Shown here piece after piece: positions 1 through 45,121 of a stretch of 45,121 nt of DNA. A model generated the notes under the pieces. That model saw nothing but the letters and a program-made list of their open reading frames with translations, searched no databases and was not told where the DNA came from. Position 1 is the first letter of the stretch; each line of letters begins with the position of its first letter. The stretch lies in NCBI RefSeq assembly GCF_900143145.1, contig NZ_FRDB01000004.1:1-45121 (forward strand). The letters are read 5' to 3'. Both the position numbers and the translations under genes were made by a program. The stretch is from Candidatus Sodalis sp. SoCistrobi. Its GTDB lineage: Bacteria > Pseudomonadota > Gammaproteobacteria > Enterobacterales > Enterobacteriaceae.

Positions 1-16
1 CATAGGTATCTACACA
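1..16 (+). repeat. Left terminal inverted repeat of the IS element
   Basis: The sequence cataggtatctacaca is the exact reverse complement of 1361-1376. It may extend to the left of the window. Confidence 0.85.
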
Positions 17-22
17 TTTATC

Positions 23-1360
23 GTGATACCTGTTATTACTTTGCAGAATGATTTCAACCTATCTGTTGGCGGGATTGACTCTCGCCTTACCCGCCGATAT
101 CAGACGCTGGTTAAACAGCATATGACGCCCGCGGCTCTTCTTGCTTCTGCGGTTAAAGACCTCGCAAGTGCTCAAAAATCAACTTTCGCAACTACCCAAG
201 CTGTCTGGCGTTTTCTGAATAATAAGCGAATTAGCTTCAGTCAACTCAATGAGCCAATTATTTCGCTAGCACTTGAGCAAATTTCGCTTAGCCCGCATCC
301 ATACGCTCTCGTTGTTCATGATTGGTCACGTTTACAATTTCTTTACCATCATGCCAAATACGGACGCTTAAAAATGACGCACGGTGGCGATGTTGGATAT
401 GAACTTCAAAGCAGCTTGCTGGTTGATGCTGGCACGGGTTTGCCAATAGCGCCTCTATCTCAGACACTTACCGATGCAACCGGTTGTCATTCAACGTTGG
501 CGGAAGGACTGTCCGAACGGCAGACACATATGGACGCCTTGACGACCGATATTGCCCGTGTGGAATCGCTTAATATAGGTAAAAAGCTGATTCATATAAT
601 TGATAGAGAGGGTGACTCTATTGGACATATGCGGACGTTGAGTACTCAAGGAATATGCTGGCTTATCCGAGGAAAAGAAGGACATGGTGCAGAGTGGCAA
701 GGTAATTCATTGAAAATTGGTGAGATTGCTGCTCTTCTGCCATACAACGGATGCGGACAGGTAGACTGGAAAGGGAAAAAAGCTGATATGGAAATCAGTG
801 AAACCTCGATAGTCATAACCCGAGCTGCGCAGCAGAAGCGTAAAGATAAAGAAACCGGCCGCCGCATAAAAATCCAACCTGGAGAGCCTCTGACGGTCAG
901 ATTGGTTGTTGTTCGGCTTACGGATGATCTCGGTAATGTGGTGGGACGCTGGACGCTGCTTACAAACGTTTGCAGCGAGATCACCTGCGAGGAAGTAGCT
1001 CGTTGGTATTACTGGCGCTGGAATATTGAATCATTTTTTAAGTTGCTGAAAGGTGCCGGACATGACGTAGAAACATGGCTTCAGCGCAGCGCGCCAGCCG
1101 TACTACGCAGGTTGTTAATAGCCAGTATGGCTGCTGTTCTGGTATGGCGGCTGCAACGCGCTGAAGGAGAAGAAAATGCGGCAGCCCGCCAGCTGATATG
1201 TCGCTTGTCAGGACGACAGCAAAAGCGAGGCCGCAGAGAGAGCGCTCCTGCTCTGCTCGCTGGCCTATCCATCTTGTTGAATACACTAAAATTATTATCG
1301 GAATATAGTCTGGAAGAACTTACTCATTTAGCGAGAGTTGCTCTTAAGCCTCCTCCCTGA
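23..1360 (+). CDS. IS4-family DDE transposase
   Basis: This 445-residue protein cuts and rejoins the ends of its own insertion sequence. The catalytic triad of IS4/Tn5-type transposases is visible: Asp100 in VHDWSR, Asp194 in IIDREGD, and Glu336 inside the YREK signature (Tyr329, Arg332, Glu336, Lys343, spacing Y-2-R-3-E-6-K). An N-terminal DNA-binding region with a WRFLNN motif precedes the first Asp. The start is a GTG at 23, seven bases inside the left inverted repeat; no ATG in frame lies nearby. The stop codon abuts the right inverted repeat. No frameshift or missing catalytic residue is seen, so the enzyme is probably functional. The exact IS name cannot be given without a search. Confidence 0.9.
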   Translation: MIPVITLQNDFNLSVGGIDSRLTRRYQTLVKQHMTPAALLASAVKDLASAQKSTFATTQAVWRFLNNKRISFSQLNEPIISLALEQISLSPHPYALVVHDWSRLQFLYHHAKYGRLKMTHGGDVGYELQSSLLVDAGTGLPIAPLSQTLTDATGCHSTLAEGLSERQTHMDALTTDIARVESLNIGKKLIHIIDREGDSIGHMRTLSTQGICWLIRGKEGHGAEWQGNSLKIGEIAALLPYNGCGQVDWKGKKADMEISETSIVITRAAQQKRKDKETGRRIKIQPGEPLTVRLVVVRLTDDLGNVVGRWTLLTNVCSEITCEEVARWYYWRWNIESFFKLLKGAGHDVETWLQRSAPAVLRRLLIASMAAVLVWRLQRAEGEENAAARQLICRLSGRQQKRGRRESAPALLAGLSILLNTLKLLSEYSLEELTHLARVALKPPP

Positions 1361-1376
1361 TGTGTAGATACCTATG
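1361..1376 (-). repeat. Right terminal inverted repeat of the IS element
   Basis: The sequence tgtgtagatacctatg starts immediately after the transposase stop codon and mirrors 1-16 without mismatch. Confidence 0.88.
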
Positions 1377-1508
1377 CCTTAAGTGCCAGCGCATGTCGCG
1401 GGCGCGGCTGGCCAGCGGCAAGTAATCGGCTTCGGCGGAACCTGTTCCCTTACTTATAACCTTCGCCGCCCCGCGCGGGTGCGGCGGTCGGACAAAAAAG
1501 GAGAAATC

Positions 1509-2339
1509 ATGACAACGCAACCCACGGTCACATTCCATGATGGACACACCATGCCGCAATTGGGTTTGGGGGTCTGGAAAGCCACTAACCAGGAAGTCGT
1601 CACTGCGGTTGAGGCGGCGCTGGATGCCGGTTATCGCTCTATTGATACCGCGGCGATGTATAAAAACGAAGAAGGCGTCGGCCAGGCGCTGCAGGACGCA
1701 ACGATCCCACGGGAAGAACTGTTTATTACCACTAAACTGTGGAACGGCGATCAAACCAAAGTGCCCAAGGCTATTGAGCAAAGTCTGACCAAGCTGCGGC
1801 TGGATTATGTCGATCTTTATCTGATGCATTGGCCGGTGCCCAGCCAGGATAACTATGTGCAAGCCTGGCGCGAGATGGTGAAGCTGAAGGAGGAAGGGCT
1901 GGCAAAAAGCATTGGGGTGTGCAATTTTGAGCCGCACCATCTTCAGCGCCTGCTGGATGAAACCGGCGTGGTGCCGGTGATAAATCAGATCGAGCTGCAT
2001 CCGCTGTTACAACAACAGGCATTGCGGACCTTTGATGCCCGCCACCAGATTTTGACCGAATCCTGGAGTCCTCTGGCGCAGGGCGGCAAAGGGGTATTTG
2101 ATCAGGCAATCATCCGCGAACTGGCGGCAAAATACGGCAAAACACCGGCGCAAATTGTCATTCGCTGGCATATCGATAGCGGATTAGTCGTGATCCCGAA
2201 ATCGGTAACGCCGGCGCGGATCCGCGCCAATTTTGCGGTGTTTGACTTCAGTCTGGCGCAAGATGACCTGGACGCCATCGCCAAGCTGGACTGCGGCAAA
2301 CGGCTGGGTTCGCATCCGGATACCATGGCGGCAGTCTGA
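1509..2339 (+). CDS. dkgA: 2,5-diketo-D-gluconate reductase A (aldo/keto reductase)
   Basis: This is a cytosolic NADPH-dependent aldo/keto reductase (TIM barrel) that reduces 2,5-diketo-D-gluconate to 2-keto-L-gulonate and acts on methylglyoxal and other carbonyls in E. coli. The protein has 276 residues, close to E. coli DkgA, with long blocks of identity such as YKNEEGVG and WSPLAQGGKGVFDQ. The catalytic tetrad is visible as Asp46, Tyr51, Lys76 and His107, and the C-terminal IPKSVTP cofactor motif is present. The ATG at 1509 is chosen over an upstream start at 1383 because an aaaaggag ribosome site precedes it and the family begins there. It is convergent with ftsP, as in E. coli. Its own promoter region is only about 130 bp before the IS element begins. 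Confidence 0.93.
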   Translation: MTTQPTVTFHDGHTMPQLGLGVWKATNQEVVTAVEAALDAGYRSIDTAAMYKNEEGVGQALQDATIPREELFITTKLWNGDQTKVPKAIEQSLTKLRLDYVDLYLMHWPVPSQDNYVQAWREMVKLKEEGLAKSIGVCNFEPHHLQRLLDETGVVPVINQIELHPLLQQQALRTFDARHQILTESWSPLAQGGKGVFDQAIIRELAAKYGKTPAQIVIRWHIDSGLVVIPKSVTPARIRANFAVFDFSLAQDDLDAIAKLDCGKRLGSHPDTMAAV

Positions 2340-2377
2340 TGGGAGAGACAGCTGACGGCACAGCCTGAACGCGGCCG

Positions 2378-3804
2378 TTACCCCATGGACGGGGGCCGTA
2401 CCACAAATTGCCCCGCAGCGCCGCGATCGGCCATCTCCAACGTCTGGCTATAATAGAGATAGGGAAAGTGATCCGGCGCCATTTGTGGGAACCAGACCAG
2501 CAATTCTACTTCGTTATCAACCCACACCGTGTCTTTCCAGCCCTGATCTTCCGGCAACGGCATACTGCCATTGACGCGTTTAATCAAAAAAGCCACGCCC
2601 TGAATATGAAACGCCTGCGGAGTGTTAGTGTGAACTATCCAACGCTCAAAACTGCCCTGTAAGCTTTGAAAGTCGTTACGGCTCATATTCCATAACGCAC
2701 CATTGATATCAGGCGTAGAGCCGCCGAGTGAAAACTCGCGGGTGCGGCTGATACCGCCGTCAATGAGCTGGTCGGACAGCAACCGCATCGGCAGGTTATC
2801 GGTAACCAGGGGTAGCAGCCCCGTCGGTTTCAGCGTCAGCACCGTGGTATTGACCAGTATCGACGAGGGTTCAAAAAAGCCGCGCACCCTGTCCATCAGG
2901 CCGGCCGCTTCACCGGCGGTGATGGCCACCTCTTCCCCTTTGGACATATCGATAAGAATTTCACGCCGCTCGCCCGGTGCCAGCGACAGCCGGATAACCG
3001 GCACCGGCGCCGGCAGAAAGCCCTGGTCGCCGGCAACGACTTGCATGGCGCGGCCGTCGCTCAGTTGCAGCTGATAGCGCCGGGCGTTTGAGGCATTGAG
3101 CAACCGCAGACGCACCCAACCCCGCGACACCTCCACAAACGGATTCTGCGCGCCGTTCACCAGCAGCGTATCGCCGAGGAAACCGCCGCTCGCGGGAGGG
3201 TTATAGACCGGCTGACCAAAGTTATCCAGCCGTTTGTCCTGGATAATGAGCGGGAAGTCATCGACGCCATAATGATTCGGCAGCGGCAGCACCTTACTGC
3301 CCGCATCTTCCACCAGCCAGAGTCCCGCCAGACCATTGTAGACGTGCGGTGCCATCCGGTTTGGCGTATTGGCATGGTACCAGCAGGTGCCGGCCGGTTG
3401 CCGGATGGGCAGCACCGGCGACCAATCGGCACCCGGCGACATCATCCGCGCCGCGCCGCGCCGCCCATGAGCGTGCCGGGCACTTGCAGACCGCTAATGG
3501 TCATCGCCACGGGTTCCGTCAGGCGATTGTTATAGATAAGCTTGACGTCATCGCCATTGAACACCCGCACCGTCGGGCCGAGGTAGCCGCCGTTAATGCC
3601 CCAGGTGGCGGCGCGCCGACCGGCGGCAAATGTCCAATGCGAGCGCTGCAGCGTCAAAAATAACGGCTGCCCGCGGCGCGACTCCAGCAAGGGTGGGATC
3701 GGCAGCGCAACGGGCGTTTCGGCGGCTTGCGCCTGCAGCGGCAACGCGCTGGCCGCAAGGGTAACCCCCGTTGCCTGAATAAACCGACGCCGACTGAGTG
3801 ACAT
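2378..3804 (-). pseudogene. ftsP: ftsP (sufI), cell-division multicopper-oxidase-like protein, frameshifted
   Basis: FtsP is a periplasmic, Tat-exported protein with a multicopper oxidase fold that stabilises the divisome under stress. Two reading frames together cover the whole protein: 3804-3442 gives the Tat signal (SRRRFIQ) and the first cupredoxin part up to MGGAAR, and 3445-2378 resumes at MMSPGADW and runs to the normal end. At the junction the plus strand around 3446-3469 carries GC-only repeats; relative to the expected Gly-Gly-Ala-Ala-Arg-Met-Met an extra five bases (cgcgg) are present, as expected from slippage in a gcgcg repeat. The start at 3804 has a GGAG site upstream. A truncated signal-plus-domain product is the likely outcome unless the reading is a sequencing error. 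plsC lies upstream, parC beyond it, as in E. coli. Confidence 0.87.
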
Positions 3805-3844
3805 ATCTGCTCCATTAGACACGGCAAAACTTTTCTCGTAATGT

Positions 3845-3863
3845 CCGGCCTGGGACAGGCCGG
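3845..3863. terminator. Hairpin between plsC and ftsP
   Basis: ccggcct and aggccgg form a 7-bp stem around a 5-base loop. No T-run follows on either strand, so it is either a weak attenuator or an mRNA-stabilising hairpin at the end of plsC. Confidence 0.35.
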
Positions 3864-3905
3864 GAAATCGTCAATCGTACACCGGCATAGCGGCGTCGGG
3901 AGCCT

Positions 3906-4640
3906 TCAGCGCCCGGCGGATTCCCGCCGCGCCACTTCCGCATTCAGTTCGTCCAGCTTGTTTTTCATAATATCCCGACAGTGTCTGGTCAACGCGCGCA
4001 CCTGCTCCCGGCTGTAGCCGGCCGTTGCCACCGGCGGCAAAATTTCAATGATGACCAAACCGTTAGACCAGCGATTGAGTTTGATTTTGTTCGAGGTATT
4101 GGAAACGCAAATCGGCACAATGGGAACGTCGGCGGCAATGGCGGTATAAAACGCCCCGGTTTTAAACGGCAGCAAACCGCGACCGCGGCTGCGGGTGCCT
4201 TCTGGAAACATCCAGATGGAAATATTACGTTTTTTAATGCTCTGCACAATCTCGGTAAGCGTGCTGTGGGCGCGAGCGCTGTTATCGCGATCGATAAGCA
4301 GATTGCCGGTCAACCAATAAAGCGGCCCGAACAGCGGGATCCACAGCAGGCTTTTTTTCCCTACCGTAACGGTGCGGGGCTGCACCACATACGCGGCGGT
4401 AACCATATCGTAATTGTTCTGATGATTGGCGATATAAATGCAATTTTGCGGCAGCGTCACGCCTACGGGATGACGAACTTCCACCCGGATGCCAAACAAA
4501 GGCGACATACGGCCGAACCAGCGGCCAAAGGTGGCGACATGACGAGGGTTTCGCGGGCTGAACAAGCAATAAATCAAGCCAAAAACGCAGATGATTATCG
4601 ACAACAGCACCACCAGAATGGTGCGAACAATAGCGAGCAT
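3906..4640 (-). CDS. plsC: 1-acyl-sn-glycerol-3-phosphate acyltransferase
   Basis: PlsC transfers the second fatty acyl chain onto lysophosphatidic acid to make phosphatidic acid at the inner membrane, an essential step of phospholipid synthesis. The 244-residue length matches E. coli PlsC (245). A hydrophobic N-terminal segment (residues about 5-27) anchors the protein. The acyltransferase HX4D motif is seen as NHQNNYD (His73, Asp78), followed by the glycerol-phosphate binding FPEGTRSRG motif at 145-153. It lies between parC (upstream) and the broken ftsP (downstream), on the same strand, as in E. coli. No defect is visible; another plsC elsewhere is not expected. Confidence 0.95.
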   Translation of the reverse strand: MLAIVRTILVVLLSIIICVFGLIYCLFSPRNPRHVATFGRWFGRMSPLFGIRVEVRHPVGVTLPQNCIYIANHQNNYDMVTAAYVVQPRTVTVGKKSLLWIPLFGPLYWLTGNLLIDRDNSARAHSTLTEIVQSIKKRNISIWMFPEGTRSRGRGLLPFKTGAFYTAIAADVPIVPICVSNTSNKIKLNRWSNGLVIIEILPPVATAGYSREQVRALTRHCRDIMKNKLDELNAEVARRESAGR

Positions 4641-4758
4641 AGTTACCTCTTAACCTTCAGCCGTCGCTAGTATACCGGCTTCCTGACAAAATACACGGTT
4701 ATTCCCCCCGGTGGCCGGGCGGCGGTGGCAAACAGCGAAGAGCATCACCTATCAGCAT

Positions 4759-4788
4759 GAAGAAACCGGCCGGACATTGCCCGGCCGG
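4759..4788 (-). terminator. Rho-independent terminator of parC
   Basis: Just after the parC stop, two ccggccgg arms (4766-4773 and 4781-4788) form an 8-bp stem with a 7-base loop. On the minus strand the stem is followed by tttctt. The T-tract is short, so termination may be partial and allow plsC expression. Confidence 0.6.
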
Positions 4789-4796
4789 CGCGCAAA

Positions 4797-7070
4797 TTAC
4801 GCCGTTTCCTCGTCGCCGTTGTCGGCCAGCGGATCGGTGACTTCCACCCGGTCGATATGCTGCAATCCGCGCGGCAACAGCGTCCCCTTACGTCCGCGTT
4901 CGGCGCTGAATTTCTGCAGATCTTCTGGCCGCAGGGTCAGCTTGCGTTTGCCGACGTGGAAGGTGACCGAAGCCTTGGTAGACAGGAGGTACAGGCCGGC
5001 GAGGCGATCTTTGCCCGCCGCCGCGTCCGCGGCGGGAATGGAGATGATTTTATTGCCTTTCCCTTTCGACAGCTGCGGCAGATCGTCAACCGGGAACATT
5101 AACAGGCGACCGGCTTCGGTTAACGCCAGAAGCTTATCGGCGGCGCCTTTTAACCATAACGGCGGCATGACTTTGGCGTTTTCCGGCAACGTCAATAACG
5201 CCTTACCGGCGCGATTGCGCGCCACCAGATCGCTGAAGCTGCAGACAAATCCGTAGCCGGCATCGGAGGCCATCAGCAGTTTCCGATCATCGGCGCCGGT
5301 GAGCATCTGTTCGATTGACGCGCCCGGCGGTAACGTTAGCTTACCGGTCAGCGGCTCGCCCTGGCCGCGCGCCGAAGGCAGGCCGGCGGGCTCAAGCGCG
5401 TAGCTGCGGCCGGTAGAATCGATGAAGACCACCGGCTGATTGCTCTTGCCGCGCACCGACGACAGGTAATTGTCGCCGGAGCGGTAACCGAGCCCGCTCG
5501 GATCGATATCGTGGCCCTTGGCGCTGCGCACCCAGCCCATGGTCGATAGGATAACCGTCACCGGTTCGGACGGTATAAGCTCATTTTCGCTCAGCGCTTT
5601 CGCTTCGCCACGCTCCACCAGTGGCGAGCGGCGCGCGTCGCCGTAAGCGGCGGCATCCGCCTCGATTTCTTTTTTCAGCAAGTTGCTCAGCTTGCGTTCC
5701 GAGGCGAGAATGGCCTGCAGCTTGTCGCGTTCTTTCGCCAGCTCATCCTGTTCGCCACGCAGCTTCATTTCTTCCAGTTTGGCCAAATGACGGAGTTTTA
5801 ACTCGAGGATGGCGTCGGCCTGCGTTTCGCTGAGCTCGAAGCGCTGCATCAAAACCTGTTTCGGCTCGTCCTCGGTGCGGATGATGTGGATAACCTCATC
5901 CAGGTTAAGGTAGGCCACCAGAAGGCCGTTCAGGATATGCAGCCGGCGCAGGACTTTTTCCAACCGGAAGTTCAGCCGGCGGCGAACGGTGTCGCGGCGA
6001 TAAACCAGCCATTCCGACAAGATTTCGTGCAGGTTTTTCACCGCCGGCCGGCCGTCCAGCCCGATCATGTTCATATTGACGCGGTAGCTGCGTTCCAAAT
6101 CGGTGGTGGCGAACAGATGGTTCATCACCTGCGTCAGGTCAACCCGATTGGAGCGCGGGACGATGACCAGACGGGTCGGGTTTTCATGGTCCGATTCGTC
6201 GCGCAGATCCTCCACCATCGGCAGTTTCTTCGCGCGCATCTGGCTGGCTATCTGTTCGAGCACCTTGGCACCGGACACCTGATGCGGCAACGCGCTGATG
6301 ACCGCTTCGCCGTCCTCGACGGTCCATAGCGCGCGCATGCGCACGGAGCCACGCCCGGTCTGGTAAATTTTGCGCAGATCATCCTTGGGGGTAATGATTT
6401 CCGCCTCGGTGGGAAAATCCGGCCCCTTTACATGTTCCAGCAATTGCTCCAGCGTGGCGGCAGGGTTGCCCAGCAGCGCAATCGCGGCGGTCGCCACTTC
6501 GTTAACGTTATGCGGTGGGATATCGGTCGCCATCCCGACCGCGATGCCGGTGGTGCCGTTTAGCAACACGTTCGGCAACCGCGCCGGCAGCATTTTCGGC
6601 TCATCCAGCGTGCCGTCGAAGTTCGGCACATAATCAACCGTGCCCTGTCCCAGTTCGCCCAGCAATACCTCGGCGTAGCGGGACAAGCGCGATTCGGTAT
6701 AGCGCATGGCGGCGAAGGATTTGGGATCGTCCGGCGCCCCCCAGTTGCCCTGACCGTCCACCAAGGGATAACGGTAGGAGAAAGGTTGCGCCATTAGCAC
6801 CATGGCCTCATAGCAGGCGCTGTCGCCGTGGGGGTGGTATTTACCCAAGACGTCGCCGACGGTGCGCGCCGATTTTTTGTATTTCGCGCTGGCGTTCAGC
6901 CCCAATTCCGACATCGCGTAGACGATGCGCCGTTGCACCGGTTTGAGCCCGTCGCCGATAAATGGCAGCGCGCGATCCATGATGACGTACATGGAATAGT
7001 TGAGGTACGCGTTTTCGGTAAATTTATGCAGCGCCAGGCGTTCGGCGCCGTCATGAGTCAGCTCGCTCAT
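4797..7070 (-). CDS. parC: DNA topoisomerase IV subunit A
   Basis: ParC forms the DNA breakage-reunion half of topoisomerase IV (ParC2ParE2), which decatenates daughter chromosomes. The 757 residues align end to end with E. coli ParC. The active-site tyrosine is Tyr124 in [10 protein letters not shown]. The quinolone-resistance region reads [12 protein letters not shown], with the wild-type Ser84 and Glu88 (E. coli Ser80 and Glu84), so no resistance substitution is seen there. The winged-helix region, the coiled-coil arm and the C-terminal beta-pinwheel (for example [12 protein letters not shown] and [12 protein letters not shown]) are complete. The start has an AGAGGAAA site upstream. Partner gene parE lies about 6 kb away, separated here by ygiN, yohP and the mtn genes. 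Confidence 0.97.
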
Positions 7071-7234
7071 TGATGATTGTTTCCTCTGACCGCGGTAGGG
7101 TCACGTGAGCAGTCACTTCCCTAGGCCGCGGGTATGGGGTTAGTGAGCATGATACTACCCTATCGCCCCTCCGCTGTCACAGCACTCGCGTGGGCGCTAA
7201 TCGGTCAGCGTGGCTAAGCCGTGGCCGCATTCAG

Positions 7235-7240
7235 TATAAT
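7235..7240 (+). promoter_or_regulatory. Candidate -10 element for ygiN
   Basis: A perfect TATAAT hexamer lies about 100 bp upstream of the ygiN start in the parC-ygiN divergent spacer (7071-7340). The matching -35 region at 7211-7217 is poor, so activation by another factor or chance occurrence are both possible. I see no other feature in this spacer. Confidence 0.4.
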
Positions 7241-7340
7241 AAGGGGTCAAATCACGGATGCGATAAAATATCACGAGCATCCGGCCCGCGTCTTTGGTTA
7301 ACTATTGGCGCCCCCGAACGAAAGTGAAACAGAGGAAGCG

Positions 7341-7652
7341 ATGATCACGGTAATTGCAGAAATCAAAGTCAAACCAGGACGAAGAGAAGCGGTTTTAGCC
7401 GCTATCGAAGCGCTCAGGCCCAACGTGCTGGCCGAAGACGGATGTGGCGAATATACCTTGCTCACCGACTATAAAGCGCAAGTACCGTGGCGTAAAACCG
7501 CTCCCGACTCCATTTTTATGCTGGAACAATGGAAGAGTATTCGACATTTGGAGCAGCATCAGCAAACGGCGCATATGGATGCCCACCGCGCCAATATTCG
7601 CGATGATGTGATGGATGTGACTTTTCATATTTTGGAGAAACGCACCGGCTGA
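7341..7652 (+). CDS. ygiN: Quinol monooxygenase YgiN (ABM domain)
   Basis: YgiN is a small cytosolic ABM-fold protein that in E. coli oxidises menadiol to menadione and is linked to a quinone redox cycle. The protein has 103 residues (E. coli 104). It begins MITVIAEI, shares PDSI-ML-EQWxSIxHLExHxQTxHM, and ends in the usual beta strand. The ATG at 7341 is preferred to one at 7305 because an agagga site lies just before it and the family starts there. It sits between parC and, after the inserted yohP-mtn block, parE; in E. coli ygiN and parE are near neighbours. A strong hairpin follows. Confidence 0.9.
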   Translation: MITVIAEIKVKPGRREAVLAAIEALRPNVLAEDGCGEYTLLTDYKAQVPWRKTAPDSIFMLEQWKSIRHLEQHQQTAHMDAHRANIRDDVMDVTFHILEKRTG

Positions 7653-7676
7653 CTCCGGCAGGGGTAACCGATAGAG

Positions 7677-7701
7677 GGTAAGCCACGGCTTACCTTCTTT
7701 T
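7677..7701 (+). terminator. Rho-independent terminator of ygiN
   Basis: ggtaagc and gcttacc form a 7-bp stem around a 4-base loop, followed directly by ttctttt. It starts about 25 bases after the ygiN stop. Confidence 0.75.
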
Positions 7702-7737
7702 GCCCCGCATCACGCGCGGCGCAGCGGCGAGAGGCTG

Positions 7738-7762
7738 GCGCTAACGGGAGCGCCGTTAGCGC
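7738..7762. repeat. Perfect 10-bp inverted repeat downstream of yohP
   Basis: gcgctaacgg and ccgttagcgc flank a 5-base loop. There is no T-run on either side, so this is a strong hairpin at the 3' end of the yohP message that may protect it rather than a standard terminator. Confidence 0.6.
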
Positions 7763-7771
7763 GGGGCGGCA

Positions 7772-7855
7772 TCAGAAGATCAATTTAAACACACCGGTCA
7801 ACGTCAGCAGGCCGACGATAAAAATAATGGCAATTATCCACAGAAATATTTTCAT
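7772..7855 (-). CDS. yohP: Small inner-membrane protein YohP
   Basis: The frame encodes 27 residues, MKIFLWIIAIIFIVGLLTL followed by TGVFKLIF. It matches the E. coli 27-residue small protein YohP as I remember it, with the same length and identical MKI-LW, GLL and TGVFK-IF positions. It is a single transmembrane helix with a positively charged first residue. A purine-rich aaggaacaggga stretch immediately upstream provides a ribosome site. YohP is known as a short, stress-linked inner-membrane protein whose mRNA is membrane targeted; its molecular role is not established. In E. coli it lies in another part of the chromosome. A perfect 10-bp inverted repeat (7738-7762) follows the stop. Confidence 0.85.
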   Translation of the reverse strand: MKIFLWIIAIIFIVGLLTLTGVFKLIF

Positions 7856-8072
7856 TCCCTGTTCCTTCTCGTTAAGTGATGCTCGTTTTGACTATAAGTC
7901 GATGATATCGTTATTTGAGTATAGAAGAGGAATCAGGATTTACCGTATCAGCAGGAAGAAATTTCTCCCTCGCGCAACGGCCAGCGCGGAACAGAAAGCC
8001 GATTGGCCCGTACCCATGCGGGCCGGGCGTATGGGGTAAAACCGGCGCCCGTCCACGGCAGGTGGCGGCCGC

Positions 8073-9272
8073 TCAGGCATGTTGACGTATACGGGCATCC
8101 AACGCGGCGGCGTCAGTGATGTGCGGCGCAGCGAGGATAAGCATTTTACCCAACGCCAACGCCTGACGCTGGCAGGCGTGACGCATATCATCATCCTGTA
8201 TGCCGTCAAGATCGCTCACATGCGCCAAGCCTACCGTGCGTCGGATAAGCTCGGTGCCGCAATACCCTATGGCGTCTTGGAACACCTCGCGCAAAAACAG
8301 CTGGACATACCCCGGCTCGGCCAGCGTGATGTCGCGGCTCTTTTCCGCTGCCAGAGCGTGGAACCCCTCACTGAACGCCTGCCAGACCACCTGCACATCC
8401 TGCAGGCGCTGCTCGCGCCCCGCCGCAGCTTCGCGCAGCGCTAACAGCCCCGGCAAACCGCAATAATTGAGCAGCAGATTGCCGATGGCAGTGCCGATAT
8501 CAAAGCCCACGGGGCCATAATAGCCAAATTCGGCATCGATCACTTTTAGTCGCTCGCGGGCAACAAAGAGGGATCCGCTATGAATATCCCCATGCAATAA
8601 CGCTTCCGCCTTCGTCAAAAAACGGTGTTTCAGCGCCGCCACCCGCAGCTTCAATTCCCGATCGTCACGCAACGCCGCAGCGTCCTGCGCCAGTTCCGGC
8701 TCATAGGCATTGCGCTCATGCACACGATAAGGATCGGTAAAAAACAGATCTTCCGTTATCCGGCACATTTCAGGATTGGCGAAACGGGCGACTTCGTTTT
8801 TTTTCTCCTCGGGCGGCTGGTAAAAATCGGAGGTATGAAACAACGTCTGCGCCAGATATTCGCCCAGTTGGCGGGCGGCGTCAGGGTACCAGGCGCCCTT
8901 GACCAGCTCGCTGCGCCAAATATGGTGGTCGGAAAGATCTTCCAGCACCATCGTCGCCAGTTGCGGGTCATGATGCACGACCCGCACCGTGTAGGCCGGA
9001 CAATAGCGGCCATGAATCAACAGGGTTTCCGCCTCGATACGCGCGCGATCGAGCGTTAGCGGCCAGGATTCACCCACGCAGCGGACATACGGCAGCGCCT
9101 GTTTAACGATGACCCGGCTGACGCCGTCGGCATCAAGAATTTTAAACACCAGATTGAGATTGCCGTCACCTATTTCCTGTGCGGCGCAAAGCGTCTCGGG
9201 GTTGCTGAGGCCGGCGAAACGGCGGGCATAAGCTACCGCGTCGGCGGCGGTAAGGGTACGGTAGATTGTCAT
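8073..9272 (-). CDS. mtnK: 5-methylthioribose kinase
   Basis: MtnK phosphorylates 5-methylthioribose with ATP to 5-methylthioribose-1-phosphate, the entry step of methionine salvage after nucleosidase cleavage of methylthioadenosine. The protein has 399 residues, a usual length. It has the aminoglycoside-phosphotransferase-like kinase fold: N-lobe [10 protein letters not shown] and VKQALPYVR, the catalytic loop HGDIHSGS (227-234) and the metal-binding DAEFG (246-250). The ATG at 9272 is chosen because AGGGAAG precedes it; an in-frame start at 9296 is less likely. It is divergent from mtnA, with a met-box operator in between. Expression is probably repressed by MetJ when S-adenosylmethionine is plentiful. 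Confidence 0.95.
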
Positions 9273-9315
9273 ATCGACTTCCCTGATGCGCTGCAAAAAG
9301 GCCGTAAAGGCGTAA

Positions 9316-9347
9316 AACCGTGTAGACGTCTATACATCTTAATGGCA
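9316..9347. promoter_or_regulatory. Tandem met boxes (MetJ operator) between mtnK and mtnA
   Basis: A perfect consensus met box AGACGTCT lies at 9324-9331, followed in register by ATACATCT (6 of 8 matches) at 9332-9339 and preceded by aaccgtgt (5 of 8) at 9316-9323. Tandem 8-bp boxes are the known binding mode of MetJ with S-adenosylmethionine. The site is in the 124-bp spacer between the divergent mtnK and mtnA genes, so it could control both. Confidence 0.72.
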
Positions 9348-9396
9348 TGTTGGCAGAATAGTAAATCAGATGCAATAACCGGACAGGGACAACAGC

Positions 9397-10425
9397 ATGC
9401 TCACGTTTAGCACTACCAGCCTGCGGGTCAGGGAGAATCAACTATGGATTTTGGATCAGCAGGCGCTGCCGCAGCAGCAGCGCTGGCATCCGGCGGAGAA
9501 TGTGGCGCAGTTGGTGGACCATATCCGCACGCTACGCGTGCGGGGGGCACCGCTTATCGGTCTGGCCGCCAGCCTGCTGATGGCACTGCTAGCGGAGGGC
9601 GGACAGAGCCGGACACAGCTTGAGCGCGATTTGGCGATACTGCGCACGGCGCGCCCGACCGCGGTAAACCTGATGAATAATCTGGCGCGCATGGCGCAGG
9701 CGTTGACGCAGCCGGATTTCGTTAGCGCCATGGGGCAGGAAGCGCTGCGGCTGGTCGCGGAGGATCGGGCGCTGTGCGACGCCATTGCCCGGCACGGCGC
9801 CGCGCTGGTCACACCGCACAGCCGCCTGTTGACCCACTGCAATACCGGCGGGCTGGCGACGGCCGGCACCGGCACCGCGCTGGGCGTGATCGCGCTTGCC
9901 CACCGTCAGGGCAACATCGCCCAGGTATGGGTAGATGAAACCCGGCCGCTGCTGCAGGGCGGCCGTCTTACCGCCTGGGAGCTGGGCGAACTGGGCGTGC
10001 CCTACCGGCTGATATGCGATGCGATGGCGGCCGACCTGATGGCGCGCGGCCAGGTGGATGCCGTCTGGGTCGGCGCCGACAGAATCGCCGCCAACGGCGA
10101 TGTCGCCAATAAGATTGGCACCTACAGTCTGGCCGTGCTGGCCCGCTGGCACGGGGTGCCGTTTTATGTGGCGGCGCCCCACACCACCTGCGACGCCCGC
10201 TGCCCCAGCGGCGAGGCAATCCCCATTGAGCAACGCGACGCCGCCGAGGTGACCGGCGTGGCCGGCAGCTTCGGCCAGTGTCGGTGGGCGTCGGCCGGAG
10301 CGGAGGTCTATAATCCGGCCTTTGACGTCACGCCGGCGGCGCTGATTGACGGCTGGGTGCTAGATACCGGCATCGTGACGCCGCAGCAGGTAGCAGAAGG
10401 GCTGTTCAGTCGGCCGTTAGGCTAA
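9397..10425 (+). CDS. mtnA: Methylthioribose-1-phosphate isomerase
   Basis: MtnA converts 5-methylthioribose-1-phosphate to methylthioribulose-1-phosphate, the second step of the salvage pathway. The 342 residues match the bacterial family (related to eIF2B alpha). Seen motifs are RVRGAPLIG near residue 50, the catalytic-cysteine segment [16 protein letters not shown] near residue 150, the catalytic aspartate in [18 protein letters not shown] near 230, and the C-terminal PHTTCD and [12 protein letters not shown] blocks. Its substrate is the product of the divergent mtnK, and its product is used by mtnB. A 40-bp tandem array lies between it and the convergent mtnD. Confidence 0.95.
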
Positions 10426-10467
10426 GGCGGCGCCGCGCCGGGGAAACAATTAACCCCAGGCGGACGG

Positions 10468-10607
10468 TCACCGCACCGGTAAGGTGACCATCGCGTCGGT
10501 AACACCCTCACCGCACCGGTAAGATGACCATCGCGTCGGTAACACCGTCACCGCACCGGTAAGGTGATCACTCAGTCGGTAAGACTATCATTAAAACGGT
10601 AAGGCGG
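10468..10607. repeat. 40-bp tandem repeat between mtnA and mtnD
   Basis: Three 40-bp units start at 10468, 10508 and 10548, each beginning tcaccgcaccggtaa, with a half unit from 10588. Units one and two differ at two positions; the third has drifted in its second half. Each unit can be read as two related 20-bp halves that share cggtaa, and the first half (tcacc...ggtga) can form a small hairpin. It sits between the 3' ends of two convergent genes, where it could act as a hairpin-rich transcription barrier. Confidence 0.9.
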
Positions 10608-10641
10608 TTGCCGCGGCCATGGGTTGGCCGGTACCGCCAGC

Positions 10642-11187
10642 CTAACGAGCCAGGCGTGGATACGCATCAGCAATGGCATCGCCGGTGAAGCGGGCGATCC
10701 AGCCCTCCGGGTTGTCAAACACCCGGATAGCGGTAAAACGTGGCGCCTCGCCCATATCAAACCAGTGCGGCGTCCCTGCGGGTACCGAGATCAAATCATT
10801 CTTTTCGCACAGTATCTGATAGATTTTGCCCTGTATATGCAGGCAAAACAGACCGGCTCCCTCGACGAAAAACCGCACTTCATCTTCGCCGTGAGTATGC
10901 TCCGCCAAAAATTTCGCGCGCAGAGCTTCGCGCTGTGGATTATCCGGGCGCATGCTGATGACATCCCAACTTTGATAGCCTTTTTCCGCCACCAGGCGAT
11001 CGATAGCCTGCTGATAGGCAGCGATCACCGTCTCGGCGTCGGGGTTCGCTCCCAGTTCGCTGTCGGCCTGCCAGCGCTCGAAACGCACGCCGATTGCGTT
11101 CAGCTCCCGCTGGATAGCGTCACCCTCGTGGCTTTGCCAACGCGGCGCCGTGGCATCGGTGTCGGAATAAATGGTCAGTGCGCTCAT
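10642..11187 (-). CDS. mtnD: Acireductone dioxygenase
   Basis: MtnD splits acireductone with O2. The iron form gives formate and 4-methylthio-2-oxobutanoate, the keto acid of methionine; the nickel form gives carbon monoxide and methylthiopropanoate. The 181-residue cupin has the metal-binding [11 protein letters not shown] motif near residue 97 (two His and a Glu) and a second His in [10 protein letters not shown] near 140. Its ATG overlaps the TAA stop of mtnC by one base (TAATG), indicating translational coupling. It is the last gene of the mtnBCD unit. The final transamination gene mtnE is not in the window. Confidence 0.95.
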
Positions 11188-11873
11188 TAAACAAACTCCT
11201 GCAGGTTTATCTGATCAAAACGACGCACCTGCGGGTGGCTGCCGCCGGCGGTATTCTCGTCGCGAATAAGCTGGCAGGTAAGCCATCCGGCAGCACGGGC
11301 TGCATCAAGCTCCTGATAAACATCGGATAAAAATAAAATAGCCTCCGGCGGCAGCGCCAGTTCGGCGGCTATAGTTTGATAGGCGCCGCAGTGACGTTTC
11401 GCGCCGACGCGGGTATCAAAGTAGTGGCTGAATAGCCCACGCAGATCGCCCTTGACGCTATGGCCGAACAGCAACTGCTGCGCTTCGACCGATCCCGACG
11501 AATAAACGCCAAGCACCCGCCCCTGGCGGTGCCAGGCCGTGAGCTGTGGCATTACATCATCGTAAACATGGCCAAGGAAGTCCCCGCGCCGATAGCCTTC
11601 GCGCCAGATAATGCCCTGCAGGGTTTTTAGCGCTGGTGATTTACGATCCTCAGCCATAAACCCGTATAGCGCCGTCAACAGATGTGCGTTATCGGCGTCT
11701 TGCTGGCCGATCTCCGCGCGCAGCCCCTGTAACGCCTGTGCGACCTCGGTATCACCAGCCTGGGTTTGCACTACCTCCGCCAACCGTTCACGGGCATAGG
11801 GGAACAGCACCTCATGCACAAAGCGGATATCGCTGGTGGTGCCCTCAATATCGGTAATCACCGCCTGGATCAT
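11187..11873 (-). CDS. mtnC: Enolase-phosphatase E1
   Basis: MtnC is a bifunctional HAD-family enzyme that enolises and then dephosphorylates 2,3-diketo-5-methylthiopentyl-1-phosphate to give acireductone. The protein has 228 residues. The HAD motifs are visible: motif I near the N-terminus as [10 protein letters not shown] (Asp and Glu in the positions typical of this family), motif II in YSSGSVEAQ, and motif IV in [14 protein letters not shown]. The ATG at 11873 overlaps the mtnB stop codon (ATGA), so the longer frame to 11906 is not needed. Order mtnB-mtnC-mtnD follows the reaction order. Confidence 0.95.
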
Positions 11874-12484
11874 CGGGCCTCCAGCAGACGGCGGCGCCAC
11901 TCGCACTCAAACAAGAATTCGAGACCTTCCAGATGGCGCCGGGCCTCGCTTACGTCCCGCCCCCAGCAGGTCAGGCCGTGGCCGCGCGTCAAAAAACCAT
12001 AGCGCAGGGGGGTTAGCGCATCGTGCCGGGCAATGCGCTGCACCAGCGCGGGAATATCCTGGGAATTATCAAAAACGGCAATCGCCACTTCCTCACGATG
12101 ATCGGTTTGTCCCGTCAGCGATTTCTGCATCTCGTAACCGGACAACCGCAGAGCGCTTCCCTGCTCCGCCCGCGACAGCACCGTTGCGCTGACCGAATGA
12201 GTATGGAGCACACAGCCGACCTCGGGAAAACGCCGGTAGAGGAAGGTATGTAAGCCGGTTTCAGCCGAAGGCCGCCGGCCGGGCTGCGCCGCGCCGGTAT
12301 GGATATCCACGGTGAGAAAATCGTCGGCGTCGAGATGGCCTTTATCCAGGCCGGACTCGGTGATATAGCAGCTGCGCGCGTCTCGTCGCTGCGACATGTT
12401 GCCGCCGGTGGCCGGGCTCCAGCCCCTCGCCCCTATCCAACGGCAGGCCCCGACCAGTTCAGCCAATTGCCTATTTTCCGCCAT
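11870..12484 (-). CDS. mtnB: Methylthioribulose-1-phosphate dehydratase
   Basis: MtnB removes water from methylthioribulose-1-phosphate to give 2,3-diketo-5-methylthiopentyl-1-phosphate. The 204-residue protein belongs to the class II aldolase/adducin fold. The zinc ligands are seen in [12 protein letters not shown] and in the C-terminal [10 protein letters not shown]. The N-terminal [11 protein letters not shown] motif binds substrate phosphate in this fold. The ATG at 12484 is chosen because AAGGA lies upstream and the longer frame (to 12556) has no ribosome site and adds residues foreign to the family. It is the first gene of mtnBCD, and weak met-box-like sequences lie just upstream. Confidence 0.93.
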
Positions 12485-12530
12485 AAGCGTCCTTGTATGA
12501 TCCGCCGAAGGGGGTGCCATTCGGGAATCT

Positions 12531-12546
12531 AGCCATCTGTATGTCT
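12531..12546 (-). promoter_or_regulatory. Candidate degenerate met boxes upstream of mtnBCD
   Basis: Read on the minus strand, agacatac and agatggct lie in register, with 5 and 6 of 8 matches to the met-box consensus AGACGTCT. They are about 50 bp upstream of the mtnB start. Similarity is modest, but the mtnK-mtnA spacer of the same pathway has a clear MetJ site. Confidence 0.45.
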
Positions 12547-12742
12547 TGATAGCCAAATACTAACACCGACGCCCGACGCCAGCAACCTCGCGTCGGCGCC
12601 CGCCGTGGTAGGGGGAGGTTAGGCCTATAGTGCCAGTTAAAAGCCTTAAACGGCTACATCCGGCGCTGTCAGGGGAGGATTGGGGAGGTTAGAAACCGCT
12701 TGGTGGCGTCTTGTAAATTCACGCCTGGGGGGACATCGCCAA

Positions 12743-12972
12743 TGCGTAACGCTGGCGATGAACGGCTCGACAGCATCACGCCAGAGAGCGGCTCAACAGC
12801 ATAACGCTAAAGAGCAACGCGTAAGCATCACACCAAAGAGCGGCTCGTAAGCATCACGCCAAGCGCGGCTCGTAAGCATCACGCCATAAAGCGGCTCATC
12901 AGCATCACGCCAGAGCGCAGCTCAACAGCATCACGCCAAAGAGCGGCTCATCAGCATAACGCCATAAAGCGG
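12743..12972. repeat. Degenerate tandem repeat of about 26 bp between mtnB and parE
   Basis: About eight units of 24-28 bp follow the pattern gcatcacgccaaagagcggctc plus a short variable linker (aa, at or gtaa). The clean part starts at 12771 and a decayed copy precedes it. The 530-bp spacer 12485-13014 holds no credible gene; apart from this array and the met-box-like site I see only GC-rich sequence. Unit length is not constant, so this is not a coding repeat. Confidence 0.88.
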
Positions 12973-13014
12973 AAACCCGCGACGCCTGATGGGCACGTCG
13001 GTCGTGCCGGTCGC

Positions 13015-14910
13015 TCAGACCTCGATTTCCGCTTCGTCGCCCTTTTCCTGCAGCCAGTTGCGGCGGTCTTCCGAGCGTTTTTTCGCCAGTAGCATATCCA
13101 TCATCGCCAGCGTCTGCTGCACATCGTCCGCCCCGACCGTTAACTGCACCAGCCGACGGGTATTGGGATCGAGCGTCGTTTCGCGCAGCTGCAGCGGGTT
13201 CATTTCACCCAGCCCTTTAAAACGCTGCACGTTGGGCTTGCCCTTTTTGCGCTTTAACTGCTCCAGCACGCCGGTCTTTTCTTCCTCATCAAGGGCGTAA
13301 TAAACCTCTTTGCCCAAATCGATACGGTAGAGCGGCGGCATCGCCACATAGACATGCCCCTCTTCCACCAGTTTGCGGAAGTGTTGCATAAACAAAGCGC
13401 ATAACAGCGTGGCGATATGCAGACCATCGGAATCGGCATCCGCCAAGATGCAGATTTTACCGTAACGCAATTGGCTTAAGTCGTTGCTATCGGGATCGAT
13501 ACCCAGCGCCACCGAGATATCGTGCACTTCCTGGGAGGCCAGCACTTCATCGGAAGACACCTCCCAGGTATTGAGGATTTTCCCCTTCAGCGGCATGATC
13601 GCCTGATATTCGCGATCGCGCGCCTGCTTGGCGGATCCGCCCGCCGAATCCCCTTCCACCAGAAACAGTTCCGTACGCGCCAGATCCTGGGCGGTACAGT
13701 CGGCCAACTTGCCCGGCAGCGCCGGCCCGCTGGTCAGCTTTTTACGCACCACCTTTTTCGCCGCGCGCAGGCGACGCTGGGCGCTGGCGATCGCCAGCTC
13801 CGCCAGTTGTTCCGCCACCTGTATATTCTGGTTTAGCCACAGAATAAAGGCATCTTTCACCACGCCGGAAACGAAGGCGGCGCTTTGCCGCGACGACAGG
13901 CGCTCTTTGGTCTGGCCGGCGAACTGGGGATCCTGCATTTTCACCGAGAGCACATAGGCGCAGCGCTCCCAAATATCGTCCGCCGACAGCTTGACGCCGC
14001 GCGGCAGAATATTACGGTACTCGCAAAACTCACGCATCGCGTCGAGCAAACCCTGACGCAGCCCGTTGACGTGGGTACCGCCCTGGGGCGTGGGGATCAG
14101 GTTGACATAGCTCTCGGTCAGCAGTTCCCCCCCTTCCGGTAGCCATAATAGTGCCCAGTCCACCGTTTCGGTATCACCGCTCACCGCGCCGACAAAGGGT
14201 GTCTCGGGCAACGTGATAAGCCCGTTGATCGCTTCATTCAGGTAATCGGTCAGACCCGCCTGATAGCACCAGCGCTGCTCGGTATTGTTGACCCGATCTT
14301 GAAACACGATTTCCACGCCAGGGCACAGTACCGCCTTCGCTTTCAGCAAATGGGTCAGGCGTGACACCGAGAAGCGGGGGCTGTCGAAAAAGCGCTCGTC
14401 CGGCCAAAAATGCACGCTGGTACCGGTATTGCGCTTGGGACAGGTACCGACCACGCTCAAGTCTTCGACTTTATCGCCGTTTTCAAACGCGATGCGGTAG
14501 ACATTGCCGTTGCGGCGCACCGACACCTCGACCCGGGTCGACAGGGCGTTGACCACCGAAATACCTACACCGTGCAGACCGCCGGAAAATTGATAGTTTT
14601 TATTGGAGAACTTACCGCCGGCGTGCAGCCGGCACAAGATTAATTCCACCGCCGGCACGCCCTCTTCAGGGTGAATATCCACCGGCATACCGCGACCGTC
14701 GTCGGTGACTTCCAGCGACTGATCGGGGTGCAAAATCACATCAATGCGCCGGGCGTGGCCGGCAAGCGCCTCGTCGACGCTGTTATCGATGACTTCCTGT
14801 CCAAGATGATTGGGCCGCGAGGTATCGGTGTACATCCCCGGGCGGCGGCGGACCGGTTCCAGTCCGCTCAGTACTTCTATCGCGTCGGCGTTATAGCTTG
14901 ATTGAGTCAT
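13015..14910 (-). CDS. parE: DNA topoisomerase IV subunit B
   Basis: ParE is the ATPase subunit of topoisomerase IV; ATP binding closes the clamp and drives strand passage by ParC. The 631 residues align end to end with E. coli ParE (630). The GHKL ATPase motifs are present: EVIDNSVDEALAG near residue 40, DDGRGMPVD near 70 and GGLHGVGISVVNALS near 110. The Toprim motifs are LVEGDSAGGSA near 415 and the acidic ADADSDG near 490. The C-terminus ends ...GDEAEIEV as in E. coli. No clear ribosome site is seen before the ATG at 14910. It is the last gene of the nudF-yqiB-cpdA-yqiA-parE run on the minus strand. Confidence 0.97.
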   Translation of the reverse strand: MTQSSYNADAIEVLSGLEPVRRRPGMYTDTSRPNHLGQEVIDNSVDEALAGHARRIDVILHPDQSLEVTDDGRGMPVDIHPEEGVPAVELILCRLHAGGKFSNKNYQFSGGLHGVGISVVNALSTRVEVSVRRNGNVYRIAFENGDKVEDLSVVGTCPKRNTGTSVHFWPDERFFDSPRFSVSRLTHLLKAKAVLCPGVEIVFQDRVNNTEQRWCYQAGLTDYLNEAINGLITLPETPFVGAVSGDTETVDWALLWLPEGGELLTESYVNLIPTPQGGTHVNGLRQGLLDAMREFCEYRNILPRGVKLSADDIWERCAYVLSVKMQDPQFAGQTKERLSSRQSAAFVSGVVKDAFILWLNQNIQVAEQLAELAIASAQRRLRAAKKVVRKKLTSGPALPGKLADCTAQDLARTELFLVEGDSAGGSAKQARDREYQAIMPLKGKILNTWEVSSDEVLASQEVHDISVALGIDPDSNDLSQLRYGKICILADADSDGLHIATLLCALFMQHFRKLVEEGHVYVAMPPLYRIDLGKEVYYALDEEEKTGVLEQLKRKKGKPNVQRFKGLGEMNPLQLRETTLDPNTRRLVQLTVGADDVQQTLAMMDMLLAKKRSEDRRNWLQEKGDEAEIEV

Positions 14911-15004
14911 GGCTTAAATCATATTTCGTGACAAATTGTTGGAGAGCCTACCGCAAAGGCCGGCCTTCGGGAAGCAGATATTCTGTGCGGCGACGTTTGT
15001 GGCC

Positions 15005-15586
15005 TCACCCGGTGGTAAGCCCCAAAAAATGCACGATAGAGGAGAAATAATGGTCAAATCCCACGAATGCATGGTTACCGCCGGACTCGACGGTCTGGCG
15101 ACAGTGGGTGTAGTAGGCCACCGCCTGGCGATAATCGAGGATCTCATCGCCGCTTTGCGCCAGCAGCCAGATAAGATCCGGCGACTCCAGCACGTCGACC
15201 TGCATCACTTTCAAATCATAAATGTGCCGTGGCGCCAGAACATATTTCTCGCCGGTGAAGGGGTTCAGGTTCTCCCCCAGATAGCCTGTGAGCAGTTCAA
15301 ACGGCCGCACCGCCGGATTGACCACCACCGCCGGCAACAGAAAGGATTGTGACAGCCAGGTAGCGAAATAACCGCCGAGCGACGAGCCCACCAGCCCCAG
15401 CGCTTCCCCGGCCCGCTCCATCACCAGCGTCTCCATCATTTCCGCCGCCTCGGCGGGATAGACCGGCAACTGCGGCACCAGCAGTTCAATCTCGGGATGA
15501 TGGCGCGCCAGCCAGGCGCCGAGAGCGGTGGCCTTGGCGGACAAGGGGGAACTGTTGAAACCGTGGAGATACAGCAGCGTCGCCAT
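15005..15586 (-). CDS. yqiA: Esterase YqiA (alpha/beta hydrolase)
   Basis: YqiA is a small cytosolic esterase active on short acyl esters in E. coli; its physiological substrate is unknown. The 193-residue protein has the alpha/beta-hydrolase core: the oxyanion region YLHGFNSSP at residues 6-14, the nucleophile elbow [12 protein letters not shown] near 70, an acidic residue in [12 protein letters not shown], and the catalytic His in SGGNHAF near 170. The ATG at 15586 overlaps the cpdA stop by one base (TGATG), indicating coupled translation. The longer frame upstream is antisense-like extension inside cpdA and is not used. Confidence 0.92.
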
Positions 15587-16413
15587 CAGTAGCCTTCGTA
15601 ATCGGTGTCGGGCTGGTGTTCGGTTCCGTCCAGCCGGCGCACTTCGGTCTGGAGCAGGCCGCCCGGCAGCAAGTCGAGATAGCGCCAGCCGGGGCCGAGG
15701 GTATCGATGGTAAAATTGGTGCAGTGCGGCTTGAACTGCACGCAGGTAGATGGTGACGCCAGCACGCGCCGGCCCAGCCAATCCACATCCAGTTCCTGAT
15801 GAATATGGCCGCACAGCAGGGTGTTTACCCGCGGATGGGGCTGCAACACTTCCGCCAGCATATGGGCGTTACGCAGGCTATGCTGGTCAAGCCAGATACA
15901 GCCGGAGGGGAAAGGATGATGATGCAACAACAGCAGCGTATGGCGCTCAGGCTGGCCGGCCAACGCCTGCGCCAGCCACTCCAGCTGATAGTCACTCAGT
16001 TCGCCGTGGGGGACGCCGTAAACCTGGCTGTCCAGCAGCAACAATTGCCACTCGTCGCCGATCAACACCTGTTTGGCGCGGGAAATCCCGCACTCCGCCA
16101 ACACATCCACCATCGCCGGCTGAAAATCATGATTGCCCGGCAGCCAGACGCAGGGCGCGGGCAGGCGGGCTATCCCGGTGGCGAAATGCCGATAAGCCTG
16201 CGGTGAGTGATCTTGCGCCAGATCCCCCGTGGCGACCACCAAATCAAAATGCCGCTGTTCAGCCTGTACCGCCTTCAGCACCGCGCTGTAGCTGCGAAAC
16301 GTATTCACCCCGAGCAACGTCTCGTCCTCACCTGCAAATAGGTGAGTGTCGGTGATTTGTAAAATCCTGATATTGGCCCCACGCGCCACAGGAAGTTTCA
16401 ACAGGCTTTCCAA
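15586..16413 (-). CDS. cpdA: 3',5'-cyclic AMP phosphodiesterase
   Basis: CpdA hydrolyses cAMP to AMP and so limits CRP signalling. The protein has 275 residues, the same as E. coli CpdA. It shows the class III (calcineurin-like) metallophosphoesterase motifs in order: ITDTHL near residue 20, GDLAQDHS near 63, GNHD near 93, and the histidines of LLHHHPF near 160 and CGHIHQE near 200, which bind the two metal ions. It lies downstream of yqiB and upstream of yqiA, in the same compact minus-strand operon as in E. coli. Confidence 0.95.
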
Positions 16414-16440
16414 AGATTGTCCTTGGTTATCGAAATCTGC

Positions 16441-16866
16441 CTAACAAACAGGAACCGCCATGGCACCATACGCCAAACAATAGCGTAGCCAGTCCGCAAG
16501 GAGCTGGTTGATTTGATGTTTCTCATCACGTTGATGTAACTTTTTATTCGGATAATCATAACGCGCTTTGAAGCGAGAGATCTGCTGACTGGAACACACT
16601 TCCGCAACCATGGCGTCATGATAGAGCCTGACGGTCATCGAGGGCAGGCTCCAGTAGCTGGCGACCGGCGCGGTCTGGGTGATGGCCACAAGCGTTGTAT
16701 AGCGTGTGGACTCCTGAATGGTCAGCCGGTAGCTGGCGCCATGCACCTGATAGGCGACGGTTTCATCCACCTGATTTATCGGCGGCAGCAACCGGCGCAA
16801 TTGGGCGAAATTGGTTTCGCACAACCGCATCATTTCAGGGAAATCGGGCGTGTAGCGCTTTATCAT
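16441..16866 (-). CDS. yqiB: DUF1249 protein YqiB
   Basis: This 141-residue protein of unknown function is conserved in enterobacteria between nudF and cpdA. It begins [17 protein letters not shown] and contains the family features [10 protein letters not shown] and [21 protein letters not shown] followed by [10 protein letters not shown]. The start at 16866 overlaps the nudF stop by one base (TAATG). The longer frame with four extra residues is less likely. Coupled translation with nudF and cpdA suggests a shared role, but no reaction is known. Confidence 0.9.
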
Positions 16867-17498
16867 TAATCGGCCCACTCTTTTCTCAAGGATTCATGGT
16901 GTAATGCCAGCCATTGCAGGGCAATGACAGAGGCGGCGTTATCGATCACTCCCTCCTCCACCCAGCGGTACGCTTGTTCGCGGCTCACCGCGTGGAGACG
17001 GATATCTTCATTTTCCTCGACCAGTCCATGGATACCCTGGGCTTTCAGCGCATCCACCTCCCCCACCATGACCGTCAGACGTTCACTGGTGCCGCCAGGG
17101 CTGACCAGATAACTCAGCATCCGTTTGCAGCGGCCCACCGTGAGCCCCGTTTCCTCCACCGCTTCGCGTCGGGCTACCTGCTCCAGCGTTTCCCCTGGCT
17201 CAATCATACCGGCGACCAACTCCAGCAGCCAGGGTGTTGGGCTGCTGTCATAAGCGGCGATACGGATTTGCTCCAATAATATCACCTGATCACGCCGCGC
17301 ATCATAGGGTAATAGGACGACCGCATGTCCGCGCTCGAAAATTTCCCGGATCACCGTCTGGCTCATGCCGCCATTAAACAGCCGGTGGCGGAAGTGGTAA
17401 AGCTCCATTTTGAAAAAGCCGTTGTACAACGTCTCACGGGAAAGCATTTCAACATCATCACGGCCAAATGTCACCGGCGTGACAAAAGAAGAGGTCAT
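16866..17498 (-). CDS. nudF: ADP-ribose pyrophosphatase (Nudix)
   Basis: NudF hydrolyses ADP-ribose to AMP and ribose-5-phosphate, clearing a reactive metabolite. The protein has about 210 residues. The Nudix box is intact as [23 protein letters not shown], with the catalytic REAVEE core, and the family's SPGGTSERL loop follows. The N-terminus [17 protein letters not shown] matches the E. coli start region. Two adjacent ATG codons (17501, 17498) follow an AAGAG site; the second has better spacing. It heads the yqiB-cpdA-yqiA-parE unit and is divergent from tolC. Confidence 0.94.
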
Positions 17499-17596
17499 CA
17501 TAGCGCTCTTATTAGCAAATAACGCCGTCAACCGGCCCGATAAATCAGTCTGCCGGAAACTGACGGTTTATGATAGATTTTGTAAATAGCGCCGGC

Positions 17597-17615
17597 ATGG
17601 CACGTTAAGCCACCT
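17597..17615. promoter_or_regulatory. Marbox upstream of tolC
   Basis: The 19-bp sequence atggcacgttaagccacct fits the MarA/SoxS/Rob box consensus (AYnGCACnnWnnRYYAAAY) at all but two of its specified positions. It ends next to the expected -35 position of a promoter with -10 TAGAAT (17637-17642), the arrangement of a class II activated promoter. tolC of E. coli is a known member of this regulon. Confidence 0.7.
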
Positions 17616-17636
17616 CTTCAGTCCGGCAGTGTCTGC

Positions 17637-17642
17637 TAGAAT
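17637..17642 (+). promoter_or_regulatory. tolC: -10 element of tolC promoter
   Basis: TAGAAT lies 61 bp before the tolC ATG. The -35 region is poor (tcttca with 16-bp spacing), as expected if the adjacent marbox supplies activation. Confidence 0.5.
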
Positions 17643-17702
17643 TAGCCACTATTTTTCTAATAGCGCTACCCTAGCAATTTTGCTGTTTCAAAAGGAATGC
17701 AA

Positions 17703-19226
17703 ATGAAGAAACTGCTCCCCCTCCTTATTGGACTGAGTCTTGGTGGTTTCAGTGCAATGAGTCAGGCAGAAAATCTGCTACAGGTGTATCAGCAGGCCAG
17801 ATCCTCCAACCCGGATCTTCGCCGCTCCGCCGCCGATCGCGATGCAGCCTTTGAAAAGATTAATGAAGAGCGCGCCCCGCTGCTGCCTCAATTGGGATTG
17901 GGAGCAGATTACACCTATACCCAGGGTTTTCGCGACAACCGTGATATCAATTCCAATGAGTCCAGCGCCGCGCTGCAGTTGACCCAGACCATTTTCGATA
18001 TGTCCAAATGGCGTGCCCTGACTCTCCAGGAAAAAACCGCGGGTATTCAGGATGTCTCGTATCAAACGGACCAGCAATCGTTAATTCTCAATACCGCTAC
18101 CGCCTATTTTAACGTATTGAACGCCATTGATACACTGTCATATACCGAGGCGCAGAAGCAGGCGCTTTATCGCCAGTTGGACCAAACTACCCAACGCTTT
18201 AATGTCGGTCTGGTCGCCATTACGGATGTGCAGAATGCGCGCTCGGATTATGACACCGTTCTGGCGTCCGAAGTTAGCGCCCGCAACGATCTGGATAATG
18301 CGCTGGAAGCGCTGCGCCAGATTACCGGCATGGAATATCCGCAGTTGGCGACGCTGAATATCCCGAGTTTCAAGACCCAGCGGCCCGATGCGATCACCAG
18401 CCTGTTGAAAGAAGCGGAAAACCGTAACCTCAGCCTGTTATCGGCGCGCCTGTCGCAGGATTTGGCGCGTGAACAGATCCGTTACTATCAGTCCGGCCAT
18501 TTGCCGACGTTAGATCTTAACGCCTCGTCAACGGTGAGCAATTCCGACTACAATGGCTCGCGAAACAATTCTGTGACCAATCCCGATAAGCATATCGGCG
18601 GTAACGCCATCGGCCTGAGTCTGAACGTGCCGCTTTATAGCGGGGGTTCCGTCACCTCCCAGGTGAAGCAGGCGCAGTACAATTTTGTTAGCGCCAGCGA
18701 ACAGCTGGAAAGCGCGCACCGCTCGATGGTGATGACCCTGCGTTCATCGTTTAATAACATCTCCGCTTCCATCAGCAGTATTGCCGCCTATGAACAGGCG
18801 GTGGTGTCGGCGCAAAGCTCCCTGGACGCGTCGGAAGCCGGTTATCAGGTGGGCACCCGTACTATCGTTGACGTGTTAAATGCCACCACAACGCTTTATG
18901 ATCGCAAGCGGGATCTCTCCCAAGAGCGTTATCAATACCTGATCAATCAATTGAATCTGAAATCCGCTCTCGGCACGCTAAACGAAGCGGATTTGGTGAC
19001 GTTAAATAATACCCTCGGTAAAACGGTGCCGACCGATCCGCAGACGGTAGCGCCGGAAAACGCGTCGCAGGACGCCCGTGCCGATGGCTCCGATACGCCG
19101 CGTAGCACCAATTCGGCGCGCGAAGGTGCTGCGCAAACGGCCGTCCAGCCCCGCGCGGCCAGCGTGACAACCGCGCCAACCACCGGCACCGGCCGCGCTA
19201 GCGGACGTAATCCTTTCCAGCATTAA
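17703..19226 (+). CDS. tolC: Outer-membrane efflux channel TolC
   Basis: TolC forms the trimeric outer-membrane duct used by AcrAB-type multidrug pumps, MacAB and type I secretion. The precursor has 507 residues. A signal peptide (KKLLPLLIGLSLGGFSAMSQA) is cleaved before ENLLQVY. The two repeated outer-membrane factor domains are seen, with YQVGTRTIVDVLNATTTLYDRKRDL in the second and RFNVGLVAITDVQNARSDYD in the first. The ATG at 17703 follows AAAGGAATGC. The C-terminal 60 residues after NNTLGKTV are Ala/Thr/Pro-rich and poorly conserved, and the last 11 codons are the first copy of an 85-87-bp tandem repeat that continues into the spacer. Confidence 0.96.
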   Translation: MKKLLPLLIGLSLGGFSAMSQAENLLQVYQQARSSNPDLRRSAADRDAAFEKINEERAPLLPQLGLGADYTYTQGFRDNRDINSNESSAALQLTQTIFDMSKWRALTLQEKTAGIQDVSYQTDQQSLILNTATAYFNVLNAIDTLSYTEAQKQALYRQLDQTTQRFNVGLVAITDVQNARSDYDTVLASEVSARNDLDNALEALRQITGMEYPQLATLNIPSFKTQRPDAITSLLKEAENRNLSLLSARLSQDLAREQIRYYQSGHLPTLDLNASSTVSNSDYNGSRNNSVTNPDKHIGGNAIGLSLNVPLYSGGSVTSQVKQAQYNFVSASEQLESAHRSMVMTLRSSFNNISASISSIAAYEQAVVSAQSSLDASEAGYQVGTRTIVDVLNATTTLYDRKRDLSQERYQYLINQLNLKSALGTLNEADLVTLNNTLGKTVPTDPQTVAPENASQDARADGSDTPRSTNSAREGAAQTAVQPRAASVTTAPTTGTGRASGRNPFQH

Positions 19227-19585
19227 GTTCTTTACCGGCGGTTAGGGCAGATATTTGTTTCCCCGGCCGCCGGCACCGATCGCGCTAGCGGACGTCATAC
19301 TTTTCAGCATTAGGTTCTTTCCCGGCGGCCAGGGCAGACATTTGTTTCCGGCCGCCGGCGACGGCCGCGCTAGCGGACGTCGTCCTTTTCAGCATTAAGT
19401 TCTTTCCCGGCGGCCAGGGCAGACATTTGTTTCCGGCCGCCGGCGACGGCCGCGCTAGCGGACGTCTTCCTTTCCAGCATTATGTTCTTTCCCGGTGGCC
19501 AGGGCAGACATTTGTTTCCGGCCGCCGGCACCGATCGCTCTAGCGGACGTCGTCCTTTCCTGCATTAGGTCTTTTCCCGGCGCTA
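19194..19585. repeat. 85-87-bp tandem repeat starting inside the tolC 3' end
   Basis: Units start at 19194, 19281, 19366, 19451 and 19536, each with cgcgctagcggacgt, then a variable few bases, tttncagcatta and agttctttcccggcgg. The first unit includes the last 11 codons and stop of tolC; the later copies are non-coding. Spacing is 87, 85, 85 and 85 bp and the last copy degenerates near 19585. Each unit carries ccggcggcc and ggccgccgg arms that can form a 9-bp stem. The rest of the spacer (19586-19783) shows only the ygiB leader. Confidence 0.92.
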
Positions 19586-19783
19586 GGTGAAACCTCGGCT
19601 TCCCCCTGCCGGCGCCGGCGCCCTTCTTTGCCTATCACTGCACGCGGGGAGGATCACACTGAAGTGTATAACTACGTAAAGATGCGGGCCGCGGACCGCC
19701 CATGCTTCATTTTTCACCGTTTTTACCCTATTCTACAGTGACTTTCTCTGGGTCGAGCCTAATACTAATAAAGCAGGATAATC

Positions 19784-20434
19784 ATGAAACGCACTCAACA
19801 GATTAATCACGCCAGCTTTCGCAAGCATTGGCGCGCTTACCGTATGGCGCCCATCGCGCTGGCCGTCGGTGCCGTTTTTGTACTGGCCGGCTGTGAAAAA
19901 AACGACGAAAACGTTTCGCTGTACATGAACAGCGACGATTGCACCCGAGCCAATCCCTCGTTGGGCGAGCAGTGCACCACCGCGTATAACACCGCACAGC
20001 AGGAAGCGGTGAAAACCGCCCCCAAATACGCCTCGCGCGCCGACTGCGTGGCGGAGTTTGGCGAAGATCAATGTACCCAGGTTCCGGCGCAGGCCGGCAT
20101 GGCGGCGGAGTCGCAGCACAGCGGCAGCATGTGGATGCCGCTCATGGCGGGCTATATGATGGGCCGCATGATGGGCGGTGGCGGCTATGCCCAGCAGCCG
20201 CTGTTCAGCTCGCGCGCAGCGAACAGTCCGGCGCGCGGCCAGTTTGTCGACGCCAGCGGCCGCAACTACGGGGCAGCTACCAGTGGCCGTTCGATGACGG
20301 TGCCCAAAACCGCCCTGGCGCCGAAACCGGCGACCACGCAGACCATCCCCCGCGGCGGCTTCGGCGAGACCGTCGCCAAGCAGAACGCCATGCGCAGCAG
20401 CAGCGCCACCCCTCACCGCTCCATGGGCGGCTAA
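19784..20434 (+). CDS. ygiB: DUF1190 lipoprotein-like protein YgiB
   Basis: This 216-residue protein belongs to the UPF0441/DUF1190 family; its function is unknown, but in E. coli ygiBC is co-expressed with tolC. The N-terminus has basic residues, a hydrophobic segment ([16 protein letters not shown]) and a lipobox-like LAGC, so it is probably membrane anchored. Four further cysteines follow (DDC, EQC, ADC, DQC), then a Met/Gly-rich stretch [14 protein letters not shown] and a low-complexity Ser/Pro/Ala tail ending RSMGG. The ATG follows a gcagga site. ygiC starts seven bases after the stop, so the two are one unit. Confidence 0.9.
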
Positions 20435-20440
20435 CGGGAC

Positions 20441-21601
20441 ATGAAACGAGTCACTCTCGACGAACGGCCGGACTGGCGTGAGAAAGCCACCGAATACGGC
20501 TTTAATTTTCATACCCTGTACGGCGAGCCTTACTGGTGCGAAGAGGCCTATTATCAATTTACCCTGGCGCAAATCGAGACGCTGGAGGCGGCCACCGCCG
20601 AGCTGCATCAGATGTGTTTGCAGGTGGTGGAAAAGGTGGTGGCCAGCGATGCGCTGCTGACCAAATTCCGTATTCCCCGCCATACCTGGTCATTCGTGCG
20701 CCACGCCTGGCAAACGCGTCAACCGTCGCTCTATTCGCGGCTCGACCTGGTTTATGACGGCCAGCATCCGCCCCAATTGCTGGAAAATAATGCCGATACG
20801 CCGACCTCGCTGTACGAAGCGGCGTTTTTTCAGTGGATTTGGCTGGAAGATCAAATAAACGCCGGCAAGCTGCCGGCCAATGCCGATCAGTACAACAGCC
20901 TGCAGGAGAAGCTTATCGCCCGCTTCGCCGAACTGCAGTCGCAGCACGGGTTTAGTCTGCTGCATCTGGCCTGCTGCCAGGATACGGAGGAAGATCGCGG
21001 CACGGTGCAGTATCTGCAGGATTGCGCCACGGAAGCCGGGTTGCCCAACACGTTTCTGTATATTGAGGAGCTGGGGCTGGGAGAGAAAGGGCAGTTTACC
21101 GATATGCAGGATCAGGTCATCAGCAACCTGTTCAAGCTCTACCCGTGGGAATTCATGCTGCGCGAGATGTTCTCTACCAAGCTTGAGGATGCCGGCGTGC
21201 GCTGGCTAGAGCCGGCCTGGAAGTGCATTTTGTCCAACAAGGCGCTGTTGCCGATGCTCTGGCAGATGTTTCCCGACCATCCCAATTTGCTGCCGGCCTA
21301 TTTCGCCGAAGACGATTACCCGCCGATGGACAATTACGTGGTGAAACCCCTGTTTTCCCGCGAGGGCGCCAATGTGCGCGTCTACGAGCAGGGACGCGAA
21401 ACCGCACGCGTAGACGGCCCTTACGGCGAGGAAGGCTCGATTGTACAGGCATTTTGCCCGCTGCCCCGCTTTGGCGACAGCTATACGGTCATCGGCAGCT
21501 GGCTGGTTAACGATGAGCCCTGCGGCATCGGCCTGCGCGAAGACCGGCAGATTATTACCCAGGATCTCTCCCGCTTTTATCCCCACATCATTCTTGATTG
21601 A
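20441..21601 (+). CDS. ygiC: Glutathionylspermidine synthase-like ATP-grasp protein YgiC
   Basis: YgiC resembles the synthetase half of glutathionylspermidine synthetase, an ATP-grasp ligase; the true substrate is unproven. The 386 residues align end to end with E. coli YgiC: the start [23 protein letters not shown], the [20 protein letters not shown] block near 110, DLQDQ-type [18 protein letters not shown] near 225, and the ATP-grasp end [14 protein letters not shown] near 300 with [16 protein letters not shown]. It follows ygiB closely and is probably co-transcribed with tolC-ygiB. Confidence 0.92.
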
Positions 21602-21638
21602 TTCTGCCTCGGCAGCGCGGTGACGCCGCGCCGCCGTA

Positions 21639-22421
21639 TTAGCCGACCTGCACCGACAGCATACTGATGGAACCCAGCGTGATACCGTCCACGGGCACCG
21701 AGACGGGTTCATCGCCTATCCGGCTGCCCAACACATAGAGCAACGGCAAAAAATGCTCCGGCGAGGGATTGGCCAGCGCGGCATCCTGGTGCTGTTGATA
21801 AGCGATCAAGGGATGCGGTTCCCCTTGCGCAGCGAGATTGTCGCGCACAAACTGATTGAACGACGTTGCCCACGGGTAGGGTTCGGCATTGTCCTGCCAG
21901 CGTACCGTGCGCAGGTTATGCACCACATTGCCGCTGGCCACCAGCATCACGCCTTCATCGCGCAGCGCGGCCAGTTTTTTCCCGAGGGCAAAATGGTAGG
22001 CGGCATCCCGCGTCGCATCGAGGCTAAGTTGCACCACGGGGATATCCGCCTCGGGATACATTTTGATTAACACGCCCCAGCTGCCGTGATCCAATCCCCA
22101 TTCGTCGATGTCGGCCTGCACCGGTACCGGCGCCAGCAGGGACTGCACCCGCTGCGCCAGCGCCGGCGAACCGGGAGCGGGGTAACGCGTATCGAACAGC
22201 GCCTGGGGAAAACCACCGAAATCGTGCACGGTGCGCGGTTGCGCCATGGCGGTCACGGCGGTGCCCTGCCGGTACCAATGGGCCGAGATGGCCAATATCG
22301 CCTCCGGCCGCGGCAGCGTCTGGCCCAGTTGCCGCCAGCTACGGGTATAGTGGTTGTCTTCCAGTACGTTCATCGGACTGCCGTGGCCGAGGAAAAGGGC
22401 GGGCATGCGTGGGCTACTCAT
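21639..22421 (-). CDS. ygiD: 4,5-DOPA dioxygenase extradiol YgiD
   Basis: YgiD is a class III extradiol ring-cleavage dioxygenase fold enzyme; E. coli YgiD opens L-DOPA at the 4,5 bond in vitro, and its physiological role is open. The 260-residue protein has the metal ligands in LFLGHGSPMN (His13), ISAHWYRQG (His about 47) and ASGNVVHNLR near 165, plus the conserved DFGGFP block. The ATG at 22421 has AAGGAT upstream. It is convergent with ygiC, the same arrangement as in E. coli. The zupT gene that follows ygiD in E. coli is not present here. Confidence 0.9.
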   Translation of the reverse strand: MSSPRMPALFLGHGSPMNVLEDNHYTRSWRQLGQTLPRPEAILAISAHWYRQGTAVTAMAQPRTVHDFGGFPQALFDTRYPAPGSPALAQRVQSLLAPVPVQADIDEWGLDHGSWGVLIKMYPEADIPVVQLSLDATRDAAYHFALGKKLAALRDEGVMLVASGNVVHNLRTVRWQDNAEPYPWATSFNQFVRDNLAAQGEPHPLIAYQQHQDAALANPSPEHFLPLLYVLGSRIGDEPVSVPVDGITLGSISMLSVQVG

Positions 22422-22550
22422 CGTCTATCCTTATTCATTGTGCGTCGCTTGCGGCGGCTAATGGCATCACATTAACCCTTTTCGCTTTGCAATGAACCGA
22501 TATAACCATGATGAAGATAATCAGGAAAATTGAATAACCGAGGCCAATAG

Positions 22551-23216
22551 ATGAAAACAGCACTGCTCTTTGGCGCCAGCGGATTAGTGGGCGGTCACCT
22601 GCTGTCCACCTTGCTGCACCATTCCGCTTACCGGCAGGTGATTGCGGTGGTACGGCGCGAGCTGCCGCTGCGCCATCCGCAGTTGAAACAGCTTATCGGC
22701 GATAGCGCCACGCTACCCGCATTGGCGGACACACTGGCGGCGGAGGATCTGTTTATCGCCCTCGGCACCACGCGCAAAAACAGCCCGGACCCGCGGGACT
22801 ACTACCGTATCGATCACGACTATCCGCTGCTGGCGGCGCGGCTGGCGCTTGAGCATGGCGCGCGCTCAATCTCGCTAGTGTCATCGATGGGGGCCAGCGT
22901 CAGCGCTTACGCATCCTATCTGCGCATAAAAGGGGAAACCGAGCAGGATATCATTGCCCTGCACGCCACCCGGACGCACATTTTCCGACCCGGCATGATT
23001 ATGGGCGATCGGCGAGAGCACCGCCCGCTGGAGAAGGGGCTAAATCTGGTCTGGCGACGGTTGAACCCAGTATTGCGGGGGCGGGCGGAAAAATACCGCG
23101 CGATCACGGCGGCGGATATCGCCGTGGCGATGGTTGCCGCCGCTCAACTCCCCACAGGCGAAGTGAATATTTACACTTGGTCGGAGATGCAGGCGTTAGT
23201 GCGGGATGCCGGCTGA
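22551..23216 (+). CDS. NAD(P)-binding Rossmann-fold protein
   Basis: The 221-residue protein begins with a nucleotide-binding GASGLVGGHLLSTLL (residues 9-23), typical of atypical short-chain dehydrogenases of the NmrA/TIP30 (HTATIP2-like) kind. Further features are DLFIALGTTRKNSPD near 65, a conserved ISLVSSMGAS near 105 and a YASYLRIKGETEQD block near 120 containing a candidate Tyr-x3-Lys pair (Tyr-Leu-Arg-Ile-Lys), then FRPGMIMGDR. The substrate is unknown. It is convergent with ribB and stands in the place where E. coli has zupT. A weak gagg lies before the ATG. Confidence 0.8.
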   Translation: MKTALLFGASGLVGGHLLSTLLHHSAYRQVIAVVRRELPLRHPQLKQLIGDSATLPALADTLAAEDLFIALGTTRKNSPDPRDYYRIDHDYPLLAARLALEHGARSISLVSSMGASVSAYASYLRIKGETEQDIIALHATRTHIFRPGMIMGDRREHRPLEKGLNLVWRRLNPVLRGRAEKYRAITAADIAVAMVAAAQLPTGEVNIYTWSEMQALVRDAG

Positions 23217-23239
23217 TACCACGCCGGATCCGCAGGACG

Positions 23240-23893
23240 TTAGCTTACTTCGCGCGTCAGGGCGCGACGGTAGGCCACCAGATCCTCAATGGTCAGCACC
23301 GGCATGTGGTGTTGCCGGCCAAAGGCGATTATCTCTGGCGCATGCGCCATAGAGCCATCGTCATTGGTCACTTCACACAGCACCCCCGCCGGTTTCAGGC
23401 CGGCAAGGGTGGTCAAATCCACCGCCGCTTCGGTATGGCCGCCGCGCACCAGCACGCCGCCCGGCTGCGCGCGCAGCGGGAAAACATGCCCGGGTCGGTT
23501 AAGATCGGTGGGTTTGGCATTATCTTTGATGGCGGCCCGAATCGTCGTCAGGCGATCGGCGGCGGAGACCCCGGTGCTGACCCCTTCAGCCGCTTCGATT
23601 GTGACGGTAAACGCCGTCTGATAATGGCTGCTGTTGCGTTCCACCATCATCGGCAGCGCCAGCTGCTGGCGGCGTTCTTCGGTCAGGCACAGGCAGACGA
23701 TACCGCTGCCGTGACGGATGGTCAGCGCCATCTGCTCAACGGTCATGTTCTCGGCGGCGAATATCATATCGCCTTCATTTTCACGATCTTCATCGTCCAG
23801 TACCAGCACCCCGCGGCCATTGCGCAGCGCCTCCAGCGCGTTTTCCACGCGTTGGGACGGGGAACCGAATTCGGAAAGAAGCGTCTGATTCAT
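23240..23893 (-). CDS. ribB: 3,4-dihydroxy-2-butanone 4-phosphate synthase
   Basis: RibB makes the four-carbon unit of riboflavin from ribulose-5-phosphate, releasing formate. The 217 residues match E. coli RibB. The catalytic [10 protein letters not shown] motif lies near residues 33-42, and RHGSGIVC, the phosphate-binding [25 protein letters not shown] block and [11 protein letters not shown] follow. The ATG at 23893 is selected; a longer open frame to 24199 reads through the riboswitch and is not used. An FMN riboswitch occupies most of the 5' leader, so the gene is probably shut down when FMN is abundant. B-vitamin genes such as this are often retained in insect symbionts. Confidence 0.96.
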
Positions 23894-24000
23894 GGTAAGT
23901 AAAACCTCATAATTGTTATGGATTACCAGAATCAGGGCAGACTTAGGAGCGGCCGCGAACGGGCCAAATAATAACGATAGCGGGCCGTAGCCCACCTGGA

Positions 24001-24163
24001 CGTCGTTACACTCTCCCATCCGGACTATGACCGTCGGCCCCGGAATTACACCGGATCTGCTGACCTCAGACTGCAAGGCAATCTGAGCGCTCGCGGGCTT
24101 CCTGTGCAATACTTTAGCCAGGTTTACCGCCGGTGGGGAATTGCACCCCGCCCTGAGAATAAG
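24001..24163 (-). ncRNA. FMN riboswitch (RFN element) of ribB
   Basis: On the minus strand the leader reads through all canonical RFN segments in order: cttattctcagggcggggtg at the 5' side, aattccccaccggcggtaa, agcccgcgagcg, a variable hairpin built from cagattgccttgcagtctg, ggtcagcagatccggtg, aattccggggccgacggtc and the closing atagtccggatggg with agagtgtaac. This layout is specific for the FMN aptamer. About 108 bases separate it from the ribB ATG, room for an expression platform. Confidence 0.95.
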
Positions 24164-24293
24164 CAGAAATACTATAGCGCCAACCCGCAGCCGAGGCAAT
24201 TAGCAAACGCATAATTTCGATGAATGCTTTTGTTTCCACTCAGGGGAAACAGGCATTACACTTAACCCATTCTGACCAGTTAGGGAACCGACG

Positions 24294-24731
24294 ATGATTG
24301 ATCCAAAGAAACTTGAACAGCTTGCCCGCCAGGTGCAGGAGTCGCTGCTGAAAGGCATCCGCGATCTGGGCGACGATGTGGAGAAAAAGATCCGTCAGGT
24401 GCTGCAAAACCAGTTCAGCCGTATGGACCTGGTCAGCCGCGAGGAGTTTGACGTACAGACCCAGGTGCTGTTACGCACCCGGGAAAAATTGAGTCAATTG
24501 GAATTGCGCCTGAATGCGCTGGAAACCATGCCGAAAAGCGACCCGGGCGTCAGCCCAGCGGCACCTGCCGGTGGCGCGACGTCGGCGGCCGGGGCGCCGG
24601 TGGCGGGCAAGAAGCCTGCGGGCGTGGACGGCGTAGACGACACTACCAGCGTTTCTCCCGCGGATCGCGCCGCGCCGAAGACCGGCGCCGCGAGCGACAA
24701 ACCGGCTAAAGACACCTTCAAAAAGCTCTAA
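24294..24731 (+). CDS. ubiK: Ubiquinone biosynthesis accessory factor UbiK (YqiC) with extended tail
   Basis: UbiK is a small coiled-coil accessory protein of the ubiquinone biosynthetic complex, working with UbiJ. Residues 1-80 match the family: [18 protein letters not shown], then [36 protein letters not shown] and a C-terminal coiled coil ([13 protein letters not shown]). E. coli UbiK has 96 residues; this one has 145. The extra part (about 82-145) is low-complexity Ala/Gly/Pro/Ser/Asp sequence ending in DTFKKL and is probably disordered. The start has an AGGGA site. It is convergent with hldE. Confidence 0.9.
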
Positions 24732-24949
24732 TCGCCGCGACCGCCGCTTGCTGAGGCCATCGGCAGACATCATCCCCCGCGCGTCATTGACCACCGCCCA
24801 GCGCGGCGCGTCACTGCCGCGCGCGGCTGACCATGCGGGGGGCGCATCACCGCCGTCGGACAACCGATCGCCGCCCGGCGCGGCGTTTCTCCGCCCGCGC
24901 ACGGCTGACCATGCCGGGCGCGGCCTTTCTTTTCCCCTGGGTCTGAAGC
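24732..24949. other. GC-rich spacer with a diverged duplication of about 78 bp
   Basis: Between convergent ubiK and hldE, the phrase cggctgaccatgc occurs at 24824 and again at 24902, each preceded by gcgcggcg-type sequence. A short hairpin (gccg-ggcg-cggc, 24913-24924) followed by ctttctttt may end transcription from the ubiK side. I see no gene here. Confidence 0.5.
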
Positions 24950-26383
24950 CTAACCCCGTTCGCCGCGCTTGATGGCGTTAATGATATTGGTGGTGGAACA
25001 GCCGTCTTCAAAATTCAGCACCAGCACATCCCCACCGTTGTCCCACACCTCCTTGCTGCCGGCGATCTGGTGCGGCTGATAATCGCCGCCTTTGACCAGC
25101 ACATCCGGCAGCACATCGGCGATGAGCCGCTGAGGGGTATCCTCGCTGAAGGGCACGACCCAATCCACCGCCTCCAACGCCGCCAGGACGGTCATTCGCT
25201 GCGCCAAAGGATTGACCGGGCGACTTTCCCCTTTCAGACGCTTTGTGGACTCATCGCTGTTCACCGCCACGATAAGCCGATCGCCCAACCGCCGGGCATT
25301 AGCGAGATAGCTGACGTGGCCCGCGTGCAGAATATCGAAAATACCGTTGGTCATCACCACCTTCTCGCCGCGCTGACGCGCCAGCGCCACCGCCTGCTTC
25401 AGCTCGCTTTCGGTCATGACGCCAAAGCCCGTTTCGGCGCGGCCGCGGATGGCGTTCTCAAGCTCGATGGGACTCACGGTGGAGGTGCCCAATTTCCCGA
25501 CCACCACCCCCGCGGCGGCGTTGGCCAGAAAACAGGATTCCTCCAGACTGTTACCGGCGGCCAGTGCGGCGGCCAGCACACCAATGACCGTATCACCGGC
25601 ACCGGTGACGTCGTAAACTTCCTGCGCCTGCGTCGGTAAATTCAGCGGATCCTTGCCCGGCTGCAATAGCGTCATCCCCTGCTCCGAACGGGTAATCAGC
25701 AGCACCGACAGTTGGTAATCGGCGATAAGTTGCATGCCGCGGCTCACCAGCGTTTCCTCATCCTTGCAGGCGCCGGCGACCGCTTCAAATTCGGACAGAT
25801 TCGGGGTCAGCAGCGTTGCGCCCCGATAACGGCCAAAATCCGTGCCTTTGGGATCGACAAGCACCGGCACGCCGGCGGCGCGCGCCTGCGTAATCATCTC
25901 GCGCACGCGCGCCAGCGCGCCCTTGGCATAATCGGATAGCACCAGCGCGCCGGTTTTCGGCAGCGCCAGCTGAATACGCTCTAGTATGGGGGCGGCGTCG
26001 ACATCGTCGAAGCCCTGCTCGAAATCGAGGCGGATCAACTGCTGATTACGCGATAACACCCGCAGTTTGGTAATGGTGGGATGGGTCGCGACGGCGACAA
26101 AATCGCAGGTCACGTCGACGTCACTGAGTCGCGCGCCCAGAGCGCGGGCGGCATCATCAATGCCGGTGAGACCGACCAGACGCGAATGGCAGCCCAGCGC
26201 GGCGATGTTCATCGCGACGTTAGCGGCGCCGCCGGGACGCTCCTCAATGGCGTCCACTTTTACGATAGGCACCGGCGCTTCCGGTGAGATCCGGCTGGTG
26301 GGACCGTACCAGTATCGGTCCAACATCACATCGCCCACAACCAGCACGCCCGCCCGGCGGAAATCAGGCAAGGTCACTTTCAT
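24950..26383 (-). CDS. hldE: Bifunctional heptose-7-phosphate kinase / heptose-1-phosphate adenylyltransferase
   Basis: HldE carries out two steps of ADP-L-glycero-D-manno-heptose synthesis for the LPS inner core: phosphorylation of heptose-7-phosphate at C1 and later adenylylation of heptose-1-phosphate. The 477 residues match E. coli HldE. The N-terminal PfkB-type kinase (1-318) has [14 protein letters not shown] near 50 and the catalytic [14 protein letters not shown] near 260. The C-terminal nucleotidyltransferase (about 344-477) has [16 protein letters not shown], with the HxGH motif. A GGAG site precedes the ATG. It is the third gene after ygiF and glnE, as in E. coli. Confidence 0.96.
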
Positions 26384-26576
26384 CCACTCGCTCCAAAGAG
26401 ATCCTGTTCAAGGGTCGGGATCATATCACAGGCGGGAAAAATTCGCCCCCTGCGGCGCCGGCTTCCACCCGTTGACGGTGCCTCCACCGCTGACCCGAAC
26501 CCTGCCGGCGGCGGACGCCGAGGCTAATTCCGACGCACGGGCATGCTGACTTTGCAGACCACTTTACCTGCGCCGC

Positions 26577-29390
26577 TCAATCAAGCCACTGACGCCAGCA
26601 GCGGCTTATCAAAGCGCGCTCGCGGGCGAACTGCGCCTCCGGCACCCGGCCGGGCAAGGCTTGCAGCGCCAGATGGTGCAGCGTATCGCGCAACGTGGTG
26701 TAGCTTGCGCGCAGCCCTTCGGCATTATCACCGTCCATGATCCTCTCCCTGGCCATCAGCTCGAACAGACGGACATTATCCGACCAGCGCGTCAGTTCAG
26801 GCTTTTCTGCGGCGTAGCGCAACACCAAATATTGCGCCAGAAACTCGATGTCGGTAATACCGCCTGCGTCGGTCTTGATATCAAAAACGTCTGTCTGCTT
26901 GCTGGCCAGGTGCTGGCGCATCTTGGCGCGCATCTCGCTGACCTCCCGGCGCAGCGTCGCGGGATCTCGCGGCAGACTCAGCACGCGACGGCGGATGGCG
27001 TTGAAACCTTCCTGCAATTCTGGGGAGCCATACACCATCCGCGCGCGCACCAGCGCCTGATGCTCCCAGGTCCAGGCCTCATTAAGCTGATAGTCCTCGA
27101 ACGCGGAGAGCGTACTCACCAGCATCCCGGCGGCCCCGGACGGCCGCAGCCGCGCGTCCACTTCATACAAAACCCCCGCCGGGGTCCGGGTGCTGAACAG
27201 ATGCATCACCCGCTGCGCCAGCCGCAAATAAAACTGCCGTCCATCGATGACGCGCGGTCCGTCGGTCACGGCATCATCCGGGCATTGATGCAAAAACACC
27301 AAATCCAGATCGGAGCTGTAGCCTAACTCCCAGCCGCCCAGCTTTCCGTAGCCGATGACCGCAAAGCCGGCGTCCTGCCCGTCACGCAGATGCGAGGGCC
27401 GACCGTGGCGCGCGACCATCGATCTCCACGCCTGCTGGATGACGGCGTGGATCATGGCTTCCGCCAGATAGGTCAAGTGATCGCTGACTTTCATCACCGG
27501 CAGCACGCCGGCAATATCGGCGGCGGCAATGCGCAACTGCTGCGCCTGCTTGAATTGCCGCAGCGCCTCCAGTTGCTGTTCCTCATCCTCTTCGGGCACC
27601 CGCAGCAGATATTGGCGCAGCTCGTCGCCATAGGCCGCCGGCGCCGGGGGGTGGTATAGGGTCGCGGGGTCGAGCAATTCGTCCAGCAGCAGCGGATGCC
27701 GAGCCAATTGGCTGGCGATCATCGGCGAGGCGGCGCACAGACGCGTCAAGTGCCCCAGCGCGCCGGGGTACTCCAGTAACAACTCCAGGTAGGTGGTGCG
27801 CGAGACGATACTAAGCAACACCGGCGCCAAGCGGGCAAACACCTCGTCCGCCGCGTCCCGTTCGCCGATGTGCGCCAAAAGCCGCGGCATAAGCGCGTCC
27901 AGCACTTCCCGGCCCCGCGGGCCTAGCGTACGTTTGGCAACATCGCGGCGGAAATCGGCGACATAGTGCGCCAGACGCGGCCAGGGCACGCCTTCGCCGT
28001 CGGCCTCCGTCGCTTGCGACATCGGCTCCTGCCACAGCGCGGCCGCCGGGCCGGGCGTATCGTTATCTTCAGCGTCGGGGGCATCGTCGCCAATCAGCTC
28101 ATCGAACACCGCCCTGACCGCTTGCATGTGGGCGTCCAGCGTGCGGGTGAGCTGCGGCCAGTCCGCCTCGTCCATTCCCCAGGCCAGACGCGCCTGATTG
28201 AGCGGGTCGGCGGGCAAGGTTTGCGTCTGCTGATCATTAATGCCCTGCAACAGATTTTCCAGCCGTCGCAGGTAGAGGTAGGCCGCACTCAGATGGGCGC
28301 TTTGCGCCGGCGTGAGCAGGCCAAGCGCGCCGATGGTCTCAAGCGTCGGCAATAAGGCGCGCGACTGCAGGCGCGGCTCGCGGCCGCCGCGAATCAATTG
28401 AAACACCTGAGCGATAAACTCTATCTCACGGATCCCGCCAGCGCCCAGTTTGATATTGTCCTTCAAGGCGCGCCGCCGGACCTCGCGGGCGATCATTTGT
28501 TTCATATTGCGCAGCGACTGGATAACGCTAAAATCAATGTAGCGGCGATAGATAAATGGACGCAGCATGCTGCGCAATTCCTGGCTATAGGGATCGCCAT
28601 CGCCGCCCATCAGCCGCGCTTTGATCATCGCATAGCGTTCCCAATCCCGGCCCTGTTCTTGATAATAATCCTCCAGCGCGGCAAAGCTCAGCACCAGTGG
28701 TCCGCTATCGCCGAACGGCCGCAGCCGCATATCGACCCGGTAAACGAAGCCGTCCACGGTCGGCTGGTCGAGCGCCTTAATCAGCCGCTGACCGAGGCGG
28801 GTAAAAAATTGGGCGTTATCCAACTCGCGACGGCCGCCGCGGGTAAAACCGTTTTCAGGGTAGGCGAAAATCAAATCAATATCGGAGGAAAAATTCAGCT
28901 CGCCGCCGCCCAGTTTGCCCATGCCTAAAATCAGCAGCGGCTGGGGCGTGCCGTCCGCGCCGCAGGGGGTACCCCACTCGCGGCAACACGCCTGCCACAG
29001 CCAGTCGCGCGCGGCGATAATCAGGGTTTCCGCCAAATGGCTTAGCTGGGTCAGGGTTTCACGGGTATCGCAGAGGCCGAGGATTTGCGCCCAGCCGATA
29101 CGCACCAGCGTGTGGCGCCGGAAGAGGCGCAGCTCGCGCATCAGCGCGGATTCATCGTCAACCGCCGCCAGCCGGGCGGCCAACAGCGAGGCATACTCAC
29201 GCCACTCGCCGGGTTGCGGCGCCTGCGTCACCAGCGCCTGCTGCCACGCCGGATGGCTTTGCAGCGCGTCGCTGATGAAATCACTCATGGCGAGCGCCCG
29301 CAGGGTTGCATCGTCCGCCGGCGCCGGTAATCCGGCCGCCGACTGCTGTCCTTGCTTACGCAGGAGCGGCGGTAAAGGTCGCGTATTCAT
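26577..29390 (-). CDS. glnE: Bifunctional glutamine synthetase adenylyltransferase / adenylyl-removing enzyme
   Basis: GlnE attaches AMP to, and phosphorolytically removes it from, glutamine synthetase in answer to PII signals, tuning nitrogen assimilation. The 937 residues compare with 946 in E. coli. Two nucleotidyltransferase domains are seen: the N-terminal one with [17 protein letters not shown] near residue 170 (AMP-removing half) and the C-terminal one with [18 protein letters not shown] near 690 (AMP-adding half). Helical PII-response segments lie between. The acidic insert [13 protein letters not shown] near 450 is low complexity. AGGGAG lies before the start. It is downstream of ygiF and upstream of hldE. 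Confidence 0.95.
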
Positions 29391-29450
29391 GGTCGATACT
29401 CCCTGGAGACAAACATGGCTCGCCGGCGGAGTGCTAACACCAGGCTCTCG

Positions 29451-30746
29451 CTATTTTAGCCAGAATCCCACCTGCGCCAACGCCTGACGCCGCAAATGTT
29501 CCCTATCATCGGATCCTGGCTGCACGATAGACTGATGTAGCGCTGTCCAATGCATCAGATAGGCCACCACCTCGGTCGGCCGATAAGCGCCGGACAAGAC
29601 ATGAAATGCCATCAGCCGGCGCGCCAGCCGCGGCAACTGCTGCAGGTATTCTTCATGAGAGAGCGTACGGCCAAACGCGACCTTCAATTCCGCTCCGCAG
29701 CGCGCAAGCGTCATGTCGGCGAATTGCCGGTAGGCGCCGGCGAGCTTCTTGCGCGTATCCTCATCGGCGGTGTTCTGCCACGCGCTAAACACCAGCCAGG
29801 ACGTCAGCGCCAGCTTGGTACGCAGATAGACCGGCATATAACAGATTAGCTGCGGATCCGCCCGTTCAGCGCCGATCAACGGCACGATATCCGCCAGCAA
29901 CCCGCGCAGCGCGGAGGTGGCTTTGCGGCTAACCAGATTCCCCATCACGCGGAAGGTTTCACGTATCAGCGTAATGCCCTCCAGCACGCCGGCCTTAGCC
30001 TGCACCAGCCCGCGCAACCAAAGTTCCTCGTGATATTGCCAATGATCCAGCGCCAGGTGCAGCGCCGCGCTCATGCCCTCTTCCACCGTCGCCTGCGCGG
30101 CGGGATTGAGCAGCGGCAGTGGCCGGATGGCGCGCGGGGGGTTTCCTTGCTGAAGATGATAACCGCGCGCGGCTTTACTCAGACTGCCCAAACGGAGGCC
30201 GCCGGCATCGCTCAACGTACCGGCGAAGGCGAAGAGATCGCGGGCATTACCGCTCAGTAATTCCATCTCCAGCTCGCAAATCGGCTCATGCAGCGCGCCG
30301 GCACTCACCTCCCCCCGATCCAGCGCCAGCTCGATCTCGCTTTCGCCCTGGCTCACCCGCCACTTCTCGCGGGCGAAATCGTTGGTAAACAGCGGCTTGA
30401 GCCGCGATTGCAGTGCGGCGGGATCAAGCTCAGGCGGCCAGGCCTGCGCCGGTAAGCGAGTGAGATCCAACTTTGGCCCCGCCAGCGGCACATTGAATTC
30501 TGGATGCTGATGCAAGCCGCCGATGACCTGACCGGCGGTTTTCATTGTCATCTCACACTGTCCGTCCACCTGACGGATACGTAACCCTATGCCGTGGCGG
30601 CGCAAGTCAAAGCCGTCCGTCTCAAAATAGGTATTGGTCAATTGCCGGAGCGCATGACCGTCATGGCCCATCGCCGATAACCGCTGCCGCAAGGCGGGCA
30701 GTATCTCGGGCTGAACGATAAATTTTAACTCGATTTCTTCATTCAT
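29451..30746 (-). CDS. ygiF: Inorganic triphosphatase YgiF (CYTH-CHAD)
   Basis: YgiF hydrolyses inorganic tripolyphosphate. The 431 residues contain an N-terminal CYTH domain beginning MNEEIELKFIV, with the signature ExExK as EIELK, and LRIRQVDGQCEMTMK, ICELEMELLSG and SLSKAARGYHL in order. A C-terminal helical CHAD domain (about 215-431) has conserved histidines such as HLALDHWQYHEELWLRG. Length and domain order equal E. coli YgiF. No good ribosome site precedes the ATG. It is the first gene of the ygiF-glnE-hldE set. Confidence 0.93.
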   Translation of the reverse strand: MNEEIELKFIVQPEILPALRQRLSAMGHDGHALRQLTNTYFETDGFDLRRHGIGLRIRQVDGQCEMTMKTAGQVIGGLHQHPEFNVPLAGPKLDLTRLPAQAWPPELDPAALQSRLKPLFTNDFAREKWRVSQGESEIELALDRGEVSAGALHEPICELEMELLSGNARDLFAFAGTLSDAGGLRLGSLSKAARGYHLQQGNPPRAIRPLPLLNPAAQATVEEGMSAALHLALDHWQYHEELWLRGLVQAKAGVLEGITLIRETFRVMGNLVSRKATSALRGLLADIVPLIGAERADPQLICYMPVYLRTKLALTSWLVFSAWQNTADEDTRKKLAGAYRQFADMTLARCGAELKVAFGRTLSHEEYLQQLPRLARRLMAFHVLSGAYRPTEVVAYLMHWTALHQSIVQPGSDDREHLRRQALAQVGFWLK

Positions 30747-31147
30747 AGTGTTTTATGGCCATAGCGGTAAAATTCATTGACGCTTAAGCCATCCCTGGTG
30801 GCGACTCATCGCTTAAGATGGCAAGTGTTAACGCCTAATCATGGCCTTAATGGACAAAACGGACAAGCCCAACGGCACTTTTCGTGTCATGGGGGGTCCA
30901 AAGATCTCATCACCTTTGACGCGTTTTGTCATTGTCGTCCCTCACCCGCCGCCGGCGGCGCAGAGGGTACGCCGCGCCGGTAACCGCGCGGCGCCGGCCC
31001 ATGGATGCCGGCATCATCGGGTGGTGGGGGCAGCAACGGCTATACGCTTCGTCCGAGAGTAAGAGTGTTCTCATTTCGGACCCGACATTGCGTCGTCAAA
31101 CTGAAGCCACTACTATCGTGCAACATTTGCTTAAAAATGACGGAATA
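30747..31147. other. 401-bp spacer between divergent ygiF and ygiM
   Basis: The first half is AT-balanced and should hold the promoters of ygiF and ygiM; the second half (30945-31010) is a GC-rich block of ccgccggcggcg-type sequence. No open frame with family resemblance, no tRNA and no clear promoter hexamer pair could be assigned. Confidence 0.5.
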
Positions 31148-31774
31148 ATGCTGAAATTACGCCATATTTACTTCGTCGCGGTCGGTTTGGGCCTCGCCTG
31201 CGCCGCCAATGCCGACGAGCCACGTTATGTTTCCGACACCCTGCTGACCTATATCCACAGCGGTCCGGGTAATCAGTATCGCATTGTCGGCACCTTGAAT
31301 TCCGGCGACGCCGTTACGCTTCTCGGCCAGAATAACGACACCGGCTTCGCCCAGATACGCGACGAAAAGGGGCGCACCGCCTGGATCCCACAAGATCAGT
31401 TGAGCGCTCAGCCCAGTTTGCGCACCCGGGTGCCGGCGCTGGAGCAGCAGGTGCAGGAGCTGACGCAAAAGCTTAACACTATCGACGCCAGCTGGAATCA
31501 GCGCACCGCCGACATGCAGCAAAAAGTGGCCACCAGCGACGGCGTGATAAACGATCTTAAAGAACAGAATCAGGCGCTGAAGGATCAGCTGGCGACGGCG
31601 CAGAAAAAGGTCAATGCGGCGGCGGTCCAGCTTGACGACAAACAGCGCACCATTATCATGCAGTGGTTCATGTATGGCGGCGGTGTGGCTGGCGTAGGCC
31701 TGCTGCTGGGGCTGCTGCTGCTGCTGCCCCATATCATTCCCCGGCGCAAAAAAGACAACCGCTGGATGAACTGA
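31148..31774 (+). CDS. ygiM: SH3-domain membrane protein YgiM
   Basis: YgiM is an inner-membrane protein with a periplasmic bacterial SH3 domain (TIGR04211 type); its role is not established. The 208 residues show a signal peptide (LKLRHIYFVAVGLGLACAANA), the SH3 part DEPRYVSDTLLTYIHSGPGNQYRIVGTL with WIPQDQLS (25-95), a coiled coil of about 100 residues (VPALEQQVQELTQKLNTI onward), then a single C-terminal transmembrane helix GGGVAGVGLLLGLLLLLPHI and a basic end PRRKKDNRWMN. The ATG at 31148 fits the family start; the longer frame upstream runs through non-coding sequence. It precedes cca as in E. coli. Confidence 0.92.
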   Translation: MLKLRHIYFVAVGLGLACAANADEPRYVSDTLLTYIHSGPGNQYRIVGTLNSGDAVTLLGQNNDTGFAQIRDEKGRTAWIPQDQLSAQPSLRTRVPALEQQVQELTQKLNTIDASWNQRTADMQQKVATSDGVINDLKEQNQALKDQLATAQKKVNAAAVQLDDKQRTIIMQWFMYGGGVAGVGLLLGLLLLLPHIIPRRKKDNRWMN

Positions 31775-31874
31775 GCCGCTCCCGACACGGGCGGCGGTGA
31801 ATCGCGCGCGAGATACGGCTACACTTAATGAACGGTACCGATAAAGGCAACACCGGCTTTGCCAGGAGAGAATT

Positions 31875-33122
31875 GTGAAGAAATATCTGGTCGGCGGCGC
31901 CGTGCGTGACGGTCTGTTACAGCTCCCCGTCAAGGAGCGGGATTGGGTAGTGGTTGGCGCGACGCCGCAGGAGATGCTGGCGCAAGGTTATCAGCAGGTC
32001 GGCAAGGATTTTCCGGTTTTTCTGCACCCCGAAAGCCGCGAGGAGTATGCGCTGGCACGCACGGAGCGCAAATCCGGTCAGGGCTATACCGGCTTCATCT
32101 GCTATGCCTCGCCGGAAGTCACGCTGGAAGAAGATCTGCGCCGCCGCGATCTTACTATTAACGCCATCGCCCGCGACGACGAGGGTAATCTGATTGATCC
32201 CTATCAGGGACAGCAGGATCTCCGCCAGCGCTGGTTGCGCCATGTCTCCGACGCCTTCGGCGAAGATCCGCTGCGGGTACTGCGGGTCGCCCGTTTTGCC
32301 GCGCGCTTCGCCCATTTGAATTTCCGCATCGCGCCGGAAACCATGGCGTTGATGCAACAGATGACCGATGAGCTGCCGCTGCTGGCGCCTGAGCGGGTCT
32401 GGAAAGAGACGGAGCGGGCGCTGGCAACCCGCAACCCGCAGGTCTATTTTCAGGTCTTGCGCGATTGCGGCGCGTTGAAAGCGCTGTTTCCCGAGGTGGA
32501 CGCGCTGTTTGGCGTCCCGGCGCCGGCGAAATGGCACCCGGAAATCGATACCGGCATCCACACCCTGATGACGGTGTCGATGGCGGCCCGGCTGACGGAC
32601 GATATCGCGGTACGCTTCGCCACGCTTTGCCACGATGTGGGCAAGGCGCTTACGCCGCGCGAGCTGTGGCCCAGCCACCACGGGCACGGCCCGGCGGGGG
32701 TGAAGGTGGTGGAAGCGCTGTGCCAACGTCTGAAGGTGCCCAATCCGCTGCGCGATCTGGCCACGATCGTGGCCCGCTACCATGATCTGCTGCACGGTGC
32801 CCAGAGCCTGACGCCAAAGACACTGATAAAACTGTTCAGCGCCATTGATGTCTGGCGCCGACCGGCGCGCCTGGAGCAGATGATCCTCGCCAGCGAAGCC
32901 GACGCCCGTGGCCGTACCGGTTTTGAGAACCATGCCTATCCGCAGGGGGATTTTCTTCGCGACGCGTTCTGCGTAGCCAGTTCAGTCAGCGCGCGCGAGG
33001 TGATGGCGGCGGGATTTAGCGGCGCGCACATCGGCGAGGAGCTCAACCGGCGACGTCAGCAGGCGCTGACGAGCTGGAAGCGACAGCAAGAGAACAGCGA
33101 TACCGAGACCATTCAGGACTGA
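31875..33122 (+). CDS. cca: CCA-adding enzyme (tRNA nucleotidyltransferase, multifunctional)
   Basis: Cca builds or repairs the 3'-CCA end of tRNAs; the enterobacterial enzyme also has phosphatase and phosphodiesterase activity. The 415 residues start with a GTG codon, like E. coli, after ccaggagag. The nucleotidyltransferase core has GGAVRDGLL (7-15), the acidic metal motif ERD (21-23; E. coli has DRD), RRDLTINA near 90 and [16 protein letters not shown] near 135. The HD domain is seen in [13 protein letters not shown] near 255 with SHHGHGP. The C-terminal tail is variable. All expected domains are complete. Confidence 0.96.
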
Positions 33123-33302
33123 CCGCTACCCTACCGCGTACCGTGCGTCAGATACTGCAAATGCCGTCAGAGATACCCTAACAATGACGCCGGGCGGATA
33201 ACGCTCAGCGGCCCGCGCACGGCCCGTCCCCTGCCCTGCGGCTATCGCCCCCCGCCGCGGCGCAGCAAAAACAGCCAATTAGTCGATCAGTCAGCCCATC
33301 TG

Positions 33303-33366
33303 CCAATCAGCCAATCAGCCAATCAGCCAATCAGCCAATCAGCCAATCAGCCAATCAGCCAATCAA
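33303..33366. repeat. Octanucleotide repeat at the uppP 3' end
   Basis: Seven perfect copies of ccaatcag run head to tail from 33303 to 33358, followed by ccaatcaa (33359-33366). On the minus strand the unit reads ctgattgg. The uppP stop codon (33355-33357) lies within the repeat, so the last residues of UppP (Ile-Gly) are encoded by its first copies and the rest is 3' untranslated. A further diverged copy lies just before 33303. Confidence 0.93.
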
Positions 33367-34176
33367 GATCCAATACACTACCGCCGCCAGAATGAAGCGG
33401 TAAATGGCGAACGGCACGAACGAGATACGCTTAATAATTTGCAAGAAGAATTTGATAGCCAGCAGCGCCACGACAAAGGCGGTAACGAAGCCGATAGCGA
33501 ACATCGGGAAATCCTGCCAGGCGAGAAACGGCAGGCTTTTGTACAGATCCAGCACCGTCGCGCCGAGCATCATCGGCACCGCCAGAATGAACGAGAACTC
33601 CGATGCGGCGTAACGGCTAACGCCGACCAGCAGGCCGCCGCTGATAGTGGCGCCGGAGCGGGAAAAACCCGGCCACAGTGCCAGACATTGGAAACAGCCG
33701 ATGAGAAACGCCTGCAGATAAGTCAAATCGTCGATACCCGCCGCGCGCGGCACTTTGGGCTTCAGCCATTCCCCCGCCAGCAACAGCACACCGCCGACCA
33801 CCAGGGCATACATCACGTAAATCGGGGCAAAAATGGCTTTGATTTGCTCGTGAAACACCAGTCCCAGCACCACCGCCGGGATCATGCCCAGCAAAATATG
33901 CCCGAGACGCAGGCGACCGCTGCCGATACCCTCGTGAGGCACCTGGCCAAAATGGATACCGATAAGACCAAACAGCCGGCGCCAAAACACCACCACCACC
34001 GCCAGAATCGACCCCAGCTGGATGATAACCTCAAAAGTCTTGGCTTTATCATCCGTAAAACCAAGCAGGCTACCGACCAATATCATATGTCCCGTCGAAG
34101 AAACCGGCAGAAATTCCGTTAACCCTTCCACCACCCCCAGAATGAACGCGATAACCCACTCGTGCATATCCGCCAT
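33355..34176 (-). CDS. uppP: Undecaprenyl-diphosphate phosphatase
   Basis: UppP (BacA) is the integral membrane phosphatase that recycles undecaprenyl diphosphate to the monophosphate lipid carrier for peptidoglycan and O-antigen synthesis; high dosage gives bacitracin resistance. The 273-residue length equals E. coli. The two conserved motifs are [15 protein letters not shown] (16-30) and [13 protein letters not shown] near 170, which form the active site. Several hydrophobic helices are seen. The last residues YWILIG differ from E. coli because the gene runs into the octanucleotide repeat. It is downstream of folB on the same strand. Confidence 0.95.
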
Positions 34177-34203
34177 ACAACGTTTCCCTCAAAGTCACGA
34201 CAA

Positions 34204-34238
34204 TAAAAAAGCGGCGGTATGTAAACAGACCAGCCGCT
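34204..34238 (-). terminator. Rho-independent terminator of folB
   Basis: On the minus strand agcggc and gccgct form a 6-bp stem, extended inside by ggt and acc, and the stem is followed by a run of T residues. It lies between the folB stop and the uppP start, which implies that uppP has its own promoter. Confidence 0.75.
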
Positions 34239-34316
34239 AAATCTCCCGCAAATTGAGACAAACATACGGTAATTTGGTTGCAATCGCATGGCTAAATGAT
34301 TACCGCTGCGCTATTT

Positions 34317-34676
34317 TCAGACTTTTCGCCGCCCGCGCTCAATGATAACGCCGACGGTGGCCGCCTGCGGCACCGCGCCGGGCTTACCGATTTTGATACG
34401 TATCCAGGGCAGTTTGAACTGGGTCATCAGCCGCTCCGCCGTCTCCTCGGCAACACGCTCCACCAGCGCGAAACGCTTGCCGTTCACCAGCGACAGCACG
34501 GCGTCGGTGACGTCCGCATAGCTGAGGCAATCGGCGACATCATCGCTACGCGCCGCCGGGCGGTTATCCCAGCCCATTTCCAGGTCGAACACCAATTTTT
34601 GCAACCGTTGCTGTTCCCAGTCATAAACGCCTATCACCGCCATTACCGTTAATTGCTCAATAAATACAATGTCCAT
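34317..34676 (-). CDS. folB: Dihydroneopterin aldolase
   Basis: FolB cleaves dihydroneopterin to 6-hydroxymethyl-dihydropterin and glycolaldehyde, and epimerises it to dihydromonapterin, in folate synthesis. The 119-residue protein starts MDIVFIEQLTVMAVIGVYDWEQ, with the conserved IGVYDWE, and has LSYADVTDAV, an active-site LVERVAEETAERL helix and the strand IRIKIGKPGAV. The ATG at 34676 is preferred over an upstream start at 34739 because the family begins there. plsY is divergent, about 105 bp away. Confidence 0.94.
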   Translation of the reverse strand: MDIVFIEQLTVMAVIGVYDWEQQRLQKLVFDLEMGWDNRPAARSDDVADCLSYADVTDAVLSLVNGKRFALVERVAEETAERLMTQFKLPWIRIKIGKPGAVPQAATVGVIIERGRRKV

Positions 34677-34781
34677 GTGCCATACTCGGTTTTTGTGGCT
34701 ATCGGATACCACTTCCTCGGGAATATGCGTATTATCCACAGATAGCGAAATAAAACGAATGTTGATGAATGGAATGTGGTT

Positions 34782-35411
34782 ATGAATGCTATCGCGATTG
34801 GCATGATAATCTTCGCCTACTTATGCGGTTCAGTCTCCAGCGCGATTCTTATCTGTAGGCTCGCCCGCCTGCCGGATCCCCGCACCAGCGGCTCCGGCAA
34901 TCCCGGCGCCACCAATGTGCTGCGGCTTGGCGGCAAGCTGGCGGCCGCGGGCGTAATGGTTTTCGATGTCCTGAAGGGGATGATCCCGGTGTGGATAGGC
35001 TACGGCCTCGGCCTGCCGCCGTTCTGGCTGGGTCTGGTGGCCATCGCCGCCTGTCTTGGCCATATTTATCCGATTTTCTTCCACTTTCGCGGCGGTAAAG
35101 GGGTCGCTACCGCGCTGGGGGCCATTGCGCCCATTGGCTATGATCTGTCCGGCCTGATGATAGGCACCTGGCTTTTAACGGTGCTGCTCTCCGGTTATTC
35201 TTCGCTGGGAGCTATTGTCAGCGCCCTGATCGCCCCCTTCTACGTCTGGTGGTTCAAGCCGCAGTTCACCTTCCCGGTGGCGATGCTCTCCTGTCTGGTG
35301 CTCCTGCGTCACCACGACAATATCCAGCGGCTGTGGCGCGGTCAGGAAAGCCGCATCTGGCGCCGCCGGCAAAAAGACCGGGATATTGACCGGCAGCAAA
35401 GCAAGCACTGA
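34782..35411 (+). CDS. plsY: Glycerol-3-phosphate acyltransferase (acyl-phosphate type)
   Basis: PlsY is the membrane enzyme that transfers an acyl group from acyl phosphate to glycerol-3-phosphate, the first step of phospholipid synthesis. The protein has 209 residues with five to six membrane helices. The three active-site loops are seen: [13 protein letters not shown] near 35, the phosphate-loop [13 protein letters not shown] near 105 and [13 protein letters not shown] near 185. The ATG at 34782 matches the family; a GTG two codons upstream is also open. Its stop lies one base from the stop of the convergent tsaD. Confidence 0.94.
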
Positions 35412-35412
35412 C

Positions 35413-36432
35413 TCAGGCGCCCAGCGCCGGCAACTCCTCCAGCGGCCAGCGCGGCCGTACCGACACCGCCAGACTCGCCTGCGACCCGCCCAGCAGCCGC
35501 ACCATGCCCGCGTAAGCGATCATCGCGCCGTTGTCCGTACAAAACTCGGGACGGGCGTAAAATACCTCTCCGCCACGTTGGCGCATCATTTCGCCCATAC
35601 TGGCGCGCAGCGACTGATTGGCGCTGACGCCGCCGGCCATCACCAACCGCTGGAATCCGGTTAGATCGAGCGCGCGCCGACATTTTATCATGAGCGTTTC
35701 CACCACCGCCTCCTCGAACGCCCGCGCGACGTCCGCGCGCGTCTGGTGGTCATCGGCACCGGCGCGCACGGTGTTGGCGGCAAAGGTTTTCAGCCCGGAA
35801 AAGCTGAACGCCAGCCCCGGACGGTCGGTCATCGGCCGCGGAAATTTGTAACGCCCCGGCACGCCCTGCTGCGCCAGACGCGCCAGCATCGGGCCACCGG
35901 GATAGTCCAGCCCCAGCAGCTTAGCGGTTTTATCGAACGCTTCGCCGGCGGCATCATCGATAGACTCCCCCAGCAGCCGATATTCGCCGATGCCGGTCAC
36001 GGCGATAAGCTGAGTATGACCGCCGGAAACCAACAGCGCCACGAACGGGAAGGCCGGCGGATTGGCCTCCAGCATCGGCGCCAGCAAATGCCCTTCCATG
36101 TGGTGAACGGCGACAGCCGGCACCTCCCAGGCATAGGCCAGCGCGCGGCCGACGGTGGCGCCGACCATTAACGCCCCCACCAGCCCCGGCCCGGCGGTGT
36201 AGGCCACCCCATGGATATCCGACGCCTGCAGGCCGGCCTCGGCCAGCGCCGCCTGGATAAGCGGCACGGTTTTACGGACATGATCGCGGGACGCCAGCTC
36301 CGGCACCACACCGCCATAATCGGCGTGCAGTTTCACCTGACTGTAAAGCTGGTTAGCCAGCAATCCTTGATGTTGATCGTAAATCGCCACGCCGGTTTCA
36401 TCGCATGACGTCTCAATACCCAATACGCGCAT
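35413..36432 (-). CDS. tsaD: tRNA N6-threonylcarbamoyladenosine (t6A37) synthase subunit TsaD
   Basis: TsaD transfers the threonylcarbamoyl group to A37 of ANN-decoding tRNAs, in complex with TsaB and TsaE. The 339 residues match the essential Kae1/TsaD family. The ASKHA ATPase fold motifs are [12 protein letters not shown] near 5, the metal-binding histidines in [11 protein letters not shown] near 111-115, VSGGHTQL near 134, [13 protein letters not shown] near 165, SFSGLKT and the C-terminal [12 protein letters not shown]. The ATG at 36432 is chosen because the family begins [10 protein letters not shown]. It is divergent from rpsU, as in E. coli. Confidence 0.97.
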
Positions 36433-37100
<668 letters not shown>

Positions 37101-37104
37101 TTTT

Positions 37105-37125
37105 CCGGGGTGCGAACCACCCCGG
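37105..37125 (+). terminator. Hairpin between rpsU and dnaG (leaky terminator candidate)
   Basis: ccggggtg and caccccgg form a perfect 8-bp stem with a 5-base loop, five bases after the rpsU stop. There is no T-run, consistent with the partial terminator known at this place in E. coli, which keeps dnaG expression below that of rpsU. Confidence 0.6.
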
Positions 37126-37227
37126 CCGCGTGATTAATCCGCAGACTTAGTTGTTGCATACGAAGGCCGTGCCATCCGGAAGGATTGCGCGGCTTGTTGT
37201 CGTTCAAGTGCTTACCTGACAGGGCTT

Positions 37228-38976
37228 ATGGCTGGACGAATCCCACGTGTCTTTATCAATGACTTGTTGGCGCGAACCGACATCGTCGATCTGATCGATG
37301 CGCGGGTAAAGCTCAAAAAGCAGGGCAAGAATTTTCACGCCTGCTGTCCATTCCATCATGAGAAAACCCCGTCGTTTACCGTGAACGGCGAAAAGCAGTT
37401 TTACCATTGTTTCGGCTGCGGCGCCCATGGCAACGCCATCGATTTCCTGATGAATTACGACCGGCTGGAGTTCGTCGAATCCATCGAAGAGCTTGCCGCC
37501 CAGCACAGCCTGGAAGTGCCCTATGAAACGGGCACCGGCCCGAACCAGCAGGAACGCCATCAGCGACAAAGCCTGTATCAATTGATGGACAAGCTCAGCG
37601 ACTTCTATCAACAGGCATTGCAGGCGCAGACGGCGTCGGACGCGCGCCATTATTTGCAACAGCGCGGGCTGAGCGAAGCGGTCATGACGCATTTTGCCAT
37701 CGGCTTCGCGCCGTCGGGCTGGGATAACGTCATTAAGCGTTTCGGCCGTTCGGCGGAGGATCGCGCTTCGCTTAACGACGCCGGCATGCTGGTGGTCAAT
37801 GACAACGGTCGCACCTACGACCGTTTTCGCGATCGCATCATGTTCCCCATCCGCGACAAACGCGGGCGGGTGATCGCCTTCGGCGGGCGGATATTGGGCG
37901 AGGGTCAGCCGAAATACCTGAACTCGCCGGAAACCGATATTTTCCATAAGGGCCGCCAGCTGTACGGCCTGTACGAGGCCCAGCGGCAGCACCCGGAATT
38001 ATCCCGGCTGCTCGTGGTCGAAGGGTATATGGACGTCGTGGCGCTGGCACAGTTCGGCATCGACTATGCGGTGGCTTCGCTGGGTACCTCAACGACCGCT
38101 GAGCATATACAGCTGCTGTATCGCGCCACCGATCGGGTGATCTGCTGCTATGACGGCGATCGCGCCGGGCGGGAAGCCGCCTGGCGCGCGCTGGAAAACG
38201 CGCTGCCCTACCTCACCGATGGCCGCCAGCTGCGTTTTATGTTTCTGCCGGAAGGCGAGGATCCCGACACGCTGGTGCGTAAAATTGGCAAAGAGGCCTT
38301 TGAGCAGCACATCGAACAGGCGCAGCCGCTATCGACGTTTTTATTTGAAACGCTAATGCCACAGGTGGACTTAAGCAGCCCCGACGGCCGCGCCAAGCTG
38401 AGCACGCTGGCGCTGCCGCTGATAGGCCAGGTACCGGGCGAGACATTGCGTCTCTACCTGCGCCAGCAGTTGGGCAATAAACTCGGGATCCTTGACGACA
38501 GCCAACTAGAGAAACTGCTGCCCAAGGCGTCCCTTAAGGCAAATATTTCACCGCAAGCGCGGATAAAACGCACAACCATGCGTATACTGATAGGATTACT
38601 GGTGCAACATCCACGGCTTTCCACCCTGGTACCCACGGTGGAGGGGTTGGAGCAGGCAAATCAGCCGGGTGTGCCGTTGTTTGTTGAATTAGTGCAGGCC
38701 TGCCAGGCCCAGCCGGGGTTAACCACCGGCCAATTGCTGGAGCATTATCGGGAGAATAAATCCTACTCCCAGCTTGAAACCCTGGCGACCTGGAACCACA
38801 TGATCATAGATGAGATGATCGAGGCGACATTTGTCGATACCCTGGCGAGTCTTTACGACTCCATACTTGAACACCGCCAGGAAGCGCTTATCGCCCGCGA
38901 CCGGACCCACGGCCTGACGGCCGAAGAACGCCAGGAGCTTTGGTCGCTGAATCAGGCGCTGGCGAAAAAAACCTGA
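37228..38976 (+). CDS. dnaG: DNA primase
   Basis: DnaG synthesises RNA primers at the replication fork when bound to the DnaB helicase. The 582 residues match E. coli (581). The N-terminal zinc finger is CPFHHEKTPSFTV (Cys40, His43) with HCFGCGAHG (Cys61, Cys64). The Toprim core has LVVVEGYMDVVAL near 263 and the acidic CCYDGDRAGREAAW near 308. The C-terminal helicase-binding domain begins near 435 and ends VDTLASLYDSILEHRQEAL. The ATG at 37228 fits the family. It is the second gene of the rpsU-dnaG-rpoD operon. Confidence 0.97.
   Translation: MAGRIPRVFINDLLARTDIVDLIDARVKLKKQGKNFHACCPFHHEKTPSFTVNGEKQFYHCFGCGAHGNAIDFLMNYDRLEFVESIEELAAQHSLEVPYETGTGPNQQERHQRQSLYQLMDKLSDFYQQALQAQTASDARHYLQQRGLSEAVMTHFAIGFAPSGWDNVIKRFGRSAEDRASLNDAGMLVVNDNGRTYDRFRDRIMFPIRDKRGRVIAFGGRILGEGQPKYLNSPETDIFHKGRQLYGLYEAQRQHPELSRLLVVEGYMDVVALAQFGIDYAVASLGTSTTAEHIQLLYRATDRVICCYDGDRAGREAAWRALENALPYLTDGRQLRFMFLPEGEDPDTLVRKIGKEAFEQHIEQAQPLSTFLFETLMPQVDLSSPDGRAKLSTLALPLIGQVPGETLRLYLRQQLGNKLGILDDSQLEKLLPKASLKANISPQARIKRTTMRILIGLLVQHPRLSTLVPTVEGLEQANQPGVPLFVELVQACQAQPGLTTGQLLEHYRENKSYSQLETLATWNHMIIDEMIEATFVDTLASLYDSILEHRQEALIARDRTHGLTAEERQELWSLNQALAKKT
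38773..38805 (+). promoter_or_regulatory. Candidate internal heat-shock promoter for rpoD inside dnaG
   Basis: A CTTGAAA box at 38773-38779 matches the sigma-32 -35 consensus and falls at the same codons (Leu-Glu-Thr/Lys) where the E. coli dnaG 3' end, as I recall it, holds the Phs promoter for rpoD. The following -10 part (ccacatga) is only a weak match. A homologous but possibly weakened site is the best reading. Confidence 0.4.
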
Positions 38977-39127
38977 ATGACGAGGCTTAATTGCCTATAT
39001 CTGGCAGGGCAAGACCCTGCGCAATGCCGTATTGGGCTGCGGCGCGAAACAAAGCCCAGATCTCTTGTTGGTGATGCGCTTTCACCAACCAACACCGAAT
39101 ATTACTCTGAAGTGTGGATACCGTCTT

Positions 39128-40975
39128 ATGGAGCAAAACCCGCAGTCACAGCTTAAGCTGCTTGTCACACGTGGTAAGGAGCAAGGCTATTTGACCTTTG
39201 CCGAGGTCAATGACCATCTGCCGGAGGATATCGTCGACTCCGATCAGATCGAAGATATCATCCAGATGATAAATGACATGAACATCCAGGTGATGGAAGA
39301 AGCACCGGACGCCGATGACCTGCTGCTGGCCGAAACCACCTCCGACACCGACGAAGATGCGGCGGAAGCTGCGGCGCAGGTCTTGTCCAGCGTCGAGTCC
39401 GAAATTGGACGCACCACCGACCCGGTGCGCATGTACATGCGCGAAATGGGTACCGTGGAGCTGCTGACCCGCGAAGGCGAGATCGATATCGCCAAGCGTA
39501 TCGAAGATGGCATCAATCAGGTCCAGTGCTCGGTCGCCGAGTACCCTGAGGCTATCACCTACCTGCTGGAACAGTACGACCGCGTCGAAGCCGGCGAGGC
39601 CCGCCTGTCCGACCTTATCACCGGCTTTGTCGACCCTAACGCGGAAGAAGATATGGCGCCAACCGCGACCCATATCGGCTCTGAACTCTCCGCCGAAGAA
39701 ATCGCCGATGACGATGACGAGGATGAAGAGGACGGTGACGACGACAGCACGGACGACGATAACAGCATCGATCCAGAGCTGGCGCGGCAGAAATTCGTCG
39801 AGCTGCGCGAGCAGTACGAAACGACCCGTAACGTTATCAAAATCAACGGACGCAGCCATGCTAAATCGGCCGCTGAGATTTTGAACCTTTCCGACGTATT
39901 TAAACAGTTCCGCTTAGTGCCGAAGCAGTTTGATTACCTGGTTAACAACATGCGCGCCATGATGGATCGCGTGCGTACCCAGGAACGTCTTATCATGAAG
40001 CTGTGCGTCGAAATCAGCAAGATGCCGAAGAAAAACTTCGTCACGCTGTTCGCCGGCAATGAAACCAGCGAAAGCTGGTTCAAAGCCGCGCTGGCGATGA
40101 ACAAGCCCTGGTCGGAAAAACTGCACGAAGTCGATGATGACGTGCATCGCAGCCTGCAAAAACTGCGCCTGATTGAAGATGAAACCGGTCTGACCATCGA
40201 GCAGGTGAAGGATATCAACCGCCGGATGTCGATCGGCGAAGCCAAGGCGCGGCGCGCCAAGAAAGAAATGGTTGAGGCTAACCTGCGTCTGGTTATTTCC
40301 ATCGCCAAAAAATACACCAACCGCGGCCTGCAGTTCCTGGATTTGATTCAGGAAGGCAATATCGGTTTGATGAAGGCGGTGGACAAGTTTGAATATCGCC
40401 GCGGCTATAAGTTTTCCACCTACGCCACTTGGTGGATCCGCCAGGCCATCACCCGCTCTATCGCCGACCAGGCGCGCACCATCCGTATTCCGGTGCATAT
40501 GATTGAGACGATCAACAAACTCAACCGTATCTCCCGGCAGATGCTGCAGGAAATGGGACGCGAACCCACGCCCGAAGAGCTGGCGGAACGCATGCTGATG
40601 CCGGAGGATAAAATCCGTAAGGTGCTCAAGATTGCCAAGGAGCCTATCTCCATGGAAACGCCTATCGGCGACGATGAAGATTCGCACTTGGGGGATTTTA
40701 TCGAGGACACCACCCTCGAATTACCGCTGGATTCCGCTACCTCGGAGAGTCTACGTTCAGCCACTCACGATGTGCTGGCCGGCCTGACCGCGCGTGAAGC
40801 CAAGGTCCTGCGCATGCGGTTCGGTATCGACATGAACACCGACCATACGCTGGAAGAAGTCGGCAAACAGTTTGACGTCACCCGCGAGCGTATTCGTCAG
40901 ATCGAAGCGAAAGCGCTGCGCAAGCTGCGTCACCCGAGCCGTTCTGAGGTCCTGCGCAGCTTCCTGGACGATTAA
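39128..40975 (+). CDS. rpoD: RNA polymerase primary sigma factor (sigma-70)
   Basis: Sigma-70 directs RNA polymerase to housekeeping promoters. The 615 residues match E. coli RpoD (613). Region 1.1 begins [22 protein letters not shown], the non-conserved region contains the usual acidic run near 190-215, region 2 holds [31 protein letters not shown] for -10 recognition and melting, and region 4 ends [32 protein letters not shown] with the helix-turn-helix. The ATG at 39128 matches the family start; an upstream in-frame start at 39032 is in the leader. It is the last gene of the operon and is followed by a terminator. Confidence 0.98.
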
Positions 40976-41021
40976 GTTCCGGTTGTGCTGACGGCCCTTT
41001 CCTTAAGGCGCTCAAAACATC

Positions 41022-41048
41022 GCCACGCAGCACACCGCGGGGCTTTTT
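41022..41048 (+). terminator. Rho-independent terminator of rpsU-dnaG-rpoD
   Basis: gccacgc and gcggggc pair at six of seven positions around an 8-base loop, followed by ttttt. It lies about 47 bases after the rpoD stop. Confidence 0.7.
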
Positions 41049-41219
41049 ATTGCCCGTCGCCCAGCGCGGGCGTCTGGCCCACAAGGCTACCTCATCTGAA
41101 TATCAAGACGTGCCCCACAACGCGGCTGGCCTAAGTCGTGAGACGCTCCCTGTAAGGCCGCTGGCTCCCTTAACGGAAGTGACCAACTAGCCCGACGGCC
41201 ATGACAGCGGTGGAATTAG

Positions 41220-41738
41220 CTAGCGTGTCGTTAATGAAGGCGGCGGGAGCGCGTCGGACAAAGCGCGATACGCCGCCAGCAGTGCGTCGCCGCTCATGCG
41301 GTTAAGCCCGCTGGGGTTAGGCAAAACCCACAACTGTGTGGCGCCAATGCGCATTTCCTGCCGCCCCCATGGCGCATTTTTCACCCGAAATGCCTGGCAG
41401 TAAGCTTGCTTGCCCAAAATCGCCAGCGCCTGCGGCTGGAACGTTTCTATCTTGGCCACCAGCCGCTCGCCACCCTGCCGGTATTCCGCCAGCGACAGCT
41501 CTGAGGCTTCGGTGGTGGGCCGCGTCACCAGCATCGTGATCCCGCACCCGGTCTCCAGCAACCGCTGCTCCTCCTCCTCCGGCTGCAGTTGCTGCGCCGT
41601 AAAACCCGCAAGATGAATGATCTTCCAAAAGCGATTATTGGCATTGGCAAAATGCACCCCTTTATGCGCGCTGGACAACCCCGGATTGATACCGCAGAAC
41701 ACCACCCGAAGCCCCTGCCGGAGAATATCTTCTATCAT
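41220..41738 (-). CDS. mug: G/U mismatch-specific DNA glycosylase
   Basis: Mug removes uracil opposite guanine and ethenocytosine from double-stranded DNA. The 172 residues match E. coli Mug (168). The active-site motif [27 protein letters not shown] (16-42) carries the Asn of the NPG motif, and the intercalating loop NPSGLNR is seen near 140. [12 protein letters not shown] and [11 protein letters not shown] are also family blocks. It stands between rpoD and the isoleucine tRNA, convergent with rpoD, the E. coli order. Confidence 0.95.
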
Positions 41739-41854
41739 TGAACCCTCTCTTTCATCTCTGGCCGTGGCGCCAATAATTAACGATTTTAGCCAAAAACCGG
41801 CGATAAATCATCCATCTGGCGGGAGTCGCTATAGACCCGGTTGGCGGCATCATT

Positions 41855-41860
41855 TATAAT
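41855..41860 (+). promoter_or_regulatory. -10 element of the tRNA-Ile2 gene
   Basis: A perfect TATAAT lies 12 bp before the tRNA gene, with a tagacc -35-like hexamer at 41832-41837 at 17-bp spacing. The position fits a transcript that starts a few bases before the mature 5' end. Confidence 0.6.
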
Positions 41861-41872
41861 CAACGCCCACTC

Positions 41873-41948
41873 GGCCCCTTAGCTCAGTGGTTAGAGCAGG
41901 CGACTCATAATCGCTTGGTCGCTGGTTCAAGTCCAGCAGGGGCCACCA
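41873..41948 (+). tRNA. ileX: tRNA-Ile2 (anticodon CAU, lysidine type)
   Basis: This 76-base gene folds into a full cloverleaf: acceptor ggcccct paired with aggggcc, D arm gctc...gagc, anticodon stem around ctCATaa with anticodon at 41906-41908, T arm with ggttcaagtcc and an encoded CCA. The sequence agrees along its length with the E. coli minor isoleucine tRNA whose CAU anticodon is changed to lysidine by TilS and reads AUA. The location next to mug is that of ileX. The gene borders an accessory patch. Confidence 0.95.
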
Positions 41949-42093
41949 AATTTTCGTATCAAAAACAATGAATTAAGCCACATTTCAAACGAGTGGCGTT
42001 TTCCTATCAATACTAAGTGTCCCTTTTTCGTCCCCTCAGGTAGTCAAACGCTGAGCTTTGGAAGGTAGATTTCATCTACTACAAGGAATGGTT

Positions 42094-42156
42094 ATGGCTC
42101 TCACGCAATGCAAAGAATGTAAAAAAGAAGTCTCTACGCGCAATACGGCCATTTAG
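42094..42156 (+). pseudogene. Fragment of a zinc-ribbon protein gene
   Basis: A 20-codon frame starts MALTQCKECKKEVSTRNTAI and stops. The CKECKKEVS opening is that of small zinc-ribbon proteins in which a second CPxCG pair normally follows; here that part is lost by truncation after about 15 codons. An acaaggaat ribosome site precedes the ATG, so the 5' end is original. It lies between the tRNA and the toxin-antitoxin genes, an area with lower GC than its surroundings, and probably marks debris of a mobile island. Confidence 0.6.
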
Positions 42157-42167
42157 CTTGCAACAAC

Positions 42168-42183
42168 ATAACAAATTTGTTAT
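42168..42183. promoter_or_regulatory. 16-bp perfect palindrome, candidate operator of the toxin-antitoxin genes
   Basis: ataacaaatttgttat is identical to its reverse complement and ends nine bases before the toxin start codon. Such a symmetric AT-rich site at this position is typical of operators bound by the helix-turn-helix antitoxin in autoregulated HigBA-type operons. Confidence 0.65.
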
Positions 42184-42192
42184 CTTTAACCC

Positions 42193-42516
42193 ATGGCATA
42201 TTTAATTGATTATTATAATAAAGAAGTACAGGAAGAAATTATGGCTCTTCCGGTAACGTTACAGGCTCGTTATGTCCGCTATACACAAAGAATGCAGACA
42301 CATGGAGCAAATCTTGGTGTGCCCCATACTGAGGCATTCGGTAATGGCCTGTTTGAACTTAGACTAAAAGGTGCTGAAGGTATTGCACGTGTTTTCTATT
42401 GCACAATTGTGGGCAAACGCATAGTTATGCTGCATTGCTTTATTAAAAAAACGCAAAAAACACCGCCGAGGGAACGCCGTATTGCTGAAGCCAGAATGAA
42501 AGAGGTAAAAAAATGA
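42193..42516 (+). CDS. HigB/RelE-superfamily toxin (Gp49-like)
   Basis: This 107-residue protein has the layout of Gp49-like HigB-type mRNA interferases, which cut translated messages on the ribosome. Visible features are the N-terminal YYNKEVQEEIMALPVTLQARYVRY helices, the core strands GLFELRLKGAEGIARVFYCTIVGKRIVMLHCFIKKTQKTP, and a C-terminal helix with RRIAEARMKEVK; the F-ELR, aromatic and H-F-KKTQK-P residues are the family hallmark. No clear Shine-Dalgarno site is seen. Its stop overlaps the start of the next gene (ATGA). Base use is AT-richer than the backbone, which fits horizontal transfer. Confidence 0.85.
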   Translation: MAYLIDYYNKEVQEEIMALPVTLQARYVRYTQRMQTHGANLGVPHTEAFGNGLFELRLKGAEGIARVFYCTIVGKRIVMLHCFIKKTQKTPPRERRIAEARMKEVKK

Positions 42517-42812
42517 GTGTAAAGAACATGATGACTCACGACGAATTGATTAAAAAAATGCTGTCTAATCCAGCTGTAAAAGCAGAATATGACAGTTTGG
42601 AAGAGGAATTTACTCTGCTGGATGAACTATTGAAAGCACGTAAAAAAGCCGGGCTTACCCAAGCTCAGGTTGCTGAACGCATGGGAACAAAAGCAACCGC
42701 GATTACCAGGCTTGAAAGAGCTCTTGTATCTGGAACTCAAGGCCCCTCGTATACAACGCTTAAGAAATACGCGGCAGCGGTTGGTAAAAAACTACAGATA
42801 CGTTTGGTGTAA
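42513..42812 (+). CDS. XRE-family helix-turn-helix antitoxin (HigA-like)
   Basis: This 99-residue protein should neutralise the upstream toxin and repress the operon. After an N-terminal helix (TLLDELLKARKKAGL) comes a typical HTH_3 domain, LTQAQVAERMGTKATAITRLERAL, followed by SYTTLKKYAAAVGKKLQIRLV. The toxin-first order and the 4-base ATGA overlap are those of the HigBA type. A ribosome site (gaggta) lies inside the toxin gene end. Both frames are intact, so the pair may be active. Confidence 0.88.
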   Translation: MSVKNMMTHDELIKKMLSNPAVKAEYDSLEEEFTLLDELLKARKKAGLTQAQVAERMGTKATAITRLERALVSGTQGPSYTTLKKYAAAVGKKLQIRLV

Positions 42813-42899
42813 GTTGCCGCTTAAAGCACTCTTTTACATACTTCAATTACATTTTTTTCAATCAAGTAGTACTCATCTCAAGCCCTAATTACGGCCGCT

Positions 42900-43343
42900 T
42901 TAGCTGGTTTCGTGGGTAATGCTACCGATTTCGCTGGTATAACGCCGGGTCAGGCGTTCCAGCTCCTTTTCCGATAACTCGCGCGGATCGACGCGAATGC
43001 CCCCTTTAGCGCCACCAAAAGGCAAATTCAGCGCGGCACTTTTCACCGTCATCCACGCCGACAGCGCCATGACCTCTTCCAGTGTGACATCCGCATGGAA
43101 ACGCACACCGCCTTTACCCGGACCACGGGATAAATTATGCTGCACCCGGAAACCTTCAAAATGACGGATAGTGCCGTCATCCATCTCCAGGGGAATATCC
43201 ACAATCAGCGCCCTCTTGGGATGGCGCAGCGTATCTGCCCAGAGAGCCAGATCGCCTAAATAGGGTAACACGCGCTCCACCTGCGCCAGGAAGGTAGCAC
43301 ACGCGGAATTGTTATCAGTAGAAACATAAGAAAGGGCACTCAT
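42900..43343 (-). pseudogene. NAD(P)-dependent glutamate dehydrogenase, 3' truncated
   Basis: The first 142 or so codons match glutamate dehydrogenases of about 420-450 residues: the start [28 protein letters not shown], the [21 protein letters not shown] substrate region and the catalytic-lysine segment [18 protein letters not shown], then RYTSEIGSI. After that the frame reads five unrelated residues and stops near 42900. The whole NAD-binding domain is absent; beyond lies the AT-rich toxin-antitoxin patch. The start region is intact with an AGAGG site. Deletion linked to the accessory patch is the likely cause. The product cannot be an active dehydrogenase. Confidence 0.88.
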
Positions 43344-43853
43344 AAAACAACCTCTATCAAGCTAAGCGATGGGACGATAAGGGCGAATCGCTACGGCTAT
43401 CAGGCATTCGCACCATTATCGGCGGGTAAATGACTTCCGTTTTTGTTTTACTCTGCTACGGTATCAGTTTACCCGCGCAAAACCCCACGAACCTTGCCGG
43501 CGCTAGCAATTTCGTCTTATTCTCCACCGCTTGTCGGTATAATTTAAGACAAGATCGTTTGTGCCAGCGGCGCGACATGCCGCAGCGCGCGGCGACATGC
43601 CATCGGCCCGTCGCCGACCGCCCGTCATAGGCTGCGCCGCAGCCCCGGGCCTTCGCTGCCAACGCATTTACGACGCAGCGGCTACCCCCTCCCCTGTAAG
43701 CGCGGCGTAATGGTTGCTCCTTTCGCCACTCCACGCGGCGCGTCCAATAGCCCTTTGCCGCCTAAGCGTCGACCACGCGCCGCTTCCCCCGCCTGCCCGT
43801 TACGCGCGGCGGCGCACGACGGCATTTCCCTACTTAACGGCAGCAGGTGGGCG
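43344..43853. other. 510-bp spacer between the gdh fragment and the gabP-like gene
   Basis: The first 210 bases include the leader of the dehydrogenase fragment; from about 43555 the plus strand becomes pyrimidine- and GC-rich (gccgc, cccgcc) with cgcgcggcg-type repeats. Two related gcgacatgcc phrases occur near 43573 and 43592. No gene or RNA is supported. Confidence 0.5.
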
Positions 43854-45000
43854 CTACAGCCGGGTTGCCTCAATGTCCCCCTCCCGCAGCAGCGATAGCC
43901 GGGTTGCCTCAATGTCTTTCTCTCGCAACGGCGTTAGCCGGGCAGCCTTAATGTCCCTCTCTCGCAGCGGCGATAGCCGGGCAGCCTCAATGTCCCCCTC
44001 CCGCAACGGCGATAGCCGGGTTGCCTCAATGTCCCTCTCTCGCAGCGGCGATAGCCGGGTAACGCCCACAGCGGCGCGATGGCGGCAAACCATCAGGCTG
44101 AGCAAAAAAACAATCAACGCTACGGTGCCCGTCATCAATGCCTCATATCGGTAAGCCGGCGCGCAGGCCATGTAGCTTAGTACGGCGGCAATGATCCCAA
44201 TACACAGCCAGTTAAGCCAAGGGAACAGCCACATTCTGAATTGGGGCGGCTGCCCTTGGCGTTCCAAAATGCCGCGCATGCGCAACTGGGATACCGCAAT
44301 GACCAGATAGACCAGCAGCGCAATCGCACCGGTACTTGAGAGCAGGAAACCAAACACTTTGCCGGGAAACAGATAATTGGCCAGGCAACCCAGAAAGCCG
44401 GCCGATGTAGAGGCCAGAACCGCGATACGCGGCGTCCCATGGCTGGAAAGCCGCTTACCCAACGCGGGGGCATCCCCCCGGCGGGCCAGCGCGTAAAACA
44501 TGCGCGAGGCGGTATACAGAGCGGAATTCATGCAGCTGCTTACCGCTATTAGCACCACAAAATCCATAATCCGTTTGGCGCCGGGAACATTTAGCACCGA
44601 CAGCACATATTGGAAAGTCCCCTGTCGGGGCAGCGCGGGGTCATCCCAGTCAATCAGGCAAACCACCAGAAAAATCGACATGATATAAAACAGCGCGATG
44701 CGGTAGATAATCAGATTGGTGGACTTACGGATTTGCCTTGCCGGCTCCTGTGATTCCGCGGCGGCGATACTCAAGATCTCCGCACCGAAGAAAGAGAAAA
44801 TCGTCACCAACACCCCACCCAACACCGCCCCGGGGCCGTTGGGCATAAAGCCGCCATGATTGAACAGCCTCGCCGTTCCGCTAATGTCCGCCAGCGGCCA
44901 AAACCCCATCACCGCCAACGTACCGACGACGATAAACGCGATGATGGCCAGTACTTTAACCAGCGAAAGCCAGAACTCAAATTCGCCAAAATGCCTTATA
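43854..45000 (-). pseudogene. gabP-like gamma-aminobutyrate/amino-acid permease, 5' truncated
   Basis: From FGEFEFWLSLVKVLAIIAF onward the frame aligns with GabP-type APC permeases over about eight membrane helices, with the family blocks FFGAEILSIAAAES, NSALYTASRMFYALARRGDAPA and STGAIALLVYLVIAVSQLRMRGIL. Roughly the first 145 residues (helices 1 to 4) of a 466-residue GabP are absent: an in-frame TAA lies two codons before the only start (TTG at 45020), and the residues before IRHFGEF are not family-like. The C-terminus after the last helix consists of five 13-residue repeats ending in TRL. The transporter is not expected to work. The gdh fragment next to it is also truncated. Confidence 0.85.
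43861..44055. repeat. 39-bp in-frame tandem repeat at the gabP 3' end
   Basis: Five 39-bp units start at 43861, 43900, 43939, 43978 and 44017, each beginning cggg on the plus strand. On the minus strand each encodes 13 residues of the pattern TRLSPLREGDIEA with small changes. The unit is divisible by three, so the frame stays open, and the stop codon lies right after the last unit. Confidence 0.95.
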
Positions 45001-45021
45001 TCTTGATCATTGACTTTCAAA

Positions 45022-45057
45022 GGTTAATGATCCCCAACTGATCATTGGGATGTTACC
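45022..45057. repeat. Imperfect palindrome at the gabP breakpoint
   Basis: Arms ggttaatgatcccc and attgggatgttacc can pair with a few bulges. It lies immediately beyond the point where gabP similarity ends. It could be a hairpin or the end of a mobile element continuing outside the window; the last 64 bases hold no recognisable gene. Confidence 0.45.
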
Positions 45058-45121
45058 GGTGAGTTTGTACTCTGCCTTAAGCTTACAGCTTGTACGTCAG
45101 ATTAAACCCTGGTGACATATT

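Follow-up and report, generated by a model that had tools for sequence, protein, structure and literature searches.

A tandem array behind tolC in a Sodalis-group genome, probably a locally born minisatellite that multiplies the 3' hairpin of the gene

Does a row of repeated hairpins between tolC and the genes that follow it represent a regulatory device, or is it mostly a by-product of tandem duplication? The locus raising this question lies in contig C300, the whole of which (45,121 bases) is referred to below as the window. It belongs to a 3.08-Mb draft assembly (397 contigs, 81.8% complete) of an insect-symbiont-like bacterium, labelled G000. Residues 2-461 of the tolC product match the TolC profile NCBIfam NF007002 with 773.6 bits, the cut-off being 495. 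The two downstream genes are presumably ygiB and ygiC; the product of the latter scores below the NCBIfam cut-off for the bifunctional enzyme. Positions of all features are given in Table 1. Further along the window, an FMN riboswitch (24004-24164, minus strand) falls within the 5' part of a predicted open frame (23240-24199), whose actual start is therefore probably further downstream.

Table 1. Features of the tolC-ygiBC region in window coordinates.
Feature	Position	Strand	Remarks
tolC	17697-19226	+	intact, 509 aa; last codons are the first repeat copy
Tandem array	19183-19582	+	period 85, 4.7 copies; Tandem Repeats Finder (TRF)
tolC tail copy 0	19194-19226	+	RASGRNPFQH-stop, the real stop; tolC-frame reading
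Tail copy 1	19281-19313	+	RASGRHTFQH-stop, past the tolC stop; tolC-frame reading
Tail copy 2	19366-19398	+	RASGRRPFQH-stop; tolC-frame reading
Tail copy 3	19451-19483	+	RASGRLPFQHY, stop lost; tolC-frame reading
Tail copy 4	19536-19568	+	RSSGRRPFLH-stop; tolC-frame reading
Hairpin 1	19235-19273	+	9-bp GC stem, two of its pairs G-U; CACCGATCGCGC comes next
Hairpin 2	19322-19358	+	no T-run after it
Hairpin 3	19407-19443	+	no T-run after it
Hairpin 4	19492-19528	+	one C-to-T change keeping a G-U pair; no T-run after it
Last hairpin	19577-19612	+	divergent; weak terminator-like site overlaps its end
Smaller second hairpin	19359-19382	+	in a tail copy, interrupted T-rich stretch after it, tail TCCTTTTC; permissive scan, no more than chance
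Weak terminator-like site	19434-19464		permissive scan
Weak terminator-like site	19579-19622		permissive scan
ACGTAAAGA block	19674-19682	+	conserved upstream of ygiB in the family
ygiB	19784-20434	+	DUF1190 family
ygiC	20441-21601	+	glutathionylspermidine-synthase-like

The tandem array described between tolC and ygiBC in an earlier note on this DNA was recovered by TRF (89% matches, score 593), and the range of 19194-19585 proposed there is right to about 10 bases. A repeat search finds five copies with spacings of 87, 85, 85 and 85, the fifth being 70% like the reference copy. Head-to-tail repetition on this scale goes far beyond chance: five Markov resamples (1-kb blocks) of 276,951 G000 bases gave a single TRF row with a period of at least 30, at score 74. 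Read from 19194, the first unit contains ten sense codons and the stop, one codon fewer than the eleven previously counted; the TRF start at 19183 adds nearly four tolC codons. The TolC profile match stops at residue 461 of 509 and does not reach this repeated tail.

Copies 1-4 are mutually 85-96% alike. Since copies 2 and 3 are 96% alike, the copy number could be an underestimate. The fragmentation of the draft into 397 contigs is compatible with the array having been invented by the assembly, but the copies differ from each other and can be told apart, which argues against this, and a separate array occupies this site in a two-contig genome (G004, probably Sodalis praecaptivus). An assembly artefact is thus very improbable.

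A known structured RNA family was rejected for the unit, as no Rfam match in the array reached the gathering score (best 15.4 bits against a gathering score of 39). A mobile or dispersed repeat was rejected as well: the array occupies a single place in the G000 genome, its units are private to it and the unit core is found in few genomes. Exact matches to this core occur in 3 of 392 family genomes (three in G000, two in G004 and one in G120, the last being probably S. glossinidius), and the only match of a plasmid search was to a tolC gene.

Three parts make up each unit: the tolC tail together with the stop region, a leader, and a hairpin rich in GC. The copies retain both the tail codons and the hairpin, and G120 carries one unit, supporting the proposal that the tolC stop region gave rise to the array. 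The stop is preserved in four of the five in-frame tail copies, counting the real tolC tail. A strong GC hairpin had been attributed to every copy; copies 1-4 have a 9-bp GC stem, and copy 5 is divergent and folds a different stem (hairpin z -1.81). The unit of this last hairpin most resembles the single unit of G120. Hairpin-only slices of copies 1, 2 and 4 gave z values of -3.84, -3.76 and -2.85, the hairpin letters of copy 3 being identical to those of copy 2, and whole-unit folds of copies 1-4 gave -2.32, -3.34, -2.98 and -1.20. A stable hairpin is therefore located just 3' of the tolC stop in this locus.

Such an arrangement permits the reading that copy number works as a regulatory dial: the hairpins would either shield the 3' end of tolC or stop or thin transcription between tolC and ygiBC, and a high number of copies would be maintained by selection. 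The stable main hairpin of copies 1-4 speaks for it, and so do the stem substitutions. Variable sites among these copies amount to 2 of 15 in the leader, 3 of 9 in the 5' arm, 1 of 19 in the loop, 0 of 9 in the 3' arm and 9 of 33 in the tail, and by simple count all three stem changes are exchanges of C and T opposite G which keep the pairing. This kept pairing, together with the invariant 3' arm, counts against regarding the array as a by-product of duplication.

The hairpins had also been proposed to form a series of five potential stops. This is unsupported, since there is no T-run in the 12 bases after any of the five main hairpins and the weak terminator-like sites in the array do not exceed those in shuffled sequences. 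A strict terminator scan of positions 18900-20500 yielded 2 sites against 2.2 expected, with a weak site (19607-19620) at the array end, overlapping the end of the divergent last hairpin. A permissive scan, which tolerates mismatched stems and was controlled with 40 shuffles, found 3 weak sites in the array against a shuffle mean of 2.52 (sd 1.43, maximum 6); all three sit on other or merged stems, without a T-run behind the main hairpins. We consequently reject a series of five intrinsic terminators, in which a T-run would come at once after each main hairpin. Weak stops in the array are possible, without excess over shuffles. The three weak sites favour the dial and count against the by-product reading, while the lack of T-runs behind the main hairpins and of any excess over shuffles speaks against the dial.

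A hairpin behind tolC is common in the family. A z below -1.5 was obtained for 114 of 125 distinct 62-base flanks that follow a called tolC stop, and a T-run is present in 22 of the 125; where ygiB is the next gene, the corresponding numbers are 99 and 16 of 106. These counts include some called stops (e.g., in G070, G042 and G067) that are not the true gene end, and the 62-base flank of G004 has a z of only -0.59, yet its first hairpin slice reaches -2.84. A single hairpin, mostly without a T-run, is the norm between tolC and ygiB in the surveyed loci. Of 107 distinct tolC-ygiB spacers, 86 contain the ACGTAAAGA block, 94-133 nt ahead of ygiB; it is perhaps a promoter or leader element.

The locus has matches in 261 of 392 family genomes, and loci were extracted for the best matches only. 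These include G070 (94%, query 1-540), G120 (88%, 1-575), G042, which we take to be S. pierantonius (84%, 3-421), and G004 (77%, 3-834, array included). TRF was applied to 145 tolC loci, among them the window itself, several loci from genomes represented more than once and some that lack ygiB; in this set, G000 and G004 alone show a long-period array spanning the stop. At the tolC stop of locus L105 there is a shorter repeat, with a 12-base unit in 2.2 copies. The G004 array has a period of 79 and 3.3 copies. Copy anchors behind tolC number five in G000, four in G004 and one in G120, a comparison between related genera in which the genus studied here is represented by one genome. G120 has a single unit and no array, G070 has one decayed unit (z 0.14), no such array and early stops in tolC, and the site in G067 holds one degraded unit without an array. 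In G042 a deletion fuses the tolC tail region to the block upstream of ygiB. Compared by eye with G004, the G042 locus (L120) appears to have lost the tolC tail, the hairpin and the start of the spacer through a deletion between short CCGCGCG repeats. The G070 locus (L118), where tolC has early stops, also shows the ygiB start covered by a direct duplication of 22 bases (2235-2278).

For the dial, this comparison cuts both ways. Arrays are present at the same site in two lineages, and units 1-3 of G004, folded as hairpin-only slices, give z values of -2.84, -1.58 and -2.39; whole G004 units, however, fold no better than shuffles (-0.44, 1.23 and -0.07), and close relatives manage with one unit (G120), one decayed unit (G070) or none, the region being deleted in G042.

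The repeat junction, where the hairpin 3' arm meets the tolC tail, has the same position in the G000 and G004 arrays. Arrays with the same site and the same junction in two genomes would be rare from a random process and count against the by-product reading; the recurrence may be due to selection, to a shared old duplication or to a slip-prone sequence. The second of these options supposes one duplication in the ancestor of G000 and G004, with later homogenisation within both lineages and loss from G120, G070 and G067, in place of two births. It would explain the identical junction and agrees with the unit tree, built on a short alignment and with several low supports, which groups repeat-bearing units together and the last units with single copies. 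However, about three losses are required, units of one genome cluster together (G000 units 1-4 with a support of 0.992) and a 6-base gap is common to all G004 tail copies beyond the gene. We consider such an ancestral duplication a sizeable possibility, without favouring it. As far as the sequences go, two births would fit, and so would one old birth followed by homogenisation and losses. An origin in a single old duplication is compatible with the array being a locally born minisatellite, and both can be true together.

Tandem arrays with a period of at least 30 are frequent elsewhere in this genome: there are 4 in the 45,121-base window, and 40 further G000 contigs, chosen by number and totalling 231,830 bases, contain 19. 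Samples of 400 kb taken at even steps contain 25 such arrays in G004, 20 in G070, 2 in G120 and 10 in G001, an outside genome, and the 40 kb sampled from G042 contain 2. Markov-resampled controls gave 0 or 1 array in five rounds per genome (G042 left out). The sampled density amounts to five to nine arrays per 100 kb in G000, G004 and G070 and to 0.5 in G120. In the material covered by the window and loci L146-L276, long-period arrays are at least 10 times denser in the first three genomes than in G120. The Sodalis group seems to carry such tandem repeats in many places. As arrays of this size are common in sampled G000, a special role for the one behind tolC is weakened, and their abundance in G000 and two relatives makes a tolerated by-product the default reading. 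This general richness in arrays also speaks against the dial, which on balance appears unlikely.

Array units of G000, G004 and G070 form only two pairs matching at E 1e-3, namely the two tolC arrays and one pair inside G004, while several units of G001 match each other and share one family. Gene orientation around the arrays was taken from a crude home-made gene finder. On this basis, convergent gaps hold 10 of 18 arrays in G000 (3.3 expected, P 0.0006), 7 of 22 in G004 (6.0 expected, P 0.38), 9 of 19 in G070 (4.9 expected, P 0.04) and 6 of 7 in G001 (1.7 expected, P 0.0013). Divergent gaps hold 2, 1, 2 and 0 arrays in G000, G004, G070 and G001, respectively (5.5, 5.2, 3.2 and 1.7 expected; P 0.05, 0.02, 0.35 and 0.14). 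A bias towards gene 3' ends is unsupported as a mark of the Sodalis group, since it is uneven among the genomes and the outside genome G001 shows it also. Neither are hairpins supported as a cause or general driver of the duplications, since 59 array units were not richer in hairpins than 177 random stretches of intergenic DNA (P 0.19).

Other repeats of the window include an intergenic array of 40-base units at 10468-10582, whose counterpart is likewise an array in G070 and a single copy in G120, and one of 26/103-base units at 12763-12972, which is shorter in G070 and G120; TRF detected no long-period array matching either of them in the corresponding G004 stretches. An intergenic array of 8-base units is located at 33291-33365, and a 39-base (13-codon) repeat of 5.2 copies (43858-44060) lies within the minus-strand open frame 43854-45020. 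Among titles and abstract openings, with few subscription papers covered, there was no report of the tolC array or of array-rich Sodalis genomes. The accessible part of PMC7067036 describes one plasmid tandem repeat and does not mention tolC, and the words "tandem" and "repeats" are absent from the accessible part of PMC3914690.

Overall, we believe that the array is probably a locally born minisatellite multiplying the tolC 3' hairpin, mostly as a by-product of tandem duplication. The starting point is a tolC gene followed, as is usual in the family, by a single stable hairpin that mostly lacks a T-run. The segment reaching from the tolC tail to the hairpin 3' arm would then have been duplicated head to tail in this lineage, probably by replication slippage or unequal recombination, which the CCGG-rich ends common to tail and arm make plausible at the junction, and would have grown to about five copies. 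It was probably tolerated at a position where harm is small, behind the stop codon and ahead of the undisturbed block upstream of ygiB. As a secondary effect, the repeated stable hairpins could block 3' exonucleases that attack tolC mRNA and may also lower the read-through that reaches ygiBC, instead of acting as serial intrinsic terminators. Judged from the sequence, a modest effect of the array on mRNA 3' ends is possible.

A bolder proposal is that amplification behind tolC is adaptive and repeated in the Sodalis group, giving tolC mRNA a longer life or uncoupling ygiBC, and that the diverged in-frame tail copies serve as a recombination store for swapping the TolC C-terminus. We find this quite doubtful; if true, the tolC site would be one case of a Sodalis-group habit of duplicating short stretches at gene 3' ends. 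With the minisatellite origin that we prefer, the tolC array alone is a minor matter, an ordinary home-grown tandem repeat, and the array density of the Sodalis group is the more interesting lead. If the contrast with G120 is true genome-wide, it raises a question, open to testing, about duplication and repair in the transition to symbiosis, and the arrays could be used as strain markers.

Three known systems invite comparison. The single hairpin between tolC and ygiB of Enterobacteriaceae resembles the unit in lying directly after the tolC stop, mostly without a T-run, but there is one copy in the surveyed loci except G004 and there are five here. REP or BIME elements are palindromic repeats of enterobacteria, GC-rich hairpins of 3' flanks which are sometimes tandem and are thought to protect mRNA 3' ends. 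The tolC array likewise consists of GC-rich hairpins in a 3' flank; however, its unit is private to the locus, whereas several G001 arrays have units matching each other, and we do not assign it to REP or BIME elements, as it is found in one place of G000 instead of being dispersed. Bacterial intergenic minisatellites, or VNTR loci, are the third class. The tolC array differs from them in that its unit includes the end of a gene, and shares with them head-to-tail repeats of tens of bases, an intergenic position, diverged copies and a copy number that differs between lineages.
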